In this document: positions 1 to 63,911 of the stretch, piece after piece | Numbering within the stretch: position 1 is the first letter of the stretch | How the letters are laid out: the number at the start of each line of letters is the position of its first letter | Virus record (IMG/VR): IMGVR_UViG_3300032296_002040 | Location: 1-63,911 of that record | Strand: one strand, 5' to 3' | Source: a virus | Length of the DNA: 63,911 nucleotides | Position numbers and translations under genes: made by a program | The notes under the pieces: generated by a model | Databases searched by the model: none | What the model saw: only the letters and a program-made list of their open reading frames with translations | Told to the model about the DNA's origin: nothing

Positions 1-165
1 ATCGCTTTACCCAATGAACTCAATGCCATCCTACTGAACCTGCTGGATCGTCGTCGTATTGACAACGCTCGTAGCGGACCATTCAACCTATCCCTCCATA
101 TGTCATTGGAGATGTTCAATAAGTTAAACGTATCGGACTTTCTGCCGATTTGCACAAGGAGCTAA
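1..165 (+). CDS. 3' end of an unknown protein (partial)
   Basis: An open frame runs from the first base of the window to a TAA at 163-165 and encodes the last 54 residues of a protein that starts outside the window. It ends just 3 nt before the start of the HicB-like gene, and its final codons include the AAGGAG that serves as that gene's ribosome binding site, so the two are probably in one operon. The visible part is leucine- and asparagine-rich with no motif I recognise. Confidence 0.6.
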   Translation: MALPNELNAILLNLLDRRRIDNARSGPFNLSLHMSLEMFNKLNVSDFLPICTRS

Positions 166-168
166 ATT

Positions 169-621
169 ATGCTCAGATATCGATATACACTAGAAGTGGA
201 TCCAGGTGGTTTCTTCCGAGGTCAGATGATTGATTTCCCTGACATCGAAACCGGCTGGGGTAAAATGAATCAGGTCATCACTGAACTGTCGCTGAAGTTG
301 CGGCTTCATTTCAGCGAATTGATTCAAGAAGGTGAGGCTATTCCTATTTTCCCTCTGGAAGATCGTAATGCCCGCACCATCTACCTCCCGGCCGCTACCA
401 GCTGGCGCGTTCAACTGTGGAATCTTTTCGTCAGTCGCAACATGACACTGGCGGACATCGCAAAGTCGCGCGACGCAATCCACTACACACCACCTGGCGT
501 GACTACGTTGGACCACGTTCGTCATGTATTTGACTTGCGTGAATCCACGAAGTATCGCAGCTTGATTCCTTTCTCCAAAATGCTGGGGGTTGAAATCCAA
601 GCGCAGGTGGTACCCATCTGA
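169..621 (+). CDS. HicB-like antitoxin homologue (orphan)
   Basis: The 150-residue product follows the HicB layout. Residues 1-75 resemble the partial RNase H-like HicB fold: an N-terminal RYRYTLEVD strand, a GGFF turn, a DFPDIETG segment where HicB has its proline/glycine PDFP..T.G signature, and EAIPIFPLED matching the usual IP.PSP region. Residues 78-150 resemble the C-terminal helix-turn-helix found in one class of HicB (NMTLADIAKSRD, then TLDHVRHVFDLRESTKYRSLI and a final LGVEI). Relative to that class there is an insertion of about nine residues in the helix-turn-helix. HicB normally binds and neutralises the mRNA-cleaving toxin HicA and represses its own operon. No HicA-sized neighbour is visible on either side, so this is an orphan here. 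Role as a host-toxin neutraliser or a regulator is inference. Confidence 0.7.
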   Translation: MLRYRYTLEVDPGGFFRGQMIDFPDIETGWGKMNQVITELSLKLRLHFSELIQEGEAIPIFPLEDRNARTIYLPAATSWRVQLWNLFVSRNMTLADIAKSRDAIHYTPPGVTTLDHVRHVFDLRESTKYRSLIPFSKMLGVEIQAQVVPI

Positions 622-630
622 TGTGATTCA

Positions 631-669
631 AACCTGATTTAAGTACATATCACTAGCTTGAATCAGGTT
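631..669 (+). promoter_or_regulatory. Hairpin with ACATATCACTA loop
   Basis: Arms at 631-644 and 656-669 can pair over 14 positions (12 Watson-Crick and two G-T), leaving exactly the 11-nt ACATATCACTA (645-655) as the loop. The same 11-mer recurs at 20014-20024 and 62033-62043, also inside inverted repeats upstream of plus-strand genes. It lies between the HicB-like gene and the 688 gene, so it could be a promoter element, an RNA-binding site or a terminator. No adjacent T-tract is present. Confidence 0.5.
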
Positions 670-687
670 AATTAAGGAGACTATTTC

Positions 688-1026
688 ATGTCTTTTGAAA
701 CAGACAGAGAGGCTATTGGCACATACATCATCGGTGTCTGGGTCTTCCTGGTCTTTATCGGCAATATGCGTTTGTTCTTTGGGAGTCACAAGTCTCCAGA
801 GTCTAAGTTGGCGCGTCTGTCGGCACTGATCAGGATGAAAGATTTCATCACCAGTCCCGGATTGATTCTCTTCTCAACGATGATTCATGGATTCTTGGCT
901 AATTTAACATTTACGTTAGGATGGATACCGGCATTCAAATTGCTGATATTCAATTACGGTATGGCTCTGGTCACAGGGTTATACAGTAAGATCGTCCTAG
1001 ACGAAGAGTCAAGAGGAAAGAAATGA
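688..1026 (+). CDS. Small membrane protein, unknown
   Basis: The 112-residue product has a hydrophobic segment near residues 12-31 (TYIIGVWVFLVFIG) and a second hydrophobic region near 57-103 that could hold two more passes, ending in a charged tail (DEESRGKK). It is preceded by TTAAGGAGA at good spacing, and its TGA overlaps the ATG of the next gene (ATGA at 1023-1026), suggesting coupled translation. It is probably an inner-membrane protein. Size and topology would suit a small holin-like or superinfection-type protein, but nothing in the sequence decides this. Confidence 0.6.
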   Translation: MSFETDREAIGTYIIGVWVFLVFIGNMRLFFGSHKSPESKLARLSALIRMKDFITSPGLILFSTMIHGFLANLTFTLGWIPAFKLLIFNYGMALVTGLYSKIVLDEESRGKK

Positions 1027-1508
1027 AAAAGATCTACGAGTACGTGGGTAAATTCGTTGTTGCCAATGCTATCCGCAGCTTCTTGGATAATTGGTTGCAT
1101 AAGAAGGAAATCATCAAGGTTCCCACAGGTATCGATACGTTACTCGGTGCGTGTGTTAATCAAGCCATGGGTAACGTGTACGACACCACAGCCAAGTGTT
1201 TGAAGGTTAAGGTGGAAGTGCATTTCCGTCATCGCTTCACTGATGAAGTCATCATCGGACCGATGACCCAAGAGCACGTGATGTTTCCACCATCCTGGAT
1301 GAAGGATGAGAAACTGTTACGTGAATACGCCATGAACTGCGCCCAGAACGACATCGTCATCAAGATGCGTAATGGTAGCATCTTCAAGACGAAGTACAAC
1401 GCCATTTCGCGGATGAAGATCGACATCAACATCCAAGAACTGAAACTGGAGTATCTCACCAAAGCTTTGCTTGGTCGTGAACCTCGTCTCGCTGAGTCGC
1501 CTGCATAA
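1023..1508 (+). CDS. Unknown protein, 161 aa
   Basis: Translation is coupled to the upstream membrane protein by an ATGA overlap. The product is mixed alpha/beta in character and mildly basic, with no membrane segment or signal peptide after the first 30 residues. I do not recognise the family. A strong hairpin follows 9 nt after its stop, so it ends the 688-1508 operon. Pairing with the membrane protein is the only contextual clue. Confidence 0.6.
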   Translation: MKKIYEYVGKFVVANAIRSFLDNWLHKKEIIKVPTGIDTLLGACVNQAMGNVYDTTAKCLKVKVEVHFRHRFTDEVIIGPMTQEHVMFPPSWMKDEKLLREYAMNCAQNDIVIKMRNGSIFKTKYNAISRMKIDINIQELKLEYLTKALLGREPRLAESPA

Positions 1509-1517
1509 GGCTTCAAT

Positions 1518-1543
1518 GGGATAGGTGCTTCGGTACCTATCCC
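1518..1543 (+). terminator. Hairpin terminator
   Basis: GGGATAGGT and ACCTATCCC form a perfect 9-bp stem around an 8-nt GCTTCGGT loop. The downstream stretch is T-rich but broken (TTTG..TATTTTGTTTT). It closes the operon ending at 1508. Unlike most others here it lacks the TTATGNC downstream motif. Confidence 0.6.
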
Positions 1544-1597
1544 AGATTTGATGTATTTTGTTTTGATCAAAAATAACACTACAAGGAATCCTACATT

Positions 1598-2116
1598 ATG
1601 GATATCAAGCTTTGCGATACACATGAAGATGCATCTAGCTACGGTCGTCGTATCTGGATCACCCAAGCTGGTGAAGATCACAGCAATCTGATTAACTGGA
1701 CTAACACGTTTACCCAGGTATACGCTGGACTGGGTTGCTTTCCGACTCTGGTACGTGTGGGTGGTCTGCATGGTCAGATGTGTCTTTACCTGCATGGCTC
1801 GGACTTCCAGTGCTACATGCTCAGAGAATGGATCGATCGCATGCGTGGGTCGGAGAATTACATAACAGATTCACGTCTGTACACCAGTGCTGAAAAGAAC
1901 ATCCGTTCTTACAACATCGGTTACGCCATCAAGATCGCCAAGAGTAACATCACTGAACAAGGTCTGCGTTTCCACATCGATACCACCAGCTGGCAAACGA
2001 TGCCGGGTCAGATGGATCCGGAAACCAAGCAGTTGTTCTGTATGTACGAGATCAACCGCATCGTGGACTACCTGATGAAAGCCGCCCATTCGGACTTTCA
2101 TCGTCGTCGTTTCTAA
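1598..2116 (+). CDS. Unknown protein, 172 aa
   Basis: First gene of a run of five small plus-strand genes (1598-3927), each with its own AGGAG-like site; here AAGGA lies at suitable spacing from the ATG. The product is soluble-looking, with several cysteines and aromatic residues and a basic C-terminus (HRRRF). No recognisable motif. Its neighbours suggest an early accessory block, but no function can be assigned. Confidence 0.6.
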   Translation: MDIKLCDTHEDASSYGRRIWITQAGEDHSNLINWTNTFTQVYAGLGCFPTLVRVGGLHGQMCLYLHGSDFQCYMLREWIDRMRGSENYITDSRLYTSAEKNIRSYNIGYAIKIAKSNITEQGLRFHIDTTSWQTMPGQMDPETKQLFCMYEINRIVDYLMKAAHSDFHRRRF

Positions 2117-2137
2117 TCAACAACAGGGAGCTATTTA

Positions 2138-2503
2138 ATGCCAACCTTGGCTGAACAATTGGGTATCACTGAAGATACCCCGAAGTATCCCAACGATGGT
2201 GTCACTCGCCGGGTGTACTTGAACTGTCTGGCTTGCGTACTCGAAAAGGGTACCAAGAAGACGTTCATCGAAGAAGAACCCTTCGAAGTCATCATCATGC
2301 CAGAACGAGAAGAACTCGATGATGGTTTCGCCATCGAGTCTCATGCTTTGTGGCGCGCTAAGCACATCTACCTGAATCAAGGTCAGATCTACAGCCGCAT
2401 GCGCGAGAAAGGCGTCGAGCATTTGGACTGGTACGTGGACATGGTGATCCTGTGGCAATTCCCCATTCCGATTAACAAATTGAAGTTACACAACCTAGGA
2501 TAA
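2138..2503 (+). CDS. Unknown protein, 121 aa
   Basis: A short acidic protein preceded by CAGGGAG. A central EEEPFEVIIMPEREELDD stretch is strongly negative, followed by a WRAKHIYLNQG segment. No membrane segment and no family recognised. It is followed after 3 nt by the next gene, consistent with one transcript. Confidence 0.6.
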   Translation: MPTLAEQLGITEDTPKYPNDGVTRRVYLNCLACVLEKGTKKTFIEEEPFEVIIMPEREELDDGFAIESHALWRAKHIYLNQGQIYSRMREKGVEHLDWYVDMVILWQFPIPINKLKLHNLG

Positions 2504-2506
2504 GCG

Positions 2507-2893
2507 ATGCAGTTGAAATTCATCAAGATGTTGCAAAACGTCGACTATCAGGCTCTCATCGATCGCGCTATCGAAGAGGTCACGCCATACGCAATCGACA
2601 TGCCAGACCAAAGTCCACATCTGGTGCGTAACGTGATCATCACCACGCACCTGGAAGACTATGAGTTGGGTGCTGGTCTGGAGGTCTCTTTTGAACTCCA
2701 GAATCCCGTACCCCGTTACGCAACTATCGAAGGTCGTAATCAAAAGATCTTCTATCGTCAGTTCGTGGCCTTCATTCCTCAAAAGGAAATCGTTTATCTG
2801 GATGAAGTCAAACTCACCAAGAAGGTCAAGCGTTCCATCACTGACATCATCCCGAAGTTTCTCGACAAGATCTATCGCAAGATTCCAGGCTAA
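2507..2893 (+). CDS. Unknown protein, 128 aa
   Basis: Starts 3 nt after the preceding stop with only a weak ribosome binding site (GGATAAGCG), so translation may be coupled. The product is mixed alpha/beta and ends in a lysine/arginine-rich region (KLTKKVKRS...KIYRKIPG). I do not recognise it. Its position inside the 1598-3927 operon is the only context. Confidence 0.6.
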   Translation: MQLKFIKMLQNVDYQALIDRAIEEVTPYAIDMPDQSPHLVRNVIITTHLEDYELGAGLEVSFELQNPVPRYATIEGRNQKIFYRQFVAFIPQKEIVYLDEVKLTKKVKRSITDIIPKFLDKIYRKIPG

Positions 2894-2902
2894 GGAGTAA
2901 CA

Positions 2903-3334
2903 ATGGAAGTCAATGAACACGATGGTGACCCGATCGTTTTCTACGATCCGGAAACCAAGATCAGTAAAGGTAAAGGATCACGTGGCTTTGGACTGTTTGA
3001 ATTCAGGGACCTGCATAGCGCTGAATGTTCCCTGCAAGAAAGCAGTGCTGCGACCATGAACTGCATCTGGCTGGGTATTTCTGAACCCAAGCCTAAGATC
3101 ATGACCGGTGACGCAGAACAGCTCGGTATCAAACACACTGTGGTTGGTCCAGGATGGTCAACCGTTGACATTCCTCCGGAAGCATTCATTCAGGGACGTA
3201 TGCACTTGTCCCAAGCCATGGTCAAACAACTCCTGCCTTACCTCACCCACTTCGCTGAGACTGGCTCTCTTCCAGCTGAAGTTCTGGATAAGGTAGCACC
3301 ACTGGAGTTGCCCGATGTCACCGTTAAGGAGTAG
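2903..3334 (+). CDS. Phage conserved protein, CSLQESS family
   Basis: The 143-residue product carries a pattern I have seen in many phage and some bacterial hypothetical proteins: FEFRDLHSAECSLQESSAAT, then IWLGI, then GRMHLSQAMVKQLLPYL followed by FAETGSLP. The order CSLQESS - IWLG - MHL..LLP.L..F...G is the family's signature. To my knowledge it has no firm function, but its recurrence across unrelated phages suggests a general host-interaction role. It is preceded by TAAGGAGTAAC and followed after 2 nt by the next gene. Confidence 0.65.
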   Translation: MEVNEHDGDPIVFYDPETKISKGKGSRGFGLFEFRDLHSAECSLQESSAATMNCIWLGISEPKPKIMTGDAEQLGIKHTVVGPGWSTVDIPPEAFIQGRMHLSQAMVKQLLPYLTHFAETGSLPAEVLDKVAPLELPDVTVKE

Positions 3335-3336
3335 CC

Positions 3337-3927
3337 ATGAGTATCCGTAAGATCAAGAAACATCACATCGCCACCATCATGCACATTCTTGCTGAGCGTA
3401 AGGCAGTGCAAAAGCGTGTGGATATGTACAACAATCTACCCGAGTCGTACTACAAGAAGATCGAGGATGAAGTCATGTCGACACCTGAAAAACCTGCACT
3501 GACGGTAACCCAGAAACTGGAAGCCGAACTGACCAGCGGTAACATTACGCTGAACCCTTTCCATCATCAAGGTAGTCGGATTGCACGTGAGATGTTCGCA
3601 AGCCAAGTACAGTTCATGAAGAACTTGGCGCCAGTTGATGACATTGCACTCATCACCACGGGACATGGCAATAAAGACAAACTCGTCCATGAGTTGGCTG
3701 ACCACTACGTCGATCATCTCGACAATACTCAGTTCGCTGACAATCCCGGCTCGATCAGGGCTCAGTTGCTGAAGTCGCGTCATCTCGACAGCACACCTCC
3801 TCAGCATCCTCAGGGTATTTATGAGTACAATCACGGCAAGATGGTCGACGGTTCGCTGATCATCGAGAATCGTCCGTCCCACAAGATCGACCCCCTTCTG
3901 ATTGAACCGCTCAAAAAAGCTGATTAA
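3337..3927 (+). CDS. Unknown protein, 196 aa
   Basis: Last gene of the 1598-3927 run, with AAGGAG just upstream that lies inside the preceding gene's end. The N-terminus is basic (SIRKIKKHHIATIMHILAERKAVQKR) and likely helical; the rest is hydrophilic and histidine-rich. No membrane segment. No family recognised. Confidence 0.6.
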   Translation: MSIRKIKKHHIATIMHILAERKAVQKRVDMYNNLPESYYKKIEDEVMSTPEKPALTVTQKLEAELTSGNITLNPFHHQGSRIAREMFASQVQFMKNLAPVDDIALITTGHGNKDKLVHELADHYVDHLDNTQFADNPGSIRAQLLKSRHLDSTPPQHPQGIYEYNHGKMVDGSLIIENRPSHKIDPLLIEPLKKAD

Positions 3928-3974
3928 TCAAGTATCATCTTTTCGTAAATTTACTTAATAATTGGAGAGAAGTT

Positions 3975-4625
3975 ATGCATCAAGAAAAATGTTTCGTCGC
4001 TAGCATCGGTTACATGCCCAATAACCTGGACGAACACATCAAGACACTCGGACGTGTCCGTGCTGTCAAGTCTCCCTCTGGCAACGTCTACGCCATCATC
4101 GTGGCCAAAGACGATGTCCCAGCAAAAGAACAGATCAGCCAGATCGAACGCGTTCTGCTGACGGCGCAGCATACTCGGATGGTCGTGGCAGACGCAGTTG
4201 ATCTGGTTGTCGACATCCGTGACGGTACTCTGTTCAAGAGCGCCATGTGGACAGGTCGTATGGAGACGCCCTACATGTCGATCTTCGGTATTGATCTGAA
4301 CCAAGACCGCAAACAGAATTCCGACATCTCTTTGCACAGCTACATTGCTCAACTGCTGAGCCGTCATGCCATGCGTGGCGGCATCCAACGGCTCAGTAAT
4401 GAGATGGAAGAGATCCTGGGTAAGCATCCGGAGATCTCCAACTTCAAGTGGGCGACCTTCGGCTTCATCAAGGAAGTCAGTATCATCTGGGGCAAAGGTA
4501 CTTTGCAAGTGGACTTCTGCCGCAATGACAAACACGACAGTAACGGCTACGTGCTGGAACTGACGGTGAACGTCTGGGGTTTCATCGAAAAGGTGGAACT
4601 TGCAATTAACGTCGTACCTGCATAA
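3975..4625 (+). CDS. Unknown protein, 216 aa
   Basis: Begins a new short operon after a 47-nt gap without a hairpin, with TTGGAGAG before the ATG. The product is alpha/beta, soluble-looking, with a hydrophobic strand VYAIIVAKDDVP and a repeated VDLVVDIRDG element. The stop TAA shares one base with the next ATG. Not recognised. Confidence 0.6.
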   Translation: MHQEKCFVASIGYMPNNLDEHIKTLGRVRAVKSPSGNVYAIIVAKDDVPAKEQISQIERVLLTAQHTRMVVADAVDLVVDIRDGTLFKSAMWTGRMETPYMSIFGIDLNQDRKQNSDISLHSYIAQLLSRHAMRGGIQRLSNEMEEILGKHPEISNFKWATFGFIKEVSIIWGKGTLQVDFCRNDKHDSNGYVLELTVNVWGFIEKVELAINVVPA

Positions 4626-5077
4626 TGACCTCCACGGTCTTTGTGCATCAAAACGTCCGTGTCGAGAGTGTAGATAGCATTATTCTCGATACGGGTGAGG
4701 CTGTCCGTGCACTCAAGAAGTTCTTAATTAACTTTCCTGATGGCAAGGATATTTTTGAACACACGCTTCTTCAAGTCTTCGAGTATGTTTACGAAATCGC
4801 CGATGCTAAAGCGATGATCAAGGAATTTTGTAATGAGTCCTGTGATATCGTATACAGCAGAGGTACCAATGAAGAAGCAAGAAGCGCCTTGTACGCAGCG
4901 TTGTATGAATTCGCTACCGCCGTAGTGGATATCGCAATTGCTGCAGACTTGGTAGTTGATGGGGTGTTGTTTTATACCTATCAAAATTTGGTGGGGGATG
5001 ATATTGTCGTCGGATACAATCCTGATCCGAAGATGACTATCGAACCTGGTTTACTTTCAAGGAGGTTTACATCATGA
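4625..5077 (+). CDS. Unknown acidic protein, 150 aa
   Basis: Starts on the last base of the previous stop (TAATG) and ends in an ATGA overlap with the next small gene, so at least three genes are translationally linked. The product is acidic and alanine/valine-rich with likely helical content. No motif recognised. The base composition is more AT-rich than that of the virion genes. Confidence 0.6.
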   Translation: MTSTVFVHQNVRVESVDSIILDTGEAVRALKKFLINFPDGKDIFEHTLLQVFEYVYEIADAKAMIKEFCNESCDIVYSRGTNEEARSALYAALYEFATAVVDIAIAADLVVDGVLFYTYQNLVGDDIVVGYNPDPKMTIEPGLLSRRFTS

Positions 5078-5184
5078 CCCAAATCAAAGCACTGCTGTTC
5101 TTCATTGCAGTTTGTTTGATTTACAAACTCGTTGCTGGTCATTCCAACCCAACAGTCAAATGGACTCGCACTGACTGGAACTAA
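5074..5184 (+). CDS. 36-aa membrane miniprotein
   Basis: A short open frame starts at the ATGA overlap (5074-5077), with a very good AAGGAGG site at 5059-5065. It encodes MTQIKALLFFIAVCLIYKLV followed by a short polar tail ending in DWN. Residues 5-20 form a single membrane-spanning segment. The strong ribosome binding site and tight fit between neighbours support real translation. Its role is unknown; by position it may work with the exported protein immediately downstream. Confidence 0.6.
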   Translation: MTQIKALLFFIAVCLIYKLVAGHSNPTVKWTRTDWN

Positions 5185-5197
5185 GGAAAGGACATCG

Positions 5198-5569
5198 ATG
5201 AAGATGTTAAAGAATAGCTTGAAGCTACTGTTCATTATCACGGTCTTGTTCTGCTGGGTCATGTACCTGGCCATGAATCAAGCCCATGCTAGTGAGTACA
5301 AGAAAGCTCCTCCCACGAAGCCTCAACATAAGAAGGCTAAGGCGGAGAAGGTTCGGAAGAAAACAGTACCCAACTTTGTCGAAATGACAGAAGCGGATGC
5401 TGCACTACAATTAGTATGTCACAAGGGTCTCTGCAAAGATGTCTGGACTGGCAAGGTAGTGGCGACTGGACCTGATGGCGTGTTCTTGGCATATTCCGAT
5501 ACGCCAGGCAATCGTGCTAAGGCGTCATTACTTGGTTCGCACGTGATGTTTGTGCAGCCAGCTAAATGA
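5198..5569 (+). CDS. Exported small basic protein
   Basis: I chose the ATG at 5198, preceded by AAGGAAAGG, over an upstream in-frame start at 5132 that would overlap the preceding gene. The 123-residue product begins with a signal peptide: a lysine-containing N-region, a hydrophobic core (LLFIITVLFCWVMYLA) and a likely signal peptidase site after AHA near residue 31. The mature part is very basic at first (KAPPTKPQHKKAKAEKVRKK), then a small domain with two cysteines (VCHKGLCKDVW). Periplasmic location is inferred. Function unknown. Confidence 0.65.
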   Translation: MKMLKNSLKLLFIITVLFCWVMYLAMNQAHASEYKKAPPTKPQHKKAKAEKVRKKTVPNFVEMTEADAALQLVCHKGLCKDVWTGKVVATGPDGVFLAYSDTPGNRAKASLLGSHVMFVQPAK

Positions 5570-5583
5570 TGATAAAAAGCAAC

Positions 5584-5950
5584 AGAAATATCCTTATCCT
5601 TATGTAGAGATATTTCTCTGGGGGCTGACTTACCGTGATAAGCACAAAACCCCAGATGTGTTAGTGAGTTTGTCGCGCCTGTGCGACGGGTTATTTCCTT
5701 TTAACCAGCAGACCTCATTAACGAACGGTACGGGTGGCATTGAGCGTAGTCGCGCTCTGCGCCAAGCTGCTGCTATTGGAGTTTGCCTAGCCATGGGAAC
5801 TTCAGTAAGTGTGCAACCGTTAGCATCCCACCTAATCTTGTTCCGGATGACGTGGTTTATTAATTATGCTAACGAGTGTGCATTTTGAGTAGCGAATGTA
5901 GACTTGAGGGGAAGGCAACTTTTGGAGAGGACTTCGGTCCTCTCCTTTTT
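5584..5950 (+). ncRNA. Candidate structured non-coding RNA
   Basis: No credible protein covers 5570-5989. Instead there are many clean hairpins in one orientation: a 9-bp stem 5584-5592/5609-5617, then 5618-5623/5650-5655 (CTGGGG/CCCCAG), 5672-5676/5683-5687 (GTCGC/GCGAC), 5689-5693/5702-5706, 5742-5746/5753-5757 (GAGCG/CGCTC) and a longer-range 8-bp stem 5819-5826/5866-5873 (GTTAGCAT/ATGCTAAC) enclosing a CCAC/GTGG pair. The element ends in a strong 9-bp UUCG terminator with five Ts. It does not match tmRNA, RNase P RNA, 6S RNA or a group I intron core as I know them. Whether it is an independent transcript or a processed 3' UTR of the 5198 gene is open. Confidence 0.5.
5924..5950 (+). terminator. 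Strong intrinsic terminator
   Basis: GGAGAGGAC and GTCCTCTCC form a 9-bp GC-rich stem with a TTCG loop, followed directly by TTTTT and then ATGCCGTTAC. This is the most conventional intrinsic terminator in the window and it also carries the TTATGCC downstream motif. It marks the 3' end of the structured RNA region. Confidence 0.85.
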
Positions 5951-5989
5951 ATGCCGTTACTTTTATGTGTTGACTATTTGGAGAATTTA

Positions 5990-6613
5990 ATGTCCAAGAC
6001 TAAAATCAAATTGGATAGTCTGGTGCAAGAACCCCAACGTCCTCGTACTTCGTTGGAGGTACAGCAAATCCTTAATCGCTATCTGAAAAGCGATTGCATG
6101 CAGTTCTATCTTTTCCAACTCGAACGGTTCAGTAAAGAACTGGATCAGGCACGTCTGAATGGCGAGCCTAAGTTCTACTTCGAGGAAGAGAAGAATGCAG
6201 CTTCTGAGAAGTATCGTCTGTACTTCTCAGTTGCAGCCTATTCCACTGAACCTGAGCCGCTTTTCCGTATCCAACTCTCGGCTGACACATCTGGTCAGCC
6301 TTATGCTGGCTGGCGTGCTGAAAACCTGCCGTGGACTGATGCCCCACAGTGCGTCTGGAAACATGGTCTCGACGGTCGTGCAGTAGCGGCCTATCTGACG
6401 ACCTTGTCGTATTACATGACTCCCCTGAACGCACTCTTGGCCAGGAATACCGGTGAACATCTGTCGAAGTACTATGGTCGTGTGATGGCGGGTCATCCTG
6501 ACACCATACCCAACCAAGTGCACTTCAGTGTTTACACCAATGACTGTCATGTGCACGTCGAGACTTACCACGATGGTAAAGCTCGTGGCACGATTGACAT
6601 CTTCGCCAATTAG
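5990..6613 (+). CDS. Unknown protein, 207 aa
   Basis: I place the start at the ATG at 5990, preceded by TTGGAGAATTTA, not at an in-frame codon 114 nt upstream inside the terminator region. The product is soluble, mixed alpha/beta, with a glutamate-rich helix (FEEEKNAASEKYR) and a beta-rich C-terminus containing several histidines (NDCHVHVETYHDGKARG). No family recognised. It is followed by a lipoprotein gene 7 nt later and is probably cotranscribed with it. Confidence 0.6.
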   Translation: MSKTKIKLDSLVQEPQRPRTSLEVQQILNRYLKSDCMQFYLFQLERFSKELDQARLNGEPKFYFEEEKNAASEKYRLYFSVAAYSTEPEPLFRIQLSADTSGQPYAGWRAENLPWTDAPQCVWKHGLDGRAVAAYLTTLSYYMTPLNALLARNTGEHLSKYYGRVMAGHPDTIPNQVHFSVYTNDCHVHVETYHDGKARGTIDIFAN

Positions 6614-6620
6614 GAGTAAC

Positions 6621-7076
6621 ATGGTTAAGTATCTCATGATAGTTATCGCATTCCTGTTGGTTGGTTGCGATAACCGAATTCCATCTCATGGTCAGTATGG
6701 TAGTGCTGCTGATCGTGATCGGTTCCAAGCTGATTACGAAAAAGGTAGTCCCAAAGTCACACCGGGATTCGTAGAGGAATGGACAGCCAAAGCTACCTGG
6801 AAACCCAAGGCAGAATACCAAGCTCAACAACCACCTAAGACTCCAGAGTCAGTGTACAAGATCAAAGATTTGTTCACGCACAATGGATGTACGGTAACCA
6901 AGTTCTACGACGACGGTCGCTGGCGTTACTTCACCAATTGCAAAGGTGAGACAACGTTTGTTGAAAGATGTGGCAAAAGTTGTACCAATCATGTCACTAT
7001 CCCGACTAACATCACTGAACCCAAACCAGTGAAAGACCAAGAAGCAGATACCGTCCTTAACGTGGACAAGAAATAG
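6621..7076 (+). CDS. Outer-membrane lipoprotein candidate
   Basis: The ATG at 6621 follows TAGGAGTAAC; longer in-frame starts lie inside the preceding gene. The 151-residue product opens with a lipoprotein signal (MVKYLMIVIAFLLVGC), the lipobox LVGC putting the lipidated cysteine at residue 16. The mature chain is hydrophilic and proline/lysine-rich with four more cysteines in the C-terminal half. It could be an outer-membrane spanin component or a surface-exclusion lipoprotein; no inner-membrane partner overlaps it, so neither is established. Confidence 0.65.
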   Translation: MVKYLMIVIAFLLVGCDNRIPSHGQYGSAADRDRFQADYEKGSPKVTPGFVEEWTAKATWKPKAEYQAQQPPKTPESVYKIKDLFTHNGCTVTKFYDDGRWRYFTNCKGETTFVERCGKSCTNHVTIPTNITEPKPVKDQEADTVLNVDKK

Positions 7077-7088
7077 AAGTAACCATAT

Positions 7089-7137
7089 CCCTCTACCTTC
7101 GGGTAGAGGGAGTTATGTCCTTACTCTTTTTTTTTTT
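7089..7137 (+). terminator. Hairpin terminator with displaced T-tract
   Basis: CCCTCTACC/GGTAGAGGG form a perfect 9-bp stem with a TTCG loop (7089-7110). The next 16 nt contain GTTATGTCCTTACTC, and only then comes an uninterrupted run of 11 Ts (7127-7137). The same unusual spacing appears at 25437-25483 and 63817-63861. Confidence 0.75.
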
Positions 7138-7210
7138 GATTATTCAAGTCTTAATAAACTAAGTAGAAGATTATTCGTCTATTATATGACTAAACTAAAA
7201 GGAGTTTATA

Positions 7211-8017
7211 ATGGTTGCTAGAAATCAAAGAATGGATCTTCCGGAGTCTGGTACGAATGGTGTATATCGAATCATTCTTTCGAGTGGTTATTTCTACATT
7301 GGTAGTTCCAGTAATATTCGTAGCCGTATTATCCATCATCTTGCTATGCTACGTGACAATCAGCATTTTAATAAGAAACTACAAGAACAGTTTAATTTAC
7401 AAAACGAATACTCGATAACGTATTTCGTATCCAATGATCGTAATTCTGCGTATCGTGAAGAGATGAATGAAATCGGTAATAATCTTGATAACTATTTCAT
7501 GTGTAATGAGATTTCTGATCATCGTCCGTTATGGGATCTCGGTCATAGTGACCAAGCTAATGAAAAACGTAATGCTACTGTTAGATCCGTTGAGTTTGTT
7601 GAAGCTAGGTCTAAAGGAACCAAGAATCAATGGGAAAATACGAATCTACGTGAGAAACGTATGGTTCATTTGAGTAAGCCGGAAGTACGTGCTCAGTTAA
7701 TTAAAAATCTAACATCACTTGAATCCAGAGCTAAGAGTAAAGCGATTCTCAATAGCCCTGAAACTAAAGCTAAAGCTAGTGCATCTAAAAAGAAAATGTG
7801 GGAAGATCCCAGTTATAGAGAAAAAGTCTTAACAGCTAGAGCCTCCCCTGAAGCATTGGCTAAACGCGCAGCTAAATCTAAGCCAGTAATCGTAAATGGT
7901 GTGGAGTATCAGAGCACTAGAATCGCATGTGAAACTCTGAACTTGAATATCAGTACGTTACAAAGTAAGTTAGCGAAAGGTACTGACCCCAATGTTCAAT
8001 ATAAACCAAGGGAGTGA
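7211..8017 (+). CDS. GIY-YIG homing endonuclease
   Basis: The 268-residue product has a GIY-YIG nuclease domain at residues 15-100: GVYRII for the GIY strand, YFYIGSSSNIRSRI for YIG with the following arginine, and downstream catalytic-type residues. Residues 130-210 hold short repeats of the NUMOD3 type (SKPEVRAQL, SPETKAKASASKKKMW, ASPEALAKRAAKS), and the end (PVIVNGVEYQSTRIACETLNL) resembles the IENR1 DNA-binding helix found in such enzymes. Family members cut DNA to spread their own gene. It sits between a terminator and a membrane-protein gene, is visibly more AT-rich than its neighbours, and looks like a free-standing insertion. No flanking intron core was seen. Confidence 0.9.
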   Translation: MVARNQRMDLPESGTNGVYRIILSSGYFYIGSSSNIRSRIIHHLAMLRDNQHFNKKLQEQFNLQNEYSITYFVSNDRNSAYREEMNEIGNNLDNYFMCNEISDHRPLWDLGHSDQANEKRNATVRSVEFVEARSKGTKNQWENTNLREKRMVHLSKPEVRAQLIKNLTSLESRAKSKAILNSPETKAKASASKKKMWEDPSYREKVLTARASPEALAKRAAKSKPVIVNGVEYQSTRIACETLNLNISTLQSKLAKGTDPNVQYKPRE

Positions 8018-8019
8018 AC

Positions 8020-8388
8020 ATGTTTAGAAAGATAGGACTGTTATTCGCGCCGGTATTTAAGGATATGTTAACGAATAAAGTCCAGCAATATGAACCCATT
8101 CGTGTGGTTGGTATTCCTAGCTTTGCATTAGGTGTGATTACGTACTTAAGTGCCACCATTGTAACTGTGTGGAAACAAGGTACGTTAAACTGGGTGGAGT
8201 GGTCTACTGGCTTTACAGCGTTGATGACAGCAGTTATTGCATTAGCTGCCGCAATGCGAGTCAAAGAAAACACGGAAGTACAACCGCATGAATTACCAGG
8301 CGGTCCTCCAGCACCTACTCCAGATCCACCTCCAAATGAAGTTGTAGTTACAACGTCTACTACGGTTCAACCAAAAGTCGGACCGTGA
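8020..8388 (+). CDS. Membrane protein with proline-rich tail (holin-like?)
   Basis: I use the ATG at 8020 (AAGGGAG upstream) over a GTG at 8014; either overlaps or abuts the end of the endonuclease gene. The 122-residue product has two likely membrane passes (about residues 28-48, VVGIPSFALGVITYLSATIV, and 58-78, FTALMTAVIALAAAM) and then a proline/threonine-rich hydrophilic tail. A small two-pass protein with a charged tail fits a holin, but many phage membrane proteins look like this, so the role is a guess. Confidence 0.6.
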   Translation: MFRKIGLLFAPVFKDMLTNKVQQYEPIRVVGIPSFALGVITYLSATIVTVWKQGTLNWVEWSTGFTALMTAVIALAAAMRVKENTEVQPHELPGGPPAPTPDPPPNEVVVTTSTTVQPKVGP

Positions 8389-8391
8389 CGG

Positions 8392-8429
8392 CATAAAGGC
8401 CAGAGCCCGAAGGCTCTGGCTCTTATGAC
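8392..8429. terminator. Bidirectional terminator, CATAA/TTATGAC type
   Basis: A 9-bp GCCAGAGCC/GGCTCTGGC stem with a CGAA loop (8399-8420) is framed by CATAA (8392-8396) and TTATGAC (8423-8429). It lies between convergent genes ending at 8388 (+) and 8435 (-), so it can serve both strands. Confidence 0.75.
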
Positions 8430-8434
8430 CTTTG

Positions 8435-9502
8435 TTACTCCATACGGGTGATGGACTTCTTGCAGATCAGCATGATGGTCTGAAGCTGACCGAAGTACGC
8501 ACCTTGTGCTTTGTAGAACGGTGTCATGTACTCATCGATCTCGTGATAGATGATATCGAGATACCTGGCGAGTTTCTCTTTGACGATGTTCTCCATGTCG
8601 GTGACTTCAGGCGTACGCACGAACGACAGGTAGGTGTTAATCGCAGTCGATCCTTGCGAATAAAGACTACGAGTACCTGCAGATGTATCGATCGAGTGTG
8701 CGAAGTTGTCAGCAGAGTCCGCACATGCATCGAGTAACTGCATGACTTCCTTCGGCTGGAAACCAGGAATCGAATAGGACGATTTCGCCAGTTCGGTTGC
8801 CTTCTTAGCCCGGCCGATCCACAGAATCTGACGAGGCTTGCTAAACGTGGTTTGTTCGTACGACGTCAGCACCCAGCAGGCCGCCAGAATGTCCGAAGCC
8901 GCATTGAACTTAGCACCCGTGACCATCACTTGCGGGGAGTTCTTGATCAGCTTCTTAGCAGCCAGATTCGGATAAGCTGCCTTACAGAGTGATGCGTATG
9001 CAGCGTCAATCTGATTCACGTCCTTGATAATCATCTTGGAGGTGTCGATCAACACGCGCAGGAAGTTCTCGTAGTCCTTGACTGCTTGTTCAGCGACGAT
9101 CTTGTAAAAGGCATTGCCTTGTTCGATCGTCTGCATGAATTCTTCGAACGTCTTAGGAGTACCCGCCTGCGTCGTCATCAAGACGATATCAGGCGACGTA
9201 AGACTGATCATGGGAGCACCGGTCTTCAGCTTAGTCTTCTTGCTGAGGAACTGCTTCAGGTTATCGCCTTCGGTACGGATCTTATTCAGACCCTTTTGGA
9301 AGTTCACTTTTTGATCGTAGAACTCAGCGTCATTCTGGAACCATTCTTTCACACGGATGATGGTGTTGTCCAAAATGCCTTCATTTGCCACAGACAAGTC
9401 AGACGAATGCGGTGCACCTGATGCACCAATCGTCATGTCGCTGATCATGTCAAGGTTTTCAGCGATTTCTTCCACAGAAAGTTTGTATTTCTTAGTAGTC
9501 AT
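8435..9502 (-). CDS. Inner-head (virion) protein candidate
   Basis: The 355-residue product starts with KKYKLSVEE, similar to the start of the next minus-strand protein (RNYKLSMS), and carries SVANEGIL at residues 38-45. A small residue-x-E followed by a small residue fits the known phiKZ maturation-protease cleavage preference (after S/A/G-x-E), predicting removal of a 41-residue propeptide. A third candidate at 53993-54844 has the matching SNEGL. The remainder is largely helical. phiKZ heads contain several such paralogous, processed inner-body proteins; assignment here is by motif and context. The ribosome binding site is weak. Confidence 0.5.
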   Translation of the reverse strand: MTTKKYKLSVEEIAENLDMISDMTIGASGAPHSSDLSVANEGILDNTIIRVKEWFQNDAEFYDQKVNFQKGLNKIRTEGDNLKQFLSKKTKLKTGAPMISLTSPDIVLMTTQAGTPKTFEEFMQTIEQGNAFYKIVAEQAVKDYENFLRVLIDTSKMIIKDVNQIDAAYASLCKAAYPNLAAKKLIKNSPQVMVTGAKFNAASDILAACWVLTSYEQTTFSKPRQILWIGRAKKATELAKSSYSIPGFQPKEVMQLLDACADSADNFAHSIDTSAGTRSLYSQGSTAINTYLSFVRTPEVTDMENIVKEKLARYLDIIYHEIDEYMTPFYKAQGAYFGQLQTIMLICKKSITRME

Positions 9503-9586
9503 GATGGACCATAATGGTTAGGGTTGTTCAATGCTTCATACGAATATGGAAGTTATTCACATTGTCGCTTTGACATGATTGACGGA

Positions 9587-9622
9587 CATAAGTGAATAGG
9601 GAAGTTGCCTCCCCTATTCACT
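9587..9622 (-). terminator. Minus-strand terminator with TTATG
   Basis: An 11-bp perfect stem (9591-9601/9612-9622) closes the 9638-11380 gene on the minus strand. Read on that strand, TTATGTCC follows the stem at once. No CATAA is present on the other side, so the motif is oriented with the transcript. Confidence 0.75.
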
Positions 9623-9637
9623 CAGTTTACTACTGTA

Positions 9638-11380
9638 TTACTGACGGAAGGAACGCATGTTGCGAGCGGTGAACCAGCAATACTTGGCGCCCTTGATCGC
9701 ACGAGCCAGTTCGGAAGCAGCCGGGTTCTGATAACCACGAACCAGGTTCTTACCGATCTGTGCAACTTGATCCATACCGGCAATGACTTGCTGATCCTTC
9801 AGTCCCTTGGCAACCACACCCAGCTTGGACATAGCGGCATCAATCGACTTCATGATGGCATTCAGTTCATCCTTGCGACGCAGGAACTCTTGAGCGTTGG
9901 CCAGGTAAGCCAAGCCAGCATCCGCTACTTGCATAGCTTCGCCATCTTTGATGACGATCTTCTTCGAAGTGGCCAGTTCGGTACCCATCAGATTACCGGA
10001 GACCTTGGCTGCACGATGCTTGCCACTGGAAACCATCTTCACTTCGGTAGCGGTCGCCAGCTGTGCCATCTTGGTGAATTCCACACCACCCACGGTGACC
10101 GGTTTACGAGCCGAACCGTAATGCACTTCCAGACCCTTGACGTTCAGGAGAGGGAAGTTGTTCGAGATCAGCTGCTTGGGGAACAGAGCCGCCGGGGAAG
10201 ACAGAGCTTCGACACGCTTGAACAGGGCAGCGAAACCTTCAGCGTTCTGAGGAACAGCCTTGACGATAGAATCAAACTTCTTCAGCAGTTCCATCACCTT
10301 GGCAGTATGCTCCACCAGGATAGCCTTGTCGGCAGCCACGTCTTGAACAGCAGCCGCTCCCAGAGCATTCACCTGACCAGCACCAGTCGAGAAGAACTGC
10401 CAGGAACCAGCCAGGTCGAATTTGGCATCACCAGTCTTTTCCTTACCGTTACCAGTCTTGGTCTGGATGTCAGCCTTGAGTTTGGCCAGTGCCTTTTCGT
10501 ACTTGCCGATTTCACCAGCGGTAGAACGGAAACTATCCGCCAGACCATGCCAGATCTTCTCTTCAGCGGTCAGACGCCACTGAGCGTAGGTAGTCAGTGC
10601 CGAACCGATGGATTCCAGAGCGATCTGGTGTTTCTGCTGGATGGACAGACGACCATATTGTTCCATGGACGGCTTGATCAGCACGATACCCAGAGCTTCC
10701 AGAGCCGGAGTCGCTGCTTCATCGATCAGTTTCAGAGTCTGTTCGGAACCGGTACCGCTGTCGACGATCTCTTGAACAGTAGCTTGCACCACTTCCAGAG
10801 TTTCAGCAGCAGCTTCGGCTTTCTGTTCTTGGTCGAAGTCGTAGTCGGCTTCCTTGATGGCCATCTCCAGTTCCATCTCCACATCCGGTTCAACGGACAT
10901 GGCTTGGTTGATGACGATCTCATCATCAGGAGCACCGGTCGGAGCCTTGATCTCGGTGGACTTGCCAGGTTCACCGCTGGGTTCAGCAGGAGTACCTTCA
11001 CCTTGAGCACCCACGCCACCGTTGGTGGTGGTTTCGTCGGATTCAGTCGAGGGGGTCACTTGACGGGGTTGTTCAGGCACGCCACCCTTGGCACCTTCCT
11101 TGGCGACTTTGTCCACGCTGGGTACGCCAGGTGCGCCGGTGTTGTCTTCGCCCTTGGGAGCACCGACAGCAGTAGCGAAGGAGTTCTCATCCTTGGGCAG
11201 AGCCTTCGGATCAGTGACGATGCCATCTTCGCCCAGTTTCTCCACAGGCTTCTGACCGTCGATTTCCGTCACGTCTGACGGTTTGGTTTCGACAATCGGA
11301 TCACCGTTGGGAGCTTGTTCAGGGCTGGAACCGTCGAGCGATTCAATGCTCATGGACAGCTTGTAGTTACGTTTATTCAT
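9638..11380 (-). CDS. Large inner-head (virion) protein candidate with acidic propeptide
   Basis: The 580-residue product begins MNKRNYKLSMSIESLDGSSP, sharing the [R/K]xYKLS start with the 355-residue protein downstream. Residues 10-200 are strongly acidic, proline/glycine/threonine-rich and low-complexity; residues 200-580 are helical with regular hydrophobic spacing. An acidic N-terminal region before a helical body suits a virion precursor that is trimmed during head maturation; S-x-E sites such as SIES exist near the N-terminus. Codon use is strongly GC-ending, like the capsid gene, suggesting high expression. The start has a weak TAGGTG site. Specific role not known. Confidence 0.5.
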   Translation of the reverse strand: MNKRNYKLSMSIESLDGSSPEQAPNGDPIVETKPSDVTEIDGQKPVEKLGEDGIVTDPKALPKDENSFATAVGAPKGEDNTGAPGVPSVDKVAKEGAKGGVPEQPRQVTPSTESDETTTNGGVGAQGEGTPAEPSGEPGKSTEIKAPTGAPDDEIVINQAMSVEPDVEMELEMAIKEADYDFDQEQKAEAAAETLEVVQATVQEIVDSGTGSEQTLKLIDEAATPALEALGIVLIKPSMEQYGRLSIQQKHQIALESIGSALTTYAQWRLTAEEKIWHGLADSFRSTAGEIGKYEKALAKLKADIQTKTGNGKEKTGDAKFDLAGSWQFFSTGAGQVNALGAAAVQDVAADKAILVEHTAKVMELLKKFDSIVKAVPQNAEGFAALFKRVEALSSPAALFPKQLISNNFPLLNVKGLEVHYGSARKPVTVGGVEFTKMAQLATATEVKMVSSGKHRAAKVSGNLMGTELATSKKIVIKDGEAMQVADAGLAYLANAQEFLRRKDELNAIMKSIDAAMSKLGVVAKGLKDQQVIAGMDQVAQIGKNLVRGYQNPAASELARAIKGAKYCWFTARNMRSFRQ

Positions 11381-11429
11381 TCGAACACCTAGGTTTTAGA
11401 AGTTAGTAATACGGATAAGGGTACTTCAG

Positions 11430-11472
11430 CGCTGATACCTTTCACGGTAACACATGATTTAAGGTATCAGCG
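11430..11472 (-). terminator. Minus-strand hairpin terminator
   Basis: CGCTGATACCTT (11430-11441) and AAGGTATCAGCG (11461-11472) form a perfect 12-bp stem with a 19-nt loop just past the stop of the helicase gene at 11480. Read on the minus strand it is followed by CTTATCC, a variant of the TTATGNC motif. Confidence 0.6.
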
Positions 11473-11479
11473 TTCAGTA

Positions 11480-13504
11480 TTAGAACCAAGACCGACGCAT
11501 TAAGAGTGCTGATAAATCAGCTGCCTCTAAACTAACATCGGTAAAGCATTCCATCCCAATTTCCAGATCGTCGACAACTGGCTTGCCCATCAATGCAGCA
11601 ACGGTATCACGACTCCATGTCATGATGTCGATATTGCGTGTAGACAAGTTAGTCTCTTTACCTGTGTCCAGTGCATAGTCAAAGATACTGACTGAAGAAT
11701 CTTGACCTTGACGCCAGCAACGAGCAATCGCTTGTTGACGTTCATAGTCACGATAAGGTGCATTGAACATGAGGATGTTGTTAGCCATGATCATCGGCAC
11801 GGCAGTAGAGAGCGACTTGTAAGTAGCGATGACTGGATTCAAGTCAACGTCTTCTTCAAATTGCTTCAAGAGCGTGGAGAGATCTTTGTTAGTCTCACCA
11901 TAAATGAGAATAGGCTTGTAACCCTTCTCAGTTAAGTAGTCACCCATCTTTTTGACGACACCTACGTAAGTCGAGAAGATGATAGTTTTCTTGGTAGCAG
12001 CATCGATAAAGCTTTCTGCTTTCGAATATTCCACCATGTCAACGTGACACTGCTCTCGCAACCGCCCAAGAACGCGTCCTAAAGCCTCTCCTTGCACTTT
12101 TAAGAAGTAATACTTCACCACACTACGTGCATCCTTAAACTCTTCCCGTAGCGCCTGTGGTAAGGTCGGGACGATTTTCTTCAACTCGTAGAGGTTGCAG
12201 TACTTTACCTCTTCTTTATGTAGTTTTGGATCGTAGCCTTTTCGGATCATGTACACAAAGCGCTTGTACTTCTCAAAGTCTGCTGACTCGCTCTTACGAA
12301 TGGAGGCTGCATAGATACGCAAGCACTCGTTATACAAGTCCAGATAACGAGGCATCTCTTCTTCGTAATACGCCATACGTGACATGATGAAGTCACGCAT
12401 CTTTCCACGCACGACTTCTAAGGTGTAGTCATGACCATTAGGCATTTCCACCTTGACTTCAACTGGAGGCAATAAGACCGAGGAGATCTCTGACTTATCG
12501 ACCTTAATCATGTTGTTGCCAAGACGAGCCGCCAAGATATCCAGACCACGATTACTGTTCTTACCAAAGATCTGTAAGAAGCGATACTTCGCATCTTCGT
12601 CGAAGAACGGGTCAATCGTGACCAGTAATGGAATAACTTCCTTACCAACGGCTTTAAACGGCGTGCCAGAGGCCCAAACGGTGTGCTTACATGAAATGGC
12701 CTTCACCAAGTCAACGACGAGCTTAGAACGCGCCGTATCCATTTCATTCAGGTTATGGGATTCGTCTAGCCAGATCATCGGCATTCTGAAAACTTTACCT
12801 GTGAAGAAGAGAACAGCACGCTCTAGTTGTTCGTAATGGAACACGTAGTTCTTGTAACCTGGTGTTAAGTCCACATTGCTGTCAGAGAACCAGCAGGTCT
12901 CCGACTTCTTCAACTCGTTCTCTAAGGTAGCACGCCAGACTCGATCTACCGAGTTCTTCGGGACGATGAAGATATTGACGTCAGTATTTAAACAAGCACC
13001 TAGGAGCAAACCTGCAATTGTCTTACCTGTGCCAGGTTCAGCTGCTAACATGAAACCGTTTAAACCAAACTTAGGTACGATGTCATTGTAAGCATGCAGG
13101 AACTTCATCTGGCTATCTAATGGCGTCTTCTTCAACCGATTGATCTGGGTGAAGTCTAAGATGTCATTAGACGGAGAGACTGTACGCTTTAACCACGTAT
13201 GTTCGTAGAGCAGCTCTACTAACTGACGCAGCGCACGATAGTTGTATCCCTCAAAGCGTTTCTTGTTTTCACGTTCAGACAAAATACGCTGGAGAGTATA
13301 AGCAAAGTCAGGAGCGAAGAACTTGTTAAACTTTAAGCTACTCTTCTTTAACTCCGTAAACATGAAGCCGGTGATCTTTGAGGTTGACCAGATCTTGAGG
13401 ATGTCTTTCTCCACGAGATCGGCTGGTAAACCTTCAATACGGATTTGGTCGCGATCCTCGATCACCTTGATGGCCCCGACCAAACGTCGTACGCCTGAGA
13501 ACAT
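11480..13504 (-). CDS. SNF2-type SF2 helicase
   Basis: The 674-residue product has clear SF2 helicase motifs: Walker A AAEPGTGKTIAGLL near residue 158, the DEAH-type box WLDESHN near 246, SGTPFKA (motif III-like) near 280, and QAIARCWRQGQDSSVSIFDY (motif VI) near 605, whose R-x-x-R-x-GQ pattern is typical of the SNF2/RapA branch. Such proteins translocate on double-stranded DNA; phage members help replication, recombination or branch migration (compare T4 UvsW in role). The N-terminal 120 residues are an extra unassigned domain. The next minus-strand gene upstream ends 15 nt before this start; AAGGA precedes the ATG. Confidence 0.85.
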   Translation of the reverse strand: MFSGVRRLVGAIKVIEDRDQIRIEGLPADLVEKDILKIWSTSKITGFMFTELKKSSLKFNKFFAPDFAYTLQRILSERENKKRFEGYNYRALRQLVELLYEHTWLKRTVSPSNDILDFTQINRLKKTPLDSQMKFLHAYNDIVPKFGLNGFMLAAEPGTGKTIAGLLLGACLNTDVNIFIVPKNSVDRVWRATLENELKKSETCWFSDSNVDLTPGYKNYVFHYEQLERAVLFFTGKVFRMPMIWLDESHNLNEMDTARSKLVVDLVKAISCKHTVWASGTPFKAVGKEVIPLLVTIDPFFDEDAKYRFLQIFGKNSNRGLDILAARLGNNMIKVDKSEISSVLLPPVEVKVEMPNGHDYTLEVVRGKMRDFIMSRMAYYEEEMPRYLDLYNECLRIYAASIRKSESADFEKYKRFVYMIRKGYDPKLHKEEVKYCNLYELKKIVPTLPQALREEFKDARSVVKYYFLKVQGEALGRVLGRLREQCHVDMVEYSKAESFIDAATKKTIIFSTYVGVVKKMGDYLTEKGYKPILIYGETNKDLSTLLKQFEEDVDLNPVIATYKSLSTAVPMIMANNILMFNAPYRDYERQQAIARCWRQGQDSSVSIFDYALDTGKETNLSTRNIDIMTWSRDTVAALMGKPVVDDLEIGMECFTDVSLEAADLSALLMRRSWF

Positions 13505-13518
13505 GGATTATTCCTTGG

Positions 13519-14550
13519 TTATTGATATCGATAGAGTTCTTCCACGAGACCTTCCAAAGCAAAGGCAATGAATGCCCTGAAGCTAGGGTAGTGAATCGTT
13601 TGGTAATTACGCGGGAAGTCATCATCGAAGTGAGCGGTCTTGACGATACATCCTTTATGCTTACCTTCGTACGGTGCAATCGCCCAGACAAGGCTATCGT
13701 TGCGAGCCACTGGGATGAATCCAACATGAGAGCTATCAGGAGTCGCTTTAGCCTTCTCATCAACCTGCTTCCAGTAATTGATCTCGTTGGCGATACCTTT
13801 CAATGAGAAAATCTCACCATATTCAAACAACGCCATCGGCAAGCGCTTACGATAACGTAAGTTGAAATCGCGGATGTCACCGTTACACAAACTCAGGAAA
13901 GACCTAACGTCCGCTGGTAAGTGAACATTAGTTGCTTCTGTGAATGCCTGGAAGTCTTCATCGCTGGCTTTCACCAGTTTAGACATCAGTGCATTATAAG
14001 TCGCTTCATCCAGATGTTTTAATGTCGACATCGCGCGATGCCATGACGCCGAGATGGTTGGTGGATTGTTCTTGTCGATGACTAACTTTGTATACGACTC
14101 TTTTGGTTTAGGTTCTTCCTTCGGTTTACCGAAACCCAAGAAACTCTCCGTTGAGACGACTTCACCAGTGCGACGCTCATGCAGACGACGAAGACGATCA
14201 TGGATGTCAGGTTTAGCTTCAGCCTTAAACTTCTCGCCCAATTCCTCCATCGCACTCTTGGGAACTTCAGCAGGTTTCTCGCCACGGAACTTAGCAGCCA
14301 GTTCTTCCATGGTTGGCAGTTGCGCAGCCATAGGCGACAGAGTTTCTCCTTCAGCTGTCGGAGCCATCAGATCTAAGCCCACGTCTTCAGCAGATGCAGT
14401 GACTTTTTTCTCACCATCGATTTCTTTGCGCTGTTTGTCTATCACTTTAGCAGGAGCAACCACTGCTGGAGTATCCAGATCTTCACGTAAGTCTTCGACC
14501 GATACATTCTTCGTTTGGGGTGCAGCGCCCCAAGTCTTCATCCATTCCAT
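13519..14550 (-). CDS. SUKH (SMI1/KNR4-like) domain protein with shared N-terminal tag
   Basis: The 343-residue product has three parts. Residues 1-25 start MEWMKTWGAAP, closely matching the start of the adjacent ADP-ribosyltransferase (MKWMKEWSAV). Residues 30-160 are a charged, low-complexity linker with two MEEL repeats (around 81 and 101) and an STESFLGF sequence that could be a maturation-protease site. Residues 165-340 resemble a SUKH domain: LPADVRSFLSLCNG, then GFIPVARNDSLVWAIAP, then YPSFRAFIAFALEGL, in the order NG-core, strand, FxxF helix. SUKH proteins often act as immunity proteins against toxins in bacteria. In a phage, roles such as shielding against the neighbouring effector or a host toxin are inference. 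AAGGACGG precedes the ATG. Confidence 0.65.
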   Translation of the reverse strand: MEWMKTWGAAPQTKNVSVEDLREDLDTPAVVAPAKVIDKQRKEIDGEKKVTASAEDVGLDLMAPTAEGETLSPMAAQLPTMEELAAKFRGEKPAEVPKSAMEELGEKFKAEAKPDIHDRLRRLHERRTGEVVSTESFLGFGKPKEEPKPKESYTKLVIDKNNPPTISASWHRAMSTLKHLDEATYNALMSKLVKASDEDFQAFTEATNVHLPADVRSFLSLCNGDIRDFNLRYRKRLPMALFEYGEIFSLKGIANEINYWKQVDEKAKATPDSSHVGFIPVARNDSLVWAIAPYEGKHKGCIVKTAHFDDDFPRNYQTIHYPSFRAFIAFALEGLVEELYRYQ

Positions 14551-14559
14551 AATCCGTCC

Positions 14560-15117
14560 TTAATTAATCGTAAATTCAATATCAAAGGGTGGTAGGATAA
14601 CTACTTCATCCTGAGTTTGAAGGTTGGTTATTTTCCTGCGGTCGCAAATGATCTTACTGAGTTCAGGCGTGATTATTAAAGCTAATTGCTTACTTGGATC
14701 ACACACCGTGCTAACCAACGTTGTACCAAATCCTCGCGCTATGAAAATATTCGTGCTAAATGAAATAGCTTTCTCAGTACTAGCATATCGGAACACATCG
14801 CCTTTCTTGTACTTCTTTACCTTACTGAAGATTGGACCATTGGGATCTCTGAGATCCATGGTATCTTGGTAATTAAGGTGTGGACTAATGCCTCGATATA
14901 AAACCAGACTTTGAGAATGCTTGTTTAACCCATTAACGATGACAGCTAACTTTTTCAGATCTTCAATGAGTCGGCGATCCGGGTAGAGAATCCAGTCGTC
15001 CAAAACCTTTATTAGATCTTGATGTTTTAGCAATACCTGTAATTTGTGAGGATCAATCTCTGATAGCTCTAATCGTCGAGATCCCCTAACTGCAGACCAC
15101 TCTTTCATCCATTTCAT
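14560..15117 (-). CDS. ADP-ribosyltransferase (R-S-E class)
   Basis: The 185-residue product has the three landmarks of arginine-type/Rho-type ADP-ribosyltransferases: LVLYRGIS with the NAD-binding arginine at residue 75, KAISFSTNIFIARGF with the STS-like segment at 119-122, and QTQDEVVILPP with the catalytic glutamate at 171. Two residues before the glutamate is glutamine (Q169), a Q-x-E arrangement rather than the E-x-E of T4 Alt/ModA. Q-x-E enzymes usually modify residues other than arginine. Residues 1-60 are a helical extension starting MKWMKEWSAV, shared with the SUKH neighbour. T4 packages Alt and injects it to modify host proteins; a similar role here is inference. The gene ends 10 nt from the SUKH gene, so they are cotranscribed. 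Confidence 0.75.
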   Translation of the reverse strand: MKWMKEWSAVRGSRRLELSEIDPHKLQVLLKHQDLIKVLDDWILYPDRRLIEDLKKLAVIVNGLNKHSQSLVLYRGISPHLNYQDTMDLRDPNGPIFSKVKKYKKGDVFRYASTEKAISFSTNIFIARGFGTTLVSTVCDPSKQLALIITPELSKIICDRRKITNLQTQDEVVILPPFDIEFTIN

Positions 15118-15157
15118 GATAGAAGTATAATAAAGGTTGAACTATACGATTTAGCGG

Positions 15158-15187
15158 CATAAGAGGGAGAGGATAACACCTCTCCCT
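15158..15187 (-). terminator. Minus-strand terminator with TTATGCC
   Basis: AGGGAGAGG (15164-15172) and CCTCTCCCT (15179-15187) form a 9-bp stem just beyond the stop of the 15193-16737 gene. Read on the minus strand the stem is followed by CTTATGCCGC (CATAA on the plus strand at 15158-15162). Confidence 0.75.
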
Positions 15188-15192
15188 AGTCC

Positions 15193-16737
15193 TTATGCTG
15201 CTTCCATACTCCACCAAGGATTTTCTTCCGTACTACCGATAGGACCACCACCAGGTTTCTTCAGTGTCGTATCTGCACCATGGATATCGTCCCGGATACC
15301 ACCGATAGGATCGAATGGTAAGACGCAGTACAGATCTTTCTCTGGAGTCTGTTTAATGACCCGATGCTTACCACGTTGAACACACAAGTAACTCCGTCCG
15401 TTTACCTTGACGATGTGAATGTGCAGTTCCAAGTCCACTTCTTGGTCTAACTGACGCGAACCTTCGTAGTAACCCTTACCAGCGACTTCTTGTACCAGTG
15501 TATCGGCACGACCATCACGCACCAACTGCTTAGCCTCAGTCGACATCTGGTGAGGAGTAAACAGAGTAATGTCACGACGACTCATGAAGTTACGAGTACG
15601 ACGCAGCAAGTCACGTTTATCCACACCATGCGGGCCTTGCATACAACCAGTGGTTGGTACCAGTGCCAGATAGTCCAACTGACACATGATGATTTCGTAG
15701 CCTTCGGCCTCCAACTTCAGAATCAGGTTTTGAATATCCCGATACGTCCAGTTGGTTGGGTCGACACGCTTGATCATGATTTCCCAACCATTGATCTTCA
15801 TGCGTTCTACAACGTAGCTGGTAACTTCCTTCGGATCCAGTTCGTTGTAGTCTGGCACCATCTTCAACGTTTCGTTCTCGTACAAGGACTGGTACAGGAA
15901 CTGCATGTTGTTCTTGGCTGGGTCTTCGAACGACAGGCGTAAGAGCAATGGCTTCTTGGTCTTATCGTTCAAGAGATCTTGAGCATCGTTATACAGCGCA
16001 GTATGCTTAAAGATAGACAGACCGAAACCTGTCTTGTAGTTGTGTTGCAGTGCTGACAGAAGGATCGCTTCTCCACGACGTATCCCACCTTGCAGCATCC
16101 GGTTAAGACCTTGCCAGCCTAACTTGATGATCTTCTGACCTGTCTCTTGTTCCTTCAGGTCTGAGTACATCGCTTGGACTGACTCTAAATTAGAGAAGTC
16201 AATCTCATCAACTACCGACGGGTCCTCATAGTCGTTGTTGGTTTGATAAGGTTCCAATGCAGCGCAGACTTCAGCGGTAAACACACGCAAGTCAGGAATC
16301 TTATCTTGTTCGAAACGCAGCTTCTGTGCTGCCCTCCATGTAATCTCGGCTACCTTTTGGTAGTCCAGGTAATTGCGCAGTTGCTGGCGCAGGTTCAAAC
16401 AAATGCGACGCAGAGCCGCTTCGTTTAGTTCAGTAGTGATGCCTTCTGATAGGCCATCGTATAGACGATCATCATCGTCGCAATTGACTCGGATGCGTAA
16501 GAGCAGTTCCGATAATTCGTATTTATGCGATGGGGGGTTTAGTGACATCGCCAGTGCAGTTTTCTTCAATGCGCTGACGATACTCTTATCGCTGTCGATA
16601 CCAATCGACGTCTCTGGTAGCTTGACGTAATCGATAACTTGCTTGACCAAGTCGGCACTGTTGTCGACTGGATCGGCAAACTGGCTTTCTCGATAGAGCA
16701 AGACGATGCTATTAGTGAGGAGAAGTTTGTTATCCAT
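15193..16737 (-). CDS. DnaB-like replicative helicase with altered Walker A
   Basis: The 514-residue product has an N-terminal helical region and a C-terminal RecA-fold domain from about residue 200: LGWQGLNRMLQGGIRRGEAILLSAL matches the DnaB approach to the P-loop, followed by QHNYKTGFGL where DnaB has a G-x-x-x-x-G-K-T loop. The lysine and threonine remain (K235, T236), but the glycine before the lysine is tyrosine and the first glycine is lost. IIMCQLDYLALV matches the Walker B/DnaB DYLQL region and TPHQMSTEAKQL the downstream sensor motif. It probably unwinds DNA at the phage fork. Whether the altered loop is standard for phiKZ relatives I cannot check. The start has no clear ribosome binding site. 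Confidence 0.75.
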   Translation of the reverse strand: MDNKLLLTNSIVLLYRESQFADPVDNSADLVKQVIDYVKLPETSIGIDSDKSIVSALKKTALAMSLNPPSHKYELSELLLRIRVNCDDDDRLYDGLSEGITTELNEAALRRICLNLRQQLRNYLDYQKVAEITWRAAQKLRFEQDKIPDLRVFTAEVCAALEPYQTNNDYEDPSVVDEIDFSNLESVQAMYSDLKEQETGQKIIKLGWQGLNRMLQGGIRRGEAILLSALQHNYKTGFGLSIFKHTALYNDAQDLLNDKTKKPLLLRLSFEDPAKNNMQFLYQSLYENETLKMVPDYNELDPKEVTSYVVERMKINGWEIMIKRVDPTNWTYRDIQNLILKLEAEGYEIIMCQLDYLALVPTTGCMQGPHGVDKRDLLRRTRNFMSRRDITLFTPHQMSTEAKQLVRDGRADTLVQEVAGKGYYEGSRQLDQEVDLELHIHIVKVNGRSYLCVQRGKHRVIKQTPEKDLYCVLPFDPIGGIRDDIHGADTTLKKPGGGPIGSTEENPWWSMEAA

Positions 16738-16845
16738 TTCTGTGAGCGATTACGCTGTATGTTTATGATTGAAGCTTTATTCCTTTCAGTACATAGGGAT
16801 AGTCTGCTTCATTATTTTTTTACACTTGATGCCTTAGGAGTATCC

Positions 16846-17493
16846 ATGATTTTTACGAGCCACAATGGCAAGTTGGTCAAAGGTGTCAACTTCATTCCCT
16901 TCTGGATTGTTGAGGCTGTGCAAAGCCGCAGGCTTCCCTTGAAGACCGTCTTTGAAGCTGACAAGCTCATGGGGATCGTCCCCAAAGCTGACCTGTGCGG
17001 TTATCTTGCATTAGATAATGTGAAGTTCCAAGACCTCCTGTTTGGTGGTCCGCCGCCTTTGATGGTCGGCAGTAACATCCCACAAGACACCCTTGTTGTC
17101 TATAATCCTTTGAACAACTACAACACGCTGTACGACAGCATGGCTGGTAAGGATGCAGCTCAAGGCAATGACTTCATGCTCAACATCGCTGGCGTTTGTC
17201 ATGACCAGTCTGTTCAAGACGAAGTGGAAGCACGACTTTTCACGGAGGGATGCCGAAACCAAGAGCATAAAAAACCATTTATTATTTATGACATTACACC
17301 AGAGCGTTTCGGTGTAGTCATTTACCCAGGGTTCTTCACTGGTGGAGTCGATACACTCCCCCTGCAGATGGAACTCATGGAAAGCCTCCAGAAGGAATTA
17401 TATGTGCACGTACCGTACAACGATGTGTGCGCATCGCCTTTGTTCGGAAGGTATCTGGCGCGTATGGGATCGCAAGATCTTGTAGCAACCTAA
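16846..17493 (+). CDS. Unknown protein upstream of the capsid gene, 215 aa
   Basis: The ATG at 16846 follows TTAGGAG at 5-6 nt; a longer in-frame start at 16639 would overlap the divergent helicase gene and is rejected. The product is mixed alpha/beta with a glycine/proline stretch (LLFGGPPPLMVGSNIP) and no membrane segment. It lies 51 nt before the major capsid gene and likely shares its transcript. No family recognised; a head-related role is only suggested by position. Confidence 0.6.
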   Translation: MIFTSHNGKLVKGVNFIPFWIVEAVQSRRLPLKTVFEADKLMGIVPKADLCGYLALDNVKFQDLLFGGPPPLMVGSNIPQDTLVVYNPLNNYNTLYDSMAGKDAAQGNDFMLNIAGVCHDQSVQDEVEARLFTEGCRNQEHKKPFIIYDITPERFGVVIYPGFFTGGVDTLPLQMELMESLQKELYVHVPYNDVCASPLFGRYLARMGSQDLVAT

Positions 17494-17544
17494 CTGATTG
17501 CCCCAAAAGCAAACTTTTCTCAACTGCATTACAGGAAGACAAAA

Positions 17545-19788
17545 ATGTCGAAATCCGCAATTCAACTGAAACAAGGCAAGAACGCTGGTGCTGGTTCGAG
17601 CCGTCAATTTCAATCGGTTAGCGAGACCGCCTTCAATGAAATGAAGTCCCACCTGATTCGCTCGGGTACTGGCTTCGAACAAGGTGATGCACGCAAGACC
17701 ATCACCCTGGAAGGCATGGGCGAAACTGACTTCGTCCGCGTCAACAACGCTCTGGATGGCCTGAGCACCGCCCTGGGCACCATCGCTCAAGAAGCCTACA
17801 CTCTGGGTCAACGCGTGGATGCCGAAGGCAAGCCCATCGAATCCAAGCACACCCAAGCTCAAGTCGACGCTGCTGCTCTGGCTCTGGCCTATGCATCGGA
17901 CCCGGCTTCCTTCTTCAAGACCGCTGGCCGTCGCGCCGTGTCGATGGAAGAAGGCGAAGTCATGATGAAGTCGCCCATTCAGTCGCTGCCGCGTCTGAAG
18001 GAATCGATGGAAGCGTACGACGAGAAGGAAAACCGCAATGCGGCTCTGTACTCGGCTACCTTCAACATGATGGCCGCTCACCAAGACGAATTCGGCGAAG
18101 CTTTCTTCCCGACCGTCGTGGTTCCTGTCGACCAAGCTGGCTACACCATCGCTACCCGTATCACCCGCGTGATCAACGACATCCGTCGCGATCCCAATGG
18201 CGATCCGCAAAGCCTGAACGCCAAGAACATCGTCCAAGCTGTGATCGATGCCTCGATCCTGCGTAACGACATCACCATGCTGTACCCGGTGGTTCGTGAC
18301 GACAGCGCCAAGTACTTCGTGGACGCTGGCGACGTGGCTCCGTACAACGTGGAACTGGACGGCAACCCGCTGCTGACCGCTCCGCTGAAGATGGGCGTTG
18401 AGTTCAGCCTGCTGAACATCTCGCAATCGGAAATCGAACTCGCCAAGGGCGTGCAAGATATCACCGACTCCGTCGATCCGGCCATGTACCTGAAGGCTCT
18501 GTACATCAAGCTGGGTACCGGCAACAGCGCTGAAGTCATCAAGATCCTGACTCAAGATCTGCCGCTGTCCGCTTTCAACTACTCGGTCCAAGACAACTAC
18601 CGCGACGTGGTGCTGAACTTCAAGTCCAAGCGCCTGACCGTGAACTCGAAGACCAAGAAGGCCGACGGTACTGACTCGACCCTGCTGGCTCCGCTGGCTA
18701 CTGGTGAACTGAACGTTCGTCTGGGTCTGCGTGTCAACGGTGACTTCAACACCCAAACCGGTAACGGTACTCTGTCGGCCACTCCGGTGACCGTGCAACT
18801 GGTGACCAAGGCTGGCCAATCCCTGGCTCTGGACGCTGGTGAAGGCAAGACCGCTGCTGACATCTTCGCTGGCGCAACCGTCATCGGCTACGATCTGGAC
18901 GCTCGTCGTACCAACAGCAACCTGCGTAACCGTGGTCAACTGCTGGATAACACCTGGCAGTACCAGACCTACCCGCTGCCCATCGGCGCACCGATCTCGA
19001 TCCTGCACCCGATGAGCCAAAGCGATGCCAACGATGCAGCTGAACTGTCCTCGCTGATCACCGCCGCTCGTATCACCACCTCGAACCACGCTGTGACTGC
19101 ACTGCTGCGCGCACGTGACGCCCTGGCTTCGTTCGTCGTGAATGACGATGGTTTCGATGACAACGAAAACAAGCCGCAGATCTTCGGCGCTGCTTCGCTG
19201 TTCGTCAAGCCGCACTTCAAGCAAGTTCCGTTCGACGCTGAAAAGGTCGTCGACTCGCTGAAGTCGCAAGAGCGTGCACGTGACGTGCAAGAAGCTCTGG
19301 TGAACGTGCTGCGTTCGGAAATCTACCAAGCGTATCGTGACTCCGGCTACAAGGCCGCTGCTGATGCTCGTGCCGGTGGCCCTGCCCCGACCCCGACCGT
19401 CATCATCGGTACTGACCCGGTGATCGCTCGCTGGCTGATGGTTACCGGTGACCTGCGTCTGATCGGTCCTGACTTCAATGTCAAGGTCGTGTCGACTCTG
19501 GACACCCGCATGAAGGGCAAGATCTTCATGTCGTTCGGTAACTTCGACGGCACCAACCAAGGCGTGCCTGACTTCCTGCACTTCGGTAACATGGGCTGGC
19601 GTCCGGAGTTGGTCCTGACCCTGCCGATCAGCCGTAACAACCAGATCTCCAAGGAACTGGTTGTGCAGCCGTCGTTCCTGCACGTGCCGAACCTGCCGAT
19701 CCTGATCCAGGTCGATGTCACCAACATCGAAACTGTGGTTGAGAACAAGGTCTCGGTCAACACCGTGGACGTCACCCCGGCTCCGTAA
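17545..19788 (+). CDS. Major capsid protein (phiKZ type)
   Basis: The 747-residue product has the length and general sequence character of phiKZ-type major capsid proteins and is the most strongly biased gene in the window (almost all C- or G-ending codons), as expected for the most abundant virion protein. Known phiKZ capsid protein loses an N-terminal segment of roughly 160 residues; here S-x-E sites lie at 133-135 (AVSMEEG) and 154-156 (KESMEAY), either of which could be the maturation cut. The body from about 165 on is rich in beta strands. ACAGGAAG precedes the ATG. A highly structured 3' region follows. The bias also creates a long false frame on the opposite strand. Confidence 0.85.
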   Translation: MSKSAIQLKQGKNAGAGSSRQFQSVSETAFNEMKSHLIRSGTGFEQGDARKTITLEGMGETDFVRVNNALDGLSTALGTIAQEAYTLGQRVDAEGKPIESKHTQAQVDAAALALAYASDPASFFKTAGRRAVSMEEGEVMMKSPIQSLPRLKESMEAYDEKENRNAALYSATFNMMAAHQDEFGEAFFPTVVVPVDQAGYTIATRITRVINDIRRDPNGDPQSLNAKNIVQAVIDASILRNDITMLYPVVRDDSAKYFVDAGDVAPYNVELDGNPLLTAPLKMGVEFSLLNISQSEIELAKGVQDITDSVDPAMYLKALYIKLGTGNSAEVIKILTQDLPLSAFNYSVQDNYRDVVLNFKSKRLTVNSKTKKADGTDSTLLAPLATGELNVRLGLRVNGDFNTQTGNGTLSATPVTVQLVTKAGQSLALDAGEGKTAADIFAGATVIGYDLDARRTNSNLRNRGQLLDNTWQYQTYPLPIGAPISILHPMSQSDANDAAELSSLITAARITTSNHAVTALLRARDALASFVVNDDGFDDNENKPQIFGAASLFVKPHFKQVPFDAEKVVDSLKSQERARDVQEALVNVLRSEIYQAYRDSGYKAAADARAGGPAPTPTVIIGTDPVIARWLMVTGDLRLIGPDFNVKVVSTLDTRMKGKIFMSFGNFDGTNQGVPDFLHFGNMGWRPELVLTLPISRNNQISKELVVQPSFLHVPNLPILIQVDVTNIETVVENKVSVNTVDVTPAP

Positions 19789-19813
19789 CTGACGGACCTG
19801 GTTAAGGTGACAG

Positions 19814-19965
19814 ACCTGAATGGGTTCTATCCATTTTGACCCATTCAGGTGTCCTGCTGGACTCTTCGGAGACACAGGACCTTAAGTGGGCCAAAGGCAG
19901 TTGAAAAGCTTTGGGGCTTGGTAGCTACCACTGGGGCTTCGGCTCTGGTGGTAGCTATTTATGCC
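19814..19965 (+). terminator. Triple-hairpin 3' region of the capsid gene
   Basis: Three hairpins follow the capsid stop: a perfect 12-bp stem 19814-19825/19839-19850, a 6-bp stem 19851-19856/19875-19880, and a long stem 19922-19931/19948-19957 that extends inward with wobble pairs to a TTCG loop. The last is followed by TTTATGCCGTCAGC. The first may protect the capsid mRNA from 3' exonucleases and the last likely terminates. Confidence 0.7.
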
Positions 19966-19994
19966 GTCAGCTTACTTTTTCCATTTATGCCTTT

Positions 19995-20030
19995 ACTCAA
20001 TAAAAACACAGACACATATCACTATTGAGT
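19995..20030 (+). promoter_or_regulatory. Inverted repeat containing ACATATCACTA
   Basis: ACTCAATA (19995-20002) and TATTGAGT (20023-20030) form a perfect 8-bp inverted repeat around a 20-nt loop. The 11-mer ACATATCACTA lies at 20014-20024, its last two bases inside the right arm. It is 55-65 nt upstream of the ATG at 20079, in a region after the capsid terminator where a new promoter is expected. Confidence 0.45.
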
Positions 20031-20078
20031 ACATAGACAGAGTGTCCTTAAAGAGACATTGAATCCTGGAGAAGTAAA

Positions 20079-21314
20079 ATGAACCCGCTAGCACCCGTAC
20101 CCAGCAAATCTTCCCCGTTCAACCCAAATGGACATAATTACGCACTTAGCAATCGGATTAACCAAGCTAAGTACAGAGAAGAGATTGAGTTCTACAATTG
20201 CTCGCGCGCTAAAGTAATGATCCGTCGTCGTGACGGTACCATTATCCCAATGCCTGAGGGCTCTAATGGCCAAGCATCTTATCCGGCCATTGTCGTACGC
20301 ATCAAGAAGATCATTCACACGTACGAATTGCAAGGACTCCATGCGGCACTGCGGTCTATCGATACCGCCCGGACTCGTGACTACGCTGAGGTCATTGAGA
20401 TGTTACAAAAGACTGAGATGATGATCAATCATCCCAGCAGCTCGATGGTGAATACACAAGCACTAGACTTCGATTATGTCGTAACGATCGAAGACTTAGA
20501 GGCAGCAGGTGGTGCTCTGTATGTACCTGAGTTGGATATGGTGATTCAATTAACGGCTGACCCCGCCGAGATGAAGCATCATCCCTACTCGAAAGAAGTG
20601 GATTACTTAAAGACGATCACGAACTTAACTCAGAACCGAGTCAGTAGTGCTCCAGTAGATAAAGCTGGTGGTGTATTTTATTACATCGTTGATAACTTCG
20701 GTAAGTATGGCCCTAAGTTCACTAACATCGATGGAATGGTAATTGCAGTTCCAGTGATGAAAGATGAAGTCAAGCAACAGGGTGTGTATCGTGTCATTGT
20801 CAACAAGTGTCAGTCGGGGCTGTCCATGAAGACATTGGACGAACACTATACATTCGAAGAAGCTGAAAAACATTTCAAGCTATTTAAAACTTTCCAAGAA
20901 GCTGCCAACTTCAAGGAAAATGAGAAAGCTGAATTAGAAAATAGGAATAAAGAACTGAGTAAGGAAATAGATCGACAGAAGGATGAGAATGCATTACTCA
21001 AAGCAGCCCATGAGAGTGACGCCATTCGACTGAAGAAGGAGTTGGAGGACACGAAGCATGCTAATGAAGTAGCTCGCTTGAAGTTGGAACGAGAGCATCG
21101 TGAGGCATCTGCCAATGAGAACAGGGAATTGGAAAGATTGACTCAGGAGACGCGCCGACTGAAGGAGGAGTTAGATAGAAAACAATCTTTACGAAAGGAT
21201 CGATCCGACAATTGGAAATTTATATCTGCACTGATAATGACTATGTTGACTGCGGGGCTCTCAGTCAATAAGATCAAGCGCTTCTTTGCAAGCGATGATA
21301 GTCAAAACAGATAA
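20079..21314 (+). CDS. Coiled-coil protein with C-terminal membrane anchor
   Basis: The 411-residue product has a mixed N-terminal half (residues 1-265), a long highly charged coiled coil (about 270-375, rich in E, K, N and regular leucines), and a hydrophobic segment FISALIMTMLTAGLSV near the end (about 382-397) followed by a short basic tail. This suggests a tail-anchored membrane protein with a cytoplasmic rod. It follows the CTGGAGAAG site. The family is not recognised; roles in membrane attachment of phage particles or compartments are speculation. Confidence 0.6.
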   Translation: MNPLAPVPSKSSPFNPNGHNYALSNRINQAKYREEIEFYNCSRAKVMIRRRDGTIIPMPEGSNGQASYPAIVVRIKKIIHTYELQGLHAALRSIDTARTRDYAEVIEMLQKTEMMINHPSSSMVNTQALDFDYVVTIEDLEAAGGALYVPELDMVIQLTADPAEMKHHPYSKEVDYLKTITNLTQNRVSSAPVDKAGGVFYYIVDNFGKYGPKFTNIDGMVIAVPVMKDEVKQQGVYRVIVNKCQSGLSMKTLDEHYTFEEAEKHFKLFKTFQEAANFKENEKAELENRNKELSKEIDRQKDENALLKAAHESDAIRLKKELEDTKHANEVARLKLEREHREASANENRELERLTQETRRLKEELDRKQSLRKDRSDNWKFISALIMTMLTAGLSVNKIKRFFASDDSQNR

Positions 21315-21331
21315 ACCATAAAGGAGTTGGG

Positions 21332-22966
21332 ATGGCTTATGATTCGGGAAGGTGCATGGATCCAGAACTGGCACGGTTAATGGATTCAGTCACTCCTAAG
21401 CTTAATCCGATATTAGCTGATGGGTTGGCGGTCCATCAAATGAAAGACGTCGCAAAAGAAGTAGATGACATGCTTCGTGCTGCTGCGGCTAGTTTCCCTC
21501 CAGGCTTCCAATACGTGACGTATGCCCTTTGTACGCCTGAGGAAGAATTCGCTGAAGTAACTAAACGTAAGAACAAGCGCTTTTTGGATGTAGCAAGAAG
21601 CGACTTATTCTTAATCAAGTTGTTGTTCAAGTACCAAGGTGAGGATCTTGACCCTCGCTATCTGTATCTGCCCTTCGTGGAAGATGCTGCTGGCATTGTC
21701 TTGTCCGCCTCGCGTTTCTTCTTCATTCCTATTCTGACTGACCCTGGTCTGTCGGTAACTGAAAAGAATGTCTTTATGCGCTTCCTGCGCGATAAGGTCA
21801 CATTCAAGCGTATGCCGCATCAGTTCTTGGTACATGGAGAAAAGCGCCTGTTCCGTGAGACTGTTCAGATCGTGTGGTCTAGCATTTACCACACTGCTGA
21901 GAAGAATGCAAAGACTACGTTGATGCATTACTTGTTGGCTAAGTATGGCTTCAAAGAGACGTTCCGTCGTTTTGGCAAGTGTGATCCGGTGGTGGGGGAT
22001 ATGCACAAAGTCAATGAACAGAACTTCCCGCTGGAAGACTGGGTTATCGTCAGTTCAGCAGCCATCAAAGATCCGCACAGCCGTAAGGTCCAAACCAATT
22101 ATGTCACTTCTACTTTGCGCATCGCTATTCCGCGCAATCAGTATACCCAGCAAGTGCGCAATATGCTGGGTGGCTTCTACTACGTGATCGACATGTTCCC
22201 GCAACGTGTTACTGAAGAGTATATCAACCATACCCGTCTCTGGCAGCAACTGATGGGCACCATCCTGTTTACTGATTCCATCGGTGCAGGTAAGTTGATT
22301 GACAATGTGTCCAACCACATTGAATCTCTGGATCAGTATCTGGACCATCTGGTACAGAAGAAGCTGAAGGACACAGGCATCGACGTTCAAGACGTCTATG
22401 AACTGTTTGGCATTGTGATCGAACGTTTCGATGAGTGGATTGTGACATCGAATAAGAACGTGGGTACGATGTACGACAAGGAGTTGAGTATCTTGCCGTT
22501 CGTCTTGGAAGAGATCAAGCAAGGTATCTTTAACTTCTACTTCCGTATCACGGCTGCAAATCGTAAGGATGGCAATATGCGTCCTGATCAGATTAAGGCC
22601 ATGTTCAATCAAACCTTGCGTCCCGGATTGATTCACTTGATTCGTGCTGGTCACGGTGAAGTGCAAACGATCCTGTATCCTGGTGACAATAAGGTCTTCA
22701 AGATCACATCGTCGCTGGTACCACAAGAAGCCTCCTCTGGCACCCGGAACAAGAATGACCGCAGTGTAATGGAAGATCCAGCCAAGTGTCTGCACGTGTC
22801 TCTGTCTGAGATTGGAGCGTATTCTGCTCTGAAGAAAGCCGCACCAGACGGACGCAGTAGCTTGAACTGCCATGCATTGCTGGACGAAAAGGGTCGTGTT
22901 CAACGTCACCCTGATCTGGTACCTATGCTTGATCGAGCACAGGAAGTCTTTATCCAGCATCAGTAA
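21332..22966 (+). CDS. Conserved phage protein, 544 aa
   Basis: AAAGGAG precedes the ATG. The product is a soluble, mostly helical protein without low-complexity regions, membrane segments or catalytic motifs that I can identify. It lies in a three-gene plus-strand run after the capsid gene (20079-25017), so a virion or head-assembly role is plausible by position. Not recognised as an enzyme. Confidence 0.6.
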   Translation: MAYDSGRCMDPELARLMDSVTPKLNPILADGLAVHQMKDVAKEVDDMLRAAAASFPPGFQYVTYALCTPEEEFAEVTKRKNKRFLDVARSDLFLIKLLFKYQGEDLDPRYLYLPFVEDAAGIVLSASRFFFIPILTDPGLSVTEKNVFMRFLRDKVTFKRMPHQFLVHGEKRLFRETVQIVWSSIYHTAEKNAKTTLMHYLLAKYGFKETFRRFGKCDPVVGDMHKVNEQNFPLEDWVIVSSAAIKDPHSRKVQTNYVTSTLRIAIPRNQYTQQVRNMLGGFYYVIDMFPQRVTEEYINHTRLWQQLMGTILFTDSIGAGKLIDNVSNHIESLDQYLDHLVQKKLKDTGIDVQDVYELFGIVIERFDEWIVTSNKNVGTMYDKELSILPFVLEEIKQGIFNFYFRITAANRKDGNMRPDQIKAMFNQTLRPGLIHLIRAGHGEVQTILYPGDNKVFKITSSLVPQEASSGTRNKNDRSVMEDPAKCLHVSLSEIGAYSALKKAAPDGRSSLNCHALLDEKGRVQRHPDLVPMLDRAQEVFIQHQ

Positions 22967-22989
22967 GTCAACATAGTAAAGGAAGATGT

Positions 22990-25017
22990 ATGTATAACGG
23001 AATGCAGCAGCAATTGGTAACATCGCATCTGATTCACCCCTACGTGAACTTGGATCCGAATGTTGCGCTGCCCGTCCCGCAGTTCGCCACCCCCGTACCA
23101 CAGGTCGATGCGTACGGGTCGATGATGTTGTTTTGCTTGATCAACAACATTCAAGCGAATGCAGAACAGTCCAGCTTGCGGCGCCTGTTCTTCAATCGCA
23201 CTGCGGTGAATGGCTTCAATAATGACTTCATGAACAACAAGGTGTACAAGTCAGCAATGGCTTGGTTGTCCGCCAAGTGTGCCATGGGTCAAGTGTTCAA
23301 CGTCAATGACTTGCGTAACGATGTACAGCAAGCTGCTGGTGAGATTGTCTCTGCGATGGCTGCCAATCAAATCAACGAGTTCCAAGGCTTGTTGAATGAA
23401 ATCCCGCCACAGTATCATCAGGTGGTGTGGAGTGATGCACAGGGCTATGCAGAGATCAGTCAAGCGGTCAATGCACACATGCAGCAAGCTTACAATTCGG
23501 CAGCTGGCATCGGTTCAGATGGTCGCTATAGTGCAGCAGCGATGTTTGGTGGTGGCCAATCACCGCGACCTGTACAGCAAGCACCACAGACTGTCGCTTA
23601 TGGCGGTCGTCCTGCGCAAAGCAGCATTTCGCAATATCGCCAAGCTCAGCAACCCCCCGGCGCGATTCAGTCCGGTGGTACTGCAGTTGGCAGTCGTTAT
23701 ACTGATGGTTCCATGCCTGACCATCAACAGCAGCAGCAACAGGCACAACGACCCCCTCAACATCCGAACCCCTCTAGTCACCTGGCTGGCGCTGTCGGAT
23801 CTAGCGACATCTTTAACGATGGTGTCAACAACATGAAGGAGAATCGCACAGTGGATCAACAGAACCCGAGTGAAGTTCTGGAAGACGGATGGATCATTGT
23901 CAAGGCCAGTGAATCCGACTATGTATGGAAGCCTTCTGAACAACAGCGCTACTTCCCGGCGTACGCTCCCTCCAAGAGTGAGCTGTACTTGAAGATCAAC
24001 CCTCAAACTGGCGTAGTTATCGCCATGCCTCGCCCTATGGATTACGACGAACACAGCATCCCGAATCTGGCTCGTGTGACCGCGTCGTCCTTCGATGACA
24101 AGCGTGAGTTCCAACAAAACCTGCTGGATCCCCGCCTGGTCAATGATCAGCTGGAAGATGCCAATGAACGTGTAGCTCAGGATAGCAAGAACCACAAGGT
24201 TATCCAAGAGCTGACTGAAACTGGCGCTCAACAAACCACCGTGCACCGTAGCTTGGACCTGGTTGCACATACCGAAGATAGCGTCTGGCATAAGGCGGCT
24301 ATCCTGCGTGCTCGTGTCAAAGACGCACCGAAGATCTTCCGTACCTATGCGGTGGTATCTGCTCCCATCGTGGGCGCTGAAGATCAGACCTTCATCGACG
24401 TCATCAGCAACAAGAAGACTTATGCAGAAGTGCGTCAAGTCATTCTGGACAACGCTGAATCGGTACATCCTGAAGTGCTGGCCATGGTCAATCGTTACAT
24501 GACCCGCGTCATCAACGATGTCCTGAAGTGCGAACTGTCGCTGAAGGGCTGGAAGATGGACTCGTTCGTCACCGACTATCCGGAACTGGAAGAGAAGCTG
24601 CGCGCCATCAAGGGTGATGTGATTGCCAATGCATTTGCAGACGGCGCTTACGACACCATCGAAGCTGCATTCCAGGAAGTCAACGAAGAAACCAAGTCGG
24701 CTCTGACGGCTGGTCTCTTGGGTGATACGGACGATGAAGTTGCAGTGACTTTCATCACACACATCCAATCGCTGACTCTGATCGATCTGCTGGCAGTGGA
24801 ACTGGATATTCAACTGTCGAATGAATTCCCGTCTCAACTGCGCTCCAGTGAGCATCCGCATCTGTACAAGCTCGTCAAGGATCTGTACCAAGACGAACGT
24901 GTGGATGGTTACTCGGTATATCAGAACCTGATCCGTACCAAGGATGGCGTGATTCTGAAGCTGACTCGTGGCCTGCTGGGTAACGAGAGCTATCAGCTGA
25001 CGATCGTCGAGAAGTAA
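22990..25017 (+). CDS. Probable virion protein with Q/P-rich linker, 675 aa
   Basis: The product has a helical N-terminal domain (residues 1-165), a low-complexity linker (about 175-275) rich in glutamine, proline, alanine and serine with a run of six glutamines, and a C-terminal domain (280-675) opening with LEDGWIIVKASESDYVWKPS. GC-ending codons increase through the C-terminal half, as in the capsid gene. A 23-nt gap with AAAGGAAG links it to the previous gene, and a hairpin ends the transcript. Not recognised; a structural role is inferred from size, composition and location. Confidence 0.6.
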   Translation: MYNGMQQQLVTSHLIHPYVNLDPNVALPVPQFATPVPQVDAYGSMMLFCLINNIQANAEQSSLRRLFFNRTAVNGFNNDFMNNKVYKSAMAWLSAKCAMGQVFNVNDLRNDVQQAAGEIVSAMAANQINEFQGLLNEIPPQYHQVVWSDAQGYAEISQAVNAHMQQAYNSAAGIGSDGRYSAAAMFGGGQSPRPVQQAPQTVAYGGRPAQSSISQYRQAQQPPGAIQSGGTAVGSRYTDGSMPDHQQQQQQAQRPPQHPNPSSHLAGAVGSSDIFNDGVNNMKENRTVDQQNPSEVLEDGWIIVKASESDYVWKPSEQQRYFPAYAPSKSELYLKINPQTGVVIAMPRPMDYDEHSIPNLARVTASSFDDKREFQQNLLDPRLVNDQLEDANERVAQDSKNHKVIQELTETGAQQTTVHRSLDLVAHTEDSVWHKAAILRARVKDAPKIFRTYAVVSAPIVGAEDQTFIDVISNKKTYAEVRQVILDNAESVHPEVLAMVNRYMTRVINDVLKCELSLKGWKMDSFVTDYPELEEKLRAIKGDVIANAFADGAYDTIEAAFQEVNEETKSALTAGLLGDTDDEVAVTFITHIQSLTLIDLLAVELDIQLSNEFPSQLRSSEHPHLYKLVKDLYQDERVDGYSVYQNLIRTKDGVILKLTRGLLGNESYQLTIVEK

Positions 25018-25040
25018 GTAGTACAGCTGTAAAAGGAAAT

Positions 25041-25060
25041 GGGCTACCTTCGGGTAGCCC
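25041..25060 (+). terminator. Hairpin with TTCG loop
   Basis: GGGCTACC/GGTAGCCC form an 8-bp stem with a TTCG loop, 24 nt after the stop at 25017. Only two Ts follow, so it may act as a partial terminator or an mRNA end-protecting hairpin before the 25100 gene. Confidence 0.6.
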
Positions 25061-25099
25061 TTGTAGCCCCTCAATCTCTGAATCAAAAAGGAAATAGTC

Positions 25100-25414
25100 A
25101 TGCCCAATAACATCGACATCAAGGTCACCGGCGACAACCCCGAAGTGGTCGAAGCGGTTTCGCACGTTGTTGCTTCCTCGCTGCAAGAAGCTGGTTTCCA
25201 CAACACTGCAGTGATGTCCACCAACACCGGTGAACCCGAGAACCCCAATCCCAGCCTGCTGGACCTGATGAAGCAAGGCAATCCGGAACTGTTCAACACC
25301 AACATCGCCGTGACTCCCGTCTTCGATGCACCGGAATCGGATGCTGGTGAAGCACTGGAACCGGCTGGCTCCGATGATGCTGTCGTCGAAGCCGAAGAAC
25401 TGCAAGTCGCCTAA
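25100..25414 (+). CDS. Small acidic protein, 104 aa
   Basis: AAAAAGGAAATAG precedes the ATG. The product is very acidic, particularly in the last 40 residues (APESDAGEALEP, DDAVVEAEELQVA), and uses mostly C- or G-ending codons like the capsid gene, suggesting high late expression. It could be a minor capsid, decoration or scaffold-like protein, but no motif supports one of these. Confidence 0.6.
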   Translation: MPNNIDIKVTGDNPEVVEAVSHVVASSLQEAGFHNTAVMSTNTGEPENPNPSLLDLMKQGNPELFNTNIAVTPVFDAPESDAGEALEPAGSDDAVVEAEELQVA

Positions 25415-25429
25415 GCCATAAGCTGACGG

Positions 25430-25483
25430 CATAAGAGCCCACTCCCTTCGGGGAGTGGGCTTTATGACACTTGCTTTTTTTTT
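25430..25483. terminator. Bidirectional terminator with CATAA/TTATGAC and displaced T-tract
   Basis: A 10-bp stem GCCCACTCCC/GGGAGTGGGC with a TTCG loop (25437-25460) is flanked by CATAA (25430-25434) and TTATGAC (25462-25468), then by 9 Ts at 25475-25483. It separates the convergent genes ending at 25414 (+) and 25490 (-). Confidence 0.8.
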
Positions 25484-25489
25484 GGTTAA

Positions 25490-28438
25490 TTACTGAGGTT
25501 GCTCAGGATTGTTGTTCTCATCCTCAGGATTATTCTCCGGAGTCTCAGAAGGTAATGCTAAGTTCTGATCTTCCAGATCACCACCCGGAGGCTGATCATT
25601 CATCCCTAAATCACCACCGTCTGGAGAGTTGGGATCGCCAAGGCCATCACCTGTGTCTCCAAAGCCGCCACCAGTATCACCGAAACCACCATCACCACCG
25701 AAGCCACCGCCACCGAATCCGCCAGGTGCTTGGATGCCCATCTCTTCTAACTTCTCATCGGTCTTGTCTTTAGACTTCTCAGTCTTCTTAAAGATGTCCA
25801 GAACGATCTTATTGACGTTCTCAACGTGACGAGCATGTTCATCGATAAACATCTTAGCAGCATCATCGCCATTACCAGACGCTGCAGTCAGACGAGTCAG
25901 TTCAGGCAAGATGCCGTTCTCAGACAGGTATTGACGCAGGAAGTAATCACGGCAGGCATTCTTAATCGAATCAATTTGTGGCGAAGAGTCACCAGCAACT
26001 TGATCAGTGAAGGTTGCGCTGTCGAAGAAGGCATTGAGTGCTTCATCCAGAGCAGTCTTGTACTTACCATAAGACTCCATCTGACGGTCCAGAGAAACAG
26101 AAGTCGGACGGGGAAGAGTTGCTTCCATAGACGAGATAATCTCGTTTAAGAGTTTGTCGATGATGTTAGTCTTCGACTTCTCAAACATCTCATCTGTGTA
26201 TTCGATCTTCTTACCTTCCTTCTGTTGTTCACGCACCTTAGCGTAATCCACCAGATCCGAACGAATGAAACCACGTTGGATCAAGTCATCCCGGTTACGC
26301 AGATGTTTCTTCAGGTTGTCGAAGTTATCGAACAGGATTGCTGACAACTTACCGTACAGATTACCAGAGGAAACCACGATACGCTTTAAGAGTTCAGTTT
26401 CCTGTGCCATGAAGATCTCTTGAATCATCGTAGCACGCTTGGCCATAATCACGTTGTTCTCAGTGAAGATGGTAGCGAACTCTGGCTGGTAAGCCGAATC
26501 AACCATTTCTGGAGTAACACCAGTTGCCATGATGGACTGCTTACGCAGGTTATCGCGCAGGTCTTGGTCAGGCTTAGGGAAGTTGGTGGACTTCTCAGTG
26601 AAAGTCACATCGTAATCAGGCAACCCAGGGTGACCTGTGACGTGAATCTCAATACCGGCGCGCATGATACCATCGACCATGTCTGCAATGCTGTTTGCAC
26701 CCAGAGGGAACGACGATACACGACTACGAGCGATTTCATGGATGATAGTTTCTTTGGACTTACCCGGATCCGGATCTTCTGGGTCCAGTTTGACTTGGAC
26801 ATCAGTACGACCGATGGAGTTACGGATAGAGGCCATGGTATCAGCCATCTGAGTCATCACACGCATGGAGTTAACAATGCGAGCATCGTCTAACAAAGAC
26901 TTACCCAGACCATCATCATCGTAATCGAATGCCATGTAGCTAGCGAATTCAATCGGGATGAATAACAGCTGAGTGTTTTGCTCTTGTAAAGAACGAGCTA
27001 ACATGATGCGGTAGACTTCAGTATTGCGGGCTAATGCGACACCGTTATCATACATGCCATTGCGCAGACGAGCGGTCAGATCACGCTCGATGTAATCGCC
27101 ATAAGCTGCAGCGCAATAATCGAAGGTACGCGGTTGACCAAAGTCAAAGCCTTCTTGCTGTTGCTTGACCTTATTCATCATCGATGATGCAAAGGTCGTT
27201 GTCGAATTCATGCGCATTTGCATGCGACGGAATTCATCAGGCGCCGATGCCTGAGACAGCGGATAACCTTCAGCGTCGAGAATGACGAACATGCCAATCT
27301 TCTCTTCAGGACGTCCTGGTACGTGAACCGGGATCACCGATTCAGACGGCAGGTGCAGAATCAGAGGCTCACCCACGGTATAGCGGGTTAACTGATTCTG
27401 TGTCTTTAAAGAGACCACAGGGTTGTGTTGGAAGCGACGGCCTTTGTAGAACAGCGAACGGATCTCACGATCGTTAGCGTCTTCAGCCATGGCTTTAATC
27501 ACACCGTGTGGGCTATTGGCATCCCCATTGGGTTCGATTAACTGTACGCCCTCCATACTGGGGGAGCGAATGAAGTTATCGTTAGGTTCGTAGGTCTCGC
27601 CAGCAGTCATCAGCGTGCGAACTTTCTGTTCACGAGCACGTTGATACAACAGGGGTAACTTCATCGCAAAGATGTTGTCTGTCACTGTGACGTGAGTGTC
27701 AATACCATTGTCAAAGTCTTGCTCCAGACGCAGATTGTGATCAATACGTTGTTGAGCAGACGATACACCTGTGAACGATTCAGTTGTGTAACGCAGTCCG
27801 TTATCGGCAGTAGGCTTACTCTTTAACACTGGACCCAAAATGTTCTTTTGAGTCAGGTATTGAGACTTACTGTCAATGAATTCAGAAATGCTTTCGGTAC
27901 TGAGTGTACGAGTACCATTGATAATGGCATCGATGGTATTTTCAGGTAAGACAGCAACCGGATAACTACCAGTGCGGAACAGAATGTCCTTTAACTGGCG
28001 TGGCAGCTTGTCTTTTATTTTATAGGTCTGGTCGAAGTACTCCGATAATTCTCCGATGATCAGCGAACCAACATCCGAAGGAAGCAGGTCCTCACCAATC
28101 TGGTAATTAATTTCCAGAGTGGTCATATCCTTTGGAGAAAGTACCATGCTGATCAGGATCTGCGACGCGACATCGATGTCGGGTAGCATCTGCATCGTCA
28201 ACTTCGAGTCGATGATGTCTTGTGTTTTCTGATTACCGATGCTTCGGAAAGCATTGATATCTGGTGGCAGCACTTCCTGATTGCCCTTTTGATCGTAGCG
28301 TGGTGGCATTCGACCAGGAATCAACTTACTTACCGTTGCGGCAATCTCAGGTTGGCGGCGCGCAATGTTCAAAGCTGGGAAGGTCTCCCCTCCGCTTCGA
28401 GCTGCGATCGTCTTCTTGACGCCGGGACTTCTTCTCAT
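25490..28438 (-). CDS. Portal protein candidate (phiKZ gp129-like)
   Basis: The 982-residue product has features seen in large-phage portals: DIDVASQILISMVLSPKDM in the N-terminal third, LFRTGSYPVAVLPEN, LFIPIEFASYMAFDYDDDG followed by a long helical DDARIVNSMRVMTQMADTM segment, and a further helical C-terminal part. It ends in a glycine/aspartate/proline-rich tail (about residues 895-982) with GGGFG repeats. Position near the capsid gene and before the fibre block matches phiKZ order. Length is at the upper end for portals. No ATPase motif, so it is not the terminase. GAGG precedes the ATG. Confidence 0.6.
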   Translation of the reverse strand: MRRSPGVKKTIAARSGGETFPALNIARRQPEIAATVSKLIPGRMPPRYDQKGNQEVLPPDINAFRSIGNQKTQDIIDSKLTMQMLPDIDVASQILISMVLSPKDMTTLEINYQIGEDLLPSDVGSLIIGELSEYFDQTYKIKDKLPRQLKDILFRTGSYPVAVLPENTIDAIINGTRTLSTESISEFIDSKSQYLTQKNILGPVLKSKPTADNGLRYTTESFTGVSSAQQRIDHNLRLEQDFDNGIDTHVTVTDNIFAMKLPLLYQRAREQKVRTLMTAGETYEPNDNFIRSPSMEGVQLIEPNGDANSPHGVIKAMAEDANDREIRSLFYKGRRFQHNPVVSLKTQNQLTRYTVGEPLILHLPSESVIPVHVPGRPEEKIGMFVILDAEGYPLSQASAPDEFRRMQMRMNSTTTFASSMMNKVKQQQEGFDFGQPRTFDYCAAAYGDYIERDLTARLRNGMYDNGVALARNTEVYRIMLARSLQEQNTQLLFIPIEFASYMAFDYDDDGLGKSLLDDARIVNSMRVMTQMADTMASIRNSIGRTDVQVKLDPEDPDPGKSKETIIHEIARSRVSSFPLGANSIADMVDGIMRAGIEIHVTGHPGLPDYDVTFTEKSTNFPKPDQDLRDNLRKQSIMATGVTPEMVDSAYQPEFATIFTENNVIMAKRATMIQEIFMAQETELLKRIVVSSGNLYGKLSAILFDNFDNLKKHLRNRDDLIQRGFIRSDLVDYAKVREQQKEGKKIEYTDEMFEKSKTNIIDKLLNEIISSMEATLPRPTSVSLDRQMESYGKYKTALDEALNAFFDSATFTDQVAGDSSPQIDSIKNACRDYFLRQYLSENGILPELTRLTAASGNGDDAAKMFIDEHARHVENVNKIVLDIFKKTEKSKDKTDEKLEEMGIQAPGGFGGGGFGGDGGFGDTGGGFGDTGDGLGDPNSPDGGDLGMNDQPPGGDLEDQNLALPSETPENNPEDENNNPEQPQ

Positions 28439-28481
28439 TACTTAACCTCATCAGTCTGGGTTATACGAAAGGTGTTTTGAT

Positions 28482-30761
28482 ATGTCAGTGTCTAACTACT
28501 TTGACATCTATCGAGAGTTAGTATTTCAGTTAGCGTCGACTATCGTCGTAAAATCCACTGAAACCGCAGCACTCAATAACAAATGGGTAGCCGCGCATGG
28601 TTATGCAGTGGATGAGACAGATCCAACGACGTGGAAATACTATTTGAATATCTGTGGCAGGTACCATGCATCGGATACAATGATGCGGGTCAAGTCCATG
28701 GATACTCTCGAAGAGATTGACTTTACCATTGAGAACTTGGTAATTCACCGAGCTACTGCCCGTGGTTATGCTTACGGTACGCGTGGCTATAGTGAATTGG
28801 TCACGCTCTATCCGAAACAAGAACGCCTAATCAAAGGCATTCTGTTCCCGGCAGACATGAGTGAAGCCATTGCCGGTGACAATGGTAAAATCCTCTCCTA
28901 TGCGCCTGGCTCTGTGGAAGATCAAGAGCGTAGCCTCATAGATAAACTGCAAAAATGGATTTATAACTGGCATGCTATTAATATCAACCCGAACTACGCT
29001 TACGTAGACGAGTTGTATTTACCCGTGCTGTTAGGCATGATGTACCAGCACATGGTGCCTGCCATCTTCAACTTCCGTTTAGAAGCATGCAAGACCATCG
29101 AAGCTCACAGCTTCCATATTCAGCAGTATTTGGCATCCCATGGCGGACTAGATTCGTACATGGGAAACATGACGCTGAATCAGAAGTTATACTTCTACCG
29201 CAACATCGCCTATCTTGAACGCAACAGCGGCAAGAGTGAGATCTTCGACACGTTAGTCGAGCATACAATGACACAGCGTAATCTGCCAATTGCAGAATAC
29301 ACGATGAAGCATGATGTCAGTAATCAGCCGGATAGTTTCTATCCGACCCCAACCTTCAGAATGAAGGCGCTGAATATCCAGACAACAGCTGCTGTGCCTG
29401 AAACCATTGACTTAGATACCATGCTATCCAAAGAGCAGTTACTTGCTCGCGATAACATCGAGTATCAGGCTGATGCGTTAGAATCGATTAATGAAGAACT
29501 GATCAATGCACCGTCGAACGTAGAACTGACTAAGGCGTTGGAGTCCGCAATGGTGGACTATACCAACTCGACACCGTACACCATGGAAGACATCTTGTTG
29601 AACCATTGGTTACTGTGGGCCAGTTCTGGTAAGTATCGTGCTTACATCTCCTTTGATGATCCTGTTACTGGAGATCCGATTCAGTTGATTGCTAAAGATG
29701 CGTTTACCTTCATGTGGTATTCGTTCTGCGCATCGATTGGATTTAAGCCGGACTACGTTCCTCTTCTGGTAGCATGGCGGGTACAACGTGATCCGTTACC
29801 GTCTATTGACGACTTGATGTCTGTGGTACCAAGTAGCTTTAGCCGTAACTGGGCAACCCTCGCTATTCAGAACCAGCCTGTCATTGGGCAGATCATCTCC
29901 ACAGAAGACTTTTGGAATACTTGTAAAGAAGTGTTCGTCGCAGCTAATCAGCAACGTCGATTAATTGCGTATCAAGAGACTTTCATGGATCGCGGTTACA
30001 TGCATAACTTGGTGTCTCGTATCTATTCAGATACGGTTTGCCGAGTCGAGCCTGATAACACCACTTACGATCAATGGTTCAAAGACCACAACATCAACAT
30101 CTCTGACTTCACCCAAGATCAGTTAGGTCAGGTCTACGTCAACATCGTTAAAGCTGCAACAGGTGCAAACCTGGTGACAACGAATTCGGTACGTAATCTC
30201 CAGAAGGCAATGGTCAGCATGATGACTAAGCTCTCTAGTTATTCCGTGCAGTTCATGTCGCTGATTAACGATAGTGACTTGCGTCCTATTGACTTACCTG
30301 TCATTCGACCCGATAACATGACCGGGAAGGGTGCGGAGCTGATTCAAGCTGAAGTCATTGTTGCTAATGTCAATCACGAACGCAGTGTTTTAAAACATCA
30401 CATCTGGACCGGCTTGAACTGGCCTAATGTAGATAGTGATTTCCAATCGACTCAGCATCATCATTTAAAAGTCGATATCCCAGTACGTGCAATGGGAGAT
30501 CGCCCTGTTACCGTTAAACGCATTCGTGTGGAATCTGCACGTATTCGTGCTCGCTACGCAGGTCCTCCATTAACGCTGAATGATCGTGACATCATTCCAG
30601 TACCGGGGATTAAAGAATATCTGGACTTACCTATTGCCGATAGTCAACGATTCAAAGATCGCAATGGGAACTTCTGGTTCTACTCTGTCCCGCAGAAGAG
30701 GAACTTGGCAGAAGCAATTGCCAACAACGTTCTGAACGGTATTAACTGGATTCCGATGTGA
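28482..30761 (+). CDS. Large virion protein candidate, 759 aa
   Basis: Divergent from the portal candidate with a 43-nt gap; AAAGGTG precedes the ATG. The product is a long, mixed alpha/beta protein without signal peptide, low-complexity segments or catalytic motifs. The N-terminus (SNYFDIYRELVFQLAS...NNKWVAAHGY) resembles in style the smaller protein at 30869 (TIGSAYLQTVQWIGARFVMKQNSTLNEKW), hinting at related virion parts. The phiKZ gene order supports a baseplate, tail or neck protein. Confidence 0.55.
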   Translation: MSVSNYFDIYRELVFQLASTIVVKSTETAALNNKWVAAHGYAVDETDPTTWKYYLNICGRYHASDTMMRVKSMDTLEEIDFTIENLVIHRATARGYAYGTRGYSELVTLYPKQERLIKGILFPADMSEAIAGDNGKILSYAPGSVEDQERSLIDKLQKWIYNWHAININPNYAYVDELYLPVLLGMMYQHMVPAIFNFRLEACKTIEAHSFHIQQYLASHGGLDSYMGNMTLNQKLYFYRNIAYLERNSGKSEIFDTLVEHTMTQRNLPIAEYTMKHDVSNQPDSFYPTPTFRMKALNIQTTAAVPETIDLDTMLSKEQLLARDNIEYQADALESINEELINAPSNVELTKALESAMVDYTNSTPYTMEDILLNHWLLWASSGKYRAYISFDDPVTGDPIQLIAKDAFTFMWYSFCASIGFKPDYVPLLVAWRVQRDPLPSIDDLMSVVPSSFSRNWATLAIQNQPVIGQIISTEDFWNTCKEVFVAANQQRRLIAYQETFMDRGYMHNLVSRIYSDTVCRVEPDNTTYDQWFKDHNINISDFTQDQLGQVYVNIVKAATGANLVTTNSVRNLQKAMVSMMTKLSSYSVQFMSLINDSDLRPIDLPVIRPDNMTGKGAELIQAEVIVANVNHERSVLKHHIWTGLNWPNVDSDFQSTQHHHLKVDIPVRAMGDRPVTVKRIRVESARIRARYAGPPLTLNDRDIIPVPGIKEYLDLPIADSQRFKDRNGNFWFYSVPQKRNLAEAIANNVLNGINWIPM

Positions 30762-30813
30762 CGTAAATCACGTTCAATAGTGTGATTACGAGTTTGATCA
30801 TCACTGTCTTAGA

Positions 30814-30844
30814 GTAGGGAGTGAAGCTCAAATTTACTCCCTAC
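30814..30844 (+). terminator. Hairpin terminator
   Basis: GTAGGGAGT (30814-30822) and ACTCCCTAC (30836-30844) form a perfect 9-bp stem followed by TTATTTAAC, a TTAT-containing variant of the usual downstream motif. It separates the 28482 and 30869 genes. Confidence 0.65.
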
Positions 30845-30868
30845 TTATTTAACTTTTAGGATGTTTTC

Positions 30869-31717
30869 ATGGAGAATATTACTCGGACTATCGGCAGTGC
30901 TTATTTGCAGACAGTTCAATGGATCGGTGCACGTTTCGTCATGAAACAAAACTCCACTCTTAACGAGAAGTGGAACATCCAAAGCGGTATTGCACCCGGT
31001 ACCAATGACATGCCCCGCATCAAAGCCTACGGTATCGGAAACGGTGGACATGATCTGATCGTGGTCAATGGCATTGCCAAACCGCGACCGACTCAGTTCA
31101 AGACTCGCAATGCTTCTCTGTACAAACACATGCCTTTCGTGCTGCGTTTACCAGAAGCAGATCTGACGGTGGATGAGCGTAGTAAATACGCCATGCGTCG
31201 AATCGAAGATCACAACGGTACGAACTACGTGGCGTACTACTTAAAGCGTATTGACTTCACCAACGTCGTTCCGGTGATCAATTACCACCAAGTCGTTGAA
31301 GGTGGCGATGAAGTCGTCACTGCCTTTAACTACACCACGGACGACCTGAACCCGGTCGCACCAGCACTGTCTCCCACTGGCACGAACATCGTCTCGGGCG
31401 ATTACCTGTCGGCCTCGGCTCCGGTGTCGATTGCACTGACCGCTGCTGATGTTGAAGAACTGATCAACGTAGCACAGATCATCTGGAACGATGCTGACTT
31501 AGCCATCGTCTCGGAAATGTGTCTGGTCTCTGGTGTGGATAAGACTGTGGCGTCTCCTTCAGTGGGTAACTCGACGATTAACTTCGTTGAGCTGATTGCT
31601 GCCCAAGTGTGCACCATGATCAACGTGTTCTATCCGATGAACTTCAACAACCAAGGTGTGGATATCGCTCTGGACCTGGGTGCAACGGAACCTCTGTTCA
31701 GCTTAACCAGCAGCTAA
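30869..31717 (+). CDS. Virion protein candidate, 282 aa
   Basis: The product is a beta-rich soluble protein with C-/G-ending codon preference in its second half. It is flanked by terminators on both sides, so it appears to be a single-gene transcript, typical for abundant virion components. No motif recognised. Tail tube or sheath-associated roles would fit size and position but are not shown by the sequence. Confidence 0.55.
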   Translation: MENITRTIGSAYLQTVQWIGARFVMKQNSTLNEKWNIQSGIAPGTNDMPRIKAYGIGNGGHDLIVVNGIAKPRPTQFKTRNASLYKHMPFVLRLPEADLTVDERSKYAMRRIEDHNGTNYVAYYLKRIDFTNVVPVINYHQVVEGGDEVVTAFNYTTDDLNPVAPALSPTGTNIVSGDYLSASAPVSIALTAADVEELINVAQIIWNDADLAIVSEMCLVSGVDKTVASPSVGNSTINFVELIAAQVCTMINVFYPMNFNNQGVDIALDLGATEPLFSLTSS

Positions 31718-31726
31718 CCTGTTTAG

Positions 31727-31754
31727 AACGGTTTTAAGGTACCTTAGAGCCGTT
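31727..31754 (+). terminator. Hairpin terminator
   Basis: AACGG/CCGTT arms enclose a palindromic TAAGGTACCTTA, and TTTTATCC follows. It lies 10 nt after the 30869 gene. Confidence 0.55.
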
Positions 31755-31777
31755 TTATCCACGGGGACGGAGAATTT

Positions 31778-31811
31778 AGCGTCTATGGGATTTAAACGTC
31801 CTATAGACGCT
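31778..31811 (+). promoter_or_regulatory. 13-bp hairpin upstream of the RuvC-like gene
   Basis: Arms 31778-31790 and 31799-31811 pair over 13 positions with one G-T and an 8-nt loop, ending just 14 nt before the ATG at 31826. It may be a second terminator or a translation-regulating leader structure, since the CCTAAGGAT binding site directly follows the stem. Confidence 0.5.
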
Positions 31812-31825
31812 CCTAAGGATTGTCC

Positions 31826-32428
31826 ATGTTAAGAATCCCAGAAGAAAGTTCTCCCATCTTACCCATGATAGGCATAGACCCCGGCTCAATGAAGCTAGGT
31901 CTAGCCGTCTTGTGGTTCGATGTGACTACTATGACCATCGTGAAAACGGAATCCCGCACAGTTCGTGTGGATAAGATGGTTAAAGACAACCCACTGGTAG
32001 AAACCATGGGTGAACTGTTTGCTCGTTTGTACAAGCTGCAGCACATGTTAACTGGATACTTCAATGCGATCCAGCCAGTGATGATTGCAACTGAAACACC
32101 GTACTACAATCCACGTCGTCCATCTGCTTACGGTCCATTGGTGAAAGTCATCACCATGATCGAAGAAGCTGTAGTGAAATACAATCCTGAAATGGGATTG
32201 ACGTACATTGCTCCGTCTACCGTTAAGGCACGGGTCAATGCTAATACCTTGGTACGTGACAAGGATAACGTGATCGAATGTGTTCGTAACCTCCCTGACT
32301 TGTTCTACGATGGTGAGATCCCATTTGATCAGCTCGATGACAACGGCGCTGATGGACTCGCTATTGTTTATGGAGCGTTCCATAACCTCGTGAGGGAAAA
32401 GTGTTTGATAACGTCAAAAACTACTTAA
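31826..32428 (+). CDS. RuvC-like Holliday-junction resolvase
   Basis: The ATG at 31826 (after TAAGGAT) gives 200 residues. IGIDPGSMKLGLAVL at residues 15-29 matches the first RuvC motif with catalytic D18; IATETPYY supplies the second acidic residue; and FDQLDDNGADGLAIVYG near the C-terminus supplies the last acidic pair before the final helix. Such enzymes cut four-way junctions that arise during replication and recombination, and resolve branched DNA before packaging. The spanin gene starts inside its 3' end (overlap 32401-32428), so lysis and recombination genes share a transcript. Confidence 0.85.
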   Translation: MLRIPEESSPILPMIGIDPGSMKLGLAVLWFDVTTMTIVKTESRTVRVDKMVKDNPLVETMGELFARLYKLQHMLTGYFNAIQPVMIATETPYYNPRRPSAYGPLVKVITMIEEAVVKYNPEMGLTYIAPSTVKARVNANTLVRDKDNVIECVRNLPDLFYDGEIPFDQLDDNGADGLAIVYGAFHNLVREKCLITSKTT

Positions 32429-32874
32429 TCGCAGCACTGGTTGCTGCAGTAGCATTAGCCGGTCTTGGTTTGTGGTACTTCCAAAAAGAATCCAAGAAGG
32501 ATGCTGCTACAATCGCCGTAGAGAAAGTACGCGGCGATACTGCTGAAGATGCTCAGCAAAAGGGAGAGCAGTCTTCGGAGGCTACTAACAAGTCTTCAGA
32601 GAAGTTAGCTGGGGATCAAGATAAAGTTGATGCAGATGCTACCAAGCAAAAGGACACGACTGAACAGAAACGCCGTGAGGCTGAAAGTCAGTACACACCT
32701 CCCAAGCAGACTGCACCGATTGATGGTACTGGGATGACCTTGAGTAATAAGAATCCTGACCAACCATTGATTGACCAAAAAAGCCAAATCGCTATGGATC
32801 AACTCTGGGGACAGTATTGCCAGAATTATCCCACTAATGACACCTGTGTCAAATTGAAAGGACAACAGAAATGA
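32401..32874 (+). CDS. Inner-membrane spanin candidate (Rz-like)
   Basis: Starts at a GTG with AGGGAAAA upstream inside the resolvase gene. The 157-residue product has one N-terminal membrane segment (residues 8-27, YLIAALVAAVALAGLGLWYF) and a long charged periplasmic part rich in K, E, Q and D with coiled-coil character up to about residue 100, then a small cysteine-containing end. This is the usual layout of an i-spanin. Its stop overlaps the start of a lipoprotein gene by 4 nt, as in Rz/Rz1-type pairs. Spanins fuse the inner and outer membranes in the last step of lysis. Confidence 0.7.
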   Translation: MFDNVKNYLIAALVAAVALAGLGLWYFQKESKKDAATIAVEKVRGDTAEDAQQKGEQSSEATNKSSEKLAGDQDKVDADATKQKDTTEQKRREAESQYTPPKQTAPIDGTGMTLSNKNPDQPLIDQKSQIAMDQLWGQYCQNYPTNDTCVKLKGQQK

Positions 32875-33209
32875 AGTCCAACCTTAAACTCGCATTTCTG
32901 TTTACCTTTCTGTTCCTGTTAGCTGGTTGTTTGCAGGGATGCGGTACCCAGATTGTGACGGTGACGAAGTATCAGTTCGTTCCTGTACCTAAAGCCTATA
33001 CTCTACCCTGCGTGGATGTAGCACCTCCTGATCCATTCGAATTCTTGACGTTGCCAACTCATCGTCGTATTGACTTGTTATCTGATCGCAGTTTCAATCA
33101 GAGTGTTGTGATTGTGAAATGCAACAACAAGTTAAAGACCATCTCTGACTGGAGTGATGAACAGGAAACGATTTACAAGAACAAGTCAAGTCAGGAGCCC
33201 AGTAAATGA
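32871..33209 (+). CDS. Outer-membrane spanin lipoprotein candidate (Rz1-like)
   Basis: The 112-residue product has a lipoprotein signal (FLFTFLFLLAGCLQGC, lipobox LAGC, lipid cysteine at residue 19). The mature part has VPVPKAYTLPCVDVAPPDP and later VIVKCNNKLKTISDWSDEQ, a layout common in phage Rz1-like lipoproteins (proline-rich stretch, then C-N-x-x-L-x-x-I-x-x-W). It overlaps the i-spanin gene by ATGA. Together they should link both membranes during lysis. Confidence 0.75.
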   Translation: MKSNLKLAFLFTFLFLLAGCLQGCGTQIVTVTKYQFVPVPKAYTLPCVDVAPPDPFEFLTLPTHRRIDLLSDRSFNQSVVIVKCNNKLKTISDWSDEQETIYKNKSSQEPSK

Positions 33210-33682
33210 CCACCGCCACTGAAGTTCTCCACAAGTTACCAGATGGCGCTGAACTTGGTCCACTGGAGGCAAAAGATGAAGTTCTGTCTGAACTCATCGA
33301 GGCATATAACGACCGTGTAGAGATCCGGCGTAACTCCTGCAATGTCACGTTGAAGAAGTTAACCCCGGAATCTACTGGTGCTGACTTGAAGACGGAAATC
33401 ACCAAGCTCCCGATTGAAGATCAGTTAGAACTGCTGCAAGCTTATAAAGAAGGTAAGAAGGATAAGACCTCTGAAGAAGAAGCAGCAAAGGAAGAACGAC
33501 AGCACAAATGGAAGATCATTGACAAGTTGACCGATCTGGGCATCACTGTCATCTTTCTGATTGTGGTGACTTATTGTTATCATGGTATCACCACTGGTAA
33601 CTGGAACAATGAAATCATTTCCAAACTGATTGATGTCAGCGTTGACTTGATCAAGTACTTCTCAGGAACTAACAACTCATGA
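33206..33682 (+). CDS. Membrane protein in the lysis operon, 158 aa
   Basis: ATGA overlap with the spanin lipoprotein gene. The product is a charged, helical protein with one membrane segment near residues 113-130 (GITVIFLIVVTYCYHGI) and a 30-residue tail ending near a second weakly hydrophobic stretch. Its stop overlaps the next start by ATGA. Position suggests a lysis-related accessory (holin or antiholin), which the sequence neither proves nor excludes. Confidence 0.6.
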   Translation: MTTATEVLHKLPDGAELGPLEAKDEVLSELIEAYNDRVEIRRNSCNVTLKKLTPESTGADLKTEITKLPIEDQLELLQAYKEGKKDKTSEEEAAKEERQHKWKIIDKLTDLGITVIFLIVVTYCYHGITTGNWNNEIISKLIDVSVDLIKYFSGTNNS

Positions 33683-35490
33683 AACCCTCTCTGATCCGAA
33701 ATGCTTTCGGTAAACGGCCAGTGAAGTTCTTACTGCCCACTCCGGAAACAAAATTCACGGTCTCTTTGGAAGAGATCGCCACTGGCGTAGCCGCACCTGA
33801 AGTAGAACACGTGATCTATGGCCGTCTGCTTGATCTGGGTCAGTTAGCTCGCGCTTCTCACATGGAAAAGCAAGAGCAATGGGAAGTCAAAGTCCCAAAG
33901 ACCAATGACAATGCCACACGCGGTACCATTCGTGTTCGCAAGACCATGATCGAAGGCAGTCCGGATGAATACACCCTCTGCGGTAAAACTCCCGCAGGCG
34001 ATGCATCCAATCCACTGGAGCGTAAGGAAGTTCCTATTCCCTGCACTCAAGACATGTTCGATGTCATCAAATCCATGGCGTCAGCCGGGATGCGTAAGGA
34101 TCGTTACTTCTTCCCGGCTACTGCCACGGGCGAAGTCATTCCTCACGATGCTGCTAATCTCGGTGATCCCATTCCTGAAGACCAAGCAACAGATGCAGCG
34201 CATGCTGAAGGCGACAAGTGGGTCATGCCTTTGAAAGATGCTGTTACTGAGCACAAAGATCTGGTCAATGCACTGGAGTCTCCCGATAAGTCTGACGATC
34301 AGAAAGAGATCGCAGAACAAGGCGGTGAACTCAAGCGCATGGAAGCTGCTGAAGCCGAACAAGAGAATGTGGCAACTGAAGGCGATACAGTTGACATGAT
34401 CAATGCATCTTCTCACTGGTTGCCTGAACTCGACTTCACCAAACAACCTGGCGTCTTCAAGAAGCAAGAAGTGGTGGTGGAAGCCATCATCTGGACGGGT
34501 AAGAATCTGGCTCAAGTCCAAGCTTTCTTGTCGGGTAATGCCAAAGCTGGTGAAGAAATTGTCATCAGTGAAGATGACGGCAATGCTGATACCGATGGTG
34601 AACTGCTGATCGATACACTGGAAGATGGTGAAGGTAAGCAAGTGCAGCACATTGCTTCTCCTGGCGATTACATCATCAAGGGCGTCAAGGGTGAGTTCTA
34701 TCCGTGCAAGCCTGACATCTTTGCTGAGACGTACGCACAGACCAATCTGGTGACACTGGAAGAATTGCCTCCTGAAGGTGTGGAAGCAGAACCCACTGGT
34801 GAACCCAGTGAAGCACCCGCACAAGCGGCACAAGAACTCTCTACCAATGCATCGCCTCTGCAAAGCCCGCAAGCTGAGCCTGAAGGTCTGGTATGGGAAG
34901 TTGACTTGTTCCTGAAGGAAGACGGTTCGTACTACGACTGGGTGAAGATTGATCTGGAAGTCGGTAAGGGTAATGAGAACATGCCACTACCCCCGCTGCC
35001 TCTGAATCTGTCTGACATCATCGCAGCTCCGTATGGTCAGCGCACTGAAGCCGAGGAAGCGACTGTTTCCAATCTGTACTCCACGATCTTCGTAACCCGT
35101 AATCCTGGCGCTACACCTCTGTCGACTCAACCGACTCCGGCATTCGATCAGTCCAAGGTTGCAGAAGATGGCACTCCTGCTGAAGGTACTCCTGCTGACA
35201 GCAATGGTACTGGTGCCGCACCGGAAGGTGTCAATGATGTTGAAGTAGATCCGGCTGCTAAGGAAACTACTGAGGAACCCACCGCTGGTGAACCTCCTGC
35301 TGAAGAGAATGCACCTGATGCAGAAGAACCACCTGTTGGTGAACCTCCGGAAGAAGCTACTCCTCCGGCGGAAGATGAAGCACAACCTGAGACTCAACCT
35401 GAAGAAGTTACTGAACCTACCGCTGAAGCTCCTAAGGGACGTCAGCAACAGTTCACTGACGATCTGAAGCAAGCTCTCGGTCAAGACTAA
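33679..35490 (+). CDS. Multi-domain acidic protein with CYTH-like region
   Basis: The 603-residue product seems to have several parts. Residues 40-145 are CYTH-like: EVKVP, GTIRVRKTMIEG, EYTLCGKT and a KDRYFFP strand in an order reminiscent of triphosphate-tunnel enzymes, though the classic E-x-E-x-K start is not intact. Residues 265-365 contain VEAIIWTGKNLAQVQAFL and GDYIIKGVKGEFYPC, a small domain seen in many phage hypothetical proteins. From about residue 490 on there is an acidic P/E/A-rich tail with GEPP-type repeats. No firm function; the tail suggests a flexible virion or interaction protein. Starts by ATGA overlap. Confidence 0.5.
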   Translation: MKPSLIRNAFGKRPVKFLLPTPETKFTVSLEEIATGVAAPEVEHVIYGRLLDLGQLARASHMEKQEQWEVKVPKTNDNATRGTIRVRKTMIEGSPDEYTLCGKTPAGDASNPLERKEVPIPCTQDMFDVIKSMASAGMRKDRYFFPATATGEVIPHDAANLGDPIPEDQATDAAHAEGDKWVMPLKDAVTEHKDLVNALESPDKSDDQKEIAEQGGELKRMEAAEAEQENVATEGDTVDMINASSHWLPELDFTKQPGVFKKQEVVVEAIIWTGKNLAQVQAFLSGNAKAGEEIVISEDDGNADTDGELLIDTLEDGEGKQVQHIASPGDYIIKGVKGEFYPCKPDIFAETYAQTNLVTLEELPPEGVEAEPTGEPSEAPAQAAQELSTNASPLQSPQAEPEGLVWEVDLFLKEDGSYYDWVKIDLEVGKGNENMPLPPLPLNLSDIIAAPYGQRTEAEEATVSNLYSTIFVTRNPGATPLSTQPTPAFDQSKVAEDGTPAEGTPADSNGTGAAPEGVNDVEVDPAAKETTEEPTAGEPPAEENAPDAEEPPVGEPPEEATPPAEDEAQPETQPEEVTEPTAEAPKGRQQQFTDDLKQALGQD

Positions 35491-35503
35491 CTGAAAAGTT
35501 AAG

Positions 35504-35542
35504 GTCATAAAGCCCCACTGCCTAGGCAGTGGGGTCTATGAC
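35504..35542. terminator. Bidirectional terminator, 22-bp perfect palindrome
   Basis: A perfect 22-bp palindrome with half-site CCCCACTGCCT (35513-35534) is framed by GTCATA (35504-35509) and TATGAC (35537-35542). The same palindrome recurs at 48978-48999. It lies between convergent genes. Confidence 0.8.
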
Positions 35543-35543
35543 G

Positions 35544-36179
35544 TCAGCCGCCGTGTCCGTGCAACATCTCTCTCACAATCGATACCGTAGTAGCTACCTT
35601 GGGAATCGTCGAAAGTGCAAAACGATATTTACCAATGATGGCAGCTTTACGTAACTGCATGTACCGATATTTGGCGATGACTTGCCGGATACGATCTTCT
35701 ACTAACTCATCTGACAATGCGTTAGCATCCTCGGCAGTTGCATTCGGCTTTTGTTCACATGCCAGCATCAGTCGGAAGGGAAGAACTTTACCCTGCTGCG
35801 CCTGAACTGCTTGCTGATAGGTGAATTCGAATACTTCTTGATCGAATGGATTGAAGATCTTATTGGTTTCATTCAGACGATCTACTTCTTCCTGATGCAG
35901 CCGTGCGTATTTCAGATGCAATGCACTAGCAATCATCTCAGGTGTGATCGATTCCAGCTTAGGGCCAGAAGTCCAACCACGACCATCGAAATAGATATCA
36001 CCCAAACTAGCACGTTCCAAGGGAGGTGCAAAGGTCGAGTAATACTTAGGTAACTCCGCCAGTCGAGACTGAGTGATGGATTCAGTATAAATACCGATTC
36101 CCTCTTTCTCATTCAGGATCCTGTAGAGATGCAGAGTTACCATGTTGCTGTCTGATACTTCTGCTAATTGTGCTGACAT
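35544..36179 (-). CDS. Unknown protein downstream of the fibre genes, 211 aa
   Basis: AAGGAAAACC precedes the ATG. The product is helical and soluble, with a C-terminal basic segment and ends HGHGG. It follows the four fibre genes on the same strand, 18 nt after the 36198 gene, the typical place for a fibre assembly or attachment factor. No recognised chaperone motif, so this is positional inference. Confidence 0.55.
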   Translation of the reverse strand: MSAQLAEVSDSNMVTLHLYRILNEKEGIGIYTESITQSRLAELPKYYSTFAPPLERASLGDIYFDGRGWTSGPKLESITPEMIASALHLKYARLHQEEVDRLNETNKIFNPFDQEVFEFTYQQAVQAQQGKVLPFRLMLACEQKPNATAEDANALSDELVEDRIRQVIAKYRYMQLRKAAIIGKYRFALSTIPKVATTVSIVREMLHGHGG

Positions 36180-36197
36180 GGTTTTCCTTAATGAAGA

Positions 36198-37457
36198 TTA
36201 CGCGCCCTTAGGAACCCATGCATATGTCAAGAAACGCCCAGGTGGACATGTTTCAGAATTATATCCACCGTCACCGAAGTCATAGGACTGCCACATGTTA
36301 GAGTAGATCGTAATCGATCCACCCGCTGGCACCTTATAAAGACCCTGAATGGACTTGTTATCAGAATCCGAACTTTGGGTGTTATATGCCAAACTGATCA
36401 AAGATCCATTGACATACGCTTCTTGACAGACGCCTTGATTACCTTGACCTGCCATGGTGTTAGAAACCACCACAGCTTTACTGTAGGGGTTAGTCCAACT
36501 CCACGATGAACGAGGTGTAGGGTTATCAGGGACCGTTGGATCTGGTCTACCTGGTGTTCCGCTGAACAAGTAAACCCACTGTCCATCTGAACCAGCAGAT
36601 AAACGCTTAATAGCGTCTGCTAACTTCGCTTGGAATTCAGCAGTCGTGTAAGCATTGATCTGGCCAGGTGTAACTCCGTGTGGGTTGCTCTTGTTGCTAT
36701 CGTGCGCGAGCATGGTGCTGATGATGCTATTACCCCGATTGGTGAACTCGGTGTAAAGCGCTGACAGAATGGCGTCTGTTTCCTGTTTGGTGTAGACGTT
36801 AATCTGACCTGCATACAGTTGGTGAGGATTGTTAAAATCGGAAACGTGTTGTTGGAGTAAGAGCTTCAACGCGGCGTTATGATCTAACTGAGACTGATAC
36901 TCTCGATCCAAGTCGGCACGGATCTTGTCGTAAGTTGCTTGACGACCCTGAGCCATACCCGCCATCACCCCGTCAAGCTGACGAGTGATGTATTCCCAAC
37001 CGTACGTGTCATCAGTATCATGCTGGTGAGGTCCAGGGTTCAAGAACCAAGGACGTGCAACTAAATCTTCGTACTTCACTGGACGGTCATCTAAGTCCAT
37101 CGCATCTAAAGCTGCGAAGATGTTCTTGCGGTTGTTACTGTAACCACCACCTAAGGCTTGGTAGTCTAAGATGATGTTGTTCGACACTGTCGTGTTGTAG
37201 ATCACAATGGATGCACAGATCTCCTTACCATACTCCCGCGTAGGAATGGGATAGAGATCTGCTGGGGAGTAATCTACTCCCTTCTGGAGAACGTATCCAG
37301 TTGCAGCATCAGTGATCTTCAACGACTCTGTGAAGAAAGCCCCAAAGTCAGGCACAGCGGTCCGTACTTGACGATTGACCAATGTCTGTGCCTCGCCTAC
37401 GATCTTATTACTGGAGGCTTTACCAGTACGATCGAGTGGTTTTCTGAAGTCAGCCAT
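36198..37457 (-). CDS. Tail fibre protein paralogue A
   Basis: The 419-residue product shows the plan shared by four adjacent proteins: an N-terminal domain with FFTESLKITDAATGYVLQKGVDY and a Y-Q-x-L-G-G strand (residues 30-125), a helical middle with HQHDTD and NPHQLYAGQINVYTKQETD / NPHGVTPGQINAYTTAEF repeats (about 150-290), and a beta-rich C-terminal head ending in SITIYSNMWQSYDFGDGGYN. The NPH-x-V/L-T repeats are typical of collar or fibre shafts. It should form trimers on the baseplate or collar and bind the host surface. GAGGA precedes the ATG. Confidence 0.75.
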   Translation of the reverse strand: MADFRKPLDRTGKASSNKIVGEAQTLVNRQVRTAVPDFGAFFTESLKITDAATGYVLQKGVDYSPADLYPIPTREYGKEICASIVIYNTTVSNNIILDYQALGGGYSNNRKNIFAALDAMDLDDRPVKYEDLVARPWFLNPGPHQHDTDDTYGWEYITRQLDGVMAGMAQGRQATYDKIRADLDREYQSQLDHNAALKLLLQQHVSDFNNPHQLYAGQINVYTKQETDAILSALYTEFTNRGNSIISTMLAHDSNKSNPHGVTPGQINAYTTAEFQAKLADAIKRLSAGSDGQWVYLFSGTPGRPDPTVPDNPTPRSSWSWTNPYSKAVVVSNTMAGQGNQGVCQEAYVNGSLISLAYNTQSSDSDNKSIQGLYKVPAGGSITIYSNMWQSYDFGDGGYNSETCPPGRFLTYAWVPKGA

Positions 37458-37468
37458 GAAGATCCTCG

Positions 37469-38644
37469 TTAAGCTGTCGGTACAAACCGCAGGCCATAGA
37501 TGGTACCAGAACCACCAGATGGAGTACCGGTATAGATCGTAATCGTTCCACGACCAGGGACCATGATGTAAGTCTGTACGGATTTAATCCAGTTGGTGTG
37601 TTGATTCGTGGCGTCGGCGATCAAAACGCCATTCACATACATCTGGTTACCCACACGACCAGCACCATTGGAGTTGGTAAACGAGTAGAAAACGGCTTGG
37701 TTAAAGTCATTGTAATGCGACCAACCACCAGTATAGGAATTGACTAACAGCTGCCAATACCCATTCTCACCAGTCGGAGTTTGACTAACAAGCTGTTGCA
37801 AGCGTGCGTCCAGTTGTTCTTTGGTCCACATCTGCAACATCGCAGCGGTAATTCCGTGAGGGTTATCTCTGCGTGCAACGTGAGCTGCTAGATTGGCCTC
37901 AATTACTAATGCACGGTTATTGAACTCGTTGTACAACTGGTCACGGAATTGGTTCAATTCTGTCTTGGTGTAGACATTTAACTGATCCGGAGTAACCGAG
38001 TGAGGATTCTGGTCGTTATCAATGTGGTTGGTCAGTCGACTTTCGGTGCCGTTTTGCTGAGCACCTAAGACACTGAACATGGCATCGATATACGCGTACA
38101 GATCGACTTGGGCTTCAGGGAAACCGTTAATCAAGATCTGACGAATCCGTGCAATGGCATGCTCCTGATATTCGAAACCAATACGGTTGTCATTACGAGC
38201 CATATAGTGAGTTGGAGGATACTGCGATGCTTTAACTGGTGTTAAGAGAGGTCCCCATTTCCAGTCATGCTGACCAGCAGCTGCGATGTTTTGCATTTGG
38301 GTGACGACTTGAGATTCAGGCACTTCGTAGAAGTCACCTAATACTTGGTACGTCAACATCACGTCTTTGGTCACAGCAGGGTTCTTGATCACTACGATGT
38401 TGCAGATTTCCTTGTTATACAAACCAGAGGGAAGTTCTGCCACATCAGACGGATAATAATCAACACCCTTCACCAGCTCACGGTTGTTATTACCCAGATC
38501 GATTAACTTCATCGACTCAGTAAAGAAAGAACCGAAGTTCGGCGCGAACAGGCGCATCGGACCATCAGCTAACACATGTGATTCATTGCGAATCAGATTA
38601 GTTGGATTCACCCCTGTGGTGTCCAACGCGTACGTATAACTCAT
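37469..38644 (-). CDS. Tail fibre protein paralogue B
   Basis: The 391-residue product follows the same plan: FGSFFTESMKLIDLG and KGVDYYPSDVAELP near the N-terminus, TYQVLGDFY at about 110, then NPHSVTPDQLNVYTKTEL and NPHGITAAMLQMWTKEQL repeats, and a C-terminal head with the same GRGTITIYTG strand as paralogue A. The C-terminal heads of A, B and C look homologous, while the binding loops differ. GAGG precedes the ATG; 11 nt separate it from paralogue A. Confidence 0.75.
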   Translation of the reverse strand: MSYTYALDTTGVNPTNLIRNESHVLADGPMRLFAPNFGSFFTESMKLIDLGNNNRELVKGVDYYPSDVAELPSGLYNKEICNIVVIKNPAVTKDVMLTYQVLGDFYEVPESQVVTQMQNIAAAGQHDWKWGPLLTPVKASQYPPTHYMARNDNRIGFEYQEHAIARIRQILINGFPEAQVDLYAYIDAMFSVLGAQQNGTESRLTNHIDNDQNPHSVTPDQLNVYTKTELNQFRDQLYNEFNNRALVIEANLAAHVARRDNPHGITAAMLQMWTKEQLDARLQQLVSQTPTGENGYWQLLVNSYTGGWSHYNDFNQAVFYSFTNSNGAGRVGNQMYVNGVLIADATNQHTNWIKSVQTYIMVPGRGTITIYTGTPSGGSGTIYGLRFVPTA

Positions 38645-38655
38645 TGGCTACCTCG

Positions 38656-39831
38656 TTAAGAAGACTTGGGGCTGAAACGGTAAACCAGAGGACGACATGC
38701 TTGTCCATTAGCGTTACAATCCACGTAAATCGATCCACCTGCCGGAACCCACACTGCACCTTGCGTACGTTTTGGATCTCGATAAACCAGAGTCTGTGCA
38801 TCGGTGATCAAAGTACCATTAACGTAAATGCGCTGCGCCGTACCACGGTCACTGGTCGACATAGATGTCACCGAGTAGAAGCAAGCCACAGCAAACGGGT
38901 TAGTTTCACCCCATGCCGTGGTATAGTCCCCGTAGCGATATTCATACTGACCATCAGCACCACTTGGGTTAGCAGCAACTGCAGCTTGAATAGCAGCTTC
39001 CATCTGTGCAGCTGTCATCGAACCGATGTTAGCTGCAGTGTCGTTGTGAGGATTGACCGCATTGATGTGCGTATTCACTCGGTTCTGTGCATTGATCATC
39101 AACTGATCAAGGTCTGCATGCATCGAATTCAGAAGGTCATCCACCTTTTGACGGATGTATGCATTGATTTGTTCGGCAGTGACTCGGTGCGGGTTCGACT
39201 TGTCATTTAAGTGTGCGGTCACTAAAGCATCCAGATCATCAGCACGACTCTTGATGTCAGCACCATACTCATCCGCCTTACGATAAATGTCATCCAACTC
39301 TAATGTTGCTTTGATCTCAATCGCTTGACGGATACGGTCCGTGCGATAGACAGCTTCATTGAAGTTATAGATGTCACCGATATCGTGCGTGTGTTTGGTC
39401 GGTTCGAATTCTGTGGGTAAGTCCTTGATGTTCGGCCAGTAAACCTGACGGGCATCTAACGAGGTCGATGCAATCAATTGCTCAATTGCATTGATCTGAG
39501 AACTATATTCATCACCACCTACGGTCTGATACGTCACCAGTACGCGATCTGATACAGTCGGCTCAGTGATGACAATCATCCCATGGACTTCCATACCAGT
39601 GCGCTTAACAGCTGATGCATTCAAACACGTGAAGGAGTAATGCACACCACGTTTTAATTCCTCATTGGTCGCGGCATCCACAACCTTTACTGATTTACTA
39701 TAGAAACAGCCATGGCGAATAGCAATGGAACGCTTCGATTTGTAGACCAGGGTGTAAAGATCATTGATGACGAGATTATTGAGGCTTTTACCCGTTGGAT
39801 CAAATGGGTAACGAGTCAATAATGGCATCAT
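38656..39831 (-). CDS. Tail fibre protein paralogue C
   Basis: The 391-residue product has CFYSKSVKVVDAATNEELKRG, TYQTVGGDEY, then NPHRVTAEQINAYIRQKV and a NPHNDTAANIGSMT repeat, and a C-terminal head with ADGQYEYRYGDY and GGSIYVDCNANG strands matching those of A and B. Two start codons in a row (ATGATG) follow a GGAG site. Same length as B. Confidence 0.75.
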   Translation of the reverse strand: MMPLLTRYPFDPTGKSLNNLVINDLYTLVYKSKRSIAIRHGCFYSKSVKVVDAATNEELKRGVHYSFTCLNASAVKRTGMEVHGMIVITEPTVSDRVLVTYQTVGGDEYSSQINAIEQLIASTSLDARQVYWPNIKDLPTEFEPTKHTHDIGDIYNFNEAVYRTDRIRQAIEIKATLELDDIYRKADEYGADIKSRADDLDALVTAHLNDKSNPHRVTAEQINAYIRQKVDDLLNSMHADLDQLMINAQNRVNTHINAVNPHNDTAANIGSMTAAQMEAAIQAAVAANPSGADGQYEYRYGDYTTAWGETNPFAVACFYSVTSMSTSDRGTAQRIYVNGTLITDAQTLVYRDPKRTQGAVWVPAGGSIYVDCNANGQACRPLVYRFSPKSS

Positions 39832-39853
39832 GTTTAAAATACTCCGGAGAAAA

Positions 39854-39883
39854 CCCAGTGACAGATGCTACATTGTCACTGGG
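39854..39883 (-). terminator. Minus-strand hairpin terminator
   Basis: CCCAGTGACA (39854-39863) and TGTCACTGGG (39874-39883) form a perfect 10-bp stem between fibre genes; on the minus strand TTTTC follows. It separates the large fibre (39900) from the other three, which may therefore be expressed separately. Confidence 0.7.
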
Positions 39884-39899
39884 TCTTTGGAAGGTTACA

Positions 39900-41510
39900 T
39901 CAGGTGGTCAATGCAGTAGTCAGATTATCAAATGCAGTTTGCATCGAAGTCATCATCTGGACAAACTGGGTAGAAGTCACAAACGACATCGGATTGATGT
40001 AGGTGATACCAGCCGGTTCAACAGTCTGTGCAGTCACGTTATCATCAGCCAGTGCGGACACACCCTTATTGATCTCGTTGACAGTGATGTAATTAGCTGC
40101 ATTGCGAGTCTTGACGTACACGCTAACAGTTTTACCATCAGCCGATACCACCCAACCGATTTGGTCACGGGCAGCAACAGGATCTAAGGAGGTCGCTACT
40201 GCAAACGTGGCTGCATTAGCAGCATCATGAGCAGCACGTAAAGCGATGCGCACGTAGTACGATGCGCTGTTTGCATTATCTGCATCACAGAGACCAGAGA
40301 CAATCCACACCAGATCAGTTACAGGGACGTAACTCAACGACGGGTCAGCTAAACGAGCAGTACCCAGTAAATGCCAGATATTACCAGAGCCATCACCGCC
40401 ACCTGAGAACGAATAGTTCTTAGACACACCTGCGTTGGCAGCACCACCGAAACGAGAGTCCAGAGATGCCAAGAACTCAGTCATGGTCTGACCGTTAAAC
40501 TTCTGACTGTTTGCAGCAGTACCTTGCAGTACGTAGGCGGCGTAATCGTCAAACGAGTAACCGTTGAAGTTGACAGAATTCTGAGCAGTACCTTGCAAGA
40601 TGGCGTCTCGCAGTGTAGCGTAGGTCATGCCTTGCAGACGCACCGAGTCATAAGCCACTGCATCGGCTGACAACTTCTGTCCCAGCAAGTTATCAAGCTG
40701 AGCCTGGCTATAAGTACCGACATCAGCAGCCGTAGTACCATGTGGATTACGCGCAGCAGCGTGGGTATTGAACGGTGTGATGATGTTCTTCAACATCGCC
40801 TGCATCGTCGACAACGGAGACATCATGTAATCGTTGGACAGACCAGCCTCAGCAGCAGCTTGCGTTGCCATGGGGTTGTTCTGCACGTTACCCAGACCCA
40901 CTTGTGCTTTGGTCACATTGTGGGGGTTACTCTTGTCAGCGATGTGGTCAGCTAAACCACCAGAACCTTGTTGGCGCAGTTGATCTGCGATATCACCCAG
41001 TTTAGCAGTGACGTCTTTCAGGCCAACTTGATCGATCAGATCCCAAACGTGGTCAATCACCGGGAATACCAGCGGAACACCAGTGACTTGTTCCCAACTC
41101 GTGATACGTGGGTTTTCCAGACGATCCGATAAGATCTCAGCAATATCTGCTTCTGACAGAGTCCAGCGACCACCAAGCGTCTGATAGCCCAGCGTCAGAG
41201 TACCCGACAGTTCGGTATTCAGGAATTGAATAGAACCATACACCGGTTTAGCTACACCGCGCGATGCGCCAATGTACCAGTAGCCGAGGTAATAGTCGAC
41301 ACCTTCAGTCAGGGGAACGATAACACCAGAAGTGTCACGGAAGGTAATGGTCAAGCTCTCCGCGTAGAAAGGAGCATAACGCGGAATTACGAGATTATAG
41401 TCGCGATAATTGACTGGCGTCACCACGCCAATTTCGCCTGTGATTTTATTAACCGGGTTAACGCCAGTAGCATCTTCCGGGTAATCGAATTCACTGGATG
41501 TGGTAGCCAT
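39900..41510 (-). CDS. Tail fibre protein paralogue D (long)
   Basis: The 536-residue product shares the N-terminal plan (PFYAESLTITFRD, EGVDYYLGYW, GYQTLGGRW) and the repeats NPHNVTKAQVGLGNVQN and NPHGTTAADVGTYSQAQL, then has two near-identical modules (LQGTAQNSVNFNGYSFDDYA and LQGTAANSQKFNGQTMTEFL) and a longer beta-rich head with GGAANAGVSKNYSFSGG. The internal NPHNVTK...GLGNV element is typical of phage fibre shafts. It differs from A-C in the head, suggesting another receptor or a proximal fibre segment. AGGGAG precedes the ATG. Confidence 0.75.
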   Translation of the reverse strand: MATTSSEFDYPEDATGVNPVNKITGEIGVVTPVNYRDYNLVIPRYAPFYAESLTITFRDTSGVIVPLTEGVDYYLGYWYIGASRGVAKPVYGSIQFLNTELSGTLTLGYQTLGGRWTLSEADIAEILSDRLENPRITSWEQVTGVPLVFPVIDHVWDLIDQVGLKDVTAKLGDIADQLRQQGSGGLADHIADKSNPHNVTKAQVGLGNVQNNPMATQAAAEAGLSNDYMMSPLSTMQAMLKNIITPFNTHAAARNPHGTTAADVGTYSQAQLDNLLGQKLSADAVAYDSVRLQGMTYATLRDAILQGTAQNSVNFNGYSFDDYAAYVLQGTAANSQKFNGQTMTEFLASLDSRFGGAANAGVSKNYSFSGGGDGSGNIWHLLGTARLADPSLSYVPVTDLVWIVSGLCDADNANSASYYVRIALRAAHDAANAATFAVATSLDPVAARDQIGWVVSADGKTVSVYVKTRNAANYITVNEINKGVSALADDNVTAQTVEPAGITYINPMSFVTSTQFVQMMTSMQTAFDNLTTALTT

Positions 41511-41605
41511 TCGAAATGCTCCCTACAGGGGTTTAAAGAACTTAATGGTATAGACGGAAGTCGTTAGACTATACTATTTTACAAATTTAAAGGACGGATA
41601 CCCTC

Positions 41606-42838
41606 ATGTATCAGTTAGTAAAAGCCATTGGCAAGAACCTCGACGGTAGCCGTTGGGCGAGTGTAGAAATCGGTGATGTTCCGATGAAAACACTCTACAG
41701 TACTTACAAGTACCTTTGGGCTACCCTGTCCAACCCATTCATTGATCATCAAGTCGCATTGGACCTGATGCTTTTGATTGGTACCAACCGTTTTAATACC
41801 CAGACGTTCAATGAGTACTTGGCGTCACTGGGTAATTTAGCGTTACCTACTCAGGATACAATTCCAGAGATCAATCCTCAGTATGTACGCTATGCTGATG
41901 TATGGAAGGCAGGTTATTCGGTTCAACCCATCCACGACACAGCAGCCCCTGACTCGCCTTTACCTGTCTCAGAGAAGCATCACCTACATCTGACAAAGAC
42001 GGGATTGACGTATTCAGACTTTTACGACTACTGCTTAGTTTCCATCAACGGAATGTATCACTACAGTGATGGTAACAACAGTGGTGTGTATGTCAAAGAC
42101 GGTATGCGCTCCATCAATAAGGCGGGTCGTAACATGATTGGGATGACCTCGTTTAAGAACGTAGGTAAGATTCGTCTGATCCCGATTACGGATGACATGA
42201 TCTTTAAACTGACGGATGACCAGCAATACTGTCACCAGATGTATTTAGATCTGAAAGAGGACTTCACTGGCAAACAAGTCTTTATTTGCATTGGTGGTTA
42301 CTTACACATCAACGATAAGAACTTCATGCGCCAGTGGAATGATACCTGCTGGTATCTTAACTTCGATCGTTATCCGATTGTTGACCGGTACTTCCAGTCT
42401 AAGGATCTGATTGATTTATCGTCTCTTGATTTGTTTGTTCCTCCACGCAGTGAGTCCGCTGTGGAAATGGACGAACTATTAAGTGATGCAGCTATGCTGG
42501 CCATGATGAAGCTGTCTCAAACCTTTGTGGTGGTATTAGACACCCCTGAGTTCTTCTACGAGAAGCAATTCATCCGTGGTACCAAGATTCCTGGTCATTT
42601 CGTTTCAGCAGTCAATCCCATTTACCCGATGATCACTGATTTGGGTAAGCTGGCAAATTACTGGCCTCATCCGGATGATGGTCTCTTTAGTCTGACGACT
42701 CAGAACACCTTGCGTCATAACCGTGCGTATCGCACCACGAAGATGAAAGACTTACCGGTGGTGTCGGATCAGCGGCGTGCCAATGATCCGGTAAACCAAT
42801 CTCGGGCTTTCTTCCAGGTCATGGGTAAGGACATGTAA
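41606..42838 (+). CDS. Virion protein candidate, 410 aa
   Basis: AAAGGACGG precedes the ATG. The product is an alpha/beta protein with many aromatic residues and no membrane segment or catalytic motif. It is a single-gene transcription unit between the divergent fibre operon and the convergent spike gene, which implies a tail or baseplate role. Not recognised as a known family. Confidence 0.55.
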   Translation: MYQLVKAIGKNLDGSRWASVEIGDVPMKTLYSTYKYLWATLSNPFIDHQVALDLMLLIGTNRFNTQTFNEYLASLGNLALPTQDTIPEINPQYVRYADVWKAGYSVQPIHDTAAPDSPLPVSEKHHLHLTKTGLTYSDFYDYCLVSINGMYHYSDGNNSGVYVKDGMRSINKAGRNMIGMTSFKNVGKIRLIPITDDMIFKLTDDQQYCHQMYLDLKEDFTGKQVFICIGGYLHINDKNFMRQWNDTCWYLNFDRYPIVDRYFQSKDLIDLSSLDLFVPPRSESAVEMDELLSDAAMLAMMKLSQTFVVVLDTPEFFYEKQFIRGTKIPGHFVSAVNPIYPMITDLGKLANYWPHPDDGLFSLTTQNTLRHNRAYRTTKMKDLPVVSDQRRANDPVNQSRAFFQVMGKDM

Positions 42839-42841
42839 AGG

Positions 42842-42876
42842 CATAAAGCCACGTCCCTAGGGACGTGGCGCTTATG
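42842..42876. terminator. Bidirectional terminator, perfect palindrome with CATAA/TTATG
   Basis: A perfect 22-bp palindrome with half-site GCCACGTCCCT (42848-42869), centred on CCTAGG, is framed by CATAA (42842-42846) and TTATG (42872-42876), followed by TCC. It separates convergent genes ending at 42838 (+) and 42880 (-). Confidence 0.8.
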
Positions 42877-42879
42877 TCC

Positions 42880-43896
42880 TCAGTTATCCCAAGTCACTGA
42901 CTTACCATGGATCGTTCCCTGCGGAGCACTGATACCACCTTGAGCCACGGTGATGCTACCATTGAGTAACCGGAAGTCACCCGCCATGACAATGCTACCG
43001 CTACCACCAGAACCACCACCTGAGCCAGGATCGGCACGCATGTCACCATTCAACTGCAGCGCGCCATTCTCGGTGAAGTTACCGGTATGGGTCGTTGTCG
43101 ACTTAATGGAGTTGGTTGTAGACGTCAGGCTGCTGTTTTTGGTCTCCCAAGTGATAGAGTCGGTCGCTACAAGTTTGTAAGTCTTGCTATTGATAACGAT
43201 ATTCTCAGGGATATTAATTAACAGGTTCTTACGGTCCATATCAAACGTACTACCATCTGCATTGGCCATGTAGATACGGTTGTTCCTAGAGTCGATCATG
43301 TGCTGATTACCTACACCATCCTCATACACCAGCCGACCATTCATGGTGTCTAATACGAGATCATGCGTGGTAAATTCACCATTCGCTTTGGATGTATGTA
43401 AATAGAGGTGTCCCTTATGAGTAGAGACTTCTAAGAAGTACATGTTATCAGCCATGTTATCAGCTGTTAATTCAACAGCATCATCTGGTTGACCACTCCA
43501 CGCATAGACAACTGTCTCTAAACGGCGTAAGTTAAGATCTTGTTTATAGGTTACCCAGAAGTAACCTTTATCGGCATCTTCATCAGCGTACCGATATAGC
43601 ACCACAATCTCACCACGACGCACGTCAGGGGCTGTCATCTGGTTAGGGCTACCCAGACCCATCCATTTCGCTTTGATGGTGTTAGCGGTGTTTGCTTGCG
43701 TCTGATAAGGCACACCTTGACCATCGGTACCTTCAGTAACTTTCTGATCCATGCTATCGGTCAGCTGTCCTGACAACATCGATAGATCTTCAAACGGCGA
43801 GACTTCAATGATGGTACTGTTAGTAGGCTTGTTGGCAGCCACGATACCCATCGAATACATCACAAGCTTAGATTTGGTTGCCGATTCATCAGCCAT
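42880..43896 (-). CDS. Baseplate spike (cell-puncturing) protein candidate
   Basis: I use the ATG at 43896; a TTG 39 nt upstream is less likely. The 338-residue product has an N-terminal globular part with an OB-like strand pattern (RRGEIVVLYRYAD), a middle of short beta repeats (NGRLVYEDGVGNQHMIDSRN, NRIYMANADGSTFDMDRKN, LLINIPENIVINSKTYK) and a C-terminal low-complexity beta region (TSTTNSIKSTTTHTGNFTENG, then a GSGGGSGGSG linker and short strands). That arrangement is typical of trimeric beta-helix spikes such as T4 gp5 C-domain/gpV. It should form the membrane-piercing tip of the tail. No lysozyme domain is visible. Confidence 0.65.
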   Translation of the reverse strand: MADESATKSKLVMYSMGIVAANKPTNSTIIEVSPFEDLSMLSGQLTDSMDQKVTEGTDGQGVPYQTQANTANTIKAKWMGLGSPNQMTAPDVRRGEIVVLYRYADEDADKGYFWVTYKQDLNLRRLETVVYAWSGQPDDAVELTADNMADNMYFLEVSTHKGHLYLHTSKANGEFTTHDLVLDTMNGRLVYEDGVGNQHMIDSRNNRIYMANADGSTFDMDRKNLLINIPENIVINSKTYKLVATDSITWETKNSSLTSTTNSIKSTTTHTGNFTENGALQLNGDMRADPGSGGGSGGSGSIVMAGDFRLLNGSITVAQGGISAPQGTIHGKSVTWDN

Positions 43897-43963
43897 CACA
43901 GACTCACTATTGAAAAAATTGACTAACCTCGTCAATTAGATGTTAAACAAGAGGGAATTGCCC

Positions 43964-46504
43964 ATGCGTTATTTGTCCATTAGCTTAACGAAGTATAAGC
44001 GCATTCAGTTGGATGCTAACACACGGATCTTTATTCGGTTCGATAATACCACTCAGATCATTCTGGGCACCAACGGCAGCGGTAAATCTTCGATTGTAGC
44101 GGAACTCACACCATTGCCATCGAATAAGAAACACTACCTAGATGGTGGTGGTAAGGTTGTTGTTGCTGAACATAACAATAACCAGTATCAGTTCTCCAGT
44201 ATGAAAGATGGAGACTCCATGCGTCACAGCTTTGTGAAGAATGGTGTTGAATTGAATCCAGGCGGTACTGCACCTGTACAGACCAAGCTGGCATATCAAG
44301 AGTTTTACATCACTCCTGATACACATCTGCTTTCTTTGTCTAAACTGAAGTTCACAGACATGTCAGCAACGGATCGCCGTCAGTGGTTTACACGGATGGC
44401 AGATGCTAACTTTGACTTTGCACTTAGTTTGTACGGTAAGCTTAAAGGACGTGCTAATGTGGTGTACGGTTCCTTAAAGCGTACTCGTGAACGACTGGTG
44501 TCTGAAGTCAATAAGCAATTAAAGCCTGAAGACCGTGCACAGTTAAAGAAAGAAGTTGCTGAACTCCATGATGCATTGACCTTGCTACTGGAGAATCGCT
44601 CTCCCATTACCAAACCGATTGTGGATTGCGAACGCGATCTGCAATATGCCGTCAATGAACTAAACCAGATGAGTCAACGGTTGTTTACGTTGAAGTTCGA
44701 AGCACCTTATGGCACCAACGCATTGATGCAACCCATGAGAGATGACTGGGGTGTATTGCGTCCTGTGCATTACAACAGCATTTCTGAAGTTGATGAAGCT
44801 ATCCAGCGCTTCAATCAAGAGATCGCGGTTTGTACGGCACTTCAGAACGAGGCATTCCTTCAGAATAACAAACTGAAAGAAGCACGCGATATTCTGGAGA
44901 AGACTGGTACTGAAGGTAAGGAAGTCTTAGAAATGAAGTTGGAGGTATTGCGTACCGCACGGGATGCTACGCGCAATAGCTCTAAACTGAAGTTCGTCTT
45001 CACTGATCCTTTAGCTGCTAGTTCATCGTACACGGCTATTGAACCAGTTTTAAAAGAAGTCTTTGAGAACATTCCCATCAATGACAATCGTCAGTTCACA
45101 GGAGCAGGACGTGATGAGATGGTTAAACGACATGCTGATCTGAAAGAGGCAAGTCGTCAATTACAGTTAGAATCCAATCGTGCAACTTCACAAAAGGAGC
45201 ACATGGAGTCTCACCGTAATAACAAACATCTGACATGTCCTAAGTGCTCTCACACTTGGTCCGATGGCTACGATGAGAATCGTTACCAAGAACTGGTTAA
45301 GAAGATCGAAGATCTGATTGTTAAATACGCTGACAACGAAAAGCAGTTAAAGCAGGTAGAGAAAGACTTGGAAGAGTGGCAAGCTTATTCAGCACTCTAT
45401 CGACAGTACATGCAGGTTGTCAACAGTACACCAGTGTTAAGGCCATTCTGGGATTACTTGTCAGATAAACAAACCATCACCCACTACCCACGCACTGGCG
45501 TCAATGAACTGTATCATCTTGATAACACCATCAAGGCCGAAGTTGAAGCAGCTAAGATTGATCGTGAAATCGACGAAGTGGTTAAGTTAATTGCAGCTAA
45601 GATTGAGATGGGGGACCAAAGCTTAACTGAGGTCGTAAGTCAAATGGCTAGTTTAGAGGTGAAGATTGAATCTCTAACAAACCAAATGGCTGAACTGACT
45701 AATGCGGTTGCCAAACATCAACAGTATCGTCGTCAGTTAGCACAGAGTGCTGAACTTGCTGTGCGTATTGAACAGCAGTTGACTAAGGTTGAAGACATTC
45801 GTACTGAAACCGTTGAAATGATCCGACGCGATACACTGAACCATTGTATTCGTCAGCTGCAATCTAATCTGTCGACTAAAGAGGAAACTCTGAAGTCTAT
45901 GGAAATGCAAGCAGTACTGATCGCAGACTTAGAAAACCAAATCCAAGTCTTAACGGTAGAAGACGAAGCTGTCAAGAACTTAGTCCGAGAACTGTCACCT
46001 ACGGATGGTTTGATTGCTGAAGGCTTGTTGGGCTTTATTGCAGATTTTACAAAGAAGATGAATGGTTTGATCAAAGAGATTTGGTCTTATCCATTAGTCA
46101 TTCATACCTGCCAACCTAATGAACAAGGGGAAGCAGAGTTAGACTTCAAATTCCCTATGTCTGTTAACCGTCGTGATAACGTGGTGGACGATGTATCCTT
46201 AGGTAGTACAGGGATTGTGCAAGTCATTGACTTAGCTTTTAAGATCGTAGCTCAACATTGCTTAAAGCAAGAAAACTTCCCGTTGATCTTGGATGAGTTT
46301 GGTACTGGCTTTGATGAAGTCCATCGCATTGAAGCGGGTAAGGCAATTGGTCGATTGATTGAGCATCACAACTTCAGTCAGTTGTTCATGATCTCACACT
46401 ACTCAGCCAGTTACGGCACATTACCGCATGCACAGATCTGTGTCTTACATGCAGGTAACATAACCGTACCTGAGAAGTACAACGAACACGTAGTCTTTGA
46501 GTGA
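43964..46504 (+). CDS. SbcC/Rad50-like ATPase (T4 gp46-type)
   Basis: The ATG at 43964 follows AAGAGGGA; an in-frame ATG at 43940 precedes this site. The 846-residue product has Walker A GTNGSGKSS (about residues 36-44), long coiled coils with a central zinc hook CPKCSHTW near 425, the ABC signature-like DDVSLGSTGI near 745 and Walker B LILDEFGTGFD near 782. It is the ATPase half of an SbcCD/Mre11-Rad50-type nuclease that processes DNA ends in recombination-dependent replication. Its nuclease partner (SbcD/gp47) is not visible next to it. Confidence 0.85.
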   Translation: MRYLSISLTKYKRIQLDANTRIFIRFDNTTQIILGTNGSGKSSIVAELTPLPSNKKHYLDGGGKVVVAEHNNNQYQFSSMKDGDSMRHSFVKNGVELNPGGTAPVQTKLAYQEFYITPDTHLLSLSKLKFTDMSATDRRQWFTRMADANFDFALSLYGKLKGRANVVYGSLKRTRERLVSEVNKQLKPEDRAQLKKEVAELHDALTLLLENRSPITKPIVDCERDLQYAVNELNQMSQRLFTLKFEAPYGTNALMQPMRDDWGVLRPVHYNSISEVDEAIQRFNQEIAVCTALQNEAFLQNNKLKEARDILEKTGTEGKEVLEMKLEVLRTARDATRNSSKLKFVFTDPLAASSSYTAIEPVLKEVFENIPINDNRQFTGAGRDEMVKRHADLKEASRQLQLESNRATSQKEHMESHRNNKHLTCPKCSHTWSDGYDENRYQELVKKIEDLIVKYADNEKQLKQVEKDLEEWQAYSALYRQYMQVVNSTPVLRPFWDYLSDKQTITHYPRTGVNELYHLDNTIKAEVEAAKIDREIDEVVKLIAAKIEMGDQSLTEVVSQMASLEVKIESLTNQMAELTNAVAKHQQYRRQLAQSAELAVRIEQQLTKVEDIRTETVEMIRRDTLNHCIRQLQSNLSTKEETLKSMEMQAVLIADLENQIQVLTVEDEAVKNLVRELSPTDGLIAEGLLGFIADFTKKMNGLIKEIWSYPLVIHTCQPNEQGEAELDFKFPMSVNRRDNVVDDVSLGSTGIVQVIDLAFKIVAQHCLKQENFPLILDEFGTGFDEVHRIEAGKAIGRLIEHHNFSQLFMISHYSASYGTLPHAQICVLHAGNITVPEKYNEHVVFE

Positions 46505-46508
46505 TGTA

Positions 46509-46532
46509 CCAGCAGGGGTGGCTCCCTGCTGG
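46509..46532 (+). terminator. Hairpin terminator
   Basis: CCAGCAGGG/CCCTGCTGG form a 9-bp stem with a 6-nt loop right after the SbcC-like gene, followed by CTTTTATAACCTTTGC, a close variant of the TTATGACC downstream motif. Confidence 0.75.
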
Positions 46533-46562
46533 CTTTTATAACCTTTGCAAAGGAATGTATAA

Positions 46563-48956
46563 ATGGCCAGTGAACATAAAGAACCAGAGTTTATCGTATC
46601 GCTGCGTAAACTGGGTGAAACCATGGGTACCATGCAGCGTCAGATCAATGAAGCACTGACGTTGTTTCAGCAATATGCCGACAACATCAATACCCCTGCT
46701 GAAGAGAAGCTGATGCCGACTCTGGCATGTGATATCATCGACTCTTCACTACCTGTGAAGAAACCCACCGAATACACTCAGGAACAACTGGATGAGCGTA
46801 ACCGTATCACCAGTGAACCGACTGTGACTGTTCCTCTGGCTGGTTACAACGAGGAGATCCTTGCTAAAGGACGTCCGACGGTTGCTGAACAACCCGGTGT
46901 GAATCAAAAGCAACTTTACAAAGCTGCACGTGGGTATATTCCCAGTGACGCAGCTGCCAATCCGATTCCGGAATACAAGCCACAGAACGATCCTCTGAAG
47001 AAGGGTGATCCGAATGCACTGCCGGAGTCTCTGCACAATCGCCTGATGGTGCCTCTGGGTACATTCCTGAATCGCTTCGTAAGGGGTGAGAATGCCAATT
47101 CAGTGATGTTGCGGATGGATAAGTTCCATGCTGCTGAGTTTCTGACATTCATACAGAAGATCAATGAATGGGTCGGTGGTCATAGCCTGTACGCTAAGAA
47201 TGGGGTTGACAACATTCCGATCTTGGCACGGAGTTATATCGACATTGGTAAGTTGCTGTACATCCTGACCTCGTCTGCCGATAGTCTTTCGCGCACCATT
47301 AACGCCAGTCGTCCTCAACTGCCGCCCAATATCAATGAAGGTATTGTGGCATACATTGTCGGCCGTGCTTGGCTGCAAGGTGGTAGTATCAATTATCCGG
47401 ACAATGCACCAGCTGAATTCCGGATCGCTGCTGAAGCAACTGAGAACATCCTGCTTAAGTCCGAGACGGTCGGTAGCACGTTCACAGAAATGGTCAAGGA
47501 TGGTCACGGATGGCTGTCGAGAGTTGTTCGCAATTTCTTCGGTCCTCGTTATGCGCGTGAGTTCAACCTCATGCTCAATAAGCCATGGGAACACATCCAT
47601 GAGATCCATCTGGTGATGGAGTCAGTTTCTTGGTTGTATGTTTTGTCTGATTTCTACATCAAACAAATCTACAGCGAGAAGAAGGTGACTGATCGCGCCA
47701 ATCTGGAAGAACGGATCGAGAGGGTTTATCTTTCTCTGATCGAGAAGTTCCCCAATATCCGACGCGACATCTTTGTACCTGAAGCGCACGGTGTATCACC
47801 CACAGCCGATATCGATCACCCCCATGTAGCTCAGTTCTATCAACAAGCGAGTGAATTCGTGAAGATCATTCAGCGTATTAATACTGAATTGAAATACCAC
47901 GATGACGCAAGGTTGGTACATAACCTGACTAAGTGGATCACCCTCATCTTGCTGGGTCAACTCGCTCCTCGCATCAGTGGCGTTCGGCAAACTGCACTCG
48001 ATACTGCATGGCGTCAACTGCAGAATCTGGCGCACGTCAATGACGCACTGCGTCAAGAGATCTTCAAGTACATTGTAGCTCAAGAAGGACACGGTGAACT
48101 GTCCTTGATGTCTCAAATGCTGCAATATCTGTTCAAGCCTTCAGACTCAATGAAGTATTTGGAGATGATGTCCCAGAACATGATTGAGATGGATACCATG
48201 GGTGATCTGGCTGAGGCTGCTGTCAACCTGGCTGATCTTTATACTTACACCATGGAGTATCGTGGGATCAATGAAGGTACCCGTGGTCCGATTGAAGAGT
48301 TGGGTGATGCACCTGAACCAGAGAAGCTGGATTCTGCAGAAGTAGCAGAAGTCGTCACACCAGATCTCGGTAGTTCGGTAGTTGGAGATGATGCTGTTGA
48401 CAAGGCGCTTGACGTCCTGACAACGTTCCTGGGTAGTGGTAGGGGTGATGATTTCCGTAAGGCTATCGAAGCCCGTATCCAAGAACGTAAGGGTAAAGTT
48501 CAAAGTGCTGTTCAGCCTGCTGAACCAGTCGTGGAAAAAGAAGAGGCACCCAAGCCTATTTCGACATTCACTAATCCTCTCTATGACATCACTCGTCCTG
48601 ACATCCTGAAAGAATTGTCTCTGACCTTCTCGGGTGAGATCTGCAACCAATACGTTGGTAAGGTTCGTCCTTCCAGTGTACGCAGTGGCTCGACCTTCCG
48701 TGTCCACAATGAAGATCTGATTACGCATTATCGTCAGATCAACAATGAATGGCCTGATGGGTTCTACAAGGATCAGGATACTGGCGACTATCAGTTCCTG
48801 TTGAAGTTGTCCGCAGATATCTACGTCATCATTCTGTTCCGTACTCAAGCTGAACTCGCCCAAGTTGTTCGGCTGAATGTCCAGAACAATGCAGTACCGT
48901 TCGATGAAGTCTATATCACGCTGATGACCCAGCTGGCGATGATCTCTGGCCGTTAA
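46563..48956 (+). CDS. Large probable virion protein, 797 aa
   Basis: AAAGGAATGT precedes the ATG. The product is mostly helical with a proline-rich region near residues 55-160, a long helical middle, an acidic A/E/P-rich linker (about 575-690), and a small C-terminal domain (SLTFSGEICNQYVG... to the end). Multidomain size and a disordered acidic linker suggest a structural or tail-associated protein. It is a single transcription unit. Not recognised. Confidence 0.55.
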   Translation: MASEHKEPEFIVSLRKLGETMGTMQRQINEALTLFQQYADNINTPAEEKLMPTLACDIIDSSLPVKKPTEYTQEQLDERNRITSEPTVTVPLAGYNEEILAKGRPTVAEQPGVNQKQLYKAARGYIPSDAAANPIPEYKPQNDPLKKGDPNALPESLHNRLMVPLGTFLNRFVRGENANSVMLRMDKFHAAEFLTFIQKINEWVGGHSLYAKNGVDNIPILARSYIDIGKLLYILTSSADSLSRTINASRPQLPPNINEGIVAYIVGRAWLQGGSINYPDNAPAEFRIAAEATENILLKSETVGSTFTEMVKDGHGWLSRVVRNFFGPRYAREFNLMLNKPWEHIHEIHLVMESVSWLYVLSDFYIKQIYSEKKVTDRANLEERIERVYLSLIEKFPNIRRDIFVPEAHGVSPTADIDHPHVAQFYQQASEFVKIIQRINTELKYHDDARLVHNLTKWITLILLGQLAPRISGVRQTALDTAWRQLQNLAHVNDALRQEIFKYIVAQEGHGELSLMSQMLQYLFKPSDSMKYLEMMSQNMIEMDTMGDLAEAAVNLADLYTYTMEYRGINEGTRGPIEELGDAPEPEKLDSAEVAEVVTPDLGSSVVGDDAVDKALDVLTTFLGSGRGDDFRKAIEARIQERKGKVQSAVQPAEPVVEKEEAPKPISTFTNPLYDITRPDILKELSLTFSGEICNQYVGKVRPSSVRSGSTFRVHNEDLITHYRQINNEWPDGFYKDQDTGDYQFLLKLSADIYVIILFRTQAELAQVVRLNVQNNAVPFDEVYITLMTQLAMISGR

Positions 48957-48969
48957 GTAGTAAAGTAAG

Positions 48970-49008
48970 GTCATAGACCCCACTGCCTAGGCAGTGGGGC
49001 TTTATGAC
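48970..49008. terminator. Bidirectional terminator, second copy of the 22-bp palindrome
   Basis: The 22-bp palindrome at 48978-48999 is identical to that at 35513-35534, framed by GTCATA (48970-48975) and TTATGAC (49002-49008). It lies between convergent genes ending at 48956 (+) and 49010 (-). Confidence 0.8.
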
Positions 49009-49009
49009 G

Positions 49010-49624
49010 TTAGCCTTTAGCTATCAATGCTGCTTCTAAGACATTGACCTTAGTCTGCAGAGCGTCTGCTCTTGCTTTCTCAGTCAAATACTTCGTTGTG
49101 TCAGTCGTGTTGTCAGTCACACGCGCTAGACGGGTGGCTTCGAAGTTAGCATGGTCTTCTTGAGAAACAGAAGTCGGAGTAGAAACGAATACTTCCTTAA
49201 CCTGTGCTTCAATACCAACCTTACTCATGACGAAGTCTTTGATCTGATCCATTAAGAGATCTAATGGCAGTGTGTCAGGAATGGCGCCTAAACGAACAGC
49301 GATCATCCCGATGCGGTAAGGAACCCCACCTTGATCGGGATAACCCAACACGTAACTGTTGGGAATGTAAACCACATTACCAGACGCATCCTGAAGAGAC
49401 AGAATGCATACGTTGTCATTTGTGTCAGTAACGTACTTAGCGTTGCTGATACCTTTGGGTTCGTAAATGTCTTGGAATGGATTCTGACCGCTAGCTACTA
49501 AGTCAGACAGATACCGAATAGCGATGAGCTTGTAACTTGCTCCTACTATCAGATCTACACTGAATTCGTTACTGACTTTAAAGACGCCTTCTACGCCTAA
49601 TCCAGGTACTACGTAGTTAGCCAT
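49010..49624 (-). CDS. Virion protein candidate, 204 aa
   Basis: GAGGTAAGAC precedes the ATG. The product has a beta-rich N-terminal 125 residues and a helical C-terminal tail (about 150-204) with coiled-coil character ending LEAALIAKG. It is 10 nt downstream of the 441-residue protein gene and probably interacts with it. No family recognised; tail or baseplate is likely by context. Confidence 0.55.
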   Translation of the reverse strand: MANYVVPGLGVEGVFKVSNEFSVDLIVGASYKLIAIRYLSDLVASGQNPFQDIYEPKGISNAKYVTDTNDNVCILSLQDASGNVVYIPNSYVLGYPDQGGVPYRIGMIAVRLGAIPDTLPLDLLMDQIKDFVMSKVGIEAQVKEVFVSTPTSVSQEDHANFEATRLARVTDNTTDTTKYLTEKARADALQTKVNVLEAALIAKG

Positions 49625-49634
49625 GTCTTACCTC

Positions 49635-50960
49635 TTACGATGTGAAGTTAGACTTAGCTGCCACCAGATACTGGATGTTATCAACAGACAGTACCACAAA
49701 CAGCAGGTTATTACGAATGACTTTGGAGTAACCCGTCGTCGGAGAATCATAGATCCCCATCCATTCTGCGTCCAGCACCATCTGCATTAACTTCAATGCA
49801 AAGTTCTGGGTCGGCTGACTCATACGAGCAAAGTCAGGCGAAGTCGAAGAGACGTTAATCAGATCAGGATAGTAGTCCCGTAACTCGAACTTGTTATCCT
49901 TATTCTCCGTGCCGCCTACGGTCAGAATATGCATGGATTTATAGGGGAAACCCATGGCATACCCGTGCTCATTAATATGAGCCTGATCGGAGACGTTCGT
50001 TGCATAGGTCTTAAGAACCTGCAACGATTCGGACAGGGGAGCTTGCGGATCGTGAACACCGGTCTGCGATGCGCGATCTTCGATCGAGTACAAGTCCCAG
50101 CGAGGCACCAGAATGAATTCAGTGCGACGGAAAAGGTCAGGAAGAATCTTGACCCATTCGTCACGCGTATGCGTACTGTGTGCCAGTACCCAATTCACCA
50201 ACGCATCCTTGATGGAGTCGATGTTGTTACCTGCGTTACCATAGATCAAAACGCACCACAGACTCGGTACAACGTTCTGTGCGTTCTGTTGATCGTGGTA
50301 GTCGAAGGAGTCGATACGGATGACTGTTTCAGGTACACCGTTCTTGGCCAGTTGTGCTTTGGTAATCACTTCAGGTACAGTGATCGATTCCAGAGCAAGC
50401 TTGACTTCTTGACCAGTACGGAAGAAGTAATCGACGTCGTCGAAAGGCGGCACTACGAGAATCTCGTATTCGTCATAGTGCGTCTGGAAGTTCGAGTCGA
50501 CGAACCAGAACTTGAACAGATTATCATCACGTGTAGTACCGTCATCTTTGAAGACGATCTTAGACTTCCAGGAGACCCATTCAGGCATCCAGATATTGCC
50601 ATCTTGAACAATGGCACCACAACGGAAGTCTTCGGCTTCAGCGTCATACGTGGTGATGAGTTTTTGCAACAGTTCATCTGCGAAAACTTGACCACCGTGA
50701 TTGATGGTGTTATCATAGATGAATTTGGTGATCTTCAGAGCTTGGGTACGGTAGGACTCTTGTGCCTCCACCAGCGTGTCGTCTTTCTTGGACAACATCG
50801 AGATGATGGTAATACGTGGGAATTGAGCGGCGTCTGAATACTCACCCACTTCACGACTGAAGGAGCGAGACAGATCCGAGATCTCACCCACAGTTGCAAT
50901 CTGACCTGGGGTGTTCTTGATGAAGTCCGCGTGCGAACTGAATCCTTTAAATGCGTACAT
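49635..50960 (-). CDS. Virion protein candidate, 441 aa
   Basis: CTGGGAGAAATAG precedes the ATG. The product is mixed alpha/beta, acidic, with many aromatic and no membrane segments. Its two-gene operon with the 204-residue protein is flanked by terminators. In phiKZ-type genomes this region is rich in structural genes, so a tail or baseplate part is plausible. Not recognised. Confidence 0.55.
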   Translation of the reverse strand: MYAFKGFSSHADFIKNTPGQIATVGEISDLSRSFSREVGEYSDAAQFPRITIISMLSKKDDTLVEAQESYRTQALKITKFIYDNTINHGGQVFADELLQKLITTYDAEAEDFRCGAIVQDGNIWMPEWVSWKSKIVFKDDGTTRDDNLFKFWFVDSNFQTHYDEYEILVVPPFDDVDYFFRTGQEVKLALESITVPEVITKAQLAKNGVPETVIRIDSFDYHDQQNAQNVVPSLWCVLIYGNAGNNIDSIKDALVNWVLAHSTHTRDEWVKILPDLFRRTEFILVPRWDLYSIEDRASQTGVHDPQAPLSESLQVLKTYATNVSDQAHINEHGYAMGFPYKSMHILTVGGTENKDNKFELRDYYPDLINVSSTSPDFARMSQPTQNFALKLMQMVLDAEWMGIYDSPTTGYSKVIRNNLLFVVLSVDNIQYLVAAKSNFTS

Positions 50961-51062
50961 CTATTTCTCCCAGATGTTGGAAGGGTGTTAATAAGAACTG
51001 CTTGAGTATTTGTCAAGCCGCTGGTAAACTATAGGCATAAAATAACGCTAGAGGTGCGAGTG

Positions 51063-51449
51063 ATGAGCATTGTTGCAATTTTCAAGACCTTGAGATGGAT
51101 GTTTGACTTGTTCAAGCACATCTTCTTAGGTAACAAGTCGTTTTCGTATTACATGCGTGCTCGCCGTAAAGCCACATTGATGTTTATGCTTTTAATTGCC
51201 ATGTCTTCACTGGTCTTAGGGCTGTCTGTTCAGAATGCTGAACTGCGCGCTAAAACTAAGGAGGCTGGCAAGCAACTGAATGAATGTGCACCTAACCGTG
51301 AGTGCGATAACAAACCACCACTGAAGAGTGGGGAGGTCAACACTGCACCTCCTCCCAAGAGAGACTCGTATGATTCGAGTGAACATTCGCGTTTTATGAA
51401 TGAATACTTCGATGAAATCGAAAAGAACGAATCTAAAGGAAGAAAGTAA
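51063..51449 (+). CDS. Second inner-membrane spanin-like protein
   Basis: I choose the ATG at 51063 (GAGGTGCGAG upstream) over a GTG at 51054. The 128-residue product has a basic N-terminal region with amphipathic helices, one membrane segment near residues 39-56 (TLMFMLLIAMSSLVLGL), then a charged periplasmic segment with a helical start (NAELRAKTKEAGKQLNE) and an acidic/lysine-rich tail. It is followed after 5 nt by a lipoprotein gene, the arrangement of a separated spanin pair. Confidence 0.5.
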   Translation: MSIVAIFKTLRWMFDLFKHIFLGNKSFSYYMRARRKATLMFMLLIAMSSLVLGLSVQNAELRAKTKEAGKQLNECAPNRECDNKPPLKSGEVNTAPPPKRDSYDSSEHSRFMNEYFDEIEKNESKGRK

Positions 51450-51454
51450 TTGAC

Positions 51455-51931
51455 ATGAAGATGAATATCCATAGCTTCGCTAAAGTCATGTTTGTTTTGG
51501 TATTGAGCGGTTGTGCAATCAACAACACTTACTATCAGCAACAAGAACGTGATCCTAATCATTATCGCGCTGGGGATAAGTCTACCCGCGAACAGCAATC
51601 ACGATCTACTCCTCCAGTAGGGGAGGTCAATCACGAAGTGAATAAGCCTCCTGTTGAAGAAAAACCCAAGACAACTAGACCGGTGCAAAAGCCTCAGACG
51701 GTTAAGTCCAGTTGTCCACCCTTCGTACTACCCAAGATACCGGAAGTACCACCACTTCCCAGAGACTCAGTTGAAGCCATTCGCACAAATACTGCAATGA
51801 CGGATATTGAGCGACAAAAAGCTTTAGATGAAATCGAAAAGCAGCACATTATCGCTTTACGAGCTGATGCTAATAGCTTACGTAAAGACATTGCTGAAGC
51901 TTACGAGAAATACAAGAAAGCTTGTCACTGA
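51455..51931 (+). CDS. Second outer-membrane spanin-like lipoprotein
   Basis: The 158-residue product opens with a lipoprotein signal and lipobox LSGC (lipid cysteine at residue 20), has a polar proline/lysine-rich centre (about 35-105) and a helical C-terminal part (DSVEAIRTN...DIAEAYEKYKKACH) that could form a coiled coil. With the upstream membrane protein it makes a second spanin-like set in the window, besides 32401-33209. Alternative ATG at 51461. Confidence 0.55.
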   Translation: MKMNIHSFAKVMFVLVLSGCAINNTYYQQQERDPNHYRAGDKSTREQQSRSTPPVGEVNHEVNKPPVEEKPKTTRPVQKPQTVKSSCPPFVLPKIPEVPPLPRDSVEAIRTNTAMTDIERQKALDEIEKQHIIALRADANSLRKDIAEAYEKYKKACH

Positions 51932-51936
51932 ATCTT

Positions 51937-51964
51937 TTTACACGACAGGCTCATCCTGTGTAAA
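51937..51964 (+). terminator. Hairpin terminator
   Basis: TTTACAC (51937-51943) and GTGTAAA (51958-51964) pair, with an AGG/CCT extension after a small bulge. It lies 5 nt after the lipoprotein stop and 20 nt before the RNase H gene, so readthrough is likely. Confidence 0.45.
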
Positions 51965-51984
51965 TCTAAAAGCTAGGAGCTAGT

Positions 51985-53493
51985 ATGGAACAAGGCATGG
52001 TCTGCTACTGCGACGGTGGTTCTCGCAATGGCACCGCTAAAGGTGGAGCAGGTTGGGGAGGCTTTGGCATCCACGGTTATCTCTACAGGCTGGTAGAAGA
52101 AGTTAAGAAGGGTGCAGGGATGGCTGATTGGATCCCCTGCACTGATGGATACGTCACCAAGAAGGAATTTAAGGAAGGCACTAATAAGTTCACTGAAGTC
52201 GAAGTCGTCCATTATATCGACGGCGTGGGCTCCTTCGGCATGGATGTTACTAACAACTATGCAGAACTTCAGGCCGCCATTAATGCTCTACGGCATGCAC
52301 AGCAATACGTGCTCAAGTCTGTTCTGATCGTCTCTGATAGCCGTTACGTCATTGACGGGATGAATGAGTACGTGGACAACTGGGCGTCTTATGGTTGGAA
52401 GAAACGCAATGGCGGTGAAATCGCCAATCTTGATGTATGGCAAGAGTTAGCCGCGCTACGAGACAACCTTGTCAACAATGGGGTCAAGATTGAATGGCGA
52501 TGGGTCAAGGGGCACGATGAGGAGCGAGGGAATATCGGCAACACTATTGCTGATCGATATGCTACCATCGGAGTCATGTGTTCTAAGGGTGGTGAAGTAC
52601 GTATCGAGATCGATACTACAGCTGCTCAAGGTTATTGGAAGAACGATGTGGATAAGCATCCGCTTATCTGTCACCGTCGTATGTACTTCAACACGGCTAA
52701 GGATGGAAACAAGCCGGGCGAGTACTACATTGGTGAGCATGGTGCTGACGATGAAATCTTGGGCACTCGTAAGAGTGATGGCTGTTATGGTATCGTACGC
52801 TTGAAAGTACCTGAACCAGTCGTGGAAACCGTGCTGGACCATGCTGTAAGGTCCGCTGGAAGCCTTGACAATATTATGGCAGTGAGGTTAGATAACCTTT
52901 TCCGTGTGGATACATATCAAGATATCCGCCGTCATGGACAGTTTGCTTTCATTCAGTCCAACAAGTACAACTTGTCGACGACGTGTATTGACGAGCAACC
53001 TCTCACCACAGAGTTCACTCGTCCGATGTTGGCCATGCGGGCCGTTGAGGCTATCGACGCTCTCGCTGACATTCTCAAGTTGTACCAAAGCCGTGATCCA
53101 AGTATTACCACCACTGACATAACCGATGTCTTCTACACTACGGAAACCAAGGTGAAGAAGAAAGAGGAAGTGAAAGAAACGCTTTTGAAACCTGAGTTCG
53201 GCGTAGGCTATACCGACGTAAAGGTAGAAGCTAATTTCAATGACGGAGTTAACGGACTGCGTCAGGCACCAGTTATTCTGGTATTGGGATTGGATTTACC
53301 TCATCGCAACTCTCTGAAGCAATTGGAATCGTATTCTCCCAAGGTGACGTTAGTTACATGGAGCGACGAAGTCAATACGTTCAGGTTTGCGACAGTGATC
53401 GAAGCGGGTGACGACTTGGGTATTTACGTTGGTCAGTATAGCAACTTGCGTTTGATTGCACCTCCAGCTACACTGACTGAGTCAGCAACTTAA
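51985..53493 (+). CDS. RNase HI with large C-terminal extension
   Basis: Residues 1-195 form an RNase H domain with the expected catalytic set: D10 in CYCDGGSR, E94 in NNYAELQA, D118 in IVSDSRYVI, D190 in NTIADRYA, and H177 in VKGHDEE. A roughly 45-residue insertion between the first strands (about 31-80) and a 300-residue C-terminal extension (about 200-502) are additions to the basic 155-residue enzyme. The extension has no motif I know. RNase HI removes RNA from RNA/DNA hybrids, here probably primers during phage DNA replication. TAGGAG precedes the ATG. Confidence 0.85.
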   Translation: MEQGMVCYCDGGSRNGTAKGGAGWGGFGIHGYLYRLVEEVKKGAGMADWIPCTDGYVTKKEFKEGTNKFTEVEVVHYIDGVGSFGMDVTNNYAELQAAINALRHAQQYVLKSVLIVSDSRYVIDGMNEYVDNWASYGWKKRNGGEIANLDVWQELAALRDNLVNNGVKIEWRWVKGHDEERGNIGNTIADRYATIGVMCSKGGEVRIEIDTTAAQGYWKNDVDKHPLICHRRMYFNTAKDGNKPGEYYIGEHGADDEILGTRKSDGCYGIVRLKVPEPVVETVLDHAVRSAGSLDNIMAVRLDNLFRVDTYQDIRRHGQFAFIQSNKYNLSTTCIDEQPLTTEFTRPMLAMRAVEAIDALADILKLYQSRDPSITTTDITDVFYTTETKVKKKEEVKETLLKPEFGVGYTDVKVEANFNDGVNGLRQAPVILVLGLDLPHRNSLKQLESYSPKVTLVTWSDEVNTFRFATVIEAGDDLGIYVGQYSNLRLIAPPATLTESAT

Positions 53494-53513
53494 CCCATCC
53501 CGGAGCTTAACCC

Positions 53514-53918
53514 ATGAACGCAATTCTACAGTTGTTCTCGGGTATGTTCGGCTTCTTCTTCAAGAGGTTGCCGCCACACACCCAGCGCGCGCTGTTCATG
53601 GCATCTTACGTGGTGCAAAGCTATCGTCGCAACCACGACGATGTCAAAGCAAAAGACGAAAAGGAGATCCTTAAGAAGTTGGATCGAATCTTCGACCTAT
53701 GCAATGAAGGCAATGTCAACGTGATGCAAATGCCCGATCTCGTTTCTAAAGTGATCGTGAAGGGTGTGGTGATCTATGATGTCAACAAGCCAGTCTCGTC
53801 TGACGAGGCAACAGCCATGGCTCGTGATGTCACAGGTCAGGTACCCGAATGGCTTCGTTATGAAGGTATTGAGACCGACACGGCTCAGCTTTTACAACGC
53901 ATGCCATCTGCGGCTTAA
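53514..53918 (+). CDS. Unknown protein, 134 aa
   Basis: Follows the RNase H gene after 20 nt with CCCGGAGCTTAACCC upstream. The N-terminus is hydrophobic and aromatic (LQLFSGMFGFFFKRLPP) but too short to be a clear membrane span; the rest is soluble and helical. Not recognised. Confidence 0.55.
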   Translation: MNAILQLFSGMFGFFFKRLPPHTQRALFMASYVVQSYRRNHDDVKAKDEKEILKKLDRIFDLCNEGNVNVMQMPDLVSKVIVKGVVIYDVNKPVSSDEATAMARDVTGQVPEWLRYEGIETDTAQLLQRMPSAA

Positions 53919-53937
53919 CCGCAGTAATTGATCTAAC

Positions 53938-53991
53938 GTCATAAATCCCTACCCCTCCCAGTGCATCGGGAAAGGGTAGGGGTCTTATGAC
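53938..53991. terminator. Bidirectional terminator with perfect GTCATAA/TTATGAC frame
   Basis: CCCTACCC/GGGTAGGG (53947-53954/53974-53981) plus an inner CCC/GGG pair lie between GTCATAA (53938-53944) and TTATGAC (53985-53991). It separates convergent genes ending at 53918 (+) and 53993 (-). Confidence 0.8.
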
Positions 53992-53992
53992 C

Positions 53993-54844
53993 TTACGCGT
54001 CGAAACCAATCGACTTGACTTGCTTGGTCAGATCGTCCATTGCCACAGTCAGGCAGTTGGAGATGGCCAGGCTACGGAAGTGCACCACCGAGTAGAACTC
54101 CAGTTCCTTAGCCACTTGATAAGCACCGTCAGCAATAGCGCTAATGACTTGGGGACTGATGTTGTCGTTGATGGAACCATCAGCTTTGGCTTTGGACTTC
54201 AGAACGTCCACCAGCGCCATCACAGAAGCAATCGACTTCTTGATCTTCTGACGATCGATACCGTTGATGATGTCCGAGACTTCTAACATCGTCTTCAGAA
54301 CATCGAACCAGTCTTGCTGGCGTGCGATTGCGTCCCCATACGACAGCATGGGATTGTGTTTACCGTGATCGAAGTTTGCTTCCATCGCAGTAGCAACAGC
54401 CAGACGAGCCTTCTCTAACGAGTTATAGTACACCATCTCGTCTTTGGTCGACAACCACATCTCCGGCGTGTTGACCAGAATAGCAATGTACTTGCTATAG
54501 TACGCCAGTGCTTCATTGATCTTCTCTTTGGAATGCAGTGCGGCTTCTTTCAGAGAAGTCAAGGTTTGCAAGTAAGTGCCTTTCTGACCTTCAGGAACCG
54601 GCACAGAGAAGTCAGACAGGCGGGAATAGGAGATCTTACCCATCAGGTCTAAGAACTTGCGCTGATCGCGCGAGAAGACGATAGGTTCATCCGACGGTGC
54701 ATTGGATGCAAACGAGGAGAACAGCTGGGTAAAGATAGTCGGTACAAAAGCACGCATGGAGTCAGCCAAACCTTCGTTGGAGACTTTCATGTCGTTTTTC
54801 AGTTGCTTGCGGAAGAAATCAATGGTTTCCGATGGCTTGGTCAT
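53993..54844 (-). CDS. Inner-head (virion) protein candidate with SNEG site
   Basis: I use the ATG at 54844, preceded on its strand by GAGAAGG at 7 nt; an upstream in-frame start at 54892 lacks such a site. The 283-residue product has KVSNEGL at residues 20-26, matching VANEGI in the 8435-9502 protein and fitting phiKZ maturation-protease specificity, predicting a 24-residue propeptide. The rest is helical, and the C-terminus (YSVVHFRSLAISNCL) has the same aromatic/basic style as the other inner-head candidates. Probably an internal head protein. Confidence 0.5.
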   Translation of the reverse strand: MTKPSETIDFFRKQLKNDMKVSNEGLADSMRAFVPTIFTQLFSSFASNAPSDEPIVFSRDQRKFLDLMGKISYSRLSDFSVPVPEGQKGTYLQTLTSLKEAALHSKEKINEALAYYSKYIAILVNTPEMWLSTKDEMVYYNSLEKARLAVATAMEANFDHGKHNPMLSYGDAIARQQDWFDVLKTMLEVSDIINGIDRQKIKKSIASVMALVDVLKSKAKADGSINDNISPQVISAIADGAYQVAKELEFYSVVHFRSLAISNCLTVAMDDLTKQVKSIGFDA

Positions 54845-54992
54845 TTCAATACCTTCTCTTGGTATAGTAAGTAAAACTTCTTGATAACTCAAGAAGGCGT
54901 TAGAGTGGTGTACATAAAAATAAACTGAGAATGTGTATAGTTTGATCCAACCGTTTTTTCAACAACATCTACCATAAATGAGGCAGTAGACG

Positions 54993-56462
54993 ATGTTAAC
55001 ACAACCTTTTGCTAAGGCTCCTCTCATCATGCCGATGATTAACATCGGCGCACTGCAAGATATTCCGACTGGTAAGTGGGAACGCGGTGCATATGGTGAA
55101 TACATTCTGAATGGTGGCTTAGCTATCATTGAAGGCGTGACTGGCCGTCCGAACATGTTCAAGTCCACCTTCCAACGTTATCGCTCTTTGAGGGCATCTG
55201 CTCGTATTCCGCAATCTGTCGGATCGATCTTCGACACTGAAGTGAACATGCACGAAGGGCACCAGGCGCACTTTGCTGCTGGTATTCCCGAGTTCGAAGG
55301 CGAACAAGTGTTTGACACTGGTCGTTGGGTGATCTCCAACAAAGCGCAATACAGTGGTAACGAGTACTACGCTCTCCAGAAAGAATTCCTGGAAGGTAAG
55401 GTCAAGAATGCCAAGGATCACTCTGTGGTGCTCCCGCTTCTGGATCGTGACAGTGCTCCCATGAAGGTCATCATTCCGTCGTTCTCGAATATGGACTCCA
55501 TCACTCAGTTTGACACTGATGAGATGATGCGTATCCAAAAAGACAACAACATTGATGATTCTTCCGGTAAGGTCATTTATGCCCTCGCTGGTCTGGCTAA
55601 GAAGCGTCTCTTGGACGAAGCACCTCGTCTGATGATTCGTTCGTCGAACTATCTGTCGATGACAGCACACCTGACCAAGAAGATTGAACTGGGTGGTGGT
55701 GGACCTGGTAAGTCGATGTTGCCGGATAAGCAGCTGAAGTTCCTGAAGGGTGATGACGTTATCAAGGGTGCTGGTCCTGGCTTCCTGACACTGACTCACA
55801 ACCTGTGGTACATCTACAACACATCCCCGCTGATCAATCAGGCCGACAAGACTGTGCTGTATCCGAAGAATCGTGATGACGACCTGAATCTGGATACTGA
55901 CTTAAATGAAGTCACCATGATCAACCTGCGTGGTAAGTCTGGTGTGTCTGGTCTGCCGGTGCGCGTTATCATCTCGCAGAAGAACGGTGTGATGCCTGAA
56001 CTGTCGGAGTTCCGCTACCTGAAGGAAACGGGCAACTACGGCTTTGAAGGTAACAACACAACCTACAACAGTGTCTTCCTGCCGGAAGTCAAGATCATGC
56101 GTACGACTATTCGTTCATTGATTGAAGAGAACCCACTGCTGTGCCGTGCACTGAACATTCAAGCTGAGATGTGTCAGATGGATGAACTGTGGGATGCTGG
56201 TATGGGTCCGGATGTGCAACAGACACCGAAACAACTGTACGAGACTCTGAAGGCTAAGGGTTATAACTGGGAAGTCCTGCTGAAGACGCGTGGTTGGTAT
56301 ACTTACAACAACGATCAACACAAGGTGCCTTTCCTGTCGACCATGGACTTGCTCTGCATGACCCTGCCGGAAGATCATCCTTCGTACTACTTCCCGTTCT
56401 GGATGGATCCTGCAACTAAGGACATCAAGGCCGAATACCGTGAAAAGTACATGACAGAATGA
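54993..56462 (+). CDS. UvsX/RecA-like recombinase
   Basis: GAGGCAG precedes the ATG. The 489-residue product has a RecA-fold P-loop region: GGLAIIEGVTGRPNMFKST, where the loop GRPNMFKST replaces the classical GK[T/S] with F-K-S-T, as in T4 UvsX-type enzymes (which also use a FKS loop). A DTEVNMHEG segment matches the acidic region after the first strands of UvsX/RecA, and a Q-rich VMPELSEFRY region lies in the C-terminal half. It should promote strand exchange in recombination-dependent replication. This position in phiKZ relatives is occupied by a RecA-like protein, supporting the call. Confidence 0.7.
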   Translation: MLTQPFAKAPLIMPMINIGALQDIPTGKWERGAYGEYILNGGLAIIEGVTGRPNMFKSTFQRYRSLRASARIPQSVGSIFDTEVNMHEGHQAHFAAGIPEFEGEQVFDTGRWVISNKAQYSGNEYYALQKEFLEGKVKNAKDHSVVLPLLDRDSAPMKVIIPSFSNMDSITQFDTDEMMRIQKDNNIDDSSGKVIYALAGLAKKRLLDEAPRLMIRSSNYLSMTAHLTKKIELGGGGPGKSMLPDKQLKFLKGDDVIKGAGPGFLTLTHNLWYIYNTSPLINQADKTVLYPKNRDDDLNLDTDLNEVTMINLRGKSGVSGLPVRVIISQKNGVMPELSEFRYLKETGNYGFEGNNTTYNSVFLPEVKIMRTTIRSLIEENPLLCRALNIQAEMCQMDELWDAGMGPDVQQTPKQLYETLKAKGYNWEVLLKTRGWYTYNNDQHKVPFLSTMDLLCMTLPEDHPSYYFPFWMDPATKDIKAEYREKYMTE

Positions 56463-56469
56463 GGTTACA

Positions 56470-57150
56470 ATGACTGAAGTCACAGCAAAACAACTTTCTA
56501 TTTACACTGGAAAGAACAATTCACCGGCACGCAATGTGATCGTGGAGCCGATAATCAACTTCACTGGAATGAAGATTGATAGTGAACTCTATCGTGCTGC
56601 TAATGCATTGCATTGCACGCTGAGATACCATGCCATCAAGGTTAGTGGTTTACGTGATGTGAAGATTCTGGATGTGACTGGTAAAGAAATTCTCCTTGCT
56701 GACTTTAGACCAGTGATGGAATTCGATGAAGTTGAAGGTGAGGCTATCTTCCGTATGTTCGATTACTTCCAACTGCTGAAGGTACGCCAGTTGCGAAAAA
56801 TCGCAACTGAACAGGAAGCCAAGTTTACCTTCGACGTTGTATTCATCGAACCCGATCCCACCCACACAGTTGTGGTACGTGCCTGGAAGATTGCAAATGC
56901 CTATATCCGTGAACTGGGTGGTCCTGACGGCAAACGTGATCTGACAGCTGCACCTGATTATAAAAGAGTACAGATACGGCTTGATGGTGATTTCTACCGT
57001 GATGAAAACACGATGAAACAAGCCAAAGAGATTCTTAACGATGTGCGTTTGGTGTCTTCCAATCCACATAGCCGCACGCGGTTCGTTGAGAACATCTCAA
57101 AAGACGTAGTTGTTTCCGGGAAAAGCGATGGCAAAGATGCGGCAAACTGA
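56470..57150 (+). CDS. Unknown protein, 226 aa
   Basis: Starts 8 nt after the recombinase with GAGGTTACA upstream; both likely share a transcript. Mixed alpha/beta soluble protein; the last 20 residues are lysine/aspartate/serine-rich. The next gene begins inside its 3' end. Not recognised; cotranscription with the recombinase suggests a DNA-related role. Confidence 0.55.
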   Translation: MTEVTAKQLSIYTGKNNSPARNVIVEPIINFTGMKIDSELYRAANALHCTLRYHAIKVSGLRDVKILDVTGKEILLADFRPVMEFDEVEGEAIFRMFDYFQLLKVRQLRKIATEQEAKFTFDVVFIEPDPTHTVVVRAWKIANAYIRELGGPDGKRDLTAAPDYKRVQIRLDGDFYRDENTMKQAKEILNDVRLVSSNPHSRTRFVENISKDVVVSGKSDGKDAAN

Positions 57151-57454
57151 AGAAGATCAAAAAGCCCTTGATCTGGGTCTGAGTGTAAACTTGGCCATAG
57201 CTTTAAGGAAACCCGAGGTTAAGGGCTTGACTACTCCTGTGTATAACACCAACGACACTGTCTTGGATATCCACGGTAAGCGAGTAGGTGTTATCTTCAT
57301 GTCCCCTAATACAGTTGTTAAGAACGACAAAGGTGAATGCCTGTACGGCATTTCCTTTAATACCACTGAAGGTCGTCAAATTCAATATGTCGCACAAGAG
57401 ACTGTTGAGAACGATGACGACTATGCATTGGTTAAATCACATAAACGTCGATAA
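57128..57454 (+). CDS. Unknown small protein, 108 aa
   Basis: I place the start at the ATG at 57128, after CCGGGAAAAGCG; a TTG at 57110 is less likely. It overlaps the 3' end of the preceding gene by 23 nt in another frame. The product has a beta-rich domain with VYNTNDTVLDIHGKRVGVIF and ends in a basic KSHKRR. Not recognised. Confidence 0.55.
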   Translation: MAKMRQTEEDQKALDLGLSVNLAIALRKPEVKGLTTPVYNTNDTVLDIHGKRVGVIFMSPNTVVKNDKGECLYGISFNTTEGRQIQYVAQETVENDDDYALVKSHKRR

Positions 57455-57463
57455 GGATACATC

Positions 57464-57937
57464 ATGTTCAATTCCAAAGATCTCGAAGCTGCAGACAGTC
57501 TGAAAGTATCTATGTTCACACCACCGGAACAAGAAGAAGGTCGTATCGGTGAAGCGGTGATGGACATCTTCGCAGTTAAGTCGAAGTTCAAGTTTAACCT
57601 GCATGACATCGTCATGCATTACAAGGGTGGTACGTATTACATTGTCGGTACTCCTGACGAATACGTGATCGAAGCCACTCGTGAACCAGCTTACGCCTAT
57701 CTGATGGAAGATGGTCGCGTCTGCGTGCGTTCCCAAGCTGAAATGGAATCCAACCTCGAAGGTGGTGAAGTTCCTCGCTTTGCTCGCATCAACCCGCCTG
57801 GCATCGGTATCGTCGATTCGGCATGGATGAATAAGACTCGTGAATGGATTCAAGCCTATCACGAAAAGCTCGCCAAAATGGTCGTTACCGGCGAAGCCAG
57901 GACTACCCTCTGGCTGACATCGAAGCACGCTGCTTAA
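57464..57937 (+). CDS. Unknown protein, 157 aa
   Basis: AAGGATACATC precedes the ATG. The product is acidic at the N-terminus, with a central beta-rich segment (KGGTYYIVGTPDEYVIEA). GC-ending codons are more frequent than in its neighbours. Not recognised. It is the last gene before a 45-nt gap. Confidence 0.55.
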   Translation: MFNSKDLEAADSLKVSMFTPPEQEEGRIGEAVMDIFAVKSKFKFNLHDIVMHYKGGTYYIVGTPDEYVIEATREPAYAYLMEDGRVCVRSQAEMESNLEGGEVPRFARINPPGIGIVDSAWMNKTREWIQAYHEKLAKMVVTGEARTTLWLTSKHAA

Positions 57938-57982
57938 GAAACTGTCAGAAAACATCGTATATATTTCATGAGGGAAGCTACC

Positions 57983-58330
57983 ATGAAGCTCGAAGATTTC
58001 ACCCTTGGGGAATTAGAACGCCACAACAAGCTAGGTGAGGAAGCTGGGGAAGTGCTCAAGGCAATGATGAAGATGCATAACCACGGTAAACACACTGAAG
58101 CAGAAGGTATCGTCTATGACAACATTGGTGACTTTACCGATGAGATTGGTGACTTCCTCGCCGCTGTAGAAAAGATGATCAATCACGGTGACATCGATTA
58201 CGTGCGGTTAATGCAGCGAGTGGCAAAGAAGGGAGCCACCATTACGAAGTTCTTGAAGCATCAGAACTCCGAACCTGTCTATAACTACTCTCTGACGCTA
58301 CGTAGCGCTGCGAGTCTTAAACTGGATTGA
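57983..58330 (+). CDS. MazG-like NTP pyrophosphohydrolase
   Basis: I use the ATG at 57983 (GAGGGAAG upstream) instead of 57968. The 115-residue product has the all-alpha NTP pyrophosphatase signature: LGEEAGEVLKA (E20-x-x-E23) and DEIGDFLAAVEKM (E54-x-x-D57), the E-x-x-E and E-x-x-D pairs that bind magnesium. Such enzymes hydrolyse (d)NTPs to monophosphates and pyrophosphate. Phage copies may adjust nucleotide pools or remove alarmones or modified nucleotides; the target is not determinable here. It starts a run of nucleotide-related accessory genes. Confidence 0.8.
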   Translation: MKLEDFTLGELERHNKLGEEAGEVLKAMMKMHNHGKHTEAEGIVYDNIGDFTDEIGDFLAAVEKMINHGDIDYVRLMQRVAKKGATITKFLKHQNSEPVYNYSLTLRSAASLKLD

Positions 58331-58336
58331 TTTACC

Positions 58337-58681
58337 ATGAATCAAGAAACAACTACTGCCCCACAGGAAGAAGGGGTTCGTCCCTTGGCGGAGATCGTCA
58401 CCAACATCCTGAAACAAGAAGGACATCCCAATCCCGAGGGTTGGATGCGATTCTTGGAAAATAATACTGGGAATCTGGATGTTATGCTCGAAGATGCAAT
58501 GGTGCGCCGCGCCCTCTCCGCCATGTTAGTGGATGCGTCCGCTAATGGCGATGGTCTGAATACCATTGACGAACGTATGGCTGTTTTGACAACTGCTACC
58601 CGTCCTGAATGGATCCGTATCTTCCAACTGAGGGTTGCACCATGCGTGGTCAAAAACCAGCTGCCGCTGACCAAGCACTGA
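58337..58681 (+). CDS. Unknown protein, 114 aa
   Basis: Starts 6 nt after the MazG-like gene. The product is a small helical protein with an N-terminal polar stretch; the C-terminal 40 nt overlap the SLOG gene's start in another frame. Not recognised. Gene order suggests translational coupling with the SLOG gene. Confidence 0.55.
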   Translation: MNQETTTAPQEEGVRPLAEIVTNILKQEGHPNPEGWMRFLENNTGNLDVMLEDAMVRRALSAMLVDASANGDGLNTIDERMAVLTTATRPEWIRIFQLRVAPCVVKNQLPLTKH

Positions 58682-59244
58682 TCGATGAAGACGGTGTAGT
58701 GATGGACCCTCGCTGGGTTACTGAATTGCAACGTCTTATCACTGGTGCAGGATTATCTCTGAGTGAACCAATACCGCATGAACTGATCATCGAATTCGAT
58801 CAACGCATCATCGTCGCAGGAACCAGATACTTCGAGGACATCGGACTATTTGATTCTCTGATGGATGATGAAGCAGCTCTTTACAAGACTAAGGGCAGCT
58901 TCATGTTCATCTCCGGTGCAGCTAAAACCGGTGCAGATGCTCTGGTGATCGAGTGGTGCAAAAAGCGTGGTTACCCTTATGCCGTCTTCCCAGCTGACTG
59001 GGACGCCCATGGGAAATCCGCAGGATACGTGCGCAATGCTGAGATGGCCAAACATCTCACTAATCTGACCGTCTTCTGGGACGGGAAGTCTAACGGCACT
59101 AAACACATGATCGAATGTGCAGTGGAAAAGGGCGTACGTCCCCACAAGTACATCGTCGATATCCCACCACCGGAAGCCCGTGTACACTCTTATGGTGTCA
59201 TGAATGCGAAGTCTGACCCACGTCCGGCTCACAGGGGCTTGTAA
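58642..59244 (+). CDS. SLOG-family protein (DUF2493/YspA-like)
   Basis: I place the start at the ATG at 58642, which overlaps the previous gene by 40 nt. The 200-residue product has QRIIVAGTRYFEDIGLF (residues 54-70), ISGAAKTGADALVIEW (90-105), FPADWDAHGKSAGYVRNAEM (116-135) and FWDGKSNGTKHMIECAVEKG (145-164): the G-x-R, GGA-x-GAD, ADW-x-x-x-G-x-x-AG-x-x-RN and GTxxM elements of the DUF2493 SLOG group in order. SLOG domains bind nucleotide-derived ligands and occur in defence systems and phages. A role in sequestering or cleaving a signalling nucleotide is inference. Confidence 0.8.
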   Translation: MRGQKPAAADQALIDEDGVVMDPRWVTELQRLITGAGLSLSEPIPHELIIEFDQRIIVAGTRYFEDIGLFDSLMDDEAALYKTKGSFMFISGAAKTGADALVIEWCKKRGYPYAVFPADWDAHGKSAGYVRNAEMAKHLTNLTVFWDGKSNGTKHMIECAVEKGVRPHKYIVDIPPPEARVHSYGVMNAKSDPRPAHRGL

Positions 59245-59258
59245 TCAAGGATTAGTCC

Positions 59259-59927
59259 ATGCCTGGTAATCGCGCTGCGGCAATGGCTGAACTGAAGAAC
59301 GTCGTAGAGAAGATCCTGCCTGGGGGTGGGATCTTTGATATGTACCGTAATCGGTTAGAGCCAATGTCTGATGAAGAATTTGAACAATTCATTCATCGTC
59401 TTGAAACAGGTGAAGAACGACTTGCAGTTATCGCTCCTAACTTCAGTAAGGTGCGTCTGGAAGTAGAACGCAATCTGGCGATCGCTAAGGAGTGGGGACA
59501 CAACTTCTTTGAATCGATTCGCATCGAGACTGATGATGATACACCACCTTATTACTCTAACGACAAGTATTTGGTGGTTCTCTTGCCGATCCGTCGGCAG
59601 GCACAGCTGTTGTCTAAAAAGATTTCGGTAGCGGAGGATAGCAACTCCATCGATATCTTCTCAGGCCAAGCTGTAGGTAGTAGTCGTGGTAGTAGCATCT
59701 CCTACCCAGAGTCGCAGATCCTTCGTGCATTAGGCTTGCCTGATAACCAAGAGGAACTGTTAAAGCTGCGTGGTGGTGACGTCGCAGGTAATGCTGCGTT
59801 GAATGCATCCATCTCTCGTACTGGTGGTGCATCCATGTCCGAAATCCGCAAGCTAGGTACAGAGGTCACATCAACACGTACATTGAGTGTATTGCTCACT
59901 TCGATGCACATCGGCAACACTCTGTAA
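59259..59927 (+). CDS. Possible RNA polymerase beta C-terminal fragment
   Basis: Starts after ATCAAGGATTAGTCC. The 222-residue product contains KKISVAEDSNSIDIFSGQAV, GSSISYPESQILRALG and ELLKLRGGDV, then a final TLSVLLTSMHIGNTL. This order parallels the C-terminal end of bacterial RpoB, where a glycine-rich loop leads into RFGEMEVWALEAYGA, then LTVKSDDV and a final SFRVLVKELQSLGL. phiKZ-type phages encode split multi-subunit RNA polymerases, so a detached beta fragment is plausible. Evidence is remote similarity by eye only; it could instead be an unrelated phage family. It lacks any catalytic residues of polymerase on its own. Confidence 0.4.
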   Translation: MPGNRAAAMAELKNVVEKILPGGGIFDMYRNRLEPMSDEEFEQFIHRLETGEERLAVIAPNFSKVRLEVERNLAIAKEWGHNFFESIRIETDDDTPPYYSNDKYLVVLLPIRRQAQLLSKKISVAEDSNSIDIFSGQAVGSSRGSSISYPESQILRALGLPDNQEELLKLRGGDVAGNAALNASISRTGGASMSEIRKLGTEVTSTRTLSVLLTSMHIGNTL

Positions 59928-59943
59928 GAAAGGCACACGCGCT

Positions 59944-60477
59944 ATGGCTCAAGGCGAATTAGAGATAGAAGTGGATATGGGGTCATTGAACAGCATTTTT
60001 ATCCAGGCTTACGAGCGTGAGATAAACATCTGGTCCGATGCAGCTGCTGCAGATATCGATCACTTCGTGAGAACGATGGTGATTGAATCGAGGCATGTGG
60101 CATTGATTACCACAAATGGGATTGAGGAGATCAGGAATGCTCTCTTCAAAGAGGAAGTGGTGAGTGACTTCATTCAATCATTGTCCTACCGATTCTTTGC
60201 TTACTGGGGTAAGAATAAAGTCGGTATCGGGCAATTATGTGAAGTACTGTCCGTCGCACTAACACAACCAACTGAAGAATCAGAGGCTGATGATAAGGAT
60301 AATGAAGTACTGTTACCTCCTGAGTATAGCGACCGCTATCGCACTGAAGGTGACTTACTGAAGATCCTGAATCACAACCGTTGGTTTATTGTTATCTGCC
60401 TCATCAGGTTATTTGTGGAACACAAACGTGCACCGCGGGTTCAACAATCTGAAGAGGGAGAGGGATCAGCTGGTTAA
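59944..60477 (+). CDS. Unknown protein, 177 aa
   Basis: The ATG at 59944 follows AAGAAAGGCACACGCGCT. The product is acidic and helical, with an acidic linker (about residues 108-128) and an aromatic HNRWFIVICLIRLFVEH segment near the end that is probably a buried helix, not a membrane span. Not recognised. A hairpin ends the transcript just after it. Confidence 0.55.
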   Translation: MAQGELEIEVDMGSLNSIFIQAYEREINIWSDAAAADIDHFVRTMVIESRHVALITTNGIEEIRNALFKEEVVSDFIQSLSYRFFAYWGKNKVGIGQLCEVLSVALTQPTEESEADDKDNEVLLPPEYSDRYRTEGDLLKILNHNRWFIVICLIRLFVEHKRAPRVQQSEEGEGSAG

Positions 60478-60481
60478 GGGG

Positions 60482-60506
60482 GTAGGTCAGTTTGGGTCTG
60501 ACCTAC
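60482..60506 (+). terminator. Hairpin terminator
   Basis: GTAGGTCAG (60482-60490) and CTGACCTAC (60498-60506) form a perfect 9-bp stem with a 7-nt loop, directly after the stop at 60477. AAAGTTTAACTCC follows, a weak T-run. Confidence 0.6.
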
Positions 60507-60538
60507 AAAGTTTAACTCCTCATTAAGAGGGTTCTAAC

Positions 60539-61360
60539 ATGTCGATCTCCAGTTCTGGAGGAATCTACACTGAGTTAGACGTACTGCTGGATACGCATCT
60601 GGCTACGTTATCACTCATAAGCCAGGACCTCTGCAATGAGGTCCTGCATTCCGGGGTTCATCACACGCGTAAGGAAGACGCTTATCCAGGCGTTGCCCAT
60701 GCTGCGATGAAACAGAAGTACGAGCAACGGAATGAAGTCACATTGACTCAGTCGATGATGACTAATATCTTTATCGTGATTCGCCACCTGTTTAAAACGA
60801 TTCTCGATGAAGAAGTAATGACGCCGTTCCACGGCAAACTGAAACTCTTCGTTAACGTTCATCCGTATTCGAACTTGTCCGACGAAGAACGCGACGCTTT
60901 GACTGTCGCGATCGCCCACAACATCGGTGGTGTGGCCGAGGTCGAGTTAATCGACATGGCAGTATCGGAACTTACTCCGACTCACTGCAAAGCGACTTAT
61001 CGCTTCATGGTGATGTATGACTGGGGTACCTGGATGAATGTCCAGACGCCAGCTTTCCACCAGACTGCCATTCCGGAGGTCGCTGTTATTGCACCGGCAA
61101 TATACCATGCGGGCTCCCCTACTGAAGATGAGATACAAGAAAGCTTCGTGGAGCTTAAAAAGCACTTTCCCGATGCTACTTCTTTATTTGACGCTTCTGA
61201 GAAGCTAAGTCAAATGCTCATCAATTTACATCTGATAGACGTCGCATTCTTTAGCGTCATATCAGAGTTTAGTCAAACCGTACATACCAGCACTCTCCCA
61301 GATATCGCGACCCTATTAGGGAATGCGATATCTGGTGAGGCTGCAATACCAACACGGTGA
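60539..61360 (+). CDS. Unknown protein, 273 aa
   Basis: AAGAGGGTTCTAAC precedes the ATG. The product has a polar N-terminus (SISSSGGIYTELDVLL) and alternating helices and strands, with a hydrophobic region toward the C-terminus (LINLHLIDVAFFSVI) that is too mixed to be a clear membrane span. It is the last gene of the long plus-strand block. Not recognised. Confidence 0.55.
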   Translation: MSISSSGGIYTELDVLLDTHLATLSLISQDLCNEVLHSGVHHTRKEDAYPGVAHAAMKQKYEQRNEVTLTQSMMTNIFIVIRHLFKTILDEEVMTPFHGKLKLFVNVHPYSNLSDEERDALTVAIAHNIGGVAEVELIDMAVSELTPTHCKATYRFMVMYDWGTWMNVQTPAFHQTAIPEVAVIAPAIYHAGSPTEDEIQESFVELKKHFPDATSLFDASEKLSQMLINLHLIDVAFFSVISEFSQTVHTSTLPDIATLLGNAISGEAAIPTR

Positions 61361-61378
61361 GGCTAGCGAGTATACCCA

Positions 61379-61406
61379 GTAGGGGGAGATGGAGATCTCC
61401 TCCTAC
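61379..61406. terminator. Hairpin between convergent genes
   Basis: Arms 61379-61390 and 61395-61406 pair over 12 positions with one G-T, loop GGAG. It lies between the genes ending at 61360 (+) and 61437 (-) and lacks the CATAA/TTATG frame found at other convergent junctions. Confidence 0.6.
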
Positions 61407-61436
61407 ATATATCTAAGGAGTTTTGTGACTCTTTCC

Positions 61437-61928
61437 TTAGACTGCTTGTTTGCGGTTCTTTTCGAAGGCTTCATGGGTCATGGTAGACGTACCGATATCG
61501 GTTTCACCTTCCACTAACTTCAAGTCTTCTAAGTCTTCCGGAAGCTTAGGATCCACAGGGTTAGGGTTATCTGGGATCTTGTACTTGGTGGTCGACGGAA
61601 CGCTGTTCAAGATGTCGGCAATCATTGCATGGGTAGCTGCTTGATTGCGCGTTTGTGCTTCTTCGTTCTTTAAGCGACGCTTACTGATTTCCTGCTTATC
61701 CATGTCGGAGGCAGCTTTGAGCAAGTTAGTCACCACCTTAGGATCGTTGATCTGATCTAAGCTATGACGAGCGTGACGAATGATCTGACGACGCAAGGAC
61801 TGCGTATAGTCATAGATCTCTTCTTCAGTTTGCTTACGGTCATCGGTTTCAGCATGCAGCGGTGCATAACTGATCATGTCAGGATCAGCAGCAGTGTTTA
61901 AAACATCGACTGGAATGTTCGCACTCAT
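61437..61928 (-). CDS. Unknown protein, 163 aa
   Basis: CGAGGTAAATC precedes the ATG. The product is very charged and helical (DDRKQTEEEIYDYTQSLRRQ, then ISKRRLKNEEAQTRNQ), with a flexible P/D/E-rich C-terminal third (YKIPDNPNPVDPKLPEDLED). A small helical protein with an acidic tail could be a terminase small subunit or a scaffold-like protein; neither is supported by a specific motif. Confidence 0.55.
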   Translation of the reverse strand: MSANIPVDVLNTAADPDMISYAPLHAETDDRKQTEEEIYDYTQSLRRQIIRHARHSLDQINDPKVVTNLLKAASDMDKQEISKRRLKNEEAQTRNQAATHAMIADILNSVPSTTKYKIPDNPNPVDPKLPEDLEDLKLVEGETDIGTSTMTHEAFEKNRKQAV

Positions 61929-62019
61929 GATTTACCTCGAATAATCTTTATTTATATACTGGGGAGAAAAGTGAATTAACAAACTCCCCATATAGCGGTG
62001 AATTCGTCATAAGTATCTA

Positions 62020-62054
62020 TTGTACTTGAGATACATATCACTAATCTGGTACAG
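62020..62054 (+). promoter_or_regulatory. Hairpin with ACATATCACTA loop (third copy)
   Basis: AGAT (62029-62032) and ATCT (62044-62047) flank exactly ACATATCACTA (62033-62043), and outer TGTAC/GTACA arms (62021-62025/62049-62053) add a second stem after a small internal loop. It is 56-66 nt upstream of the ATG at 62099, similar to the distance at 20014. Confidence 0.5.
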
Positions 62055-62098
62055 GAAAATGTGTACCTTTAATCGGGTGTTCACTTGTAGGGAGACCT

Positions 62099-62683
62099 AT
62101 GAAGTTGCTTAACAATTTCCTCTTTAAACGTAAGCTGAAGCTAGTGAATCGTTTACTAGAGGAGTATCAAAACTTCGATATCGCTTCAGGAAAGGAAGAA
62201 GGTCGTACTAAGCTCATCGGTAAAATGCTGCACGCAATCCCTGTAGATGCGTTCCACCTCTACAATGCGAAGCTGGGTGAAGCCTACATGGCACACACCG
62301 GAGTTCGTAGTCTGGATGCATTTAACCAGCTGCTCTATCGAGCCCATGTCACATTAAAGTCTAACATCGTTTTTCGTGATGACTGGTATGTGGAGTATGA
62401 ACGGTACTACAAGAACGACGGTACCGAAGCAGTTGCACACCACCTAGCTTACCGGACTATCGATTCATTGATGGTCACAACTAACGGTAGTTATGGAAAT
62501 CCTGTTGAGCTTGTTGCTCGCATGATTTTTCTGGGTACAGCTATTTGTGATTCGATTACTGTTGGGATCGAAAACAATAGTGAGTATGAAATCAATACTC
62601 AACGTACCTTAATCAAGTTGCTAACGGATCTGGGTAACCTGGCCGAGACATTGATCGAAATGGGTTACACCATCGGTCGATAA
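62099..62683 (+). CDS. Unknown protein, 194 aa
   Basis: TAGGGAGACCT precedes the ATG. The product has a basic N-terminus (KLLNNFLFKRKLKLVNRLL, amphipathic helix) and a helical body. Preceded by the third ACATATCACTA element. Not recognised. Confidence 0.6.
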   Translation: MKLLNNFLFKRKLKLVNRLLEEYQNFDIASGKEEGRTKLIGKMLHAIPVDAFHLYNAKLGEAYMAHTGVRSLDAFNQLLYRAHVTLKSNIVFRDDWYVEYERYYKNDGTEAVAHHLAYRTIDSLMVTTNGSYGNPVELVARMIFLGTAICDSITVGIENNSEYEINTQRTLIKLLTDLGNLAETLIEMGYTIGR

Positions 62684-62724
62684 GCAACACTAATTCCCCC
62701 TAATCAATCTAATCAGGATGTGTC

Positions 62725-63210
62725 ATGATCAAACGTGATAAGCCTAATACCGGTAAGACCAAGATCGCTTCTATCTTGGATGATGAGAATAAACGCAAGG
62801 ACGACACCTATGGAGTAAATGGCGTTCTTGCTCGGTTGTTCCGCCAGATGTTGTTGGATCTGAACATCAATAAGCAAAAGTGGATGCATTTGATGGCAGA
62901 TTTTATGCATGACCAGCGTAACAACATTCCGAACAACAAGTCTGACCACACCATGTTTCGCGGTAACTTGACTAAGGAACTCGGCCGTGAGCAGTTGACT
63001 TTCAAAAGTCTCTGCCGGGGATGCCGCTTCCTTGGCTTTCGCAGCATCGAGATTACGATCGCTGGGAAGCATGAAGATACGGGTGAGATCACTTACCACT
63101 CGACGATGGTGGACTTTGGTCCACGTCGCCGTATCAACGACTTTATGCGCGAAACAGAGCGTAATACCGAGGACGCTCAAGAAGAAGCTGAGTCCTCCAA
63201 AGACGACTGA
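62725..63210 (+). CDS. Unknown basic protein, 161 aa
   Basis: AATCAGGATGTGTC precedes the ATG. The product is basic through residue 140 with an acidic C-terminal tail (DAQEEAESSKDD). A central segment LLDLNINKQKWMHLMADFM could be a helical DNA- or protein-binding region. Residues CRGCRFLGFRS hold a C-x-x-C. Not recognised. Confidence 0.55.
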   Translation: MIKRDKPNTGKTKIASILDDENKRKDDTYGVNGVLARLFRQMLLDLNINKQKWMHLMADFMHDQRNNIPNNKSDHTMFRGNLTKELGREQLTFKSLCRGCRFLGFRSIEITIAGKHEDTGEITYHSTMVDFGPRRRINDFMRETERNTEDAQEEAESSKDD

Positions 63211-63271
63211 TGAAAACTAGAATAAGGAATAGCTGGAATCTCCATAGCTAACTTACTCGCGGAATAAACGT

Positions 63272-63811
63272 ATGAAACATAAACAGCCTGCTAAGAAAGG
63301 TCCAGTTCGATTCAGACACGATACTGACGGTGTTGATCACATCAACGTGCACTACTACGCATCAAAGACTACTCTGGGTCGTGAACTCTCTCACTTCTCC
63401 AGGAAAGCTTTCAAGCATCCCCAGTATGGCCCATTCAATTCGTTGGAAGCCTTCTGGTGGTGGATTCGTGCTGAGACACCAGATGACCAGATTCGTCGTT
63501 GCAGCGCTGATAAGGCACGTTCGATGGGACGCGATTGGGAAAAGAAGCGTACCAAAGACAATGCTAGCGAGTTCGCTCGTGAAATCTTCATTGCTAATTG
63601 GCATCGTATCGACCAGAATCAAGGTCTGAAAGAGATGTTGATCGAATCGGACTTACCGTTCACTTACTACTACCTCCAAGGCAAAGAACCTGTGACGCAA
63701 ATCGATGACAAGGATTCCGCATGGATGATCCAAGTCTTTGAGAACCTGCGGCGCATGTTCAAAGAAGGGGTTAGTTTGGATGAGAACGACCTCCCTGCAT
63801 TTCTGAAGTAA
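63272..63811 (+). CDS. NADAR (YbiA-like) family protein
   Basis: The 179-residue product matches the NADAR layout: INVHYYASKTTLGRELSHFS (LSHF at 39-42, the usual LSNF), FNSLEAFWWWIRA (SLEA at 57-60, the S-x-E-h-x-x-Q position), IRRCSADKARSMGRDW (the A-x-x-x-G-R element at 82-87), FAREIFIANWHRIDQNQGLKEMLIESD and a final LPFTYYYLQG, corresponding to the KF...L...LL.T segments. YbiA-type proteins act on ADP-ribose-linked or riboflavin-related compounds, and some NADARs remove ADP-ribose from guanine in DNA. A phage copy could undo host DNA or NAD-linked defence; this is inference. There is no clear ribosome binding site (CGCGGAATAAACGT). Confidence 0.7.
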   Translation: MKHKQPAKKGPVRFRHDTDGVDHINVHYYASKTTLGRELSHFSRKAFKHPQYGPFNSLEAFWWWIRAETPDDQIRRCSADKARSMGRDWEKKRTKDNASEFAREIFIANWHRIDQNQGLKEMLIESDLPFTYYYLQGKEPVTQIDDKDSAWMIQVFENLRRMFKEGVSLDENDLPAFLK

Positions 63812-63816
63812 ACCAA

Positions 63817-63861
63817 CCACTCCCTTCGGGGAGTGGAATTAACCTGTGCTCTTTTTTTTTT
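63817..63861 (+). terminator. Hairpin terminator with displaced T-tract
   Basis: CCACTCCC/GGGAGTGG form an 8-bp stem with TTCG loop (63817-63836), then 15 nt (AATTAACCTGTGCTC) and then 10 Ts (63852-63861). Same core hairpin as 25438-25459 and the same displaced T geometry as 7089-7137. Confidence 0.75.
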
Positions 63862-63877
63862 GATTTAGGATGTGACC

Positions 63878-63911
63878 ATGGCTCAGAAACCACCGTCAAA
63901 TATCCTGGCAG
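63878..63911 (+). CDS. 5' end of an unknown protein (partial)
   Basis: An ATG at 63878, preceded by TTAGGATGTGACC, opens a frame (MAQKPPSNILA) that runs off the window. Only 11 residues are visible, so no call is possible beyond the presence of a gene start after the terminator. Confidence 0.5.
   Translation, partial: MAQKPPSNILA

Follow-up and report, generated by a model that had tools for sequence, protein, structure and literature searches.

Why should two neighboring genes for unrelated proteins open with almost the same seven residues? The question arises at 13519-15117 of the window, by which we mean the whole 63,911-base stretch of viral DNA analyzed here, where a SUKH-domain protein begins MEWMKTW and an ADP-ribosyltransferase-like (ART) protein begins MKWMKEW. 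The original prediction took the common MxWMKxW as a sorting tag, either for packaging into the head and injection or for localization to the phage nucleus, and perhaps as an effector-delivery signal not described before. Both open reading frames were confirmed on the minus strand, and we analyzed their sequences, their genomic setting, and their parallels in better known phages.

A 310,114-base phage record in IMG/VR includes the window, at 99.998% identity across all 63,911 bases; the first 87 bases of that record are also its last 87, as in a circular assembly. Homologues of phiKZ ChmA (1e-26), PicA (3e-35), gp68, gp70, and gp55 are encoded in the genome, which therefore belongs to a phage of the nucleus-forming, phiKZ type. 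Judged by DnaB, Burkholderia phage FLC9 (55% identity) is the nearest named relative. Scans of IMG/VR for relatives with the ART, with the SUKH protein, with DnaB, and with alignments A2 and A3 returned the phage itself or nothing, as did scans of genome contigs, and the ART-SUKH gene pair is known from one phage only, in two near-identical records. Our predicted proteome comprises 373 proteins, 372 from a simple codon-usage gene caller and the ART, which the caller missed, added by hand. The caller also missed the ART in the phages pEa_SNUABM_54 and SXP01, whose N-terminal pair lists are thus without it. The features discussed below lie on the minus strand, in window coordinates, as follows.

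15193..16737, minus strand: divergent DnaB helicase, upstream neighbor (PF20307, E = 8e-122; FLC9 orthologue)
14560..15117, minus strand: ART-like gene, 185 aa (MKWMKEWSAVRGSRRLELSEIDPHKL), N-terminus MKWMKEW (open reading frame; homologues in four phages)
15055..15117, minus strand: shared module, ART residues 1-21 (MxWMKxW at 15097-15117; anchored ungapped score 41 against SUKH)
13519..14550, minus strand: SUKH-domain gene, 343 aa (MEWMKTWGAAPQTKNVSVEDLREDL), N-terminus MEWMKTW (open reading frame; PF09346)
14488..14550, minus strand: shared module, SUKH residues 1-21 (MxWMKxW at 14530-14550), ending SVEDL (same ungapped comparison)
14227..14310, minus strand: repeat MEELAAKF / MEELGEKF in the SUKH linker, residues 81-88 and 101-108 (from the sequence)
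14143..14157, minus strand: candidate maturation cleavage after E135, V-S-T-E-S, SUKH residues 132-136 (V at P4, [SA] at P3, E at P1, S at P1')
13567..13968, minus strand: SUKH domain, residues 195-328 (PF09346 SUKH-1, E = 1.1e-8)
11480..13504, minus strand: SNF2-type helicase, downstream neighbor (directly after DnaB in FLC9)
9638..11380, minus strand: internal-head-like protein (MNKRNYKLSMSIES; homologue of FLC9 gp96/gp97; phiKZ-trained matrix)
8435..9502, minus strand: internal-head-like protein (MTTKKYKLSVEEI; phiKZ-trained N-terminal matrix)

The shared N-terminus is real and non-random, it sits on unrelated domains, and the case for it is stronger than the original prediction was able to make. 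Among all 69,378 pairs of N-termini from the 373 proteins, MEWMKTW and MKWMKEW scored highest (BLOSUM62 score 32, positions 2-7), a score that none of 2,000,000 composition-random pairs reached. The anchored ungapped match runs on to residue 21 with a score of 41, which ranks sixth of 69,378; the five pairs above it all have homology beyond residue 25, and the SUKH and ART proteins have none there at E ≤ 0.01. Of all pairs that score at least 40, this one alone shows no homology in the remainder. The further loose similarity noted past the tag is real but weak: positions 8-21 by themselves score 9, a value equaled or exceeded by 0.77% of pairs, and pairwise BLASTP aligns residues 1-21 at E = 0.007. 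At the DNA level, the tags agree at 16 of 21 bases, 12 of them forced by the common M and W codons. Beyond the window, at 57267-58380 of the 310,114-base record, a run of three small genes starts MKIRKRKR, MNIRKRKR, and MKQRKHKR; neighboring pairs among them have no homology past residue 25, making this another tandem group with only a short N-terminus in common.

Behind the tag, the SUKH protein carries some 190 residues of tag and linker before a domain that passes the PF09346 cut-off (36.2 bits vs. 25.4). SUKH-1 (SMI1/KNR4) immunity proteins have this domain in common with it, and the tag and linker are extra in the window protein. The best PHROG match had E = 0.072; neither the whole protein nor its SUKH domain found a match by tblastn in 50,697 phage records, and phmmer with residues 1-190 against the phage's own 373 proteins gave nothing under E = 0.59 besides the protein itself. 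The MEELxxKF pattern repeated in the linker is absent from all the other predicted proteins of this phage. The literature on polymorphic toxin systems describes SUKH as a versatile domain and a known immunity module, one of the two superfamilies that dominate their immunity proteins, in text that names it mostly alongside nuclease toxins (PMC3482391).

The catalytic signature of ADP-ribosyltransferases consists of R, S-T, and [EQ]xE, and in the second protein R75, S119, T122, and Q169-D-E171 are candidates for it. No Pfam family matches this protein at E values up to 1. Homologues 25-37% identical to it occur in the phages BONAISHI, SXP01, pEa_SNUABM_54, and Eowyn, and in the alignment of all five sequences (A1, window ART included), R75, G76, S119, T122, and E171 are invariant. 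Family matches are weak and occur in aligned homologues only: three of the five match Pfam DRAT (best E = 0.0087), one matches ADPrib_exo_Tox (0.0092), and one matches PHROG 832, RNA polymerase ADP-ribosylase (1e-4). The A1 profile gave chance-level matches only against solved structures (best E = 0.18), and single-sequence AlphaFold models were uninformative (pLDDT 31.5 for ART, 42.6 for SUKH). Assignment of the window protein as an ADP-ribosyltransferase is thus weak but consistent.

The order of transcription on the minus strand is DnaB, ART, SUKH, SNF2, and then the genes at 11380-9638 and 9502-8435, with 9 bases between ART and SUKH. In FLC9, DnaB is directly followed by SNF2, without the ART-SUKH cassette, and then by gp96 and gp97. 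The simplest reading is therefore that ART and SUKH entered as a cassette between two helicase genes that are conserved. The gene for the ART homologue of pEa_SNUABM_54 likewise adjoins DnaB. At 39% GC vs. 48% for the genome, the ART gene lies at the 0.7th percentile of 290 genes, and it has no obvious Shine-Dalgarno sequence, which together suggest recent acquisition. A promoter and terminator scan gave nothing exceeding chance.

We then asked how widely the tag is distributed, as the original prediction had proposed for the complete genome and for relatives. No other open reading frame of the genome begins MxWMKxW, whether of at least 40 aa or from any ATG, GTG, or TTG start, and so no known head protein of the phage carries it. 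Searches of the phage collection with both N-termini by tblastn found nothing. The pattern ATG-[EK]-WMKxW has at least 119 matches in at least 118 IMG/VR stretches; among the matches listed, the open reading frame from the tag ATG is 70 aa or shorter, save in the phage itself (L112) and in L078 (93 aa), L107 (153 aa), and L115 (383 aa). The first two of these three lie across longer open reading frames, and the frame of the third is open for 51 codons upstream. With a Shine-Dalgarno-like AGGA added, the pattern occurs in 13 IMG/VR stretches. One is the phage itself; L217 (MGWMKRW, 456 aa) and L221 (MLWMKFW, 142 aa) are likely real starts, but of isolated single genes; L218 (128 aa) overlaps longer frames; in L222 the second codon is a stop; the remaining eight encode 9-29 aa. 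A second tagged pair appeared in neither scan, for the first scan among the matches listed. In the open-access literature searched, we found no report of an MxWMKxW leader, both seven-residue strings were unmatched, and MKWMK matched solely in unrelated papers. With two carriers and no other tagged frame in the genome, the idea of a general effector-delivery signal is not supported.

Absence of the tag from homologues had been named beforehand as telling against a sorting function, and none of the four ART homologues, distant as they are, carries MxWMKxW, although they have the same domain with its conserved R-G, S, T, and E. A degenerate K-x-[WY] is present in the N-termini of four of the five aligned ARTs, the window's included (KEW, KEY, KTY, KYY), in a gapped alignment and picked post hoc. 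The motif is not rare, occurring in the first 15 residues of 15/373 proteins here and in 22/298 in BONAISHI, and as a conserved element of ART N-termini it is a weak hint.

The closest precedent for such a pair comes from T4. The T4 internal proteins Ip1-3 are described as having no homology save an N-terminal capsid-directing leader, and as being injected to block host restriction (PMC12373910, PMC3012670). Like SUKH and ART, IPI-III are unrelated small accessory proteins with only a short N-terminal leader in common, and their leader pairs score 25 (ipI/ipII), 27 (ipI/ipIII), and 54 (ipII/ipIII) over 7-17 residues, compared with 41 over 21 for SUKH/ART. The leader sequences themselves are unrelated, with anchored scores against ipI-III of 1-4 for SUKH and 11-16 for ART, and packaging is known for the T4 proteins, while for SUKH and ART we infer it. 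T4 too is reported to package an ART, Alt, and the accounts of SPN3US describe two paralogous ejection proteins, gp53 and gp54, that are identical over their first 15 residues and diverged elsewhere (PMC10052503, PMC5694885). ARTs have been proposed as frequently packaged proteins, chiefly in the contractile-tailed myoviruses (PMC9503650).

Giant phages related to this one are reported to cut their head proteins after AxE or SxE, and for SPN3US the published cleavage data describe a preference for V at P4 and S at P1', with N-terminal propeptides mostly of 111-254 residues (PMC10052503, PMC5694885). The SUKH protein has four [SA]xE sites in residues 1-140, against 1.2 expected: SVE19, SAE55, AME102, and VSTE135-S. 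The S-V-E ending at residue 19 lies inside the shared module and is a candidate prohead-protease site. With an SxE near the N-terminus, more [SA]xE sites along the linker, and a domain at the C-terminus, the SUKH protein resembles the internal head (ejection) proteins of phiKZ and SPN3US. The ART, unlike phiKZ-type processed internal head proteins, has no [SA]xE before residue 115, where its only site lies. Four of ten phiKZ head proteins (gp93, gp94, gp95, gp97) have [SA]xE within their first 25 residues, in each case an SLE ending at residue 11-13, whereas the SVE of SUKH ends at 19. The motif S[VILM]E[DES][FIL], chosen post hoc, lies within the first 25 residues in 6/373 proteins, SUKH included, where its frequency at other positions (3 sites in 82,584) predicts 0.28. 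No such enrichment is seen in FLC9 (1, expected 0.47), BONAISHI (1, 0.64), pEa_SNUABM_54 (0, 0.86), or SXP01 (0, 0.16).

None of three position-specific matrices singled out the SUKH N-terminus. A matrix from the five phiKZ N-termini of gp92, gp93, gp94, gp95, and gp97 placed it 28th of 373, with 46/984 internal windows equally good, and scored its sites at 0.91 bits (E19), 7.52 (E55), -1.74 (E102), and 2.87 (E135). An FLC9-trained matrix placed it 105th (224/984 windows equally good), and one from the phage's own head proteins placed it 19th (29/984), where left-out members of the training set rank 1-3. The ART ranked 11th with the FLC9 matrix, and we rejected this as a cleavage site since P1 of the top-scoring ART window is not E. 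That the SUKH protein is a processed head protein is, on these grounds, possible, not established.

The phiKZ matrix gave its top ranks to other proteins of the phage. Ranks 1 to 3 went to g_196691, g_103426 (window 9638-11380), and g_102223 (window 8435-9502), rank 4 to g_263112 (PHROG 2497, internal head protein), and rank 7 to g_250152, with other proteins at 5 and 6. The head-protein candidates g_253125 and g_254680 were not among the top 15; positions 253125-256140 of the 310,114-base record encode adjacent paralogous head-like proteins that start MSRRNQVSVEDF and MSRRYHYSMEDF. The two window proteins have an N-terminus of the phiKZ internal-head type (KLSVEEI for 8435-9502, SMSIESL for 9638-11380), and by phmmer the product of 9638-11380 matches FLC9 gp96 and gp97 at 9e-15 and 9e-35. 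No PHROG family was found for it, for the product of 8435-9502 (E ≤ 0.001), or for FLC9 gp96/gp97, and the window gene at 8435-9502 had no tblastn match among phages. The same-strand row that holds the tagged genes thus runs on into two internal-head-like genes.

From these observations, the explanation we favor, at a probability of about 0.38, is that the shared module may be a T4-like capsid-targeting leader on the two-gene ART-SUKH cassette of a phiKZ-type jumbo phage, through which both proteins would be packaged. The first ~21 residues, led by MxWMKxW, would recruit the two proteins into the core of the prohead. There, the prohead protease would cut SUKH after SVE19, removing the leader, and after VSTE135, removing the linker, and so free the SUKH domain; the ART would keep its tag because no [SA]xE lies near its N-terminus. 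Packaged in this way, the two proteins would be ejected with the DNA, the ART would then ADP-ribosylate a host target, and SUKH would bind either the ART or a host effector. From packaging through cleavage and ejection to the modification of a host target, each of these steps is inferred. Of the sorting-tag proposal, the part that concerns the head is plausible by precedent and context: the T4 internal proteins, the gene row with its internal-head-like genes, and the propeptide-like linker of SUKH point to it, and the restriction to two carriers in a single known phage, the 0/4 ART homologues, the matrix ranks of SUKH, the missing N-terminal [SA]xE of ART, and the lack of PHROG families for the internal-head-like neighbors weigh against it. 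In a variant that we regard as unlikely, MxWMKxW and about 14 further residues would form a second capsid-targeting leader of nucleus-forming phages, independent of the SxE leader of the prohead protease, that co-loads ART and SUKH as an injected effector with its partner.

The N-termini may instead be alike without any sorting function, through old recombination, partial duplication, or convergence, and be tolerated or aid translation start. Just two carriers are known and they are adjacent, the tag is absent from ART homologues, single unrelated genes in IMG/VR start with MxWMKxW (L217, L221), and other tandem genes of this phage (g_57267/57461, MxIRKRKR) begin alike over a short stretch with no homology in the rest. 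A recent 5'-end duplication is disfavored, as the DNA agrees at only 29/63 bases although W, M, and K are retained, the upstream sequences of the two genes look unrelated when compared by eye, and GC differs (39% in ART, 48% in SUKH). An origin without function, which we consider somewhat improbable, nevertheless remains likely enough to be taken seriously, because a single phage is known and some of its tandem genes begin alike.

It is also conceivable, if improbable, that the cassette pairs an effector, ART, with its partner or immunity protein, SUKH, and that both work within the infected cell and are not packaged, with the N-terminus docking them to each other or to a common host or phage target. 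The prominence of the SUKH superfamily among polymorphic toxin immunity proteins (PMC3482391) agrees with this, as do the 9-base spacing of the genes and the degenerate K-x-[WY], which 4/5 aligned ARTs have at the N-terminus but just 15/373 phage proteins have among their first 15 residues. That motif, however, is post hoc, depends on a gapped alignment, and is commoner elsewhere (22/298 in BONAISHI); the cited account places SUKH mostly with nuclease toxins; and ART homologues occur in phages where tblastn across the whole phage collection found no SUKH relative. Least likely, and to us very doubtful, is that the tag localizes its carriers to the phage nucleus or to some other compartment within the infected cell. 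This phage has the right character, encoding ChmA and PicA homologues, and that much of the nuclear proposal stands. The published description of import, however, reports no conserved signal sequence and a recognition surface in place of a terminal signal (PMC11087766), and no other open reading frame is tagged, replication proteins included.

If the leader turns out to have no role in packaging, the pair would be a caution against taking shared N-termini for signals. If it does package cargo, proteins could be loaded into phiKZ-type phage heads by means of a short handle. T4 internal proteins have been found by sequence, as PMC12373910 describes, and a packaging leader of this kind would likewise open a sequence-based route to the injected effectors of nucleus-forming phages.
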